Translations under genes and position numbers: made by a program
Origin: Candidatus Methanoperedens sp.
GTDB lineage: Archaea; Halobacteriota; Methanosarcinia; Methanosarcinales; Methanoperedenaceae
DNA length: 47,051 nt
Direction: 5' to 3'
Assembly (NCBI GenBank): GCA_027460465.1
Contig: JAPZAV010000132.1
Coordinates: forward strand, 1-47,051
Shown: positions 1 through 47,051 of the stretch, one piece after another
Position numbering within the stretch: the first letter of the stretch is position 1
How the letters are laid out: each line of letters begins with the position of its first letter
Notes under the pieces: generated by a model
The model's input: the letters and a program-made list of their open reading frames with translations, nothing else
Database searches by the model: none
What the model was told of the DNA's origin: nothing

Positions 1-50
1 ATGTCTTCCATTATGCGAATTATCTTTTCAATGCGATCTTTTTCAGTCAT
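1..50 (-). CDS. N-terminal fragment of a gene leaving the window
   Basis: An ATG on the minus strand at 48-50 opens a frame that stays open to the window edge and reads MTEKDRIEKIIRIMED. The AT-rich stretch just upstream (about 55-85) could be its promoter or that of the plus-strand toxin/antitoxin genes. Sixteen residues are too few to assign a family. Coding status is inferred only from the open frame and charged composition. Confidence 0.3.
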   Translation of the reverse strand, partial: MTEKDRIEKIIRIMED

Positions 51-137
51 TGTAGTTATTTTATATAACTACTTATACTTAAATGTTATTCACTTTAATC
101 TGTTGATAAAATAGGCTTTGTCCGAAAGTCATGTATA

Positions 138-287
138 ATGAATATGTGTAGAGAGCATAAATTTGGCGGACTTTTTGAAGACCCTGAAAGGCTTGAAAAA
201 TACCAAAAGCTTTTTGAGGAAGCTTTTCCGGGACAAACAGCGCTAGATATATTGCATAGAACGCCTGCAAAGCATGCCAAAAAATAG
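138..287 (+). CDS. small antitoxin-like protein (49 aa) preceding a PIN toxin
   Basis: A 49-codon frame reads MNMCREHKFGGLFEDPERLE and onward to ...TPAKHAKK. It overlaps the start of the PIN-domain gene by 14 bases, the usual coupling of antitoxin to toxin in VapBC-type modules. The protein is charged and probably helical. It has no recognisable AbrB, RHH or Phd signature, so the antitoxin role rests on position and size. An alternative ATG lies two codons downstream. No strong Shine-Dalgarno is visible. An AT-rich region at 60-90 may hold the TATA box. Confidence 0.55.
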   Translation: MNMCREHKFGGLFEDPERLEKYQKLFEEAFPGQTALDILHRTPAKHAKK

Positions 288-678
288 TTTTTTTATCGAT
301 AGTTGTATTTTCCTTGGAATCCTGAGAAAGGATGAAAATACAAGGGCATGTAAAAGTTTCATAAGCCGAATCAACAACGATGTTTTTACAGGATATATCT
401 CACCTTTTGTAACAGGTGAAATGCTCAACTCGATTCTATATGCAGAGGAGATAAAACCACTGATAAAATCTGAACTCCTCCATGCTGTTGTGGATTTGCT
501 TATTTCTGCAAAGGTTAAGAATTTCGTTCCTTCGAATAACGAAATGAAAGTCTATTCAGAACTAAGGGAAGCAGATTATAGAATATCTGAGAGCGATATA
601 ATACATGCTACCTGTGCTAAGATACTTGACGTCCCACTGGTGACCACTGATGGTACAATGCTGAACAGCCGTCACTGA
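274..678 (+). CDS. PIN-domain ribonuclease, VapC-like toxin
   Basis: This 134-residue protein has the PIN-fold acidic pattern: D9 in FFIDS, E49 in TGEML, D108 in SESDIIHA and D126 in TTDGTML. These residues would hold Mg or Mn in the RNase active site. VapC toxins cut RNA, often tRNA, when their antitoxin is lost. The start lies inside the upstream 49-aa frame, suggesting translational coupling. Length is normal for a single-domain PIN protein. The target cannot be read from sequence. Directly downstream begins the dispersed repeat copy A. Confidence 0.75.
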   Translation: MPKNSFFIDSCIFLGILRKDENTRACKSFISRINNDVFTGYISPFVTGEMLNSILYAEEIKPLIKSELLHAVVDLLISAKVKNFVPSNNEMKVYSELREADYRISESDIIHATCAKILDVPLVTTDGTMLNSRH

Positions 679-866
679 CGGTATACCCCGTACGATGTAC
701 GAGGCCTGTATATCCCGATTTCATTATATTCGTATTTGTTATGTGCCAGAATATACTTTTTCGTCCCTCCCCATCCATCCCTGACAGACCCATGAAATCA
801 CCTCGGCGCCCAGAGACCTTCCTATGAATCCATGTATGCACAAAAGATGTTCCAGGGAACTCGCAA
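677..866. repeat. dispersed intergenic repeat, copy A
   Basis: The block starting near ACGGTATACC (about 678) matches DNA near 5702 over some 80 bases with scattered changes, including GATGTACGAGGCCT and TATATCCCGATTTCATTAT. Its second half (CGGCGCCCAGAG near 803, then CCAGGGAACTC near 852) matches copy C near 7217-7270. It has no transposase, no clear terminal inverted repeats and no convincing reading frame. It begins right at the stop of the PIN gene. Nature unknown; possibly a MITE-like or structured RNA element. Confidence 0.6.
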
Positions 867-904
867 AAATAACTGAAAAAATAAAATATCAGGAATAGCG
901 AACC

Positions 905-1117
905 TCATACCATCTCACACATCTCGATCTTGTTCCTGAACCATTCCTGAGCTTCTTACTTATTACTGAACCTGAAATTAATAACAACACTGTCCCAGTT
1001 AATATCTGCCCGCCTCCACAACCGGATTATTCCTTCTCTGGATTTCTCAAACTTCTCAATTCTGATGCGTTCAAGTTCAGGGTCCTTCTCTGCACCGTTC
1101 CCGTTCCTTTCAAGCAT
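905..1117 (-). pseudogene. remnant of a small gene with an in-frame stop
   Basis: On the minus strand an ATG at 1117 opens 53 codons of coding-like text (containing DPELERIRIEKFEKSREGII and WRRADINWDSVVINF) to a TAA at 956-958. In the same frame the next 16 codons read EAQEWFRNKIEMCEMV and end at a TGA at 905-907. A single change in the TAA would join them into one protein of about 70 residues. I do not recognise the family. It may be a decaying gene or a sequencing error; the first 53 codons could also be a real small protein. Confidence 0.35.
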
Positions 1118-1222
1118 GTGGTTCCCGTTGCAAGGGAGATTTCATTTATGGGGCGACCAGGGTAAAAAGTCGTAAGCCACAAGGTCGAAGGAATTTCAAC
1201 ATAGCATTGGAGTGATACGAAT

Positions 1223-1315
1223 ATGGAAGAGAAACAAAAGAACAAAGACAAATACAGCAATATGAAAGACGATATATTCGTGCCTGAGTTCAGGACCAAA
1301 AAGCCAGGCAGATAA
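1223..1315 (+). CDS. possible 30-aa small protein
   Basis: The frame begins MEEKQKNKDKYSNMKDD and ends ...FRTKKPGR. A GGAGTG sequence (1209-1214) lies at a workable Shine-Dalgarno distance before the ATG. The product is very charged, without membrane segments or cysteines. It sits 50 bases before the FAD oxidoreductase gene. Function unknown. Support is limited to the ribosome site and composition. Confidence 0.35.
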   Translation: MEEKQKNKDKYSNMKDDIFVPEFRTKKPGR

Positions 1316-1364
1316 TAGTTTTTTCGGATAATAAAATAGAAAGATATTAACAGTAATATCGTAT

Positions 1365-2915
1365 ATGAATGAGCTGGGCGAAATCCCACCAAGAAATGGA
1401 GGAAGAAAAGTTACTGGGAAATCAATCATCATTATTGGAGCAGGGCTGGCCGGCCTCTCAACTGGATGCTATGCACAGATGAACGGTTATAACACCCAGA
1501 TCTTCGAGCACCATACTAAGCCGGGCGGGGTGGCTACTTGCTGGAAACGCAAGGACTATGTAATTGATGGCGGCATCCACTTCCTGATATGCCACAGGCA
1601 AGGTCAGTCAATCTATGAGTTGTACCGTGAGCTTGGCACTGCCCAGCCCAACCGCTTTCTCGATATGACTACTTACCTTCGTTATATTGATGAAACCAGC
1701 ATGCGCAGCATTCTGATCACCCAGAACCTGGACAGCCTTACAAAGGAGTTAAAAGCTTTTTCACCGACCGATGCCCGAACTATTGACGACTTTATGGTCG
1801 GTGCTCGTGCCTTGCAGGGCTCAGACATGGGCGAGATGGGCTTGAGCAAGCCCCCTGAGTTGATGGGCTTCATGGACAAGCTCGGGCTGATGTGGAAAAT
1901 GCGTCGGGTGTTCAAATATTTCACCGGTAAGTACGCCAAGTCTGTCGCCGATTACGGACGAACTTTTCATGACCCACGGTTGCGTCTACTCATCGAAAAC
2001 CTGTTCCTGCCAGAAGTGCCAGTTTGGTTCATTTTCATGCTTTTAGGACTGCTGGCGGATGGACATATGGGACTACTGGAAGGGGGATCGCTCAACTTTG
2101 TTTTGCCTGTCGAGAAGCGCTATGAAGACCTGGGAGGGAAGGTGACTTACAATGCTACTGTCGAGAAGATTCTGGTTGAAAATGATCGAGCTGTGGGAGT
2201 GCGTCTGGCAGATGGCAGCGAGCACCGTGCTGACATTATCGTCTCCGCCGCCGATGGATACAGCACAATCTTCAATATGCTGGAAGGGCGCTACGTTGAC
2301 AAAGAAATCGAGGAACGATACAGGAACTGGAAGCTATTCCGACCTCTTGTCATGGTCAGCTTCGGGGTGGCCAGGGAATTCACGGGCGAACCATGTCTGA
2401 ATATTATCAAGCTTGAGCGCTCCTTCATGGTAGGCAACAAACCTATTGAATGGATTACAATCCGAATCTTCAACTATAGTTCCAAGTTTGCTCCGGTGGG
2501 CAAGACAGTGATTCAAGCCATGTTCGAGACGGAGTGGGATTGGTGGAAAGAGTTACAAAAGGATCGACCGACCTACGAAGCCGAGAAAGAGCGGGTGATG
2601 ACTGAGGTTCTGGAACGGCTGGAAGCACACTACCCCAGCATCTCGTCGCAGGTGGAAATGACCGACGTAGCTACGCCCTACACATGGTGGCGTTACACTC
2701 GCAATCACAGAGGTGCCTTCGAAGGCTGGCTACCCACTCCGGAAGTAATCAATACTCAGGTTAAAAAGACCCTGCCCGGCCTGGCGAACTTTTATATGGC
2801 TGGTCAGTGGGTGATGCCGGGTGGAGGAGTCCCTCCATGCCTCTATTCTGGCCGCCACATAGTCCAGATACTCTGCCATAGGGATGAGAAGCCATTTTCG
2901 ATATCCTTTCCATGA
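1365..2915 (+). CDS. FAD-dependent oxidoreductase, phytoene desaturase / carotenoid isomerase-like
   Basis: A 516-residue flavoprotein. The FAD-binding Rossmann motif is near residue 25 (IIIIGAGLAGLS), followed by a GG-rich second motif (PGGVATCW, IDGGIHF). The C terminus has the family's substrate/FAD signature (FYMAGQWVMPGGGVPP). CrtI/CrtISO-type enzymes desaturate or isomerise carotenoids, but many homologues act on other lipids or are uncharacterised, and no carotenoid genes are nearby. The first 20 residues before the Rossmann strand are unusual and no clear Shine-Dalgarno is seen, so the start may be off. Base composition and codon choice look richer in G+C than adjacent genes, which together with the next gene suggests import from a bacterium. 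Confidence 0.75.
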   Translation: MNELGEIPPRNGGRKVTGKSIIIIGAGLAGLSTGCYAQMNGYNTQIFEHHTKPGGVATCWKRKDYVIDGGIHFLICHRQGQSIYELYRELGTAQPNRFLDMTTYLRYIDETSMRSILITQNLDSLTKELKAFSPTDARTIDDFMVGARALQGSDMGEMGLSKPPELMGFMDKLGLMWKMRRVFKYFTGKYAKSVADYGRTFHDPRLRLLIENLFLPEVPVWFIFMLLGLLADGHMGLLEGGSLNFVLPVEKRYEDLGGKVTYNATVEKILVENDRAVGVRLADGSEHRADIIVSAADGYSTIFNMLEGRYVDKEIEERYRNWKLFRPLVMVSFGVAREFTGEPCLNIIKLERSFMVGNKPIEWITIRIFNYSSKFAPVGKTVIQAMFETEWDWWKELQKDRPTYEAEKERVMTEVLERLEAHYPSISSQVEMTDVATPYTWWRYTRNHRGAFEGWLPTPEVINTQVKKTLPGLANFYMAGQWVMPGGGVPPCLYSGRHIVQILCHRDEKPFSISFP

Positions 2916-3006
2916 TCCCTGTCGAATTGCATTCTATAAATCATCCTGGTTTAAGAAAAATAGAGGTAAAGTGATATGCAACTGTATCCACAAAGGAAGT
3001 GACCGA

Positions 3007-3459
3007 ATGACAATCAAAACAGCAGTTAATGATTTTCTGGCCCAACGGACGTTAGCCATAGTTGGTGTTTCACGAAGTCGAGAGAAATTCGGCAATATGG
3101 CTTACAGAGAACTAAGAGCCAAAGGATATAGATTATTTCCAGTCAACCCCAAAGCGGATAGTATTGAGGGTGACCATTGCTACCAAAGCTTAAATGCATT
3201 ACCCTCAGCGGTGGAAGGTGCGCTGATCATTGTCCCTCCAGCTGAGACAGAACAAGTAGTGCGGGATGCAGCAGCGGCAGGAATTCGTCATGTCTGGATG
3301 CAGCAGGGAGCCGAATCAGATGCAGCAATTCGTTTCTGCGAAGATAATGAAATCAGTGTTGTGTATGGCGAGTGCATCTTGATGTTCGCTGAACCGGTGG
3401 CTTTTTACCACCTGATGCACCGCTGGGTGTGGAGGCTACTGGGAAAGTTGCCCAAGTGA
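3007..3459 (+). CDS. CoA-binding domain protein
   Basis: A 150-residue protein with a single Rossmann-type CoA-binding domain as in the N-terminal half of succinyl-CoA ligase alpha: TLAIVGVSRSREKFGN, then PVNPKADSIEG and ALIIVPPAET. The ATG at 3007 is preceded by AAAGGAAGTGA and aligns with the family N terminus. The frame is open for 41 codons upstream but that part looks non-coding. Such stand-alone proteins bind CoA or nucleotides; their roles are mostly unknown. It follows the FAD oxidoreductase by about 90 bases on the same strand and may have been acquired with it. Confidence 0.8.
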   Translation: MTIKTAVNDFLAQRTLAIVGVSRSREKFGNMAYRELRAKGYRLFPVNPKADSIEGDHCYQSLNALPSAVEGALIIVPPAETEQVVRDAAAAGIRHVWMQQGAESDAAIRFCEDNEISVVYGECILMFAEPVAFYHLMHRWVWRLLGKLPK

Positions 3460-3524
3460 AAGAAGTGGAAGCCAGTCTGCTGATATTATGGTTTCGTTGT
3501 ATGGATGCAAATGAATCTGCAATC

Positions 3525-3977
3525 TCACGAATAGTCTCCCAAGAACTTAAGATTAAAACGATTATTCAGCTCTTTTATGTTTTGCTTCATCTCACTTTCG
3601 ATATTTTTGAATAAAACTGTCAAATTATCATGTTCGGATAGGGCAAGCAAAAAGCAATCTGAAAATGCAATATTATACCTGGTTTTTATAATCCCAGCGT
3701 TCAGACAGAGTTCGTAATCCAGAGGTCTTACTTCTACATGAGGGTGATAATATACAAAATCATAGAGTTTTTTTGCAAGTGCTTCAGATTGGATCGGTGT
3801 ATGTACTTCTTGATAGACTCTCTCTGCGACATAAAATATTTCAGTCAGCGTTAATGGAGTCAGAATAGCAGTTGCTTCTCCCCTGTTCACGGAATCAACT
3901 ACTGCTTTTGCCTGAGGATGCAGGGCTCCACGAGTATTAATATATTCTATCCAGACACCAGTGTCTATTGCAATCAT
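3525..3977 (-). CDS. vapC: PIN-domain toxin, VapC family
   Basis: A 150-residue PIN ribonuclease. D5 (MIAIDTGVW), E46 (LTLTEIFYV) and D107 (AFSDCFLLA) match the metal-binding carboxylates. Its ATG overlaps the stop of the upstream AbrB-type antitoxin gene by four bases (ATGA at 3974-3977), the classic vapBC layout. Toxicity would come from RNA cleavage, neutralised by VapB. It is unrelated in detail to the PIN protein at 274-678, so the window has two separate modules. Confidence 0.85.
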   Translation of the reverse strand: MIAIDTGVWIEYINTRGALHPQAKAVVDSVNRGEATAILTPLTLTEIFYVAERVYQEVHTPIQSEALAKKLYDFVYYHPHVEVRPLDYELCLNAGIIKTRYNIAFSDCFLLALSEHDNLTVLFKNIESEMKQNIKELNNRFNLKFLGDYS

Positions 3978-4234
3978 TTTATTCCTAAATCATGGAGGAG
4001 TCCTTTGATTTTTGCTTCATCGATTTTACGAGAGTTTTTCATGGCTTTATCAACGGCATGGGGTGAGGCGCTAACAAATAATTCCGAAGGCTTGACTTCT
4101 GGTTCGGCTACGAGGATTATTTTTTTGTTTTCCTGAAAGATCTTCAACTTGTTTCCTGTTGTTAAACCCAGTATTTCCCTTATTCTTTTGGGGATCACTA
4201 TCTGCCCTTTGCTAGAAATTGTGACAGTTGTCAT
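3974..4234 (-). CDS. vapB: AbrB/SpoVT-type antitoxin, VapB family
   Basis: An 86-residue protein starting with the swapped-hairpin AbrB signature VTISSKGQIVIPKRIREILGL, which binds operator DNA. The C-terminal half (from about residue 48) would wrap the PIN toxin encoded immediately downstream. AbrB-type antitoxins normally repress their own promoter, here somewhere in the roughly 30 bases upstream of 4234 (an AT-rich stretch around 4245-4262). Confidence 0.88.
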   Translation of the reverse strand: MTTVTISSKGQIVIPKRIREILGLTTGNKLKIFQENKKIILVAEPEVKPSELFVSASPHAVDKAMKNSRKIDEAKIKGLLHDLGIK

Positions 4235-4267
4235 TAAAGCATGTAAGACGATAATCTTATTTAAGTC

Positions 4268-4342
4268 TTACCTATCCAGCGCTTCATTCAGCTTGTCAGG
4301 GTAATATTCCTCATTTCCCACAGTACGCAATACTTCTGAGTC
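4268..4342 (-). pseudogene. possible C-terminal remnant of a lost gene
   Basis: Between the unknown ORF ending at 4368 and vapB, the minus strand reads DSEVLRTVGNEEYYPDKLNE then ALDR and stops at 4268. It looks like the end of a real protein but has no start: a TGA lies directly before it. It is in a different frame from the upstream ORF. I cannot name the family. It may be the tail of a gene displaced when the toxin/antitoxin module inserted. Confidence 0.25.
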
Positions 4343-4367
4343 TCAGAGTCCCCTATGCACAAGTTTC

Positions 4368-4880
4368 TCATTCTGACCTTCTGGCCTCCCCCGCATCCAC
4401 TGAAAGTCTCACTGTCTGCCATCCCATGACAAGACGCACAGGCTCCCTCGTTTGCATCATAATATATTTTCCGGATATGGTATCCCGGTTAACAAGATAA
4501 CTTAACACCTCACCGCCGTTCTCTGAATAGACCCATATCTCCCTCAGGTTGTCCTGGGGAACGGCGTTATTGACCATGCTGAGTGCAAATCCATTAATGA
4601 ACTTTTCCGCATCACCCGGATCTTTCAAAGCTTTTGCATAGGTTTGCCTTATCTGGATCCCGATATCCCCCGATCCTGTTATCCTGAGCGCCTTGCCATG
4701 GTCTGTATCGATCACCGTGGCCGATGCGCTTCCGCTTACTGCAGGTTTGTGATACATCTCCATGACCTTCCCGTTATCATCCAGAAGGACAGGCACATAA
4801 AGCGTCGACTGTCTCGAAGAAACATGTATCGAATTAAAGGTAAAAGGGGGCTGAGAACCCGGGAATTTTTCTTGGTGCAT
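4368..4880 (-). CDS. unknown soluble domain, possibly the frameshifted tail of the membrane protein
   Basis: A 170-residue frame without membrane segments, predicted mostly beta (LYVPVLLDDNGKV, ASATVIDTDHGKALRITG, IWVYSENGGEVLSYLV). Its ATG lies 47 bases inside the end of the membrane-protein gene, in another frame, and has no signal peptide although the content looks extracytoplasmic. The two frames cross around a CCCCC/TTTT run near 4845-4855, so one original gene with a frameshift is possible. I do not recognise the domain. Confidence 0.5.
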   Translation of the reverse strand: MHQEKFPGSQPPFTFNSIHVSSRQSTLYVPVLLDDNGKVMEMYHKPAVSGSASATVIDTDHGKALRITGSGDIGIQIRQTYAKALKDPGDAEKFINGFALSMVNNAVPQDNLREIWVYSENGGEVLSYLVNRDTISGKYIMMQTREPVRLVMGWQTVRLSVDAGEARRSE

Positions 4881-5490
4881 TGGCTTCAGAGAAATACAAT
4901 CCCATTGCTATCGATGCTCCTGTTATCCCTGTGGCAAGCAATATAAAGAAAAAAGCTGGAAGATAGGTCAGCAGCAGGCTTTCCAGTCCCGCCCCGATGA
5001 TCTCAAGGGAGGGAACTGTGTGCTCGCCAAAGAAATACAGCCCATAACCCATCGCACTTCCCGAGACGCTGGAAACGGCCAGAAAAGCCATGTTCCTGGG
5101 TTTCGGGATGCCAAATAAAGAACCTGCTATCGCAGTCCACATGAATAACGGAAAAAGCGCCCATACGGTAATACCTGATGACGCAAGATATCTCAAGATC
5201 CCTTCCATTGCAAGCCCTCCGATAGACCCTGCGACAGCACCTCTTATTGCAGACCTTGTAACCCCTTCATCCCGGCTGAAAACGTATCCGGCATATGCGC
5301 CATATATACCAAAACCCGCTGCACCATATACGGTATAGAAAAACGCCTGGGAATCCGAATAAATTCCTGGAGAAAAAATGCCAATCAGGAACGCAAGGAG
5401 AATTGCAAAACCAAAGCTCATCATAATGCCCATTGCCCCGTGCATTCCGCAGCTGAAAAGGCTTTTCATATCTATCCTTGTGCTCTGCAT
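4834..5490 (-). CDS. integral membrane protein of unknown function
   Basis: About 218 residues if started at the ATG at 5490, which has GAGGTAGG just upstream; the frame is open to 5544. It holds about five or six hydrophobic segments (FGFAILLAFLIGIF, VYGAAGFGIYGAYAGYVF, TVWALFPLFMWTAIAGSLF, VSGSAMGYGLYFFG, LPAFFFILLATGITGASIAMG). The last one is followed by a short tail that overlaps the next frame. Glycine and alanine rich, with no catalytic motif seen. A TATATAA near 5533-5539 could be the promoter on the minus strand. Confidence 0.6.
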   Translation of the reverse strand: MQSTRIDMKSLFSCGMHGAMGIMMSFGFAILLAFLIGIFSPGIYSDSQAFFYTVYGAAGFGIYGAYAGYVFSRDEGVTRSAIRGAVAGSIGGLAMEGILRYLASSGITVWALFPLFMWTAIAGSLFGIPKPRNMAFLAVSSVSGSAMGYGLYFFGEHTVPSLEIIGAGLESLLLTYLPAFFFILLATGITGASIAMGLYFSEANAPRKIPGFSAPFYL

Positions 5491-5974
5491 ACCTACCTCA
5501 ACCATACTCGTCCATAAACAGACAATCCAGTCATTATATAGCAAATCTATTCTTATATAATCTTGTAATATAGCCCTGATTAAGCTCTTCTTTGCAACTG
5601 ATCATCATCTTTACACGCCTGATTTTCAGGATTTTATAAGCTGTTCTGGATTCTATCGCCTTTACAAGCATGAAAGACGCCTATCATCTTCGGTCACAAC
5701 ACGGTATACTCTGTATGATGTACGAGGCCTCTATATCCCGATTTCATTATTATTACTCAGACTCTTATGCGTTATGCGCCGAAATATACTTCACAACCAC
5801 TCCTATCCATTTCCTCCAGATAGCAACCCGGCGCCCAGAGCTGATCTCCGCACCATTCCTTCAAATGAGGAAACTCTTCTTTCAGTCTCCTGCTCGATCT
5901 CCCTTCGGTTACTTCAATTTTTCTCCCTCACATCCCTGGCACGGCTCAGTTTCCACAAGCACACAGTTCTTGAA
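5491..5974. other. gene-poor stretch with repeat copy B
   Basis: Between the membrane protein start and the next plus-strand gene I see only promoter-like AT-rich DNA (5530-5575) and the degenerate repeat at 5700-5842. Open frames on the plus strand here are pyrimidine-rich and not protein-like. Confidence 0.5.
5700..5842. repeat. dispersed intergenic repeat, copy B
   Basis: The block begins ACACGGTATACTCTGTATGA and shares with copy A (from about 678) GATGTACGAGGCCT, TATATCCCGATTTCATTAT, a GTTATG-GCC segment and GAAATATACTT. The CGGCGCCCAGAG core near 5829 is shared with copies A and C. A short minus-strand frame (MKSGYRGLVHHTEYTVL) has a counterpart in copy A (MKSGYTGLVHRTGYTV), but the changes are mostly amino-acid changing, arguing against selection on a peptide. 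Confidence 0.6.
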
Positions 5975-6304
5975 ATGCCCTATCACTGGGCAGCCGAAAA
6001 ACTTATTGATAACGAAGCTGAAAAAGTGGATCTGGTCAAGAAGATGCTCGGTACTGATAACACTTCAGAGGCGCTGCGGTGGTGCATCAGGGCAGCCTGG
6101 GCGACTCACGGAGATAAGATAAAGGAAATCGTGGCTGGTTTAAATTTTAACGCAGTTCACACTTACCGGGGGAAGTCGTCCTTTTTAGAAAACGGAGTAT
6201 CTGTCTGGGTATTATTCAGGGACTCCGCACTGAAAGTGCAAAGCATCGACACAGATGCACCCGATGCCGACGCCGGGAAAGGGGGTAAGGAAGGAAGAAG
6301 TTAA
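5975..6304 (+). CDS. hypothetical protein (109 aa)
   Basis: Starting at MPYHWAAEKLIDNEAEKVDL, the protein is helical in its first 65 residues. The VKKMLGTDNTSEALRWCIRA segment is weakly reminiscent of a ribbon-helix-helix hinge, but this is not a firm match. It ends in a low-complexity Asp/Gly/Lys tail. The frame stays open about 67 codons upstream, but that part overlaps pyrimidine-rich repeat-adjacent DNA and does not look coded. No clear Shine-Dalgarno. A hairpin terminator candidate follows at 6351. Confidence 0.45.
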   Translation: MPYHWAAEKLIDNEAEKVDLVKKMLGTDNTSEALRWCIRAAWATHGDKIKEIVAGLNFNAVHTYRGKSSFLENGVSVWVLFRDSALKVQSIDTDAPDADAGKGGKEGRS

Positions 6305-6350
6305 TTTCAAGAATAAATAAAAAGAAGACTTTCTGAAAAACTGTTTCTAT

Positions 6351-6374
6351 AGCTTTCGATGAGCGAAAGCTTTT
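6351..6374 (+). terminator. hairpin plus T-run terminator candidate
   Basis: AGCTTTCG, a five-base loop ATGAG, then CGAAAGCT form a perfect 8-bp stem followed by TTT. It lies 47 bases after the hypothetical gene and about 75 bases before the flavodoxin gene, separating the two transcription units. Confidence 0.55.
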
Positions 6375-6450
6375 ATCAGATAACATATAACATTAATGTA
6401 TGAGTGGGAGCAATAAAATCACTCAATCAATAAGATAAGGAGAGAAAACT

Positions 6451-6960
6451 ATGCCAAAAGTAGTAGTTGTATATCTCAGTACATCAGGTAATACAAAAGC
6501 GATGGCAGATGCCATCGTAGAAGGAGCAAAATCAAGGAATGTTGACGCTATGGCTGTGAATTTCCAGGAAACAAGAATAGAGGACATAAAAGATGCGGAT
6601 GCAATTGCGATTGGTTCTTCGACATTCTATTATAAGATGCTGCCTCCCATGGAAAAATTTATTGAGAGCCTTGAAAAAGCAAACGTTGCAGATAAAGTTG
6701 GGGCAGCTTTCGGCTCTTACGGGTGGAGTGGTGAAGCGCCGGTGATGATCGCAGAAAAGATGCGTGAGGTCGGCATGGATGTAATAGATCCGGTATTACG
6801 TATTCAATATCAACCTGTTGAAAAAGATCTTGAAGAATGTAAAAGGCTTGGAAAAGATATTGCCATTAAAGTAAAAAAGAAATATACCAAGGCAGAAAGC
6901 GAGAAGCGTGGAGATGCACCTCTCATGCAGGAAGTCAAAATGGGTGAAGGAGGTCACTGA
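6451..6960 (+). CDS. flavodoxin-domain protein
   Basis: A 169-residue flavodoxin. The FMN phosphate-binding loop is at residues 9-15 (LSTSGNTKAMA); a GSSTFYYKMLPP loop near 55 and GSYGWSG near 91 would contact the isoalloxazine ring. This is the C-terminal-type flavodoxin module of A-type flavoproteins (FprA), here without the metallo-beta-lactamase part. It would carry electrons in the cytoplasm. The last 30 residues are a charged tail. AAGGAGA sits 8 bases before the ATG. It stands alone between a terminator-like hairpin and repeat copy C. Confidence 0.85.
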   Translation: MPKVVVVYLSTSGNTKAMADAIVEGAKSRNVDAMAVNFQETRIEDIKDADAIAIGSSTFYYKMLPPMEKFIESLEKANVADKVGAAFGSYGWSGEAPVMIAEKMREVGMDVIDPVLRIQYQPVEKDLEECKRLGKDIAIKVKKKYTKAESEKRGDAPLMQEVKMGEGGH

Positions 6961-7298
6961 GAGAACGATATTACTGTGAGCGGAATAATATACCCCCTTC
7001 CCCTTTTCGGCCGAATCTTCATACGATAATAGCAATGACCACTGGTATCCAGTGGCCATCTGTCCTCATCGTGTCTCAACTCTGCGACGATTTAATGTCC
7101 GCAGACTTGTCGCCGTAAGTATCAATTGACATACATTTCTACCACATCTGATATGGTTATAAATGCATGAAAACCACGGCAACGTGTTACTGGACACCAC
7201 ACCAAAACTTCCAGCTCGGCGCCCAGAGGTATGAATGCGTGTTTACACACATGATTTCCCAGGGAACTCAAAAGCCAGCTAAAAAAAATAATTATGCA
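6961..7298. other. intergenic region with repeat copy C
   Basis: No convincing gene. A small inverted pair TCTGCG (7081-7086) / CGCAGA (7100-7105) and the repeat copy from about 7205 are the only structures seen. The flavodoxin gene on plus and the HTH regulator on minus converge here. Confidence 0.5.
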
Positions 7299-7312
7299 TT
7301 ATGTGCCGATAG
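7205..7312. repeat. dispersed intergenic repeat, copy C
   Basis: Contains CTCGGCGCCCAGAG, TATGAATGCGTGT-TACACA and CCCAGGGAACTC, matching the second half of copy A (near 801-862). It then has TTATGCATTATGTGCCGATA, resembling the middle of copy B (TTATGCGTTATGCGCCGAAA). It therefore mixes modules of both copies. Its end runs into the last codons of the HTH regulator gene. Confidence 0.5.
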
Positions 7313-7727
7313 ATGCCTCCCCAGAATATCCACTCGTTTCCGACCGCGCCATGCTGACAATCATTTCCTTCAGTCGCTTGATTTTCAATTGTATCTCATT
7401 AATTTCTTTCATCTTTTGTTTTTCGAAATTACCGATTATCTCTTCAAAATCCTTTTTGAGTGAGTATACCTTAAAGGGTCTGCCTTTTCCTGGTTTCTTT
7501 TCTTCCCGTTCGCTTATCCAATCTCGTTCTTTTAAGTCTCTCATAGCGATGCTTACTTCAGGCTGGTGTAATCCTGTTACTCTCTCAAGATCCACTGATG
7601 TAGCCTCTTTCAAATTTCGAAGATAACTCAACGTCTTTGCGATAGGTCTGCTCAAGCCCAGAGAATTAAGTACATCTGTTATTTCTTCGTCTGTTTCATC
7701 AAACTGTTTTCTAACTGTAGATTTCAT
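7299..7727 (-). CDS. winged-helix transcriptional regulator
   Basis: A 142-residue predicted transcriptional regulator of the archaeal MarR/TrmB-like type. The winged helix covers residues 20-95, with a recognition region LHQPEVSIAMRDLKERDWI and a basic wing REEKKPGKGRPFKVYSL. A coiled-coil dimerisation helix follows (about 95-130). It is a clear paralogue of the regulator at 15994-16368, with near-identical QPEVSIAMR and EEKKPGKGRP. The ligand is unknown. It has its own AT-rich promoter region around 7740-7790. The far C terminus (SGYSGEASIGT) overlaps the repeat and differs from the paralogue, suggesting the end was altered by the repeat. Confidence 0.75.
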   Translation of the reverse strand: MKSTVRKQFDETDEEITDVLNSLGLSRPIAKTLSYLRNLKEATSVDLERVTGLHQPEVSIAMRDLKERDWISEREEKKPGKGRPFKVYSLKKDFEEIIGNFEKQKMKEINEIQLKIKRLKEMIVSMARSETSGYSGEASIGT

Positions 7728-7937
7728 AATGACTCCCGATATATATTCTGCAATGCTATTATTTAGATTTTTCTATAAAGAACTATTGAAAAAAAAACTA
7801 CGTGTAATGTCCAGGAAGGCAGTTTTCAGTATTTTCAATCCATTTCAGCCCATTACGGAGCCGTTTTTCCCTTCACATCCGTCAAAATAATTCCATATCT
7901 ATTACATAAATCAGGCGGAGCTGGGGTTCTATATGTT

Positions 7938-8084
7938 CTATGTCCTTACTGTATCCTCGCTCCCGCACTGAGGGCACGGTATCGGGATGAAGTTGGGGTC
8001 AGCCTCGAATTCAAAACCGCAGACACTGCATCTGAAGAAGACAGACGACTGGTTCACTTCTTCCATGACATCATATATTATCAT
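7938..8084 (-). CDS. 48-aa zinc-ribbon protein
   Basis: The frame reads MIIYDVMEEVNQSS, then a ribbon with CSVC (C19, C22) and CPQC (C37, C40) 14 residues apart, a rubredoxin/zinc-ribbon spacing. A later ATG at 8066 is possible. Its start overlaps the stop of the broken aminopeptidase by 14 bases, so it is probably co-transcribed with leuC and the aminopeptidase. Such ribbons bind Zn or Fe and often act as protein or nucleic-acid adaptors; the partner is unknown. Upstream of 8084 no independent ribosome site is evident. Confidence 0.6.
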   Translation of the reverse strand: MIIYDVMEEVNQSSVFFRCSVCGFEFEADPNFIPIPCPQCGSEDTVRT

Positions 8085-8803
8085 GGCTTAAAATAAATTT
8101 TTCGTCGTCCAAAAAAAGAACTGGTTTTGTGATGATCCCGTCAAGATGGATCCCTGCGATCACGTCCCCTCCGATACAGCTGTTGTCCCCGATGGCGATA
8201 TGCACGGTGCCCCCAACCTTCTCGTCCTCAAGCACATTGCCAATGAGCTGCAGGCGCGATATAAAGCTCACCTGCAGGAAGGTTCGAGCTCGATCCTGGT
8301 TCCTGGCAAAGCCCTGTATCCATCCTCCATTCGCATCCATCCAGGTCAAATACGATATCAGTATTCGATTCAGTGACAACCCTGACCTTGCGGACTCCTT
8401 CAAGCCTTTTCATCAATCTAATCGCAATATCATGTATATCCCCACAATCCGCAGTGATTCCGCCTTTTTCCATCATCTCTTCTGTGATCCCGGGCATGGA
8501 AGCGATCCTTGCACCTGCGCGGCATGCATTGATCCTTGCCTGTGTATGTGTGAGCGAGAACGTTGTGGGTGCAATTACAACATCAGCCCTCTTCATCGCC
8601 TCTGCGATCGCATCTGGCAGTTCTTCCCCATGGTGATTTCGCGGAAGCATGGTCAGGATCATTACATCGCACCCGATGTCTCTTGCGGCTTCAAACAGGC
8701 TGCTGCTTATGGTTTGCGGAGTCCGGGTATCCACTACTATGAGCACGCTTTCACCTGGTTCAACACCGAAGCATTCCATCACTTTCTTTGCGCCTTCAAT
8801 CAT
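8071..8803 (-). pseudogene. leucyl aminopeptidase (M29/AmpS-like), internally deleted and frameshifted
   Basis: The first frame (8803 to 8228) encodes the N-terminal part of a COG2309-type aminopeptidase (VEPGESVLIVVD, then LDGCEWRMDTG and NLPAGELYIAP), then runs out of frame in AAHWQCA and stops. A second frame (about 8262 to 8071) encodes the family's C terminus (IGNVLEDEKVGGTVHIAIGD, GIHLDGII), which includes metal-ligand His and Asp. The central segment that links the two in homologues is missing. CTGCAGG occurs at 8248 and 8272 at the junction, a possible deletion point. The protein should be inactive. It lies directly after the dehydratase gene. Sequencing or assembly error remains possible. 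Confidence 0.7.
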
Positions 8804-8806
8804 AGG

Positions 8807-10075
8807 TCAAACGTTTCTCGGATCCTTTATCTCGCCATAAAGCGCGCTTGCAGCCGCAGTCGCCGGAGATGAGAGGTATACGAAAGCATCAGGGCTTCCC
8901 TGTCTGCCCTTGAAATTGCGGTTCGATGTGGAAAGACCCACTTCGCCTTTGCCCAGGAGCCCGAACGATCCTCCCATGCACGGTCCGCAGCATGGTGATT
9001 CCACAAGTGCCCCGGCTTCGAGGAACTTCTCGATATATCCTGCCCGAAGCGCCTTCATGTACTCGGTATGCGAGGCAGGGATGATCAGCAGGCGCACACC
9101 TTTTGCCACTTTTTCTCCATCCATTATCTCTGCCACGACCTCCAGGTCCTCAAACCTGCCGTTTGTACACGAGCCCACGAACACCTGGTTTATCTTCGTC
9201 CCTTCCACTTCTTCCACAGGTTTTACATTGTCCACATTGTGCGGGCATGCCACCTGGGGCGAAAGGTCAGAAACATCATAACTCTTTATCTTCGAGAATC
9301 CCGCATCCTCATCGCTTTTCCAGTGCTGATCCAGTCTGAAATCAGATATCCTTTCTTTTAGATATTCTTCCGTGGCAGCGTCAGCCTCCACGATCCCAGC
9401 CTTTCCTCCCATCTCTATTGCCATGTTGCACATGGTCATCCTGCCCGGGATGTCCATGTCCCTGATCGTTGAGCCGCAGAATTCGCAAGCCATATACCTT
9501 GCTCCTTCAACACCAGCATCGCCGATGACGCGGAGGATCAAGTCCTTGGGATATACGCGCCCTGGAAGCTTTCCCTCGATGTTGAATCTGAAGGTCTCAG
9601 GTACCCTGAACCAGAGCTTCCCTGTCGCGAACACAAAAGCCATATCAGTGCTGCCTATCCCTGTTGAAAAAGCGCCGAGTGCACCGTATGTGCAGGTATG
9701 CGAGTCCGAGCCCACGACAAGGTCGCCGGGTTTTACATGTCCTTTCTCTGGCATAACCTGATGGCATATTCCCTCAAATACATCGTAATTCAGGATCCCC
9801 TGCTCGCTTGCGAACTCGCGCAAAAGAATATGATTCGCGGCAGCGTTCAGCGAATCCGCAGGTACCTGATGATCAAAAAGAATGATGACTTTATCAGGAT
9901 CCCAGACCTTCTGTCTCTTTTTACCTTTCATAATCTCCCTGAACCCTTCAACTGCCAGAGGTCCTGTGATATCATGGGTCATGGCGCAGTCTATATTTGC
10001 GAGAACAAAGTCCCCTGCTTTCACATTTTTACCTGCGGCTTTTGTGAATATCTTTTCTGAAAGCGTTTGAGCCAT
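8807..10075 (-). CDS. leuC: 3-isopropylmalate dehydratase / homoaconitase large subunit
   Basis: A 422-residue aconitase-family large subunit. The 4Fe-4S ligands are the cysteines of VGSCTNGR and of [10 protein letters not shown]; substrate-loop motifs [13 protein letters not shown] and DHQVP are intact. It would dehydrate/hydrate isopropylmalate (leucine) or homocitrate-type acids (coenzyme B or lysine precursors). In methanogens LeuC and HacA are paralogues that sequence by eye does not separate. The small subunit is not in the window. AGAAGG precedes the ATG. The operon continues into the broken aminopeptidase three bases after the stop. Confidence 0.85.
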
Positions 10076-10116
10076 GAGCCTTCTTTGATAGCATGAAATT
10101 ATTTAATTCTTTGGTG

Positions 10117-11013
10117 TTAAATTAAAGCCGAACCTGCGATCAGGCTTCCTGCAACATACCCCAGGATCACGCCTCCGTTGAGGAACGGCAGTCCTGCCTG
10201 AGGTTTTCCTTTTATTACGAACCCTGTGAGCACAGCAAATCCAGCAAATGTGCCGACTATGGCTCCTATTGCCGGGATATTCACTGCCCCGATGAGCGGG
10301 AAGGAAAACGCAGGGGCATTCACAAAATAATTCGCTGATACGACCAGGAGCGTGGGTATGACCGCATCGCCGAGCCCCATAAAGAAGGCTTCCCGCTCTG
10401 CTTTATCGAATTTCTCGGAGAGGAAAGAATACTTCAGGTGCCTCGGGATCACAAAGAGGATTGGAAGCCTGAGGTCCATTACGCCTTCTGCCAGGGCTAC
10501 CATGTGCTTTGTTTTGTATACAGCAATGTAATCATAAACTGCAAGCAGAACAAGTAATATCAAGGTCGGGAAAATCGCGAGGGATATGCCGAACATCGAG
10601 CTTGCACCTCCTGCGATTATTACACCTGTGATATCAATGATGTACCATTCAGGGAATTTATACAGTACAATGGTCAGACCTATCGAGAGCAGCAGGGTTA
10701 AGATGAGATTCAGCATCGGGGGCAGAACAATGGAAAAAAGCGCGAAGAAAACGAAATACAGAGTTGAAGCCACGGTCAGAAGAATGAACGCCTTTATTAT
10801 CCATTTTTTATTCATCCTCACAACAAGGAATATGAAAGCTGTAAAAACAAGGATGATGGCGATCCATAATACGACATTACCTGTATCTTCAGGATTGGAA
10901 AATGCCTTGATATCATTGGCTTCAAATGGCTTGCTCAAAGAAACGGCAATCAACTGAACAATAAGCAGCAGGAGTGCCATACCTATGAAAGGCGAATAGT
11001 TTTTTAGGTTCAA
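10117..11013 (-). CDS. presenilin-type intramembrane aspartyl protease (A22 family)
   Basis: A 298-residue protein with about nine transmembrane segments and the complete presenilin/SPP signature: YD at 160-161 (LAVYDYIAVYKTKHM), GLGD at 213-216 (catalytic D216) and a PAL-type loop QAGLP at 272-276. It would cleave transmembrane helices within the membrane. The start is a TTG at 11013 with GGAG seven bases upstream; the next ATG would remove part of the first helix. Archaeal homologues have no well-established substrates. Its neighbours are a two-component system upstream and a dehydratase downstream, with short gaps, so it may share the transcript. Confidence 0.85.
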   Translation of the reverse strand: MNLKNYSPFIGMALLLLIVQLIAVSLSKPFEANDIKAFSNPEDTGNVVLWIAIILVFTAFIFLVVRMNKKWIIKAFILLTVASTLYFVFFALFSIVLPPMLNLILTLLLSIGLTIVLYKFPEWYIIDITGVIIAGGASSMFGISLAIFPTLILLVLLAVYDYIAVYKTKHMVALAEGVMDLRLPILFVIPRHLKYSFLSEKFDKAEREAFFMGLGDAVIPTLLVVSANYFVNAPAFSFPLIGAVNIPAIGAIVGTFAGFAVLTGFVIKGKPQAGLPFLNGGVILGYVAGSLIAGSALI

Positions 11014-11046
11014 TCAAATCTCCGCTTATAGTATTGCAGCATATCT

Positions 11047-11826
11047 TTAAACGTTTGCCCCAGGATTGATATGGCTCATTTGCTCCATCTGCGTGTGCTT
11101 GGGAATGCTTTCGATCGTACAGATCATGCCGTTGAAAGTCCCTTCTTTGATCCTGGGTATCAGCCATCCTGAGAGATAGTTCAGGCCTTCCTTTGCAATA
11201 AAAGGGACGCCTGCATAATAAAATGGCTGCCTGGTTTCCTTTGCTTTCAGATAATAGGGTTTCAAAGGCTCCTGGAAATCTTTTAGAACATGAACCCCGG
11301 TGATCCTGGCAGGTGCCATCCCGTTAATCGCTCCCATGCTCTTATTTGCATATATTATGACATCGTCCTTATCTGTCACCCAGACGCCTGTGACAATGCC
11401 TTCCAGCACGCTTTCATAGAATTCCCTGCTCTCCTTTAATTTCTTCTCGGTTTCATGCTTGTACAGCGCAATCTCGATATTGACCTGCAGCTCTCTTTCC
11501 TTGAACGGCTTGATGATATACCCGAACGGTTCTGTTATCTTTGCCCTCTCCATGATGTTTTCATCACCATATGCAGTGAGGTACACCACAGGAATATCGA
11601 GATCAGAATGTATCCTGCCTGCAGCTTCGATACCGTCCATTTCACCCTGGAGCATGATATCCATCAGTACCAGATCAGGTTTATCCTCTTTTGCCTTCTT
11701 TACCGCCACCTCGCCATAAGAAACCATTGAAACAACCCTGTATCCTAATTTCTCCAGGCTCATCCGTATATCCTCTGCAACAATACTTTCATCTTCAACA
11801 ACCATTATTTTTTTATTTGCCATCAT
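11047..11826 (-). CDS. response regulator, receiver plus PAS domain
   Basis: A 259-residue protein. The receiver domain (1-125) has the acidic pocket VEDE (11-13), the phosphoacceptor D56 in LVLMDIML and the conserved Lys in YIIKPF. A PAS domain follows (about 135-225; SVLEGIVTGVWVTDKDD, NGMAPARITG). It lacks a DNA-binding output domain, as is common in archaea, so output is probably by protein contacts. Its ATG overlaps the stop of the histidine-kinase gene (ATGA), making the kinase its evident partner. The C-terminal 30 residues (IESIPKHTQMEQMSHI) are not part of a known domain. Confidence 0.85.
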   Translation of the reverse strand: MMANKKIMVVEDESIVAEDIRMSLEKLGYRVVSMVSYGEVAVKKAKEDKPDLVLMDIMLQGEMDGIEAAGRIHSDLDIPVVYLTAYGDENIMERAKITEPFGYIIKPFKERELQVNIEIALYKHETEKKLKESREFYESVLEGIVTGVWVTDKDDVIIYANKSMGAINGMAPARITGVHVLKDFQEPLKPYYLKAKETRQPFYYAGVPFIAKEGLNYLSGWLIPRIKEGTFNGMICTIESIPKHTQMEQMSHINPGANV

Positions 11827-13628
11827 TTCACGTCTCTGAATTTGATCTGAAACTCGGTCCCTTTACTTCGATTCAAGGCAATCTCGCCGTGGAGCTGGGA
11901 CTCAGCAAGTATTATGATAAGCCGCATGCCCCATGAATCAGTGGATCTGAAATCCAGGTCTTTTGGGATCCCTACACCATTATCACCCACAATCAGTTCC
12001 AATGCATCACCCTCACCAGACCTCAGGATTATATTGATCTCACCAGACCTGCCGTCAGGAAATGCGTATTTCAGCGAGTTGCTCACAAGTTCATTTATTA
12101 TCAATCCGCATGGTATGGCTGAACTGATCCCGAGGGGAACATTTTCTACATCAATCTTTAATGCAATCTTATTTACATTTGCTCCATATGACTGGGCAAG
12201 ACCGTATACCAGATCCCTGATATAATCCTTTATGTCTATCCTTGTCAGGTCCCTGGATTGATAGAGCTTTTCGTGGATAAGAGACATGGATACTATCCTG
12301 TTCTGGCTCTCTCTGTACATGTCGCCGTATTTTTTATCCTTGATATACGCAGATTGAAGCCGCAAAAGGCTTGAGATGATCTGCATATTGTTCTTTACCC
12401 TGTGGTGGATCTCACGCAGCAAAATTTCTTTTTCTTTGAGCGATGCTTTAATCTGCTCATCAGCATGCTTGCGTTCTGTGATGTCCCTGAATATGCCAGA
12501 TAAGCCGATCACATCGTTGTTCCCATCCCTGAGTGGAGAGATGGTCATGCTTACATCTATCCTGGCACTGTCCTTTCGCATAAGCACGGTCTCTATGCCT
12601 GTAATAACACCTCCTGATATTGCATTCCGCACGATCTGCTCATTCTCGGATTGAAGTTTCTGATCAAGTGCAAGAGGCAGGAATTTCTTTCCCAAAATCT
12701 CCTTTTCAGTATATCCAAAAATCCTCTCTGCGCTCTTATTCCATGCTTTGACTCTATCTTCCAGGTCTGTTATTATGATCGCATCGCTGGCATTATCGAA
12801 CAGATTCCGGTACCTTTCTTCGGCTTCATGAATGCGCTTTTCACCTGTCTCGACAAGCTTTTTATAAGGGATCTCGATAGAAGACTTGAATATGCCAAGA
12901 TACAGGAAGTAGAACCCTGCAGCTCTGAGAAGGTGCCCTGAATAATCGAAAAAAAGATAGACCACGTTGCTTGAAACGATGAGCGTGAAGCCGTATATCA
13001 GGCACATCAGGTTCTTCTGTCCTGTTTTTTGCAGCCGTTTCAAATATACATAATTCGCATACAGGAGAATTATTGAAGAGCCAAGCAGCAGAAGCACCTT
13101 TTCTGGGGTCGGGCTGCCGTCGGGATTTCTGAGTAATGGGATGTACTCTGAGTAGATCCCTGCTATGAGTGATACAAAAGACAGGAAGATCACCGAGATC
13201 GAGGCAAAAAGGACAGGATTCTTTCTCAGCCACGTGAGCGTACCATTATAGACATATGCGCTTGCAAGGAATAAGACCGCTGAAAGCAGTCTTGCTTCAG
13301 CCCAGAAGATCTCTGATTTATGGGCTGAGTTCTTCGATATGAAATCAGGCATGAAAGGGTATGAAAGAATATGGTACATGTCAATGAGCCCGACAATTAA
13401 GAGCGCCCAGCCCAGAAAAAGAGAATGTTCGTCCCTGCTTGTTTTATAAACAAACCAGGTCATTATGAAGATCGAAAAAGAAAGCACAAGAGGCAGAATC
13501 TCTGTTGAGATCTGGAAATAGTCTCGCAGTAATGCATGACCGACTTTGAATGATTCAAGGAAATAGCCTATCAGGAAAATTGAAACAACGATCGTGAGCA
13601 GCATTGAAATGTGATTTGTTTTGGCCAT
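11823..13628 (-). CDS. sensor histidine kinase with MASE3, PAS and HisKA_2 domains
   Basis: About 601 residues from an ATG at 13628 with GAGG five bases upstream. Residues 1-250 form a seven-to-eight-helix MASE3 membrane sensor (LGWALLIVGLIDMYHILSY). A PAS domain covers about 270-385 (NLFDNASDAIIITDLEDRV). The HisKA_2 phosphoacceptor helix is KEILLREIHHRVKNNMQII, and a HATPase domain ends with GDNGVGIPKDL. The signal is unknown; MASE3 is an integral membrane sensor common in Methanosarcinales. It transfers phosphate to the regulator encoded directly downstream. The intergenic region to pheA (13629-13741) holds divergent TATA-like sequences. Confidence 0.85.
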   Translation of the reverse strand: MAKTNHISMLLTIVVSIFLIGYFLESFKVGHALLRDYFQISTEILPLVLSFSIFIMTWFVYKTSRDEHSLFLGWALLIVGLIDMYHILSYPFMPDFISKNSAHKSEIFWAEARLLSAVLFLASAYVYNGTLTWLRKNPVLFASISVIFLSFVSLIAGIYSEYIPLLRNPDGSPTPEKVLLLLGSSIILLYANYVYLKRLQKTGQKNLMCLIYGFTLIVSSNVVYLFFDYSGHLLRAAGFYFLYLGIFKSSIEIPYKKLVETGEKRIHEAEERYRNLFDNASDAIIITDLEDRVKAWNKSAERIFGYTEKEILGKKFLPLALDQKLQSENEQIVRNAISGGVITGIETVLMRKDSARIDVSMTISPLRDGNNDVIGLSGIFRDITERKHADEQIKASLKEKEILLREIHHRVKNNMQIISSLLRLQSAYIKDKKYGDMYRESQNRIVSMSLIHEKLYQSRDLTRIDIKDYIRDLVYGLAQSYGANVNKIALKIDVENVPLGISSAIPCGLIINELVSNSLKYAFPDGRSGEINIILRSGEGDALELIVGDNGVGIPKDLDFRSTDSWGMRLIIILAESQLHGEIALNRSKGTEFQIKFRDVK

Positions 13629-13741
13629 CAATTCCTCAGTTCATAATTCATATGATTATAATGATACTTATAATTTATTAACAGAACAGAACATGTGCCA
13701 GGTAACAAACTATTTCTTTTACCTTTCATTATATAGAGCGG

Positions 13742-14548
13742 ATGATAATCGGAACTCTTGGACCTGAAGGATCTTTCTCAGAAAAAGCAGCAAGAGAGTG
13801 GAATGAGAAAGCAGAGCTTCGATATTACGTTGATATCGCTGAAACCGTGGAAGGGCTCATGTGCGGGGAGGTGGATTACAGCATCGTACCAATCGAAAAC
13901 TCGATCGAGGGATCAATTGCGCTCACCCTTGACCTTCTTATGGAATGCCAGCTCAAAATCACAGGAGAGATAATAGTCCAGATCAATCACCATCTTCTCT
14001 CGAAAGGGAATCCTGAGGACATCAAAATCATAATGTCAATTCCGCAGGCATTATCTCAATGCAGGAAGTTCATCAAAAAGAATTTCAGGAATATCGAGTT
14101 GCGCTCTGCATTGAGCACATCGCAGGCAGCAAAACTCGCATCAGAATCGAAAGAGATCGCAGCCATAGCATCCAGGGAATCAGCACAGAGGTATGGACTG
14201 CAGATCCTGGCAGAGAATATACAGGATGTGAATGAGAATTATACCAGGTTCATCGTGATAGGCAAAAATACACCTCCTGCCACGGGCAAAGATAAAACTT
14301 CAATAATAATATATCTTGAGAAGAATAGACCCGGCGCCCTCTTTGAGATCCTTGGGTATTTTGCGAATAATGGAATAGATCTGACAAAGATCGAATCGCG
14401 TCCCACGAAGAAATCACTCGGAGATTACCTTTTCTATATAGATATGGGGGGACATATGGAAGACAGGGTCATAAAAGATACGCTGGATAAAGTGCAGGGC
14501 AAAGTTGGGATGCTCAAGATCCTGGGCTCGTACCCATATGCTCGATGA
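13742..14548 (+). CDS. pheA: prephenate dehydratase with ACT domain
   Basis: A 268-residue cytoplasmic enzyme that converts prephenate to phenylpyruvate in phenylalanine synthesis. The dehydratase domain (1-178) starts IGTLGPEGSFSEKAA and has PIENSIEGS and the catalytic TRF motif (NENYTRFIVIG). A C-terminal ACT domain (about 190-268; GALFEILGYFANNGIDLTKI, ESRP) is the allosteric site for phenylalanine. Length is standard for a stand-alone archaeal PheA without chorismate mutase. No strong Shine-Dalgarno; a TATA candidate CTTATAATT lies near 13668. Confidence 0.9.
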   Translation: MIIGTLGPEGSFSEKAAREWNEKAELRYYVDIAETVEGLMCGEVDYSIVPIENSIEGSIALTLDLLMECQLKITGEIIVQINHHLLSKGNPEDIKIIMSIPQALSQCRKFIKKNFRNIELRSALSTSQAAKLASESKEIAAIASRESAQRYGLQILAENIQDVNENYTRFIVIGKNTPPATGKDKTSIIIYLEKNRPGALFEILGYFANNGIDLTKIESRPTKKSLGDYLFYIDMGGHMEDRVIKDTLDKVQGKVGMLKILGSYPYAR

Positions 14549-14576
14549 AAAGTTTTATCTCGTTTAGAATCCATAA

Positions 14577-14592
14577 TTGAGAAGCATCTCAA
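14577..14592. promoter_or_regulatory. inverted repeat, candidate RbkR operator
   Basis: TTGAGA-AGCA-TCTCAA has perfect 6-bp arms. It lies about 25 bases downstream of a TATA-like TTTTAT (about 14553-14558), right where transcription of rbkR should begin, and 14 bases before its ATG. RbkR is an autoregulating riboflavin-gene repressor in other archaea, so this is the natural place for its operator. The site assignment is inference. Confidence 0.45.
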
Positions 14593-14605
14593 GAGTGAGT
14601 GGTCT

Positions 14606-15253
14606 ATGGATATACTATCGCTGAAAAAGCTTGCACTTCTGGGGGCGCATCAGAAACCTCTGGAATTATCATGCTCTGAGTTTGCCTCCCACATAGATGC
14701 AAGCCCTCAGACAGCTGCAAGAAAACTGAAAAGCCTTGAAGATGGAAAGCTCATCATGCGGCAGATCCTGCACGACGGGCAATTGATCAGCATAACAAAG
14801 AATGGCGTCATGGAATTGCAGAGGGAGTTCAATGATTATAAGGCGATATTTTCAGGGAACGGGCATAAGAGATTTCTTACAGGCAGAGTGATCACAGGGC
14901 TTGGAGAGGGGCAGTACTACATCTCACTTGAAGGGTACAGGATTCAGTTCCGCGAAAAACTGGGATTTGAACCTTACCCTGGAACGTTGAACATAAAGCT
15001 TGACGATCAAAGCACTGAATTACGAAAAGGAATAAGAGCAAATGTCAGGATATCGGGTTTCACAAATGAGAGCAGGACTTTTGGCAGCGGCTCATGTTTC
15101 AATGTCAGTATCTCAAATATCAGCGGAGCAGTGATAGTTCCCGAGCGCACACATTATCCAGAGGACATAATCGAGGTCATAGCACCGGTCAATCTGAGAG
15201 AGTATCTGAATCTGAAGGATGGTAGCATTGTTCAGGTGGAGGTTATAAAATGA
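14606..15253 (+). CDS. rbkR: RbkR: winged-helix regulator fused to CTP-dependent riboflavin kinase
   Basis: A 215-residue two-domain protein. Residues 1-82 form a winged helix (LSCSEFASHIDASPQTAARKL). Residues 88-215 match archaeal riboflavin kinase, which uses CTP rather than ATP to make FMN (TGRVITGLGEGQYYISLEGY, GFEPYPGTLNIKL). In archaea this fusion, RbkR, both makes FMN and represses riboflavin synthesis genes (established for the family). The overlap of its stop with ribB (ATGA, 15250-15253) supports a dedicated riboflavin operon. A 16-base inverted repeat 14 bases before its ATG is a candidate operator. Confidence 0.9.
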   Translation: MDILSLKKLALLGAHQKPLELSCSEFASHIDASPQTAARKLKSLEDGKLIMRQILHDGQLISITKNGVMELQREFNDYKAIFSGNGHKRFLTGRVITGLGEGQYYISLEGYRIQFREKLGFEPYPGTLNIKLDDQSTELRKGIRANVRISGFTNESRTFGSGSCFNVSISNISGAVIVPERTHYPEDIIEVIAPVNLREYLNLKDGSIVQVEVIK

Positions 15254-15948
15254 TTCTTGAAAAAGCAATTGAAGCAATCCGCAATGGCAGAATGATTCTG
15301 CTTTTTGATGCCGAGGACAGGGAAGGTGAGACCGATCTTGTCATACCTGCGCTTTCCGCCACACCAAAGGATATCGCACGCATGAGATGTGACGGCGGGG
15401 GTCTCATATGCGTTGCGATCCATGACAGAGCCGCTGAAAGGCTTGGACTGCCTTTCATGTCAGAGCTCATGAGAAGTGTTTCTATGAACGGGCATAAAAA
15501 CCTGCGTTCGATCATTGAAAGGAAAGGGGATATACCTTATGACTCGCGTTCCTCTTTCTCGCTGTGGGTGAACCACAGGGACACGTTCACGGGGATTACA
15601 GACAACGACAGGGCGCTTACGATCAATAGAATTGGCGAGGCAGTGCTGAGGGTTTTGAACGGGGAAAAGCTTGACTTCGGGAGCGAGTTCCGCTCTCCAG
15701 GACATGTTGCGCTGCTGCGTGCGGCTTCAGGTCTTCTGGATGAGAGGCGGGGGCAGACAGAGCTTTCGATACAGCTTGCGCTCATGGCAGGTATAACACC
15801 TTCGATGGTGGTATGCGAGATGCTTGATGGAAATACCGGAAAGGCTCTTTCAAAAGAAGATGCAAGAACGTATTCCCTTGTTCACAGCATGCCATTCGTT
15901 GAAGGGAAAAACATCCTGGAATCGTGTTCTCATAGCGACAGCTGTTGA
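15250..15948 (+). CDS. ribB: 3,4-dihydroxy-2-butanone 4-phosphate synthase
   Basis: A 232-residue RibB-type enzyme that turns ribulose 5-phosphate into dihydroxybutanone phosphate and formate for riboflavin. The acidic active-site loop DAEDREGETDLV is at residues 20-31, RMRCDGGGLICVAI follows, and FRSPGHVALLRAA is the conserved C-terminal segment with the metal-binding His. There is no GTP cyclohydrolase II domain, as is normal for archaea. Start overlaps the rbkR stop by four bases, so translation is coupled. The last 10 residues (ESCSHSDSC) are an unusual Ser/Cys/His tail that could bind metal but may be chance. Confidence 0.9.
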   Translation: MILEKAIEAIRNGRMILLFDAEDREGETDLVIPALSATPKDIARMRCDGGGLICVAIHDRAAERLGLPFMSELMRSVSMNGHKNLRSIIERKGDIPYDSRSSFSLWVNHRDTFTGITDNDRALTINRIGEAVLRVLNGEKLDFGSEFRSPGHVALLRAASGLLDERRGQTELSIQLALMAGITPSMVVCEMLDGNTGKALSKEDARTYSLVHSMPFVEGKNILESCSHSDSC

Positions 15949-15993
15949 TTTTAATCTTTTCAGGGGATCACCTCCACTCACCTTTGACAGGTT

Positions 15994-16368
15994 TTATTTG
16001 CTCAGTTCTTTCAGGCGCTTGATGCTCGCCATCATGGCCTGGGATTCCTTTCTTTTCTGGTTTTCAAGGTATTCGATAATAGAATCGATGCTGGTCTTGA
16101 GTTGATAGATCTTGTAAGGTCTCCCTTTCCCTGGTTTCTTCTCCTCCCTTTCTCCTATCCACCCGAGTTCTTCCAGTTCACGCATGGCGATACTGACCTC
16201 GGGTTGCCTCAGATCAGAGCCCATTTCAAGGTCTCTGGAAGTAACTTCTTTGACATTTTTCAGATAGGTGAGTACTTTTGCGACGTTCCTTTTTAAGCCC
16301 AGTTCTATGAGAGTGTCGGCGAATTCTTCGTCGGATTTGTCAAGAACATTGACTGAAAGACTTTTCAT
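15994..16368 (-). CDS. winged-helix transcriptional regulator (paralogue of 7299-7727)
   Basis: A 124-residue regulator with a winged helix at about 20-95. The recognition region LRQPEVSIAMRELEELGWI and wing REEKKPGKGRPYKIYQL are nearly identical to the 7299-7727 protein, so both probably bind similar operators. A C-terminal helix (NQKRKESQAMMASIKRLKEL) would form a dimer coiled coil. It converges on ribB, with its own long AT-rich promoter region at 16369-16470. Regulated genes are unknown. Confidence 0.75.
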   Translation of the reverse strand: MKSLSVNVLDKSDEEFADTLIELGLKRNVAKVLTYLKNVKEVTSRDLEMGSDLRQPEVSIAMRELEELGWIGEREEKKPGKGRPYKIYQLKTSIDSIIEYLENQKRKESQAMMASIKRLKELSK

Positions 16369-16664
16369 AATATTTCACCCTTATTTTTAAATGTATTCTT
16401 GGAATATAAATCTTACGTTTTAATATAAACATTATAAGAAAAGTCATTATAATCATTATGTATATATAAAGATGCTTGCAGAGCTATCCTGGTCATCTTT
16501 TTGATTAAATTGGTTACAATTTATAATATGGAGCTTCAGATATCATCCCTGTCTCAGTGGAGTAAATAAAAGTCTAAAATTTAAACAATTTTATTTTTTA
16601 TATTTAAAAACAGTTGAATCAAAACGCATATATCTTTGGTTTTCCTTTATGGACAGGGATTTAC
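16369..16664. promoter_or_regulatory. divergent promoter region
   Basis: This 296-base AT-rich stretch separates the minus-strand regulator and ilvE. TATA-like sequences are TTTATATTAAAA reading minus (about 16418-16430), GTATATATAAAG at 16459-16470 and TTTTTATATTTAAAAA at 16595-16610; the last is correctly placed for ilvE. A frame fused to ilvE from 16614 is present but is read as leader. No RNA gene is seen. Confidence 0.5.
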
Positions 16665-17537
16665 ATGGAGCTATTAATCTATTTCAATGGAAAATTTGTG
16701 CCAAAAAACGAAGCAAGGACATCAATTTACGATCATGGTTTTCTGTACGGCGATGGTGTTTTTGAAGGTATCAGGGCATACGATGGCAGAGTGTTCAGGC
16801 TGGATGAGCATCTTGACAGGATGTACGATTCTGCAAAAGCGATAGACCTGAAGATCCCGCTTTCGAAAGAAGAAATGAAGAAAGCAATAGTGGAGACGCT
16901 GAAGAAGAACAACCTGAAGGATGCCTATATCCGCCCCATAGTCTCACGCGGGGATGGTGACCTGGGTCTTGATCCAAGGAAGTGTCCTGTGCCCAATATT
17001 TTCATAATCACACAGGAATGGGGGGCGATGTACGGCGACCTGTATGAAAAAGGACTCACCGCTGTCACAGTAGGTATCAGAAGAAATGCGCCTGAAGCGC
17101 TGCCGCCGAACATCAAATCCCTGAACTATCTTAACAACATCCTTGCAAAGATAGAGGCGAACGTGAAAGGCGGAGATGAGGCGATAATGATAGATGTGCA
17201 CGGCAATATCTCTGAAGGCTCGGGTGACAATATCTTCGTGGTCAAGAACCACAGGATCTTCACTCCCCCCGCCATGAACAACCTGCGGGGAATAACGAGG
17301 GCTGCTGCCATAGAACTTGCTTTAAAGGAAGGGATTGAAGTGTCTGAGGTGAATCTCGGGTTTTTCGATATATACACTGCTGATGAGGTCTTTGTTACAG
17401 GCACTGCTGCCGAGATCGCGCCCGTGACGAAAATAGACGGGCGCATGATAGGCGATGGAAAACCGGGGAAGATCTCAAGGAAGCTGATGTCTGCCTTCAA
17501 AGAGCTGACCAGGATTGAAGGGACGCCCATTGTATAG
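16665..17537 (+). CDS. ilvE: branched-chain amino acid aminotransferase
   Basis: A 290-residue class IV PLP aminotransferase starting [11 protein letters not shown]. It interconverts branched-chain amino acids and their 2-oxo acids. Family marks are [14 protein letters not shown] near residue 22, the PLP lysine in [10 protein letters not shown], and the phosphate-binding GITRAA plus [12 protein letters not shown]. The frame extends 17 codons upstream to an ATG at 16614, but homologues begin at the position chosen, where GGGATT precedes the ATG. It is monocistronic. Substrate choice could also be D-amino acid or aminodeoxychorismate-like, but IlvE fits best. Confidence 0.88.
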
Positions 17538-17550
17538 GATCAATGGAAGA

Positions 17551-17711
17551 TCAAGCAGGATATTGAGACAGGAATTCCCGCATCTCAGGGATCGGTGCGA
17601 GGGTCATCTCCTTGCCCCTGGCTTCTGCCATGGGCCGGGGGTTGTGGAGAAGTATATTTCCTCACAGAACTGCTCTGCCGGCGAGAAAGCCTCATAAGCA
17701 AAAAAACGCCA
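17551..17711 (-). pseudogene. frameshifted C-terminal gene remnant
   Basis: On the minus strand one frame reads FFAYEAFSPAEQFCEEIYFS then TTPGP. A second frame continues after a shift near 17630-17640 with MAEARGKEMTLAPIPEMREF then LSQYPA and a stop at 17551. Both look like one protein's C terminus broken by a frameshift in a C/G-rich run. There is no 5' part: a TGA precedes it at 17712-17714. The family is not recognised. It follows ilvE tail-to-tail. Confidence 0.35.
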
Positions 17712-17973
17712 TCAAGCTATGTACCTTCAAGTGCGGGGTATAGGTGACTGAAAACGATGGGTATTTTGGGCATCCTTTGGGATATATTGAACTGCATAGC
17801 AATTGTATATCTTGGCTGTCATAATACAACATATGTTTAAACATATATTTAGATATTCCTGTACCCTATTTATCAATAATTTCAAAAAAAAAGTTCTTAA
17901 AATATAATAATAGGTACTGCGATAGGTATAAATACAGGTACATCATGAATAACGATTACAATCGTCAGGAGGT
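17712..17973. other. intergenic AT-rich region
   Basis: Nothing gene-like is seen. From 17810 the DNA is very AT-rich with TATA-like GTTTAAACATATATTTAG (17834-17851) and GATAGGTATAAATACAGG (17923-17940). The latter is well placed to drive the small gene at 17974. Confidence 0.5.
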
Positions 17974-18153
17974 ATGTTGTTAAAAGGAAAAGGAAGGATC
18001 ATAGCTGTACCCCCGTCGAGCAGTTTTAAAGTGCTCATTGAAGCAAGGGTAGTAAATGATTCTCAGTTCCCTTTGCCGCTTGAAAAAGGGATTGAAATCG
18101 ATGTCAGGATTGAAAATGATAAAATCATATTGACAAAAATGATGCAAATATGA
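17974..18153 (+). CDS. 59-aa small protein of unknown function
   Basis: The frame reads MLLKGKGRIIAVPPSSSFKV and ends ...DKIILTKMMQI. The pattern suggests a small beta-barrel (alternating hydrophobic residues, RIIAV, VLIEARVV, IEIDVRIEND). CAGGAGGT abuts the ATG, which is too close; the adjacent TTG codon or a CTG may be the true start, or the transcript may be leaderless from the TATA at 17926. No family is recognised. Confidence 0.5.
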   Translation: MLLKGKGRIIAVPPSSSFKVLIEARVVNDSQFPLPLEKGIEIDVRIENDKIILTKMMQI

Positions 18154-18191
18154 AGATTATGTTATAATTAAAAAAACCGGAGGTGAAAAAA

Positions 18192-18347
18192 ATGGTTGGA
18201 TTGGAAAGCTCTATGGATAATGCAGAAAAAGCACAGAAAGTTAAAGTTGGAAAAGAAGACTCTGAAGAGAAAAAGAGACAAAAAGAGTTCTATGCAAAAT
18301 TGAGAGCACGCACAGCAGAACAGCCAACAGGCGCACAATATAAATGA
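18192..18347 (+). CDS. 51-aa charged small protein
   Basis: The frame starts MVGLESSMDNAEKAQKVKVG and ends ...TAEQPTGAQYK. It is Lys/Glu rich and probably a single helix (residues 8-42). GGAGGTG lies 7 bases before the ATG, a strong ribosome site, and the gene is 38 bases after the 59-aa gene, so they may be one operon. Function is unknown; no cysteines, no membrane segment. Confidence 0.6.
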   Translation: MVGLESSMDNAEKAQKVKVGKEDSEEKKRQKEFYAKLRARTAEQPTGAQYK

Positions 18348-18468
18348 TCTTGAAAGTCATTTATAGAGGCGCATGCTTTGCGGACAAAAAACGTGAGGAA
18401 GGGCGGCACAAAAAAACGATCAACCGGATGCCGTCCTTTCCATATTTTGCTAATATCAATAAATTTCT

Positions 18469-18981
18469 CTATTCCTGATCAGACTGCGAGATCGTTTTCA
18501 ATCTATTTACCCCATCGATTCCCCGGATTATCTCCACGACTTTCTCTGGAACGAACTGCTCCCATTTTTCCCCTTTCAGCATCATCCGCCTTATCTCTGT
18601 GCCTGAGTAGCTGTTCCGCTTGAACAGTGGCGATTGCTTGACCTCGATTCCAGCCTCTCTGAGCAGTTCTATCACAAGCGGATTATTGGTGTAAGCGATC
18701 TCAAAAGGCGGTACCATGGATTTCAGATGCGAGACCCATAACGAGTTGCGCTGGATGTCCTCTATCGGTATCACGTAGCATTTGATATCGCATTCCTCAA
18801 GCGCTCTCGATACCATCAACACCCTCTCCCCGGCTGTAAAGGGATTCTCGATCTCATGGCTCTTCTGTGCGCTCCCAATACAGATTATTATTTCATCCAC
18901 TTCTCTGACGATCTTTTTTAAGACCTGATGATGTCCGAGGTGGTATGGCTGGAATCGCCCCAGATAGAGTCCGCGACGCAT
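18469..18981 (-). CDS. nadM: nicotinamide-nucleotide adenylyltransferase, archaeal type
   Basis: A 170-residue nucleotidyltransferase that joins NMN (or nicotinate mononucleotide) and ATP to make NAD or its precursor. GRFQPYHLGHHQVLKK at residues 6-21 is the HxGH catalytic motif; SYSGTEIRRMM near 130 is the ISGTxIR motif. The ATG at 18981 matches the family start (MRRGLYLGRFQP); a longer frame overlaps fpoF and is ignored. It starts one base after the fpoF stop. A link to the pyridine-nucleotide salvage gene at 23342 is plausible. Confidence 0.9.
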   Translation of the reverse strand: MRRGLYLGRFQPYHLGHHQVLKKIVREVDEIIICIGSAQKSHEIENPFTAGERVLMVSRALEECDIKCYVIPIEDIQRNSLWVSHLKSMVPPFEIAYTNNPLVIELLREAGIEVKQSPLFKRNSYSGTEIRRMMLKGEKWEQFVPEKVVEIIRGIDGVNRLKTISQSDQE

Positions 18982-18982
18982 A

Positions 18983-20356
18983 TTATTCTTTTTTCTTGAC
19001 TGGCTTTTCAGCCTTTTCCGTTTTTTCAACTTTTTCTATTTCAGGAGGAGGGATCTTCTCGATCCTCTCTTTACCCCATGGTCTGATGGGTGAATCCCGG
19101 CTCCAGATCTCTTTCAGAAACCCGCGCCAGTCCCATTTGTTGTGCCTGTGTTTCTGATCAGTAAGCTTTTTGAGGATATCCATGTTTATGGGTTTATCAG
19201 AATACTCAATGTCACTGACCATGTTGAGATACTTCTCCCCCTTTTCTGTCCTCACGAATATGGTGCTCCATCCATCATCCGATCCCACAGATCCTACTGA
19301 TATGTCTGCATAATAAGAGGTATAGTCGCAGCAGAAATGGCATCCTTTCCTTGCCATCGGAGCAACGTCCTTTATTGGCACTTCCTTTGTCTCTTTCGTT
19401 GTTTCAACCGTGAATTTCCCTTTATGGAAGTTCATCTTGACCGCATCCCTTACATCCACACCCATGACTTTCGGGATAATCTCGCTGAACATGATCTCTT
19501 CAGAAAAACTTTCCATGCATATAAGACCGATTATGAGCTCTATCCTGTCGAAATTCTCCCTGAACAGATGCGCTCCATGAACCTGGCACGGGACTCCTAC
19601 CAGAGCGACTTTCTTATATTTCGTCAGGGCATTTTTGACAGGTTCGATGTACGCTCTGGATATATCTACCATAGAGCCATCGTACAGGATGAGCGGCGAT
19701 TCCGCACTATCTATGTACGCACGGTGGATATCCCTCACCGTAGCCACGACAGGCTGATACGTATATTTCGTCCCGCTGGCTTTGACCACATCCTCGGGCT
19801 TGGTAAAGGTCATGATTTTTGTAGACCATCTATCATTCCTTACGATACCGATGGCGCAATCTATTTCACCCTGCTCAAGAAGCGACTTCAATATCTGCGA
19901 TACAGCAGCACCATCCTGACCATGAAGCCTTTTGCTTTTCCCGGCTTTCATGGACTTTACATTATTGAACTCATCCACAGGGAAACCGTCAAGGATCGGA
20001 CAGACTCGCTCGCACGCATAACACTGTACACAGGGATTTATTTCGGTTTTCAGAGGATCTACTCCCTGGAAAAGAACCTCAGTTTTCAATTCCATTTTCC
20101 TGTAATTATTCTTTTCCTTTAAGACATCAACTTCATCACGCTGCACCACAGGTGCGTTGACCGGGCAGATAGCTTCGCATGTGCCGCAGGAACTGCAGTA
20201 GTTGTATTCTCCCACATCCGCGATCTTGGGAAGCCCCACGTTCCGGGCATGCATGGCGCCCAACCCTGTAAGCACCTGATGCTGATCTGTCTTGGGTATG
20301 CCTTTCGATATCGGGATCTCAGCAATGGAAACTTCACTGTCCGGTTTTGTCAGCAC
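18983..20356 (-). CDS. fpoF: F420H2 oxidoreductase subunit, FpoF/FrhB family
   Basis: A 457-residue iron-sulfur flavoprotein. Two 4Fe-4S motifs lie near the N terminus (C54, C57, C60, C64 in CSSCGTCEAICP; C109, C112, C115, C119 in CVQCYACERVCP). The FrhB N- and C-terminal domains follow (VGVPCQVHGA, KGCHFCCDYTSYYADISVGSVG). This family oxidises F420H2 and passes electrons through FAD and iron-sulfur clusters to a partner, the membrane Fpo complex in Methanosarcina. GTG at 20356 is the start, with GGAGG upstream inside the mer end. It adjoins mer, as fpoF does in Methanosarcina (from memory). It is longer than the roughly 350 residues I recall for FpoF and ends in a Lys/Glu/Pro tail (EKVEKTEKAEKPVKKKE). 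An F420-dependent ferredoxin or Hdr partner role is the alternative. Confidence 0.82.
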   Translation of the reverse strand: MLTKPDSEVSIAEIPISKGIPKTDQHQVLTGLGAMHARNVGLPKIADVGEYNYCSSCGTCEAICPVNAPVVQRDEVDVLKEKNNYRKMELKTEVLFQGVDPLKTEINPCVQCYACERVCPILDGFPVDEFNNVKSMKAGKSKRLHGQDGAAVSQILKSLLEQGEIDCAIGIVRNDRWSTKIMTFTKPEDVVKASGTKYTYQPVVATVRDIHRAYIDSAESPLILYDGSMVDISRAYIEPVKNALTKYKKVALVGVPCQVHGAHLFRENFDRIELIIGLICMESFSEEIMFSEIIPKVMGVDVRDAVKMNFHKGKFTVETTKETKEVPIKDVAPMARKGCHFCCDYTSYYADISVGSVGSDDGWSTIFVRTEKGEKYLNMVSDIEYSDKPINMDILKKLTDQKHRHNKWDWRGFLKEIWSRDSPIRPWGKERIEKIPPPEIEKVEKTEKAEKPVKKKE

Positions 20357-20357
20357 T

Positions 20358-21362
<1,005 letters not shown>

Positions 21363-21413
21363 TCAATCGTCTTTTCTTATTTAAAAGCATATTGGTTTTG
21401 TTCTGCGTGAAAC

Positions 21414-22037
21414 CTATGTACCAGAGTACTGCTCTGCCATCATTAGCGATAGCCTGATCTGCCCGTTCGCATCTTCAGTCACGATATCCCCGTGTCCTGG
21501 GTACATGACGCTCACATCCAGCATTGATAGCTTTCTGAGAGATTCGATCAATTTGAGCGCACTTCCTCCATAGAAGTCCGTGCGTCCGAATCCTCCTTCC
21601 TGGAACACTGTATCACCCGTAAAAAGGAGTCTGGATTCAGGATTGTAGAGACTGATGCCCCCTGGAGTATGCCCGGGTGTATGGATGACCTGGAGTCCTC
21701 CAATGACCTCACCTCCTTTCAGGAGGATATCTGGATCAATCACAGGCGCCTGACTTCCAAAGAACTCTGCCACGCTGGCATGCGGGTTGTTGAGAAGCCG
21801 GGCGTCTTCCATGTGAATTGCGATCTTTGCTCCAAATTCCGAAGCCACTTCCTTTGCTCCTCCGGAATGATCAAAATGGCAGTGTGTGAGGATAATGGTC
21901 TCAAGATCCGACGAAAGATGGTTTTCAAGCTGGGCGATTATGGACGTTGAATCAATCCCGACATCAATGAGCATCTTCCCATCCACCAGGTAGGCATTCG
22001 CATCATAAAAGGAATTTTTCAGTTTGATGACATGCAT
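21414..22037 (-). CDS. metallo-beta-lactamase-fold hydrolase
   Basis: A 207-residue MBL-fold enzyme of the glyoxalase II-like group. Metal-binding HCHFDH is at residues 52-57; further ligands are in HTPGHTPGG, TGDTVFQ and YPGHGD. It would hydrolyse a thioester or act on a persulfide or similar substrate, with two metals in the cytoplasm. The start is set at ATG 22037 (MHVIKLKNSFYDANAYLVDG), preceded by AGGGG; a longer frame to 22157 overlaps the divergent fdhD gene and is not used. Substrate not determinable. The 59 bases to fdhD hold a shared divergent promoter. Confidence 0.85.
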   Translation of the reverse strand: MHVIKLKNSFYDANAYLVDGKMLIDVGIDSTSIIAQLENHLSSDLETIILTHCHFDHSGGAKEVASEFGAKIAIHMEDARLLNNPHASVAEFFGSQAPVIDPDILLKGGEVIGGLQVIHTPGHTPGGISLYNPESRLLFTGDTVFQEGGFGRTDFYGGSALKLIESLRKLSMLDVSVMYPGHGDIVTEDANGQIRLSLMMAEQYSGT

Positions 22038-22096
22038 GTGAACCCCTATATTATAAAGAGATTTAAAAGTATGCAAAATAATGTGATAGCATAAAT

Positions 22097-22840
22097 ATGT
22101 ACACCAAGGATTATCCTGCAAAGGAGTTAACTGATTCGGTACCGCTTGAAATGACATATTCGGTCGCGGTCGAGGATACTATCGATCTTTTCGTTAACAG
22201 GATCCACATGGCTGCGATACTTGCCACGCCGGAGATGCTAAAAGAGCTTGCCTTCGGCTATCTCATATGCGAAGGGGTGGTGAAAAACAAGGATGAGATC
22301 AGGGATTTCATGATGGAAGGGAAAAAGATATACATCGAAATAGAAACAACCGGGGACTTTGAGCTGTGGCGCGAACTTCGCTCCTCAGGATGTGTGGGAG
22401 TCAGGTGGGACGAGACCGAAGCTATCTCGGTGAGGTCTGATACTGTATTCAGCAGGGAGGCGATCAAAAGGAGTATCGGGTCTCTGGAATCGGAAATTTA
22501 CAGAAAAACGCATGGTACCCATGCGGCATGCCTTGTAGATACGGAGGGCGAATGTGTAATAAAAGCGGTTGATGTCGGAAGGCATAATGCTTTTGATAAA
22601 GTTGTTGGAAAAGCCTGCCTTGAAGGTATGGATCTTGGCAGACATTTTCTTTTCTCTACAGGAAGGCAGTCCGCAGGCATGGTACTGAAAGCAGCGCGGG
22701 CAGGCGTACCGCTTGTTGCTACAAAGACCGCGCCTCTGAACACGGGTATCGAGGCTGCCCAGCGAACCGGCATCTGCCTTCTGGGCTTCGTATCTCGCGA
22801 CAGGATCTCAGTCTTCACACACCCTGAGAGGCTTTCATGA
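22097..22840 (+). CDS. fdhD: FdhD-family sulfurtransferase
   Basis: A 247-residue FdhD. In bacteria it passes sulfur from IscS to the molybdenum/tungsten bis-MGD cofactor of formate dehydrogenase. Conserved segments are FGYLICEGVV, DVGRHNAFDKVVG, STGRQSAGMVLKA and TKTAPLNTGIEAA. The bacterial CxxC is reduced to a single cysteine, C99 in RSSGCVGVR. Its stop overlaps mobB by four bases (ATGA), so both serve Mo/W cofactor maturation. No formate dehydrogenase or other molybdoenzyme gene is in the window. Confidence 0.88.
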   Translation: MYTKDYPAKELTDSVPLEMTYSVAVEDTIDLFVNRIHMAAILATPEMLKELAFGYLICEGVVKNKDEIRDFMMEGKKIYIEIETTGDFELWRELRSSGCVGVRWDETEAISVRSDTVFSREAIKRSIGSLESEIYRKTHGTHAACLVDTEGECVIKAVDVGRHNAFDKVVGKACLEGMDLGRHFLFSTGRQSAGMVLKAARAGVPLVATKTAPLNTGIEAAQRTGICLLGFVSRDRISVFTHPERLS

Positions 22841-23304
22841 TCCCGCCCATGATCTGCATCGTCGGGAAAATCAAGACCAGCAGGGTGAGGTTGATGGAAG
22901 GACTGATCAGGGAACTCAGGACAAGAGGCTTCAGGGTCGGTGTATTGAAACATCATAAACACGGTGATTTTGAAATAGACATAGAAGGCAAAGACTCCTG
23001 GAAATACACAAAAGCAGGGGCTGATACCGTGGCGATATCTTCGCCACTCAAATTCGCGGTCATTAAAAACGTAAAAGGGGAGATCAACATCGACGAGATA
23101 CTGGAAACATGCTTTCAGGACATGGACATCGTGCTCGCTGACGGCTTCGCGCTCTCTGATAAGCCGCGCATAATAATCGTCGAGTCTGAGGAAGACAGAG
23201 TCATCTTTGAAATGGGACGCGATGTTGTTGCTGTTGCTGGCAGACAGGACATGAACGATCCTGCAGGGATCGCGGAAAGAATTTTAGAGTTTTCAGGGAT
23301 CTGA
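22837..23304 (+). CDS. mobB: MobB-like protein with degenerate P-loop
   Basis: A 155-residue protein aligned with MobB by RTRGFRVGVLKHHKHGDFEI, DIEGKDSWKYTKAGAD and VLADGFALSDKPRI. MobB proteins bind GTP and help form the guanine-dinucleotide molybdenum cofactor. Where the family has a Walker A GxxxxGKT, this one has G10-K-I-K-T-S-R-V: the Gly, Lys and Thr are replaced by Ser15, Arg16 and Val17. It may not hydrolyse GTP, acting as a scaffold. It overlaps fdhD and is followed by a nicotinate phosphoribosyltransferase gene 37 bases on. Confidence 0.8.
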   Translation: MIPPMICIVGKIKTSRVRLMEGLIRELRTRGFRVGVLKHHKHGDFEIDIEGKDSWKYTKAGADTVAISSPLKFAVIKNVKGEINIDEILETCFQDMDIVLADGFALSDKPRIIIVESEEDRVIFEMGRDVVAVAGRQDMNDPAGIAERILEFSGI

Positions 23305-23341
23305 GAAACTTTTAATTAACAGGCAGTCTCATCTTTAATCT

Positions 23342-24700
23342 ATGAGCGAGGCACTCAGAACAGATCTATATCAGCTTACCATGATGCAGGCATACTGGAA
23401 GTCAGGGCACAATCCTGAAGCCACATTCGATTATTTCGTAAGGAAAATACCTGCAGGCTCATACCTTGTCACAGCAGGATTGACCTTTGTCCTGGACTAT
23501 ATCGAGAAGCTTCATTTTGAGGATGATGATCTTGAATACCTGGAAACCCAGGGCTTTGATGAAAGATTCCTTGATGTCCTGAGAGGTTTCAGGTTCGCAG
23601 GTGATATACTTGCAATGCCTGAAGGAAGCATAGCCTTTCCTCTGGAGCCGATAATCAGGGTGACTGCGCCCATTATGGAAGCCCAGCTTGTCGAGACATT
23701 TATTTTGAACAAAATGAATTTTTCAACCCTCATAGCCACCAAAGCAGCCAGGGTCGTGCATGCTGCAAGAGGCAGGGGGATTGCTGAATTCGGTCTGCGC
23801 AGAGCGCAGGGAGATGGGCATCTTGAGGCAACGCGCGCAACATATATAGGGGGGTGCGACTCCACTTCGAATGTACTTGCTGGTAAGAACCTTGGAATAC
23901 CTGTATCAGGTACCATGGCGCATTCTTTTGTGACGAGCTTTGACCACGAGATAGACTCATTCCGCGCCTATGCAGAGGCTTTTCCGAAAAAATGCTTCCT
24001 GCTCATAGATACCTATGACAGCATAGAAGGCGCGAAAAAAGCTGCCATCGTTGGAAAGGAGCTTGAAAAGAAAGGCGAAAGGCTGCTTGGTGTGAGGCTT
24101 GATAGCGGGGATCTGGCAGAACTTTCAATACAGGTCAGAAAAATACTTGATAAGGCAGAGCTGGATTATGTCAGGATAGTTGCAAGCGGGGACCTGAATG
24201 AATTGAAAATAGATAAACTCATGAGCAGAGGAGCAGAGATAGACCTTTTCGGTGTTGGAACTGAACTTGTGACAGGCAGACCCTCGCCTGCACTTGACGG
24301 GATCTACAAACTCTCTGACGTGGTAGAACACGGCAGGCATATTCCAAAGATGAAGCTTTCTGAGGAGACAGTGAAAGCCACGCTTCCAGGTAAAAAATTA
24401 GTGTGGAGGGTGGTTGAAAAAAATGAATTTATAAAAGATATCATCTCACTTGAGAATGAAAGCCCGGACAATGCAGTTCCTTTGCTTGAGATGGCTATTA
24501 AAAATGGGAAAGTGGTCTGCGATATCCCCTCGCTTGACGAGATCAAACAGAGAGTCAGAGGGAACCTCTCGAGATTGCCTGAGAAATACAGGAAACTTGA
24601 AGATGCACCTGTTTATCCGGTTGAATTCAGCCCTGGATTGATAGAACTCAGAGAAAAAATCGTTGACAGGATAAGGAAAGAAGAACTGAGACTCAAATAG
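23342..24700 (+). CDS. pncB: nicotinate phosphoribosyltransferase
   Basis: A 452-residue enzyme that makes nicotinate mononucleotide from nicotinate and PRPP in NAD salvage. Marks are RTDLYQLTMMQAYWKSG at the N terminus, EFGLRRAQG, GTMAHSFVTSF with the conserved His, RLDSGDLAELS and GVGTELVTG. The archaeal/Gram-positive-like class fits by length. It may feed the NadM enzyme encoded at 18469. The downstream phosphoribosyltransferase gene begins five bases after its stop, so they form an operon. Confidence 0.9.
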   Translation: MSEALRTDLYQLTMMQAYWKSGHNPEATFDYFVRKIPAGSYLVTAGLTFVLDYIEKLHFEDDDLEYLETQGFDERFLDVLRGFRFAGDILAMPEGSIAFPLEPIIRVTAPIMEAQLVETFILNKMNFSTLIATKAARVVHAARGRGIAEFGLRRAQGDGHLEATRATYIGGCDSTSNVLAGKNLGIPVSGTMAHSFVTSFDHEIDSFRAYAEAFPKKCFLLIDTYDSIEGAKKAAIVGKELEKKGERLLGVRLDSGDLAELSIQVRKILDKAELDYVRIVASGDLNELKIDKLMSRGAEIDLFGVGTELVTGRPSPALDGIYKLSDVVEHGRHIPKMKLSEETVKATLPGKKLVWRVVEKNEFIKDIISLENESPDNAVPLLEMAIKNGKVVCDIPSLDEIKQRVRGNLSRLPEKYRKLEDAPVYPVEFSPGLIELREKIVDRIRKEELRLK

Positions 24701-24704
24701 CAAT

Positions 24705-25382
24705 ATGGCAAAAATAATAGAGAAAAAAGACCTGAGAAACAGGGATCAGGTATTCAATGATAGAGCCCATGCAGGAAGAATTCTTGCAGCGATGCTCATG
24801 CCATACAGGGAAACCTTTTCAAATCCCATTGTTCTTGCCATACCTTCTGGCGGCGTACCAGTGGGCAAGGTGATCTCAGAGACACTTGATATGCCATTTG
24901 ACCTTGTGATCGTGAGAAAGATCCCGATCCCGTACAACACAGAAGCGGGTTTTGGCTCTGTGAGCTGGGACGGTGAGGTGGAACTTAACAATAAACTCCT
25001 GTCCAGGCTTCAATTGTCAGATAGCGAGATCGAGTCCGCGGTCGCAGAGGTCAGGCGCGAGCTGAAGAGAAGGATGGAACGATTCAGGGGCAGTAAGCCA
25101 TTTCCCGTGTTAAAAGGCAGGACAGTGATAGCAGCGGACGATGGACTTGCCTCAGGTTACACCATGCTTTCAGCAGCCGGATCAATTAAAAAATATTCAC
25201 CTGCCAGGATCATAATCGCTGTTCCCACTGCTTCAATAAGTGCGGTCGAGCTTCTCAGCCCTCATGTGGATGAGATCTTCTGTCCGAACATAAAAGAGAC
25301 GATGCATTTCGCAGTCGCTGATGCCTATCAGGAATGGCATGACCTTTCAGAGCAGGAAGTAATACGGATATTGGAAAGATAG
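24705..25382 (+). CDS. phosphoribosyltransferase-domain protein
   Basis: A 225-residue type I phosphoribosyltransferase fold. The PRPP-binding loop TVIAADDGLASGYTM is near residue 142, and an N-terminal AIPSGGVPVGKVISE near 45 is typical of the family that includes predicted phosphoribosyltransferases COG1926. The substrate is unknown. It follows pncB by five bases, suggesting a role in nucleotide or cofactor salvage. The usual DDGIATGAT is here DDGLASGYT, a mild variation. Confidence 0.82.
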   Translation: MAKIIEKKDLRNRDQVFNDRAHAGRILAAMLMPYRETFSNPIVLAIPSGGVPVGKVISETLDMPFDLVIVRKIPIPYNTEAGFGSVSWDGEVELNNKLLSRLQLSDSEIESAVAEVRRELKRRMERFRGSKPFPVLKGRTVIAADDGLASGYTMLSAAGSIKKYSPARIIIAVPTASISAVELLSPHVDEIFCPNIKETMHFAVADAYQEWHDLSEQEVIRILER

Positions 25383-25383
25383 C

Positions 25384-25719
25384 TCAGGTTTTTCCCCATC
25401 CTCCGATGAGGTGGATATGCAGATGGAATATTATCTGTCCTGCACCACTGCCCACATTGATCACAAGTTTGTAGCCGCTATCGTATATGCCAAACTGTCT
25501 CGCCAGATCCTTTGCCCTGAGCATCATCTTTGAGATGACCGCACCGTGCCGCTCTTCCAGTGCATTGATGCTTTCGATATGCTCTAACGGCACCATCAAT
25601 ATATGCACTGGAGCCGAGGGTTTTGTATCATGAAATGCAACAAAGTCCTCATCTTTATATACGATCTTTGCAGGGGATTCGCCTCTGATTATCTTGCAAA
25701 AAACACAATCTGTGCTCAT
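25384..25719 (-). CDS. HIT-family protein (HINT-like)
   Basis: A 111-residue histidine-triad protein. CVFCKIIRGESPAKIVY opens it, with a CxxC at 5-8, and IIFHLHIHLIGGW holds the triad H99, H101, H103. HINT proteins hydrolyse nucleoside phosphoramidates and aminoacyl-adenylates. The ATG at 25719 matches the family start; the frame runs another 54 codons upstream through AT-rich Met/Ile/Lys text, which I treat as untranslated. It is tail-to-tail with the phosphoribosyltransferase gene, one base apart. Confidence 0.88.
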   Translation of the reverse strand: MSTDCVFCKIIRGESPAKIVYKDEDFVAFHDTKPSAPVHILMVPLEHIESINALEERHGAVISKMMLRAKDLARQFGIYDSGYKLVINVGSGAGQIIFHLHIHLIGGWGKT

Positions 25720-25889
25720 ATATCTATCCAGGGTATCATATGCTGCATCGCTATTCATGATATCTCTGCTGCAGAGTTGATCTGCATCAGCATAAATGTA
25801 TTTTTTCATCATTTTCATTATCAATATGTTCATGGTGATATTAATTTTGATAATAGTCATCTTTATTTTGATTATGATCATTATGACAG

Positions 25890-25910
25890 TGCTTTTATAG
25901 TTATAAGAGT
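25890..25910 (+). promoter_or_regulatory. TATA box of the repeat-protein pair
   Basis: GCTTTTATAGTTATAAGAG lies 16-35 bases before the ATG at 25925, with no Shine-Dalgarno between. The spacing fits a leaderless archaeal transcript starting at or next to the ATG. Inferred from sequence only. Confidence 0.4.
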
Positions 25911-25924
25911 AATACCTATTTGCA

Positions 25925-26791
25925 ATGAATAATGTGGTCGCTGTAGATGAATTTACAAGATATTGTATGCTGACTCTTGAGGTTTATTTTGGTCAGATGT
26001 CAGATGAAATCATCACCAAAATAAAAGCCAGGAAAAGCTTAAATCAGAATTCAACTCCAGACGATATCAAGCAATTCATTGATCTCATAGAGAGCAGCAT
26101 CAGTCTTTTCTCAGGGAAGAATAAAGCAACCGAGATCTGCAATATTCTCAGAACAAAGGCATCAGAAATGATCGGTGCAATGAATGCCCGGGATACCGCT
26201 ATGAGCAATATTATTGATAAGGAAATCAATGCTTTTCTTTCCAGCAACTCTCTTCCTGCTGAAGTGGATATTACCGATTATGCAAAATACCTGGCTTTGA
26301 AATTTGGAAGCAGTGCCAACTCAGTTGAAAAAGATCTGATCGATAAAGTAAAGGCGCACGTGAGAAGAGGGATCAGCACAAAGATGCTGAAAGAAGAGAT
26401 AAATAAATTCCTTACAAAATACTCGCAGCCAGGGAAAACAGATGTTGATGATTTTGTTCATTACATCAGTTTATTAAAATTGAATTTAAAGGAAAGCGAA
26501 GTCCGAGAACTTGTTGAAAATGAGAGATTATACCGTAAATTCCATGGACCGGAAGAAGCAACTGATAGCTCTGAGCTTGGTCAGTTCATCAACCTTGTGA
26601 AGGCAAGTTCGGATAAGGAATCAATCGGGAAATTAATGCAGAAACAGGGGCTCAGCTACCTTATTAAAGACGATAAAGGTCTGTCTGATAAATCCTTATC
26701 TGAATTTGTGGAGCTCATGACACCCAATGAAAGAGATATGAAAGATGCTCTGGAAGGGATGGGGCTCAAGCATCTGATCAAGAGCAAATAG
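25925..26791 (+). CDS. unknown all-helical protein with internal repeats, paralogue 1
   Basis: A 288-residue soluble, almost certainly all-alpha protein, not recognised. It has two internal repeat units: about 97-145 (DKEINAFLSSNSLPAEVDIT, DYAKYLALKF) and about 155-206 (KEEINKFLTKYSQPGKTDVD, DFVHYISLLK), the second ending ENERLYRKF. An earlier segment (SLNQNSTPDDIKQF) and the ENERLYRKF block recur in the next gene product. A shorter C-terminal part (EFVELMTPNERDMKDALEGM) has its own Phe/Leu pattern. No membrane segment or signal peptide and a single Cys pair only. It looks like a scaffold. It is followed by its paralogue eight bases later. Confidence 0.75.
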   Translation: MNNVVAVDEFTRYCMLTLEVYFGQMSDEIITKIKARKSLNQNSTPDDIKQFIDLIESSISLFSGKNKATEICNILRTKASEMIGAMNARDTAMSNIIDKEINAFLSSNSLPAEVDITDYAKYLALKFGSSANSVEKDLIDKVKAHVRRGISTKMLKEEINKFLTKYSQPGKTDVDDFVHYISLLKLNLKESEVRELVENERLYRKFHGPEEATDSSELGQFINLVKASSDKESIGKLMQKQGLSYLIKDDKGLSDKSLSEFVELMTPNERDMKDALEGMGLKHLIKSK

Positions 26792-26799
26792 GAGGAAAT

Positions 26800-27531
26800 A
26801 TGGCAGACTATTCGCTGGAGCGGATCAAAAAATTACTTGAAAAAAATTTTGGCAACATTGGTGTAGAGATATTTCAAACCTCTCTTTCGACCCTGAAGAT
26901 CAGCAAGAATTCATCGCCTGACGAGATTCAAAAATTGAAATCAGAACTGGAGGAAAAGCTTACCAGATTATTTGGAGCAAATGAGGCAAGAGAATTTTTC
27001 AATGAATTGGATGAGGAAATAACCAGGGAGGAAAAAGCCTTAAAATCTGAACTCAGGATCGAAGTAGACAAGTTCTTTATGAATAAAGGCATCCCGGGAG
27101 AATCTGATATCAATGAGCAGGCAAAAGATCTGATCTTGAAAGGTTTAAATGTTGATGAAAGCAAGGTCACTGAAACAATGAGACAGCTTTCTAAAGAAAA
27201 GATCATATCAGCTCTGAATGAAAGCATAATCAACAGTGAGATCAGATCTTTTCTTGATAAATTTCAGTCATATACAGATGGAGATACTGAGGATTTCATA
27301 AATTACCTCAAAAAGATCTCCAGATTAAATGCAAATGACAGCACTGTAAAAGACATGATCGAGACGGAACGGCTTTACAGGAAATTCAATGACATCGGTC
27401 AGGAAGATCCCTGGCAGGTGAAGATCTGCAGGCAATATGTTGCTTTGATGAATTCAAGCAAGAGAAATGATTATAGATATCTCTCGCTTGATGATTCAAA
27501 TATAAAGATGTTAAAGAAGATCGCTGTGTGA
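26800..27531 (+). CDS. unknown all-helical protein with internal repeats, paralogue 2
   Basis: A 243-residue charged helical protein with GGAGG five bases before the ATG. It is collinear with the preceding gene product: SKNSSPDEIQKL (36-47) matches QNSTPDDIKQF. RIEVDKFFMNKGIPGESDIN (about 86-105) matches INAFLSSNSLPAEVDIT. NSEIRSFLDKFQSYTDGDTE (145-164) with DFINYL and ETERLYRKF (188-196) matches the second unit. It arose by tandem duplication and has diverged, lacking the last domain of paralogue 1. No cysteine or membrane signal of note. Role unknown. Confidence 0.75.
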   Translation: MADYSLERIKKLLEKNFGNIGVEIFQTSLSTLKISKNSSPDEIQKLKSELEEKLTRLFGANEAREFFNELDEEITREEKALKSELRIEVDKFFMNKGIPGESDINEQAKDLILKGLNVDESKVTETMRQLSKEKIISALNESIINSEIRSFLDKFQSYTDGDTEDFINYLKKISRLNANDSTVKDMIETERLYRKFNDIGQEDPWQVKICRQYVALMNSSKRNDYRYLSLDDSNIKMLKKIAV

Positions 27532-27599
27532 TCTCAGGAACTGGATATGTTCCATGCCATCCCCATTTTCTGGTTGTTTTCCCATTTACTGCAAAAAAA

Positions 27600-27621
27600 G
27601 GTTGTTTTATAAATAACAACC
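27600..27621. promoter_or_regulatory. 22-base inverted repeat around a TATA-like core, candidate operator
   Basis: GGTTGTT and AACAACC arms (7 bp, perfect) flank TTATAAAT. The half-site GGTTGTTTT also occurs at 27572-27580, and GTTGTATTTATATA follows near 27628. The second TATA (27632-27641) is about 25-30 bases before the SatD-type gene ATG, fitting a leaderless start; the palindrome lies just upstream, where a repressor would block TBP/TFB. The SatD protein's own C-terminal HTH is a candidate binder. Confidence 0.5.
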
Positions 27622-27666
27622 AAAATATGTTGTATTTATATACCTGAACAGCATATACCATATCCA

Positions 27667-28329
27667 ATGAAACAGAAGCTCTACGTGATGATGGGTGATG
27701 TGATCTCTTCACGCAGGATCAAGGATAAGGAAGAGTTTCAAATCAAACTGGAAAAAGCATGCGCCGATGTTAACAGAGCTTATGCAGGGGATATATACGC
27801 TGATTTTAAGATCCTGAAAGGGATTGACGAAATCGAAGGGATCCTCTCGACCATAGAAAACAGCTATGAGATAATCAACACCATACTGGAGCAAATATAC
27901 CCGCAGTCCATGCGCTTTGCGCTGGTTCTGGATTATATAGATACCGCAGCCGAGACCCGCGATGTTTCAAAGATGGATGGACCTGCATTCCATAAAGCCT
28001 CTGATATCATCAGCGACCTTAAAAGATCAAAATTGATGTTCAGCATGTCCATCGAAGATGAGATGCTCGACAGGACAGCAGCAGGAGTGATCAATTTAAT
28101 TCTGCTGTTAAAGAAAAAATGGTCTCTGAAACAGCATCGGATCTTCAGGAAATATCAGGAAGCTGGGACTCAGCATGAAGTGGCAAGATCGCTGGGAATA
28201 ACCCAGCAGGCCGTATCCAGGACGCTTAACCGCTCAATGTGGAAAGAGATTTCTGGCATTGAAGAGAATTTAAGATATGTGCTGCGCAATTATTCGCAGA
28301 GGCTGTCCGAAGGAGGAATGATGATATGA
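27667..28329 (+). CDS. SatD-family protein with C-terminal helix-turn-helix
   Basis: A 220-residue protein. The first 145 residues match the SatD family (YVMMGDVISSRRIKDKEEFQ, PQSMRFALVLDYID, KMDGPAFHKASDIISDLKRS). Residues about 155-200 are an HTH (TQHEVARSLGITQQAVSRTL). SatD proteins are poorly understood; the name comes from an acid-tolerance locus in streptococci. The family's usual GDEFQ-like stretch is replaced here by KGIDEIEG (residues 52-59). GGAGG precedes the next gene, whose ATG overlaps the stop. It is preceded by a candidate operator and could be autoregulated. Confidence 0.78.
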   Translation: MKQKLYVMMGDVISSRRIKDKEEFQIKLEKACADVNRAYAGDIYADFKILKGIDEIEGILSTIENSYEIINTILEQIYPQSMRFALVLDYIDTAAETRDVSKMDGPAFHKASDIISDLKRSKLMFSMSIEDEMLDRTAAGVINLILLLKKKWSLKQHRIFRKYQEAGTQHEVARSLGITQQAVSRTLNRSMWKEISGIEENLRYVLRNYSQRLSEGGMMI

Positions 28330-28682
28330 ACATGATCGATGCCGCAATCCTGGCAGGAGGATATGTTGTTCTGATCGCTACCAGTGGAAAATTGGTAAAT
28401 TACACTCTGTCGCACATTTCAGAAGAACCTGTAATCAAGATAGCAAGCAAGGAAGAGAGAGACACCGGTTTTGTGATAGGGAAATGCGAAAATTTCCTCA
28501 TACTCACCTTCATGTATCTTGAGGCTTACACTGCCTTAGCCCTTGTCTTCACAGCAAAAGCCGTGGTGCGAAGGGAGGATATCAGCAAGAATACCCTGTT
28601 TTTTCTCGCAGGCACGATGATCAATGTCACCTATTCGATAATGATGGGATTTATTGTAAAGCTCTTAACCGGGGTATTCTAG
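28326..28682 (+). CDS. DUF3307-like membrane protein, SatD partner
   Basis: A 118-residue protein with about three membrane segments (AAILAGGYVVLIATSGKLV, LILTFMYLEAYTALALVFTA, NTLFFLAGTMINVTYSIMMGF). Its C-terminal two thirds (TGFVIGKCENFLILT, AKAVVRREDI, AGTMINVTY) recall the ending of DUF3307 proteins that accompany SatD elsewhere, which carry a similar GxxIGxxER and AAKSIxR pattern. It overlaps the SatD gene by four bases with GGAGG ahead, so it is translationally coupled. About half the usual length, so it may be a minimal form. Confidence 0.6.
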   Translation: MNMIDAAILAGGYVVLIATSGKLVNYTLSHISEEPVIKIASKEERDTGFVIGKCENFLILTFMYLEAYTALALVFTAKAVVRREDISKNTLFFLAGTMINVTYSIMMGFIVKLLTGVF

Positions 28683-28728
28683 GAATCGTTTATGAACCAC
28701 CATGTCATTAAGCAGTCGAGGAAAGAAG

Positions 28729-29034
28729 ATGGAAAATGTCTATTTCTATGAAGACAAAGTCAGCAAAGATGTCAAAAAGATATTAGAAAGCGAAGAAGAT
28801 GACTTTTTCAGGCGGATAGGTTTTATCGTCAGGGAGTGCAGACTTCTTGGTTCTGAACGCAGGGGATATTTCCTGTATCTCAAAGCAGATCCGGATCAAA
28901 TTGAGCAGGCAGAAGAAAAACTGAAAGGCCTGGAACTTGAAAAGCTTGCAGGTGAAGAAAAAAGCATAATCACAGGGGCTTTCAATGCAGAGGAAGAAAA
29001 TGCTGCGACCGGCATGGGGATGATCTTCGGGTGA
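28729..29034 (+). CDS. hypothetical protein (101 aa)
   Basis: Starts MENVYFYEDKVSKDVKKILE with GAGG seven bases before the ATG; the frame is open nine codons further up. Mixed alpha/beta: an N-terminal Asp/Glu-rich helix, GFIVRECRLLGSERRGYFLYLKAD, a helix with ADPDQIEQAEEKLKGLEL and a tail rich in Gly/Met (ATGMGMIFG). It looks like a small ACT- or ferredoxin-like fold but is not recognised. It lies 46 bases after the membrane protein and may be the last gene of the SatD operon. Confidence 0.6.
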   Translation: MENVYFYEDKVSKDVKKILESEEDDFFRRIGFIVRECRLLGSERRGYFLYLKADPDQIEQAEEKLKGLELEKLAGEEKSIITGAFNAEEENAATGMGMIFG

Positions 29035-29045
29035 GCAAGCTATCT

Positions 29046-29552
29046 TCACTTCAACAGCAAAGCGATCTTATCAAGATCCGTCTTTTTCAATCTGAATTCC
29101 TGGTTCCAGCCTCCGAGCGCTGAGTTCTCTGCATGGAAATCATTTGCATCCTGAGGTGTGTCAAAAACATATACAGCGGCGTTATAGAATTCAGATGAAG
29201 AGTATGTCCTGTCGTTTATCTGGAACCTCAGATCATCATCAGCCACGATCCTGGGTATGGTTGCCTCAAGGAAATAATAGTCAGTACCTCTTATATCCCA
29301 GTGCCTGTAATCTGTGGAGTTACCAGCATCCATGACCTTCAGACCCAGCCATGCATGCTGCCTTTCATACGAGACGATTACCCTGGGTGCGATATGGTAA
29401 TTGCTCCTGATATAGTCCCATAGATATGCGGACATTCTGGAACAATCGAGTTCATCAGCCTGGTAAAGACTGCCCCACTGCTTATCATGGAAAGAATCCA
29501 GATCAATAGAGATCCTGTCTATCAGAAGGTCGCCCTTTGTCTTTTTCACCAT
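29046..29552 (-). CDS. transglutaminase-like cysteine protease-fold domain protein, 5' end uncertain
   Basis: A 168-residue domain. C37 (LDCSRMSAYLW) and H66 (ERQHAWLGLKV) fit the Cys-His pair of bacterial/archaeal transglutaminase-like proteins; DYYFLEATIPRIV matches the third part. The frame is open for another 30 codons upstream (to 29642) without an ATG, encoding KIPETNSQAPQIDATTAPAS, a linker typical of secreted or lipid-anchored proteins. It is limited by a TGA that is the stop of the upstream gene. So the chosen ATG probably cuts the natural protein. It may be made by a non-AUG start, or belonged to the upstream gene. Confidence 0.55.
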   Translation of the reverse strand: MVKKTKGDLLIDRISIDLDSFHDKQWGSLYQADELDCSRMSAYLWDYIRSNYHIAPRVIVSYERQHAWLGLKVMDAGNSTDYRHWDIRGTDYYFLEATIPRIVADDDLRFQINDRTYSSSEFYNAAVYVFDTPQDANDFHAENSALGGWNQEFRLKKTDLDKIALLLK

Positions 29553-29642
29553 CTCTTTGGCATCCTGGACATTTACACTGGAAGATGCAGGCGCAGTTGT
29601 CGCATCAATTTGCGGTGCCTGGCTGTTCGTTTCAGGAATTTT

Positions 29643-30461
29643 TCATTTTTTCCATGGAAGCCTCGGAAGGACCTTCCTTTTGATCCCGAGCGCTATCAAT
29701 ATCACAAGAATCATGTATATCAGTATCGGCAGAATAATTCCAGTGAAAACGATCAACACCCTTATGCTCTCGATGAATCCTCTCGCAGCCTCAATCAATG
29801 AATCTACTATTCCCCAGTTCTCACCTGCGAAAGGCGCGGGTTCTGATGCGCTGACTGTGATCGTTGAGATCTCAACGCTCTGGTTAAGGTAGTTCAGCCT
29901 GCCTGTGAGGCGCTCTATCTCCCCCCTCACTCTCTCAAGCTCATGCTCCACTTCAAGGACTTCTTTGACGTTTGATGCCATCTTCAGTATCTCCTGAAGC
30001 CTTGTCTCCTGCTTTTGCAGATTGCCAAGGCGAGCGCCAAGATCTATGAATTCCTCGGTGACATCCTGTCCCAGGATCTCTCTGGATTTGATTGTACCGA
30101 GTGCTTCGATCTGCTCGATCGCTGAATGAAAATTCTTCTGAGGAACCCTTACAGTTACCTGACCGTTTTTCCGATCTCCGCCATATACAGATGAACTTGA
30201 GACATAACCGCCATTAGCCAGGGTGATATTAGTTATTCTATTAAAAGCTGCCTGAACATTATCCACCTCAAGCTGGATACTGGCTTTTGAAATAATCTTC
30301 CTGTCTTGAGAAATCACTGCCTCATTTGCCCCTGCATCCCTTGATGGAACAGAATATTCGGACACGCCCAGCGTATCAGAGATTTTTTTCTGTTCATTTG
30401 TTCTTGATCCAACAATGAAAATATATAATACTTGCTTTAACTTCGAACCGATCTGAAGCAA
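29643..30461 (-). CDS. DUF4349-type membrane-anchored protein
   Basis: A 272-residue protein of the DUF4349 type. It has a beta-rich domain (KIISKASIQLEVDNVQAAFN, GQVTVRVPQKNFHSAIEQIE), a long coiled coil about 150-200 (LGNLQKQETRLQEILKM, EVEHELERVRGEIERLTGRL) and one C-terminal membrane helix (RVLIVFTGIILPILIYMILVI) before LPRLPWKK. Such proteins are usually lipid-anchored and extracytoplasmic. Here the only start is a TTG and the lipobox-like VLYIFIVGS has Ser in place of the Cys, so the signal is degenerate. Its TGA stop is in frame with the next ORF. Confidence 0.7.
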   Translation of the reverse strand: MLQIGSKLKQVLYIFIVGSRTNEQKKISDTLGVSEYSVPSRDAGANEAVISQDRKIISKASIQLEVDNVQAAFNRITNITLANGGYVSSSSVYGGDRKNGQVTVRVPQKNFHSAIEQIEALGTIKSREILGQDVTEEFIDLGARLGNLQKQETRLQEILKMASNVKEVLEVEHELERVRGEIERLTGRLNYLNQSVEISTITVSASEPAPFAGENWGIVDSLIEAARGFIESIRVLIVFTGIILPILIYMILVILIALGIKRKVLPRLPWKK

Positions 30462-30514
30462 CCGTAATGTTTTTTAAGCCCACTGCATATTAAAGGATAA
30501 AGGAGACGATCAAG

Positions 30515-31003
30515 ATGTCAAAAAAGCTGCTAATGCTGCTTGCATTGTTTATTTCAGTGGTTCTTATTTCAGGATGCGTATCTCAAAAAAATGAAACCAC
30601 TGAATCAAAATTCATTCCGCAGACAAACCTGCCTTCAGGTTTCACATACATGGGTACAAATCCTGAAGCGACAATAGACACAGGTACATCCCAGGTAAAA
30701 GCAATCGAAGGTGTTTATAGACATAATAAGGACGATCTGTACGTGCAGGTAATAAAGAACGAAAACCCGGAGGCGCTGATCGCCCAGTACAAGTTAAAAT
30801 ACAAGGATGCTAACTATGATCCATTCGAAGAGGTCTATGTGAATGGACATAAAGCCACAAAGGTCACTGATTATTCAACTATTAATGGGAAACAGGAGCC
30901 AAGGTACACTATGATATGGGCAACAGAAGGATTCATGCTCATAGTGGGTGGTTCATCAGATGTTCAATCTGTGATGAGCCTTGCGTCAGCCACTGGCGGT
31001 TAA
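30515..31003 (+). CDS. lipoprotein of unknown function
   Basis: A 162-residue predicted lipoprotein: MSKKLLMLLALFISVVLISG followed by the lipobox Cys21. A 10-residue linker and a soluble alpha/beta domain follow (LPSGFTYMGTNPEATID, VYRHNKDDLYVQVIKNEN, GFMLIVGGSSDVQSVM). AAAGGAGA is eight bases before the ATG. Methanosarcinales have many such small surface lipoproteins; the fold is not recognised. It is divergent from the DUF4349 gene and overlaps the end of queE by four bases tail-to-tail. Confidence 0.75.
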   Translation: MSKKLLMLLALFISVVLISGCVSQKNETTESKFIPQTNLPSGFTYMGTNPEATIDTGTSQVKAIEGVYRHNKDDLYVQVIKNENPEALIAQYKLKYKDANYDPFEEVYVNGHKATKVTDYSTINGKQEPRYTMIWATEGFMLIVGGSSDVQSVMSLASATGG

Positions 31004-31728
31004 AGCCATCCCATCATTTTGTGCGTTTGAGGTATGACACGCACATCTTTCAATTTTTCTCCTGCAAAATCCATGAGATCAAAAAGGAGATCTGGTGATA
31101 CATGCTCTTTTTGAGTAACTGGCTGGAGGATGAGCGGGATATCTCTATCTATCGAGGCAAGCCCTTCCACAGCTGGAGATATTGATTGTTGTGTCGTCAC
31201 TGGAAGAACAACGATTTTTGCAAAAGTCTCTGAGTTCTCTTTCAGTATAGCAATGGTCTCAAGTTCGTTTTTCAGAAGTTCATTATAATGGTCGGTTGGT
31301 TCGTGTTCAGGCAGTTTGATATCGCATGAAGCTACAGAGATCATATCTTTTATCTTACTGGCCTGATCCGGAAAACCGGAATTCGTTTCAAGGTACAAAG
31401 GATATTCCAGTGTGAGAGAATGAATAGAATCAGCATGGATCAGGGGTTCGCCGCCTGTCAGGGATACGTGTTTTGTTGAACTGGTCCATAGATTGGCGAT
31501 CGCTTTTTCAAGTTCTTTTGTATCTACCGGGTTCTTTCCAGGCTTGAAATCACCTTTTCCCGCAGTTCTCTCGATCCTGCACGATTCTGTTATGGATCTG
31601 CTATCAGGCGTGTCGCAGTATGCACAGTGGAGCTGGCATCTCTGGAAGCGTACAAATACCTGACGTACGCCAAGATATAGTCCTTCTCCCTGGAGTGAAT
31701 TAAAAATTTCACTTATGTATGCAAACAC
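31000..31728 (-). CDS. queE: 7-carboxy-7-deazaguanine synthase (radical SAM)
   Basis: A 242-residue radical SAM enzyme that makes CDG from carboxytetrahydropterin, a step to preQ0 and archaeosine in tRNA. The cluster motif is C31-QLH-C35-AY-C38. SLQGEGLYLGVRQVFVRF precedes it and VSLTGGEPLIHADSI follows. The start is a GTG at 31728 sharing one base with the stop of ftsZ (TAGTG), so translation is coupled. Other archaeosine genes are not visible here. A slightly long insert at about residues 45-75 lies between the cluster and GGEP motif. Confidence 0.88.
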   Translation of the reverse strand: MFAYISEIFNSLQGEGLYLGVRQVFVRFQRCQLHCAYCDTPDSRSITESCRIERTAGKGDFKPGKNPVDTKELEKAIANLWTSSTKHVSLTGGEPLIHADSIHSLTLEYPLYLETNSGFPDQASKIKDMISVASCDIKLPEHEPTDHYNELLKNELETIAILKENSETFAKIVVLPVTTQQSISPAVEGLASIDRDIPLILQPVTQKEHVSPDLLFDLMDFAGEKLKDVRVIPQTHKMMGWL

Positions 31729-32819
31729 TATCTGACCATGTCAATTCCGTATCTTGCTGTGGCTATATTGTTCTTGGTCAGCTTTCCAAGGATCTGAGGA
31801 GATTTCACACCTGTGACCACTATCATTGTCCGTATTATATGTTCAAGCTCTGGCTCGACCATCGCTCCCCATATCAATCTTGCATTGGAATCGATGCGCG
31901 TGTACAGTTCATTCACCACGCTTTCCGCCTCGGCTATGGTCATGTCAGGACCGCCCACCACATTGACAAGGGCAGCTGTTGCACCTGATACATCAACGTC
32001 CAGCAGCGGGCTTCTCAATGCTTTCTGCACAGACTCGATCGCCTTGTTCTCCCCTTCCGCCTCTCCAAGACCGATCATGGCCACACCGCTTTTTTGCATG
32101 ATCACTCTTATATCCGCGAAATCCAGATTCACAAGCCCGGGTTTTGTGATCAGTTCTGTTATGCCCTTGACAGCCCGCATCAGCACCTCATCGCATACCT
32201 TGAATGCAGCCTGAAGCGGGAGATGCGGAACAACTTCCAGCAGCTTATCGTTCGGTACCACGATCACGGTATCCACAACATCACGCAGCCGCTCAAGACC
32301 TGCCTCTGCATTTTGCATACGTACCGAGCCCTCGACAGAGAAAGGGAGCGTGACCACTGCGATAGTGAGCGCACCTGAGTCGCGCGCGATTTCAGCCACA
32401 ACAGGTGCAGACCCTGTGCCAGTCCCGCCGCCGAGACCGCATGTTATGAAAACCATATCTGCATTGCCGATCGATTTTTCAATCGCGGCTTTTGATTCCT
32501 GGGCTGCATCCTGTCCGATCTGCGGGATACTTCCGGCTCCGAGTCCTCTTGTCCTGCCCCGTCCTATCAGGATTTTCTTCTTGACCTTAATGCTCAGAAG
32601 ATGCTGTGCATCTGTATTGAGCGCGAACATCTCTGCCCCGATTATTCCTTCTTCAGACATCCTCTGGATCGTGTTTGAGCCTGATCCACCGCATCCCATT
32701 ACCACAATATTCGTTTTCAGTTCCTGCAGGACTTCCAGGAGTTCCTCATCAGTATCTCCGGAACTGGGTATTCTGGATTCTCCTGCCCTTGAAATAGCTT
32801 CTGTTATTATAGATTCCAT
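31728..32819 (-). CDS. ftsZ: cell-division GTPase FtsZ
   Basis: A 363-residue tubulin-family GTPase that forms the division ring. The GTP signature [12 protein letters not shown] is at about 128-139; [13 protein letters not shown] is at 42-54; and the T7 loop NLDFADIR at 231-238 holds the catalytic acidic residue. The N terminus [16 protein letters not shown] resembles archaeal FtsZ1. It follows dtdA by three bases and shares a base with queE. The short C terminus (YGIDMVR) shows no obvious SepF-binding tail. Confidence 0.92.
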
Positions 32820-32822
32820 ATC

Positions 32823-34217
32823 TTACTCCTCAATCGCCTTATCATAGTTCAACCTGATGGCTCTCTTATTTATTTCATACACCATTTCTGGATTTATAGT
32901 TTTTCCATTAACAGTCACAAATTCTCCTCTTGCCAATCTTCCAAATAATGGCCCTTCAAAGATTCCGAACGATCTTGCAAGTTCAGGGCTGAATTTTTTT
33001 TCAATGATATGTAAAAACCCTTTATCCAGCTGAACTTCGTAATGTTTTTTGAGAATATCGATGCACTCATCTGTCAATTCTTCTGCCACCAGTCTTGCGC
33101 AGTTGCTGTCCAGCCCGATTATCACATGAGCGAATCTGCCATCTTCATACTCGATGTATGCGATATCGTGATCGGACAGGAATTTTTCAAGTCTTTCCCT
33201 GTCGATTTTTTCAGCTTCGGATAAAAGAGCCGGGTTGATTCGCGCTATCTTTACCCTCGGACATATGCAGGTCTGGCATGAGGACAGCTCACATTTTATT
33301 CCATCCGTGATCCTTGCACGCCCGCTCGGGCATACTTCTTTTACTTTCTGGCGCAGCTGCCTGCAGAATTGCCATGGTACTCCATCCATGTCCCTGATAT
33401 CGCTTTCTTTGAGCACTTCATATCCCATGCTTTCTATCATTTTGCCCAGCCTTTCTCTCTGGTGCGCTTTCATCGACTTCCTGTCAAAATAAGCAAAATC
33501 AGCCTTTGATTTCATGAATGCCTGGCGCACAACAGATTCATCCAGTTCATCCAGAGCGTGGCTCGGGAAAATGTGCCCGAAAGCAACGTCTACCTCAAGG
33601 ACGAGCATGGTCTGCCTTGGAGCATAGTGCGTGCCTCCAAAGCCAACAGCAACAGGCGAATCGCTTTCTTTCAGCAGCAGGATCGCATTCGCGACTATCC
33701 TCCCTGCCACCTCATCCTCCCACTGTTCTTCATTGCTCCCGATCTCTATGAAAACAGAAGGAACCTCGATCTCGCTCGGTCCGTGATGAGTGCATTCAAG
33801 AGTCACCTCGTATTCCTCATTCTCTGCAAGCAATCTCAGAGAACGAAGTAATGAGCGTACAGCCTGAGGCGCAGGGGCTGCAAGCCTTTTTTCCATCCCT
33901 CCGAACTTTGCTTCAGTTACGTTTCCCGTGGAATGGATTGTGAGGATCGCCCTCCCGTCTTTGCTCCTGTGTTTTGAGGCAAAGATGATCAGATCTGAAG
34001 CAAGCCCGCAGTCAATTAATTTTTTATCAAGCCCGTCCTGATAGATCAGAGGCTCTTTTATCTCCACGATCCTGAAGTTCCTGAACTCAAATATCGTGTA
34101 ATCGCATCCGCAATCTACAGGTTCCCATTTTCTGAGAGCCAGCAGATTGTCTTTTATGTTCTGGCTGGCTCTGTCCTGAGTAGAACAGACGATAGTTACT
34201 TTTGCATCACCGCTCAA
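32823..34217 (-). CDS. dtdA: D-aminoacyl-tRNA deacylase, archaeal DtdA, with extended C terminus
   Basis: A 464-residue protein. The N-terminal 270 residues match archaeal DtdA, which strips D-amino acids from tRNA (TIHSTGNVTEAKFGG, ECTHHGPSEIEVPSVFIEIG, AVGFGGTHYAPRQT). The C-terminal 190 residues, with a Cys cluster CQTCICPRVK and a likely folded domain, are an extension I recall only from Methanosarcinales-type homologues. Start is TTG at 34217 with GAAGGCAGTGG upstream. It is three bases from ftsZ, so D-amino-acid quality control and division share a transcript. Confidence 0.82.
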   Translation of the reverse strand: MSGDAKVTIVCSTQDRASQNIKDNLLALRKWEPVDCGCDYTIFEFRNFRIVEIKEPLIYQDGLDKKLIDCGLASDLIIFASKHRSKDGRAILTIHSTGNVTEAKFGGMEKRLAAPAPQAVRSLLRSLRLLAENEEYEVTLECTHHGPSEIEVPSVFIEIGSNEEQWEDEVAGRIVANAILLLKESDSPVAVGFGGTHYAPRQTMLVLEVDVAFGHIFPSHALDELDESVVRQAFMKSKADFAYFDRKSMKAHQRERLGKMIESMGYEVLKESDIRDMDGVPWQFCRQLRQKVKEVCPSGRARITDGIKCELSSCQTCICPRVKIARINPALLSEAEKIDRERLEKFLSDHDIAYIEYEDGRFAHVIIGLDSNCARLVAEELTDECIDILKKHYEVQLDKGFLHIIEKKFSPELARSFGIFEGPLFGRLARGEFVTVNGKTINPEMVYEINKRAIRLNYDKAIEE

Positions 34218-34248
34218 ACCACTGCCTTCTAAAACTTTTATTGCATAA

Positions 34249-34512
34249 CTATTCCAAATCAGCGCCTGTTATCAATTTCTTATCAACGATGGTATAATCC
34301 TTTGCAGCCCTTACAGCCTCAAAAGGTATCATAAGATAATTATCCTGGGTCTTGTATTTTGAAGTCTCGACCATGGAATTTGGCTTCACTACCAGATATA
34401 CAAGGGATCCTGTGTGGGTATCCATGACCACGTTACTGGCGATCCCGAGTTCAGACCCGTCCGTTAACATCACTCTCTTATTAGTTAAATTTTTTGCAAG
34501 TATCTTTGCCAT
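34249..34512 (-). CDS. PRC-barrel protein, CdpB-like
   Basis: An 87-residue single-domain PRC barrel (LAKNLTNKRVMLTDGSELGI, NVVMDTHTGSLVYLVVKP). The ATG at 34512 has GGAGG seven bases upstream; an ATG at 34518 is too close to it. PRC-barrel proteins CdpB1/CdpB2 link SepF and CdpA in the archaeal divisome of Haloferax (established there). The position two genes from ftsZ suggests this one may be a divisome part. Alternatively it could serve RNA or tRNA processing like RimM-type barrels. Confidence 0.72.
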   Translation of the reverse strand: MAKILAKNLTNKRVMLTDGSELGIASNVVMDTHTGSLVYLVVKPNSMVETSKYKTQDNYLMIPFEAVRAAKDYTIVDKKLITGADLE

Positions 34513-34562
34513 AGTCATCCCTCCAAGACAATGTTCGATTCTGGGTTGATTAAATCACTTTT

Positions 34563-36776
34563 TTATCTGTAACCTATATAAGACTTCTGTTCCTGTTTCG
34601 TTCCGCCTTTGAACTGCTCCTGCAGCTTCTCATAATATTCTATCATTCCTTCTACAAGTGCCGGTCTTACCTTCTTCAGAGCTTCGCGGAAATGCCTCAT
34701 TTCAGCCTTCTCTATCTCGAAGTTTTCGCGTAAAGCAAGCATCACCGCCTCTCTGCTCAGGGATTCGATATCAGCACCCACGTAGTTGTCAGTGAGATCT
34801 GCAAGTTCTTCTATGTTCACATCCTCTGAAACAGGGATATTTTTGAGATGGATATTGAAGATCTCGATCCTGCCTGCCCTGTTCGGCGGCCCAACGAAAA
34901 CCAGACGGTCAAACCTGCCTGAACGGATGAGAGCAGGATCAACGATCTCAGGTCTGTTCGTGGCAGCTATCACCACGACGTTCTTCAGGGTTTCGATGCC
35001 GTCAAGCTCCGTCAGAAGCTGGTTCACGACCCGCTCTGATGCCTTGGATCCGATATCAAGCCCTCTTATGGGAGCTATTGCGTCAAGCTCATCAAGGAAA
35101 AGTATGCAGGGCGCTACCTGACGGGCTTTCTTGAACACCTCGCGTATTGCCTTCTCTGATTCCCCCACCCATTTGGATAAGAGCTGAGGACCTCGTATGC
35201 TTATGAAATTCGCAGAGCTCTCGTTCGCAATCGCCTTTGCTAAAAGCGTCTTGCCTGTGCCCGGAGGTCCATAAAGCAGGATCCCTTTCGGAGGCTGTAT
35301 GCCCATCTTTTCAAATTTCCTGGGGTTTTTAAGAGGCCACTCTACCGCCTCGATTATTTCCTGCCTTGCTTCGTCCAGACCACCGACATCATCCCAGGTT
35401 ATTTTTGAGATCTCGACCATCACCTCTCTCATCGCTGAAGGTTCAACATCCTTCAATGCAGCCTCGAAATCCGCAGCAGTGACCTGCATACTGTTCAATA
35501 TCTCTCGCGGTACTGCTTCGTCAAGTTTTATCTGGGGAAGGTATCTGCGCAGCGCTTTCATGGCAGCTTCTCTTGCAAGTGCAGAGATATCAGCCCCCAC
35601 AAATCCATGGGTTCTGTCAGCTATGTCTTCAAGCTTGACATCTGCGGAAAGCGGCATGCCTCTTGTGTGGATCTGGAAGATCTCTTTTCTCTCGTTCCTG
35701 TCAGGCACCCCGATCTCGATCTCGCGATCGAACCTGCCCGGGCGGCGAAGCGCAGGATCTATGGCATCGATGCGGTTCGTTGCGCCTATGACCACGACCT
35801 GACCCCTTTCCTCAAGTCCATCCATCATGGTAAGAAGCTGTGCCACGACCCTGCGCTCAACCTCGCCTGTCACATCTTCTCTTTTTGGAGCGATGGAGTC
35901 CAGCTCATCTATGAATATGATGGAAGGGGCTTCCTTGTTCGCCTGCTCGAAGATCTCGCGAAGTCTCTGCTCGCTCTCGCCATAATACTTGCTCATTATC
36001 TCAGGACCTGCTATTGAGAAAAAGTTGGCTCCAGATTCATTTGCCACAGCCCTTGCGATCAGCGTTTTTCCTGTGCCCGGCGGTCCGTACATCAGCACAC
36101 CCTTCGGGGATTCTATGCCCAGTTTCTCAAATATCTCTGGATGTTTCATTGGCAGCTCTATCATCTCGCGCAGCCGCTGGATCTCATCAGAGAGGCCTCC
36201 TATATCTTCATAGGTTATTCCTGTTCCCGTAACCTCAAGCACCACGGGTTTCTCTCTGAGCTTTATCTCTGTTGCCTCCGTGATCAGAAGCACGCCTTCT
36301 GGCTCTGCCTCTATAGCCACCAGAGGAATGGTCTGACCCGTGACAACGCGCCCGAGGAAAGGATGCGCCATAGTGCTCATCACCGGAATAATATCCCCTT
36401 TAACGATAGAACGCTTCATGATCTGCCGCTTCACCATATCCTCAGCTTCTCCCCCGAACTGTATGGATGTGCCTTCAGGCGGAGCCAGGACAACCCTGCT
36501 GGCTATTTTGACCTCTGACTTCCGTATTTTTACATGGTCACCAATACCTGCTGCTGCATTCTGCCTTATGAAACCATCAACACGTATGAGATTCTGGTCC
36601 CAGTCTATGCGGTCTGCACGCCAGACCTTTGCTGATGTCCTCCTCTTTCCTTCGATCTCAATGATATCGCCAGGCGTAAGCTGGAGCATCATCATCGTGT
36701 GCGGATCAAGACGGGCTATCCCTCTTCCGGAATCATTCGGGTAAGCCTTTGCGATAGTTAGCTGTATCTCATCCAT
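34563..36776 (-). CDS. CDC48/VAT AAA+ ATPase
   Basis: A 737-residue double-AAA ATPase that unfolds proteins, usually for the proteasome. An N domain (1-185; [18 protein letters not shown]) precedes D1 ([11 protein letters not shown] near 235, [12 protein letters not shown]) and D2 ([11 protein letters not shown] near 505, [10 protein letters not shown]). Both modules have intact Walker A and B, sensor and Arg-finger regions ([25 protein letters not shown]). The C terminus (QKSYIGYR) has the usual HbYX-like final aromatic residues that could dock the proteasome. It precedes the PRC-barrel gene by about 50 bases. Confidence 0.92.
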
Positions 36777-36908
36777 CGTTAAATCCCCTCAGATTGTCAA
36801 TTATGTACATTTAATATTCAGGATACTAAATTGTACAGCAAGCATAAAACTGTTTGCCATATTTATCAGCGATATTTTATTGTAGGGGCGTTTCTGTAAT
36901 AGGATAGC

Positions 36909-38096
36909 ATGAAATATATCGTACTCGTCGGCGATGGAATGGCTGATTACCCTATTCCAGAACTCCAAGACATGACGCCGCTTCAGGCTGCAAACACGCC
37001 AAATATGGATTTTATCGCAAAGCACGGGATGAACGGGACTGCAAAGACCATACCTGACAGCATGACACCTGGAAGCGATGTGGCAAACCTCGCCATCCTG
37101 GGCTATGATCCTTTGAAGTATTATTCAGGACGCGGACCTCTCGAGGCAGGGAGCATAGGAGTAGCCCTCGATAATGACGATATTGCTTTTCGCTGCAACC
37201 TTATCACTGAGAAGAACGGTATGCTTGCAGATTACAGCGCAGGGCATATCACAAGCGAAGAAGCGCGGGTCCTGATCCAGGCCGTGGATGGCGAACTCGG
37301 GAACGGCTGCAAATTCCATGCAGGTGTGAGCTACAGGCATTTACTTGTTATGAATAGAGGAGAGAAAGCCGTATGCACACCCCCTCATGATGTTGTGGGG
37401 CAGTCCATAAATGAAGTGCTGCCGCGCGGGGATGATGCTGAGATCCTGATCCAGCTCATCAGGGCTTCAAGACCGGTCCTTGAGATGCATGAGATCAATG
37501 AGAAGCGCAGGAAAAATGGAAAGAACATCGCAAATCTGATATGGCCCTGGGGTCAGGGAAGAGTTCCGAATATGCCAGAGTACAGGGAATTGTTCGGTAT
37601 ATCAGGTTCGATAATTTCTGCTGTGGATCTGCTCAAAGGTATCGGAAAATATGCAGGTCTGAATATCATTAACGTGCCTGGAGCTACTGGATATCTGGAT
37701 ACCAATTTCAGAGGCAAGGCTGAATACGCACTTGAATCTCTGAAGGATAGGGATTTCGTGTTTGTTCACGTGGAGGCGCCAGATGAGGCAGGACATATGG
37801 GAAATATAGACGCAAAGATCAGGGCGATCGAGGATTTTGATGAGAAAGTAGTTGGAACCATGCTGAATGAACTTGGTGCATATGGTGAGCACAGGATCAT
37901 GGTACTGCCAGACCATCCCACGCCGATCTCTATCAGAACGCATACAAGAGATCCTGTTCCGTTCGCGATATATTCTTCGAACAAGAGGGCTGATTTTGTG
38001 GACAGGTTTGACGAGTTTGCAGCCAGAGAAGGTATTTTCGGACTTGTGGACGGGCACATGTTGATAAAGCTGATGATGAAGTCATCGCCCGCCTGA
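36909..38096 (+). CDS. apgM: 2,3-bisphosphoglycerate-independent phosphoglycerate mutase, archaeal type
   Basis: A 395-residue alkaline-phosphatase-superfamily enzyme interconverting 3- and 2-phosphoglycerate. [14 protein letters not shown] gives metal ligands; the catalytic Ser is in [28 protein letters not shown] and LPDHPTPI hold further metal ligands. It belongs to the ApgM class, not the larger bacterial GpmI. The ATG at 36909 lies in an AT-rich divergent promoter shared with cdc48 (36777-36908). The small unknown gene downstream starts 11 bases after its stop. Confidence 0.9.
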
Positions 38097-38107
38097 TCGA
38101 ACTGCTG

Positions 38108-38404
38108 ATGAAAGAGATCACATTCATTGATGGAAAAAAGAAGATAAGAATAAAGGATAAACACCTTGCTTCATACCTTGAGAGAATAGAGGCTGCAGGT
38201 TACGAGGTAAAAGCGAACAAATGCAGGTCAAATGAAAGGTTCCTGGATATATTAATGATAGGCAGAGCCAGGGACTTCGAGGAATTCTTCAGCGGCAGAG
38301 TGAGAATAAAAGAGATCTTCAGGCAGTTTTCGCAGGTATATCGCCTGATGTTCGATGAAGGAGAGCTCATACTGTATATTCTCCAGGAACATGAGATCGC
38401 CTGA
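38108..38404 (+). CDS. conserved-looking hypothetical protein (98 aa)
   Basis: Reads MKEITFIDGKKKIRIKDKHL, then a helix, beta, helix arrangement (SYLERIEAAGYEVKANKC, FLDILMIGRARDFEEFFSGR). It looks like a small alpha/beta nucleic-acid-binding fold but I cannot name it. It is 11 bases after apgM and likely co-transcribed. One Cys; no membrane segment. Confidence 0.65.
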   Translation: MKEITFIDGKKKIRIKDKHLASYLERIEAAGYEVKANKCRSNERFLDILMIGRARDFEEFFSGRVRIKEIFRQFSQVYRLMFDEGELILYILQEHEIA

Positions 38405-38426
38405 CCGCGCCGTCAGGATGATCAGG

Positions 38427-38458
38427 TTTTTCCAGGGGCATGTCGCCTCTGTGGAAAA
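38427..38458. terminator. hairpin between convergent genes
   Basis: TTTTTCCAGGGGC and GCCTCTGTGGAAAA pair with a small bulge around ATGTC. It lies between the 98-aa gene (plus) and proS (minus), which converge 63 bases apart. T-runs are short, so it may act as a terminator or as an RNA end. Confidence 0.35.
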
Positions 38459-38467
38459 GCGGTTCAA

Positions 38468-39910
38468 CTAATATGTTTTAGCCATTATGGCCATGCTCAA
38501 TGTTTCTTTTTTACACACGGGGCATATCCCGCTTCCCAGTCCAAGCTCTCCTTCAGGTATCCCGAGTATGCCAGCACCCACAGCTTCTTCCATGGCAAGC
38601 CCGCATTCGCGTTCTTTGCACCATGGTATTCCTGCAATTCCTTCTGAAATCGCATGCTTTACTTCTTCCAGAGTACCGCATCTTGTTATCCGTTCATTCA
38701 ATGACCTTTCTGCTTTTTCAAAAAGGTTCCTGGTGATATCCCCAAATTTATTTTCGACTTCATATTCTATACTGTCAAAAGGAACGGTCTCCCTGCTACC
38801 TGTATCCCTTCTCACCACTGTCACTGCATTGTTTTTCAGATCCCGCGGTCCGATCTCAAGCCTCAAAGGCGTGCCTTTCATCTCCCATTTATAATACTTG
38901 GCCCCCGGACGCTCATCGCTCTCATCAAGCTCGACGCGCAGTCCTTTTGTCTTCAACCGCAAGGCTACGCTGCGGCATGCCTCTGTTATCTCCTCGCTCT
39001 TCCCGAACAATACAGGGATGATGACCACCTGGACAGGCGCCACTTCTGGAGGGAGGACAAGCCCTTTATCGTCGCCATGAACTGAAATAAGAGCCGCGAT
39101 GCTGCGCTCTGAGATGCCGTAACAGGTCTGGTGAGCATACTGCTGTTCTCCGTTTAAGTCCTCGTATTTTATATCGAACGTTTTTGCGAAATTTGTCCCG
39201 AGGTGATGCGCTGTCCCTATCTGCAGCGTTTTGCCGTCAGGCATCAGCGTATCCACTGCCATGGTGTAATCTGCTCCCGGGAACTTGTCCCAGTCAGGGC
39301 GCTTTGAAACTATCGTGGGGATCGCAAGGCGGCGGTAGAATTCCTGATAGATATGCACCGCTTCTTTCACCTGTTCTGCTGCCTCATCCCATGTGCAATG
39401 CACTGTGTGGGCTTCCTTGAACGATGTTATCTCGCGCAGCCGGATAAGGGGGCGGGTATGTTTTGTCTCATACCTGAAGGTGTTCACAATCTGGTATATC
39501 TTGATCGGAAGGTCTGCATGCGAGCGCACCCATACCCTGTACATCGGGTAAATCGCGGTCTCGCTCGTGGGACGCAGCGCAAGTTTGATGTCAAGCTCGC
39601 TCGTTCCTCCGTGCGTGACCCAGTAGACCTCGTTCTCAAAACCTTTGATATGCTCTGCCTCTTTCATGAACTCGGTCTCGGGTATGAGGAGCGGAAAAAG
39701 TGCCTCTTTGTGATCCCTGTCGAGAAGCTCTCTCATTATAGCATAGGTTCGTTTGCGCACATCAAAACCGAACGGGAACCAGACATACAGCCCTTTCACA
39801 GGATATCGCACATCCATTATCTCTCCTGTGAGGAGAATTTCGTTATACCATTCGCTGAAGTTTGATTTCTGAGGGAGTGAAGCTTTTTTTTCTTCTGACT
39901 TTACTTGCAT
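38468..39910 (-). CDS. proS: prolyl-tRNA synthetase, archaeal/eukaryotic type
   Basis: A class II synthetase of about 480 residues charging tRNA-Pro. Motif 2 region [20 protein letters not shown], the HxxW-like loop [13 protein letters not shown] and motif 3 [13 protein letters not shown] are clear. The C-terminal domain ends with Zn-type ICPVCKKE and MAIMAKTY, with no editing domain, as in archaeal ProRS. ATG at 39910 is preferred to a GTG at 39922. The upstream 320 bases hold a palindrome and a possible 26-codon leader ORF on the same strand. Confidence 0.92.
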
Positions 39911-40011
39911 GAGTGTCACCACTGTAAGCGGTGCTAGTTAAGTTTTATTGGCTATAAGTATTTTGAAAACAGCGAAAAACCGAAAAAAACGATTCGAGCT
40001 CGGGCCGGAAT

Positions 40012-40092
40012 TTACTCCATAGCTTTGCCGCCTGCGGTTTTATCCATATTTGGCATTTCTATATCATTTCGTGCCAGTGTTCCCACCGGCAT
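40012..40092 (-). CDS. possible 26-aa leader peptide upstream of proS
   Basis: Reads MPVGTLARNDIEMPNMDKTA then GGKAME. It lies between the minus-strand TATA and proS, on the same strand. Its composition is protein-like, but no Shine-Dalgarno is near. It could be a short upstream frame influencing proS, or chance. Confidence 0.25.
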   Translation of the reverse strand: MPVGTLARNDIEMPNMDKTAGGKAME

Positions 40093-40129
40093 GACGATGA
40101 AAGCCCGATTTGCTCTCCAATCTCTAATT

Positions 40130-40143
40130 TATCATTAATGATA
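40130..40143. promoter_or_regulatory. perfect 14-base palindrome, candidate operator
   Basis: TATCATTAATGATA is its own reverse complement. It abuts the minus-strand TATA (for proS) and is about 95 bases before nikR. AATGATACTTATAA, beginning inside it, also occurs exactly at 13660-13673 in the pheA/kinase promoter region. NikR is a candidate ligand, but the site lacks the wide half-site spacing of known NikR operators. Confidence 0.35.
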
Positions 40144-40237
40144 CTTATAAATTTTGGTAACCAGATCTGATCAATGTCCTGCAAGCAATGAAAAGATTTA
40201 TCAGCGTTCAAATTATATTTAACTGTCAGGCGATATA

Positions 40238-40660
40238 ATGGATCAGGAGTTAAGCCGGATCGGGGTTTCTCTTCCGGAGAACCTGCTTGAAAAATTCGAT
40301 GAAATCATCTCCAAACGCGGCTATTCCTCGCGCTCTGAAGGTATCAGGGATGCGATCAGGAGTTACATCCGCTACTATGCATGGATGAGCGAGGTTGAAG
40401 GAGAAAGAGTGGGAACTATATCCATGGTATACGATCACAATCAGAGGGGGCTGGTCAATTCACTGCTTGATGTAGAACATGAGTTCTCTGAGATAATACG
40501 TTCTTCCCTCCATATCCACATAAGTCATGATATGTGCATGGAAGTATTGCTTGTGAGAGGAGAAGGAAAGGATGTCAAGAATGTGACAGAGAAGATCATG
40601 ACAGTAAGAGGAGTGAAACATGTCAAGCTGACCACCATAATTCCAGGTGAGGAAATATGA
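40238..40660 (+). CDS. nikR: nickel-responsive regulator NikR
   Basis: A 140-residue ribbon-helix-helix repressor. The N-terminal RHH (residues 1-45; LSRIGVSLPENLLEKFDEII, GYSSRSEGIRDAIR) binds DNA. The C-terminal ACT-like domain has H81, H92, H94 and C100, in the E. coli NikR spacing (H76, H87, H89, C95), so nickel binding should be intact. It likely controls nickel uptake for F430-, hydrogenase- or CODH-type enzymes. No nickel transporter is nearby. It is tail-to-tail with uppS. Confidence 0.92.
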   Translation: MDQELSRIGVSLPENLLEKFDEIISKRGYSSRSEGIRDAIRSYIRYYAWMSEVEGERVGTISMVYDHNQRGLVNSLLDVEHEFSEIIRSSLHIHISHDMCMEVLLVRGEGKDVKNVTEKIMTVRGVKHVKLTTIIPGEEI

Positions 40661-40661
40661 T

Positions 40662-41606
40662 CTACCATTTTATCATGGTATTCATTATCACTTTGTGATA
40701 TGTAAGTTCCTGAAGTATCTTTATGATCTCTGTTTTGGGGACGTTAATGGATTTCCTTGATATGCGGATCACATCCTCTGATTCTACCTTTCCATAGTAG
40801 CTCAACAATTTGACCACCCTCATTACAGTATTTTTATGCCTCTCGTGCTCTCGTGTCTGGTATGTGCGTATCGCCCGAAGGAAGTCTATCCTGCGGAACT
40901 CTGGCCAGAATGGAGCACAGAAATATGCTGCGCATTCATTCCCGCTTGCCTGCCATGGAAGGAAATTTGAGATCCGCTCATCACCGCCTGTTCGAATGAT
41001 GAGGTCAACATATGGAACTGATCCGCTCGATGGATAGAGATTTCTCGATATCGTCTCTTCATTGATATCTTTCAGGCTTAATTCCCCTTTTTTTATCTTC
41101 ATCGCCACTGCGCGCGTTGCATCCACGAGCTCCTGCCTTCCTCCATATGCCAGGGCAACATTCAGATATACGCCTTCATAATTTTTTGTTACCTCTTCTG
41201 CTCGTTTTATCGCAGATCTCAGAGACGAAGGCAGAATATCAATATTCCCGATCCCCCTTACCCTCATTCGGCGCTTATGTGTGCGTTCATCGCTGCATAT
41301 TTTATCAAACTTTATGCCAATGAGATCAAAGAGCTGCTTTTTCTCATCATCCGATCTTGAGAAATTCTCGGTGGAAAATGCATAGATCGTGAGCTGCTTG
41401 ATACCGAGGTCAAAGCTCCAGTCAAGTACTTTTTCAGTCGTATCTGCACCTTTGAAATGACCGTAATACTGCATCAGACCGTGCTTTTTTGCAAAGCGCC
41501 TGTTGCCGTCCATTATTATTGCGACATGCAGCGGGACAGGCTTGCCCCTTATTTCATTGGTAAGTAAGGCTTCATACCCACTGTATAAAATTCCACCTAA
41601 ATTCAA
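40662..41606 (-). CDS. uppS: undecaprenyl/polyprenyl diphosphate synthase
   Basis: A cis-prenyltransferase of about 314 residues making long-chain polyprenyl diphosphate, the lipid carrier for glycosylation. HVAIIMDGNRRFAKKHG holds the catalytic Asp; STENFSRS and IRTGGDERISNFLPWQ follow. The C terminus is extended (VINSRKSINVPKTEIIKIL-like region) by roughly 60 residues with a helical, HTH-like look. No ATG is available; TTG at 41606 with GAGG upstream is chosen, though the frame is open to 41633. It follows hel308 by about 35 bases. Confidence 0.85.
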   Translation of the reverse strand: MNLGGILYSGYEALLTNEIRGKPVPLHVAIIMDGNRRFAKKHGLMQYYGHFKGADTTEKVLDWSFDLGIKQLTIYAFSTENFSRSDDEKKQLFDLIGIKFDKICSDERTHKRRMRVRGIGNIDILPSSLRSAIKRAEEVTKNYEGVYLNVALAYGGRQELVDATRAVAMKIKKGELSLKDINEETISRNLYPSSGSVPYVDLIIRTGGDERISNFLPWQASGNECAAYFCAPFWPEFRRIDFLRAIRTYQTREHERHKNTVMRVVKLLSYYGKVESEDVIRISRKSINVPKTEIIKILQELTYHKVIMNTMIKW

Positions 41607-41640
41607 GTTGATCCTCGCTTCAATAACTATCAAGTATGTA

Positions 41641-43926
41641 TTAAAGCTTACTGTAATCCCTGAGGAGCCGCTGTTCCTCTTTTTCAGTTATAGCTACGCC
41701 TATCTGTCTTAAGACTCTGGCTGCTGTTTTTGTGCCTATGATCCTTGCGATCTCTCCTGGATCCGCATGCCTGAGCATCTCCATATCCTTCAGTCCGGCG
41801 TTGTAAAGCTTGCGCGCTCTGGCCCTCCCTATGCCTCTTATCTGGATAAGGTCAAGCAGCTCAGGGCTTGCTCCATATTCCACGCGCTGCGCAAGCTCCC
41901 TTGCTTTCTGAGCGCACGATCTTTTCTGGTGGCTTCCGAGTTCAGCAAGGGAATGCACAAGCCAGAGCGTGGTTTCCGATAGCGCATGTATATCACCTTC
42001 GCCTATTCCAAATCTCCTGACCATCTCCTCTTCTTTTTTCTCGTTTATCCAGTCAAGCATGACGCACGCGGTCTTGACCTCTGAGAGGAACCATTCATAA
42101 TCCACCTTGAACTTTGCGGGCATCTGTACGAATTCCATGTGGTGCTCCATGACCACATCGCTTAACCAGTCATAGTCGTTTGAACGCAAATAGAGCTGGC
42201 GTATGTCAGGCGTGCTGCATACGAGGTGAAGGAGCGTGAGTTCTGTGAACTTGATCTTCTTTTCTTCTATCTTTTCCATTCCTTCGATCATCATTGAAGC
42301 TGAGAGCGGATCGATATATAAACGGGACACAAGCTCACCGAGTTTTGTTGAGAACAGTCCGTTCTTTTCAATTATCATCTTCTTATCAACCAGAAAATCT
42401 ATTATTTTTTCAATTATGACTTTCAGACTCCAGGGCTCCTTCTGGCATGAATAGAAGGTCGCGCCCATGAAATCAAGCAGTTCCTCCATGCTTGCAGCAA
42501 ATCCTGTTACAATGGTGGAAAGGATATGAGTTCTCAGCGCATTCTCAGTTCCAAGCTTTGACCAGATCTTCTCGGCTCCTGCAAGAACGTACTGCTGCAT
42601 CAGATCTTCAAGCTCGTCGTATGTTTTTGCGATTAATACGGATTCACCATACGGGTCAAGGCGGGGTCTTCCAGCCCTCCCTGCCATCTGCTTGTATTCA
42701 AGCACAGGTATAGGGGTTAAACCGAAGTTGACATCATACCTCCGATAACCTTTGATTATGACCCTGCGTGCTGGCAGGTTGAGTCCTGCTGCCAGGGTGG
42801 GAGTGGCAACTATGACTTTAATAGTACCTGCGCGGAAACCTCCTTCGACGAGCCTGCGCTGCTCAGCGATAAGCCCTGCATGATGGAATGCACTTCCGTT
42901 TTCAATGCAAAGTGCAAGCTTTCTTGCGGTATCCACCTCGCTTGAATCACGCGCTTCTGTGGCGATCGCGCTGAGTTTCTCTCTGGTCTCTTCTGGAATC
43001 AGGGAAGAGATCGCCTCGCCGACGCGAGATGCAAGACCTTCGGTGTTCTTACGGCTGTTCTCAAACACCAGGCACTGTCCATCTTCTTTAAGAATATCCA
43101 CAACAAGAGATATGGTGCCGTCCCTGAATTTTTCCCCGATCGCTCTCTGGCTGTTGACAAAGTTTATCGCGTTTCCAAAAAAAACCCCTTCTTTAAGTTC
43201 GATTGGACGCCACTCGCTCACCACAAGTTCTGCTCTGAGCCATTTTGCGATCTCATCCGCATTGCCTATGGTGGCGGAGAGAGCTATCACCTGAAGATTC
43301 GGGTTTATTCGCATCAGTTTTGCAAGTACGATCTCAAGCGTCGGTCCTCTATCAGGCGAATCAATGAGATGGATCTCGTCAGCGATCAAGACCGTGATCT
43401 CTTCCATCCAGTGCGTCCTGTTGCGCAGGAGAGAGTCTGTTTTTTCTGACGTCGCAACGATGATATCGAAATTCCCGAGCCACTCATCGCTGGAATCGAA
43501 ATCCCCTGTCGCTATCCCCGTGGATATGCCTTTCCCATCGCTTTTCTTGATGCTCTCAAAGCCCTGGAACCTGTCGTATTTTTCTGATGCAAGAGCACGC
43601 AGGGGTACGATATACAGGGCTTTTCCTCTCTTCTTCTCATTCAAGATCGATCTCAGCATCGCAAATTCTGCAAGAAGAGTCTTGCCAGAGGCTGTCGGGA
43701 TCGCTGCTACCAGATTTTTCCCTTCAAGAAGCCCTGCATCCACGGCATCTGCCTGAGGAGGGTAAAGCTCTTTTATGCTTCCGCCGATGTAGAAATCTTT
43801 TACAGAAGGAGGCAGATCAAGATCGTTCATTTTCATAGATCCGCGGTCATGGGATTTCTTATAGATCCTATCAGCAGGTATGAACCCTCCTTCCTGAATT
43901 ACCGCCTTCTTTTCTGGTTTCGCCAT
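41641..43926 (-). CDS. Hel308 Ski2-type DNA helicase
   Basis: An about 761-residue superfamily 2 helicase of the Hel308/HelQ group that works at stalled forks. Motif I IPTASGKTLLAEFAML, motif II LIADEIHLID, motif III LSATIGNADEIAKW and motif VI KQMAGRAGRPRLDPYG are intact. A C-terminal helix-hairpin-helix (LIQIRGIGRARARKLYNAG) binds DNA. Homologues begin near MKMNDLDLPPSVKDFYIGG; that ATG at 43836 is an alternative start, and the extra N-terminal 30 residues would be unusual. It heads the unit hel308-uppS. Confidence 0.9.
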   Translation of the reverse strand: MAKPEKKAVIQEGGFIPADRIYKKSHDRGSMKMNDLDLPPSVKDFYIGGSIKELYPPQADAVDAGLLEGKNLVAAIPTASGKTLLAEFAMLRSILNEKKRGKALYIVPLRALASEKYDRFQGFESIKKSDGKGISTGIATGDFDSSDEWLGNFDIIVATSEKTDSLLRNRTHWMEEITVLIADEIHLIDSPDRGPTLEIVLAKLMRINPNLQVIALSATIGNADEIAKWLRAELVVSEWRPIELKEGVFFGNAINFVNSQRAIGEKFRDGTISLVVDILKEDGQCLVFENSRKNTEGLASRVGEAISSLIPEETREKLSAIATEARDSSEVDTARKLALCIENGSAFHHAGLIAEQRRLVEGGFRAGTIKVIVATPTLAAGLNLPARRVIIKGYRRYDVNFGLTPIPVLEYKQMAGRAGRPRLDPYGESVLIAKTYDELEDLMQQYVLAGAEKIWSKLGTENALRTHILSTIVTGFAASMEELLDFMGATFYSCQKEPWSLKVIIEKIIDFLVDKKMIIEKNGLFSTKLGELVSRLYIDPLSASMMIEGMEKIEEKKIKFTELTLLHLVCSTPDIRQLYLRSNDYDWLSDVVMEHHMEFVQMPAKFKVDYEWFLSEVKTACVMLDWINEKKEEEMVRRFGIGEGDIHALSETTLWLVHSLAELGSHQKRSCAQKARELAQRVEYGASPELLDLIQIRGIGRARARKLYNAGLKDMEMLRHADPGEIARIIGTKTAARVLRQIGVAITEKEEQRLLRDYSKL

Positions 43927-43993
43927 TTTCAAACCCTATGATCTTGATGCAAAAATAGTTTTTCACAGCAAGAGATGGAAACCTTAAGAGCCT

Positions 43994-46000
43994 TCATAGC
44001 AGCTGGAAATATCCTATCAGTCTCATGGCGATCCCGCCTATGAATATCGCAAGTATTATTGTGAAGAACATGATGCTCAGAGCTCTCCTCCATCCCAGTT
44101 CTCTGCCCAGGACAGCGATTGTGGCAATGCACGGGATATAGATCGTGTTCACAAGTGCATAAACCACCAGTTGAGCAGGGTTCATAAACAGCAGCAGATT
44201 CGAAGCACCTCCTCCATACTGTACGACTGCAAAGGTGACAAGCAGCTGGAGCGCGAGTTCTTTTCTGAGCACTGCGAATATGAGCGTCAGACCTGCAACA
44301 GCAGGAAGCCCGAGCCATCCTTCCACCACGGGCGATAATGGCGCTGAAAGCTTCCAGAGATAGCCTGTCTCATAAAGCACACCCAGCACCATGGATCCAG
44401 CAAGCACTATTGGAAATGCCACGAACACGAAGTTCTTGAATCTGTACCATGTCTTCTTGAAGATACTGGATAAGAGCGGTACCCTGAACGGGAACATTTC
44501 CATGACAAGACCTGAAGAACTGCCTGGCATGACTCTGTTGAGTCCCACACCCACAAAGAATACAAGCACCAGAACGACGATGTATATTGCAACTGCAGGC
44601 TTCCATCCAACGAATAAAGAGACCGCTCCCAGAATGACAGCTGTCCTCGCACTGCATGGAATAAGTGTTATCAGTGTGCTTGCTATGGTCCTCTCTCTCA
44701 TTGTGGTCAGGACGCGGGTTCCGATTATTGCAGGTACATTGCATCCTGCACCTGCCACAAGTGGTATTATTGCCCTTCCATGCAGTCCGAACCTGTGCAT
44801 CAACCTGTCAGTTAAAAAAGCCACAGAGTTAAGGTAGCCTGTATCTTCAAGAAAAGCGAGCATGAAATAGAACGTGAGCACATACGGTATCCCCACAGCA
44901 AGCGCTGCAAGAATCCCGGCATCAAAACCCCATATCAGCGTCCTGCCTGCAATCCCCTCGCCGAAAACAAAGAATATGGAACCGTCTATTACAGGCGATA
45001 TGTACGATCCCCAGAGACTGCTGAATAAAGTTGAAAGCAAGTCCCCGCCGTAAAAAAGAAAAGCGAAAATGACTCCGAGGATACCTATAAGTATTGGTAT
45101 TCCGGTGAAAGGTGAGGTGGTGTAAGCCCATAGCCTGTCCGAGGCTACAGGTACCACATCGCCCTGCACTTCAGAAGCTATGGAACCGGCAAGTCCGTGC
45201 CTTTCGCGCGCGATCCTGAGAGGTGTTTTTTCATTGTGCTTTTTTTCTATCTCACTGCTTATCTTTCTTGCCTGTTCAAGAATGAGTTTTCCGTCCGCAT
45301 GTTTATCCACAAGTTCGATGAACTCGGAATCTTCTTCAAGCAGCAATATTGCAAGAGCCCTTGGATTGATCCCGAAATCGTAAGATGAAAGCAGGGATTC
45401 AAGTTTTCTTATGCTGACCTCGATATCCCCGCCGTAGGAGAGATCGTATTTGATTTCGGTCTTATTTCTCGCTACATCCACTGCTGACTGCACGAGCTCA
45501 TCAAGACCATGTCCTGTTGTGGCTATTGTCTTTACCACGGGAACGCCAAGGAGCCCGGACATTTTCTCTGCATCTATTATGATGTTCCTTTTTTCTGCCT
45601 CATCCACCAGGTTCAGAGCCACCACTGCAGGAATGCCCAGGTCGAGGAACTGCAGCGTCATATAGAGGTTCCTGGCAAGGTTCGTGGCATCCAGTATCAT
45701 TATCGCCACATCGGGTCTGCAGTCAAGTATAGCCCTGCGCGCAACCCACTGGTCTTCTGATACAGCACCGAGTGCATAGCTGCCCGGAAGATCAATGATC
45801 CCTATGCGCAGATCTTTAAAAGTCGTTGTCGCCAGGTTCAGTTCAACGGTCTTGCCAGGATAGTTGGCAGTGACCACGCCCATGCCAGTGAGCCTGTTGA
45901 ATATGCTGGATTTTCCGACGTTCGGGTTGCCTGCCAGCGCAAATACGAAATCCGTGCTGCCCTTTATTTCTTTCAGGGCACCGTGGCATGACAGCGTCAT
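43994..46000 (-). CDS. feoB: ferrous iron transporter FeoB
   Basis: A 668-residue protein starting MTLSCHGALKEIKG at 46000 and overlapping the regulator gene by four bases. The N-terminal G domain has G1 GNPNVGKSS, G3 DLPGSYAL and G4 NLVD, then the helical GDI-like domain (about 170-270). The C-terminal membrane part has about ten helices with gate motifs (AGCNVPAIIGTRV, PCSARTAVILGA). It imports Fe(II), powered or gated by GTP. No FeoA gene of its own is present; the upstream regulator carries a FeoA-like domain. Confidence 0.92.
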   Translation of the reverse strand: MTLSCHGALKEIKGSTDFVFALAGNPNVGKSSIFNRLTGMGVVTANYPGKTVELNLATTTFKDLRIGIIDLPGSYALGAVSEDQWVARRAILDCRPDVAIMILDATNLARNLYMTLQFLDLGIPAVVALNLVDEAEKRNIIIDAEKMSGLLGVPVVKTIATTGHGLDELVQSAVDVARNKTEIKYDLSYGGDIEVSIRKLESLLSSYDFGINPRALAILLLEEDSEFIELVDKHADGKLILEQARKISSEIEKKHNEKTPLRIARERHGLAGSIASEVQGDVVPVASDRLWAYTTSPFTGIPILIGILGVIFAFLFYGGDLLSTLFSSLWGSYISPVIDGSIFFVFGEGIAGRTLIWGFDAGILAALAVGIPYVLTFYFMLAFLEDTGYLNSVAFLTDRLMHRFGLHGRAIIPLVAGAGCNVPAIIGTRVLTTMRERTIASTLITLIPCSARTAVILGAVSLFVGWKPAVAIYIVVLVLVFFVGVGLNRVMPGSSSGLVMEMFPFRVPLLSSIFKKTWYRFKNFVFVAFPIVLAGSMVLGVLYETGYLWKLSAPLSPVVEGWLGLPAVAGLTLIFAVLRKELALQLLVTFAVVQYGGGASNLLLFMNPAQLVVYALVNTIYIPCIATIAVLGRELGWRRALSIMFFTIILAIFIGGIAMRLIGYFQLL

Positions 46001-46647
46001 TTCACCTTGATCTTTGATGCTACCTCTCTTCCCAGCGCATATCTTGAGCCTGAAACGCACACGATCAGAGGACCTCCGAACGGTGCTACCTCTTCAACTT
46101 TAACGCAGACATCAGGGATCAGGCCGAGCGAAGCAAGGTACTGGAGCATCTTTGGATCTTCTTCAAACACGCTTACGATGATCCCTCTATCTCTCGGTCT
46201 TAACTCTGATAACAGCTTTACCCGTTCTTTCACCAGTATTCCGTCTTTATCAGGGATAGGATGACCATGCGGACAGGTCTTGGGATTTCCAAGGCTTGTT
46301 GCAATGCGGTCTTCCATCTCCTGGCTTATCGCATGCTCAAGCCTGCATGCCTCGTCATGCACCTCATCCCATTTGAAACCCAGGACATCTGTGAGCAGCC
46401 GCTCTGAGAGGCGGTGTCTCCGGATGACTTTCTTGGCGATTTTTTTTCCATCCTCTGTAAGGCACACCCCTTTTTCCGTATGGGAGACAAGATCCCTGCC
46501 TGCAAGTTTTTTTATCATCTCTGATACCGATGGTGCAGAGAGTCTCAGATGTTCTGCCAGACGCGATGTGCTCACTGGATGCTGCTCCTGCTGCAGCTTA
46601 TATATTGATTCGAGGTATTCCTCGATCCTGGGAGTATCAGCTTCCAT
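45997..46647 (-). CDS. DtxR/MntR-family metal regulator with FeoA-like domain
   Basis: A 216-residue repressor. The winged helix is at about 1-65 (STSRLAEHLRLSAPSVSEMI). A dimer/metal domain follows (RRHRLSERLLTDVLGFKWDEVHDEACRLEHAIS) with the typical Cys, Glu and His ligands, and a C-terminal SH3/FeoA domain (RDRGIIVSVFEEDPKMLQYL) ends it. It probably represses the FTR1-feoB operon when iron or manganese is high. It overlaps the permease gene by 11 bases upstream and feoB by four bases downstream. Confidence 0.9.
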   Translation of the reverse strand: MEADTPRIEEYLESIYKLQQEQHPVSTSRLAEHLRLSAPSVSEMIKKLAGRDLVSHTEKGVCLTEDGKKIAKKVIRRHRLSERLLTDVLGFKWDEVHDEACRLEHAISQEMEDRIATSLGNPKTCPHGHPIPDKDGILVKERVKLLSELRPRDRGIIVSVFEEDPKMLQYLASLGLIPDVCVKVEEVAPFGGPLIVCVSGSRYALGREVASKIKVK

Positions 46648-47051
46648 GTCCGGTCACCGCCATTGCTTCCTCTTTTTCCGGCATCCTGTAAGTTCTCAGC
46701 ACGAACAGTCCGATGATTGCCCAGTAGACGATATATGCGATCACTTCTGTCAGAGAAGGATTCGCATTATACCCTATGAGGGATTTCAGGCTGCTTCCTA
46801 CAAGCCCATTTTCATGAAGCAGAGGATATGTGCCATCCGGGTTCACCTGCGGATTGATGTTCCATACTTCCTCGATCACTCCCGGTATGATGCCTGCCTC
46901 ATTTAGTTCATGGACTCCCACTGCTACCAGGCCTGCTGAGAACAGAATCAGCAGGACGCTCGTGTATTTGAAGAACTTGCTCAGGTCAAGCCTGTACATC
47001 CCTTTGAACATGACCATAGAAAGTATCACAACTGTTATGACACCTGCAATA
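46637..47051 (-). CDS. FTR1-type iron permease, C-terminal part
   Basis: The frame is open to the window edge, so the N-terminal part with the REXXE iron-binding motifs is missing. The visible 138 residues hold three or four membrane helices (AGVITVVILSMVMF, YTSVLLILFSAGLVAVGVHE, VIAYIVYWAIIGLFVLRTY). The YRLDLSKFFKYTSVLL segment and loop before EVWNINPQ recall EfeU/FTR1. It would import iron. It precedes the DtxR-type gene and feoB, forming an iron uptake operon. Confidence 0.75.
   Translation of the reverse strand, partial: IAGVITVVILSMVMFKGMYRLDLSKFFKYTSVLLILFSAGLVAVGVHELNEAGIIPGVIEEVWNINPQVNPDGTYPLLHENGLVGSSLKSLIGYNANPSLTEVIAYIVYWAIIGLFVLRTYRMPEKEEAMAVTGHGS

Follow-up and report, generated by a model that had tools for sequence, protein, structure and literature searches.

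A helical repeat unit of tandem Candidatus Methanoperedens proteins is related in sequence to the N-terminal extension of PilB3-like pilus ATPases

Introduction

Several kinds of regulators have been linked to archaeal pilus loci, namely FlaH, MinD/FleN and KaiC ATPases, and a helical partner of KaiC has also been noted (Makarova et al., PMC4858521). MinD2 of Haloferax influences where the machinery for motility and chemotaxis is placed, with effects on archaella and chemotaxis arrays, no direct partner having been demonstrated; specifically, no direct interaction with HVO_0596 has been demonstrated, and deletion of HVO_0596 was without phenotype (PMC11588486).

Here we analyse two adjacent genes, P1 and P2, located in a 47,051-nucleotide stretch of DNA (contig JAPZAV010000132.1, positions 1 to 47,051; henceforth the window). 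The host, Candidatus Methanoperedens, is a methane-oxidising archaeon. Among described proteins, the PilB3-like ATPases (T2SSE; Pfam PilB3_N/PilB3_C) have a homologous helical unit of about 50 residues (F-L...P...D-I..F), which lies N-terminal to the Pfam PilB3_N region and belongs to no Pfam family, but P1 and P2 have two such units and no ATPase domain. The locus can further be likened to archaeal MinD/FleN ATPases and their operon partners (arCOG00589, PMC4858521; Haloferax MinD2/HVO_0596, PMC11588486), as a small protein gene adjoins an appendage-linked MinD in relatives, the likeness to HVO_0596 being one of gene position. Similarly, P1-like paralogs resemble the KaiC-linked helical partners (arCOG03758, distantly DEATH-like; PMC4858521) in gene context, each being a helical protein directly beside KaiC, whereas the P1 family has domains of its own. 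Finally, Roadblock/LC7 (MglB-like) proteins occur in the same neighbourhoods of relatives, but P1 and P2 have no match to a Roadblock domain and P1 is all-helical.

Results

Two tandem paralogs share an N-domain and a repeat unit

The start of P2 follows the stop of P1 after 8 bases, with a GGAGG just 5' of it, and given this gap and motif the two genes look like a single transcription unit. An earlier note, made from the sequence of the window, had read them as tandem paralogs of 288 and 243 aa with internal repeats. Both ORFs were found where it had placed them, and phmmer, shuffling and hhalign agreed on the paralogy and on repeats of about 50-55 residues. Specifically, P1 and P2 matched each other with a phmmer E of about 1e-19 to 1e-20 and a local score of 230 (maximum of 80 in 300 shuffles), meaning that their paralogy is not a chance resemblance, while R1 and R2 within P1 scored 70 (maximum of 48 in 1000 shuffles). 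In the single P2 sequence Q1 and Q2 are weakly alike (8 of 1000 shuffles were equally good); these units are supported by family alignments, from which the whole domain map was drawn, through the R2-Q2 and R1-Q1 comparisons (Table 1; hhalign values throughout are pairwise and not database-scale).

The motifs which the note listed as common to both proteins are present (NSTPDDI/NSSPDEI and ENERLYRKF/ETERLYRKF). The (I/V)xxFxxxxxxPxxxDI unit that it counted twice in P1 does occur there in two copies, INAFLSSNSLPAEVDI and INKFLTKYSQPGKTDV, but the second ends in DV, not DI. As the N-domains and the repeat units are homologous in sequence, unrelated folds of P1 and P2 are unlikely.

Table 1 Features of the P1/P2 locus, in window coordinates
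Feature	Coordinates	Strand	Basis
P1, 288 aa (N-domain, R1, R2, C-tail)	25925..26791	+	ORF; orthologs in Methanoperedenaceae; AlphaFold2 pLDDT 85.6
N-domain of P1, aa 1-87, with a homolog in P2	25925..26185	+	hhalign N1-QN 98.5%, E 2.5e-15
R1 unit, aa 95-150	26207..26374	+	hhalign R1-R2 96.9%; against PilB N-termini 95.5%
R2 unit, aa 152-208, conserved E.ERL..KF block at its end	26378..26548	+	against PilB N-termini 97.5%
P1 C-tail, two helical hairpins (aa 215-250, 253-288), the final one ending GMGLKHLIKSK	26567..26788	+	R4 profile
P2, 243-aa paralog (N-domain, Q1, Q2; without tail)	26800..27531	+	ORF, sequence; P2 clade 100/100
Q1 unit of P2, aa 81-139	27040..27216	+	hhalign with R1 94.3%
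Q2 unit of P2, aa 143-198	27226..27393	+	hhalign with R2 99.5%, E 4.5e-23
SatD-family gene, 3' of P2	27667..28329	+	Pfam SatD E 2e-19

In relatives, a free-standing protein of 78 aa and a Roadblock-like protein, the latter in its C-terminal part, bear a distant likeness, weak and transitive, to the N-domain. A profile built from these two found two P1-family proteins through their N-domains (E 1e-5 and 9e-5), but its direct hhalign comparison with the pooled N-domain family was weak (8% or less), and we take this sequence kinship as suggestive only.

P1-family proteins were found in 20 of 34 Methanoperedenaceae genomes, and named records with P1/P2 relatives belong to Candidatus Methanoperedens and its relatives; outside Methanoperedenaceae, the profile matches were R-unit proteins and pilus ATPases. 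In the family tree, P2 orthologs grouped in one clade (100/100) that excluded every P1 and P1-like paralog, which places the P1/P2 duplication before the divergence of the Methanoperedens species sampled. One genome (G015) encodes a natural P1-P2 fusion of 510 aa, which reads as a P1 with P2 units after it, and also, in the place of P2 (F2-F1-X), a protein which still has a P1-type tail (L036). In another genome (L071:6650-7506 in G009), P1 consists of two ORFs with a broken frame next to a whole P2, reflecting either an assembly error or decay.

Structure prediction and family searches

AlphaFold2 modelled P1 (pTM 0.62; pLDDT in Table 1) as essentially all helix, as the earlier note had expected, and the R1-R2 pair (pLDDT 83.8) as five helices. 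In the model each unit is laid out as a helix, a proline loop, a second helix, a turn and a long helix that continues into the next unit. No hydrophobic segment above 1.6 was found in P1 or P2, in line with the absence of membrane signals noted before.

The proteins were also said to have no known family, and indeed searches of Pfam, NCBIfam and PHROGs gave only sub-threshold matches for P1 and P2. Neither protein had a match to the T2SSE P-loop ATPase domain or to Pfam Robl_LC7, a sequence search of the PDB gave no convincing match, none of the Foldseek matches to the whole of P1 was significant (TM of about 0.2 at most), and the viral contigs searched contained no P1/P2 match. The strong match to a characterised family that would have spoken against the earlier reading was thus not found. 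A PADLOC match to Drt9 (E 3e-4, 17.7 bits) covered residues 104-208 only and was judged to be a chance match of helical segments.

The repeat unit heads PilB3-like pilus ATPases

About 60 N-terminal residues of the PilB3-like ATPase encoded near P1 in relatives are homologous to the R unit. When compared with a set of 14 PilB N-termini drawn from three Methanosarcinales families, R2 reached an hhalign score of 56.3 (column-shuffled mean 10, maximum 17); Q2 aligned to the same set at 96.6%, and R1 likewise (Table 1). The R2 profile found the PilB proteins of two genomes with E 6.8e-8 (G067) and 2.6e-9 (G017), and in a search of genomes across the class the full P1/P2 profile (A1) reached the PilB N-termini of five (G036, G067, G073, G015 and G017; E 2e-5 to 5e-4). 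Three of the proteins concerned (L054, L121 and L122) were confirmed as ATPases by Pfam T2SSE, with PilB3_N and PilB3_C above or near cut-off. Based on these profile comparisons, the N-terminal extension that PilB3-like ATPases bear across Methanosarcinales is a homolog of the repeat unit, a relationship that is new.

Leaving aside the P1/P2 family and its tail, the other A1 matches with E under 1e-3 were a short protein with two units (G046), a multi-unit zinc-ribbon protein (G038) and 92-aa R1-like ORFs (G013 and G017). The zinc-ribbon protein, with several R-like units (L126:6151-7236 in G038; also L023), represents a further unit architecture. In the window's own genome, an ORF at a contig end (C95:787-927) has the unit (E 2.3e-4) where PilB would be expected, beside MinD (C95:1143-1928).

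The extension is variably present. Five genomes (G003, G008, G012, G018 and G020) encode a PilB3 without the R unit, and all of these except G003 keep P1, meaning that a contact between units cannot be essential. Loci with a PilB3 that has no N-terminal R unit (L059, L061, L131, L136 and L137) come from genomes with and without P1, which may reflect repeated loss or divergence of the unit.

The position of the unit on an ATPase bears on two other explanations of what P1 and P2 are. One takes the R unit for a homeodomain-like helix-turn-helix, and P1 and P2 for DNA-binding regulators. Foldseek did list tandem homeodomains first for the R1-R2 model (DUX4, probability 0.91, E 0.083, not significant), and the A1 profile weakly matched a POU domain (E 0.0077). 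However, no Foldseek match reached E 0.001, the match across both units had an rmsd of 14 A and a TM of 0.36, and no Pfam HTH family was matched above cut-off. Moreover, the pI values are acidic to near neutral for proteins and units alike (5.95 for P1 and 5.23 for P2, median about 6.4 for R1/R2, 5.05 for the PilB N-termini), and the fusion of the unit to a pilus ATPase argues for protein binding; given this charge and this fusion, we regard DNA binding as distinctly unlikely.

The other explanation, in which the earlier note saw a scaffold or filament part, draws on the tandem helical repeats, the P1-P2 fusion and the all-helical model. While the word scaffold is compatible with our results, the filament part of the claim found no support: there are only two units per protein and no open-ended array, the multi-domain order is conserved, the R unit also occurs singly at the end of an ATPase, and nothing points to polymerisation. 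We therefore find a structural role as scaffold or filament very unlikely for P1 and P2.

P1/P2 relatives recur beside MinD and Roadblock genes

Comparison of gene neighbourhoods, which the earlier note had proposed, identified MinD, Roadblock and KaiC genes as recurrent neighbours. P1 lies next to MinD and divergent from it in eight genomes, although gene order within the genus is in part inherited and these cases are not independent. In four of them (G007, G005, G002 and G009) the order P1-F2-F1-P2 is followed, on the other side of MinD, by PilB3-PilC (past the contig end in G002); the same position beside MinD is occupied by P1-F2-F1 in G031 and by P1 alone in G012, G008 and G014. G015 has P1 three genes from MinD, on the far side of genes for a HAMP-domain membrane protein and a protein of 78 aa. 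In three further genomes (G020, G004 and G021) the P1-F2-F1-P2 block is located elsewhere, behind another gene pair, meaning that it was held together through a move; the order is thus kept in seven genomes and in at least two different genomic places. Direct adjacency of P1 and P2 varies accordingly, with F2 and F1 intervening in those seven relatives. Both F1 and F2 are membrane proteins with no family match, and no F1 was detectable in the window's genome.

F2 and F1 also stand in a row with two Roadblock-like genes in G034 and G038 (another family) and in G032 (another genus). Profiles of these genes reached Roadblock structures in the PDB (E 0.002-0.004), and one reached Pfam Robl_LC7 just under cut-off. 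The row (L049:2980-4745, L128:6195-8094 and L129:4081-5941) is conserved across Methanosarcinales families.

Tandem R units are linked to an orthologous MinD in a second archaeal family of the phylum (f15) as well. In each of four f15 genomes, a protein of 237-323 aa with two C-terminal R units is followed directly 3' by MinD, which is 64-66% identical to the MinD of G015. The A3 profile matched the f15 proteins with E 1.5e-4 to 3.5e-11, and their full tandem aligned with that of the window (MCR-A3) at 98.4% over 106 columns (hhalign score 83; shuffled maximum 17). The row 5' of the tandem-R gene comprises Robl_LC7, DUF2226+Robl_LC7 and an unnamed gene (confirmed with Pfam in two of the four genomes). 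A correspondence of the f15 N-terminal part to the P1 N-domain was unsupported (hhalign 0.2-0.5%). In the f15 loci (L144-L147), the Robl_LC7 row adjoins genes which by eye resemble a hydrogenase operon.

The window's own pair is not beside MinD: in this genome P1/P2 are on a different contig from MinD and PilB. Many Methanoperedens genomes (G001, G003, G006, G016 and G019) keep MinD without P1. Taken with the PilB3 proteins that lack the unit, this means that P1 and P2 are an accessory, evolving layer.

What does adjoin the pair in the window is a SatD-family gene, on the same strand and 135 bases 3' of the P2 stop. The earlier note had placed the pair beside a SatD-type module, but the link is not conserved: SatD is absent from every other P1/P2 locus read, and its orthologs lie on contigs other than that of P1 in G005, G007, G017 and G020. 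The neighbour is incidental, and the idea that P1 and P2 are part of a SatD regulatory module is largely refuted, leaving it an extremely slim chance.

KaiC-linked and HEAT-like relatives

P1-like paralogs lie directly 3' of KaiC genes, with gaps of 9-22 bases, in the window's genome and in two others (G013 and G017). Since a helical KaiC partner beside archaeal pilus loci was predicted by Makarova et al. 2016 (PMC4858521), P1 and P2 might be a general 'second component' of KaiC-type ATPases, the MinD neighbourhood being inherited synteny without function. Yet the KaiC-linked paralogs are confined to one sub-branch of the P1 tree, no KaiC neighbours P1 or P2 themselves in the loci read, and the MinD link recurs in family f15, so that we consider this explanation unlikely.

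The final hairpin of the P1 tail is found again at the C-terminal end of HEAT-like proteins from many genomes (R4 profile, L037-L047, E 1e-6 to 1e-16), and a P1-type hairpin could possibly be a common docking tail on unrelated proteins. HEAT-like proteins of about 296 aa (L038-L047) and L037:4570-5775 (G015) share the pattern LEGMGLKHLI..K; in L037 the hairpin has HEAT repeats before it and, after it, a stretch that by eye resembles Roadblock, with no Pfam Roadblock match there. Elsewhere in the window (7299-7727 and 15994-16368) are two paralogous small regulators, putatively of HTH type by eye, whose cluster relatives adjoin HEAT-tail genes in L042 and L043.

Discussion

Because the repeat unit caps a pilus ATPase and relatives of the pair adjoin MinD and Roadblock genes, P1 and P2 are probably adaptors for where or when pili are built. 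Stated in full, the proposal is that they are lineage-specific helical adaptors of the cytosol through which MinD/Roadblock (or KaiC) signals would reach the ATPase that assembles the pilus; it is based on sequence homology, gene neighbourhoods and fusions, and we give it about an even chance of being correct. The R unit would be a protein-docking module, and P1 and P2 would form a soluble pair, which F1 and F2, where present, may place at the membrane. Through the pair, which may physically bind MinD or PilB3, the machine that assembles type IV pili would be coupled to a positioning ATPase of the MinD type and to signalling of the Roadblock type, with an effect on the placement or timing of pili. 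P1-like paralogs may serve KaiC-type ATPases likewise. Such a role fits the regulators described around archaeal pilus loci (PMC4858521), which provide context rather than a test.

A broader and more tentative reading, which we hold to be possible but doubtful, is that the R unit docks MinD-type ATPases (KaiC-type in the case of the paralogs), both on the pilus motor and on P1/P2, and that MinD and Roadblock proteins would set the place or time of pilus assembly in methanogen-related archaea. To our knowledge, little has been established on how the MinD and Roadblock proteins of archaea find their cargo. The R unit offers a concrete candidate contact, common to a pilus motor ATPase and to proteins encoded repeatedly next to MinD, Roadblock and KaiC genes. 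In addition, boundaries are now given for domains absent from Pfam in Methanoperedens, an archaeon whose cell-surface biology is of environmental interest.
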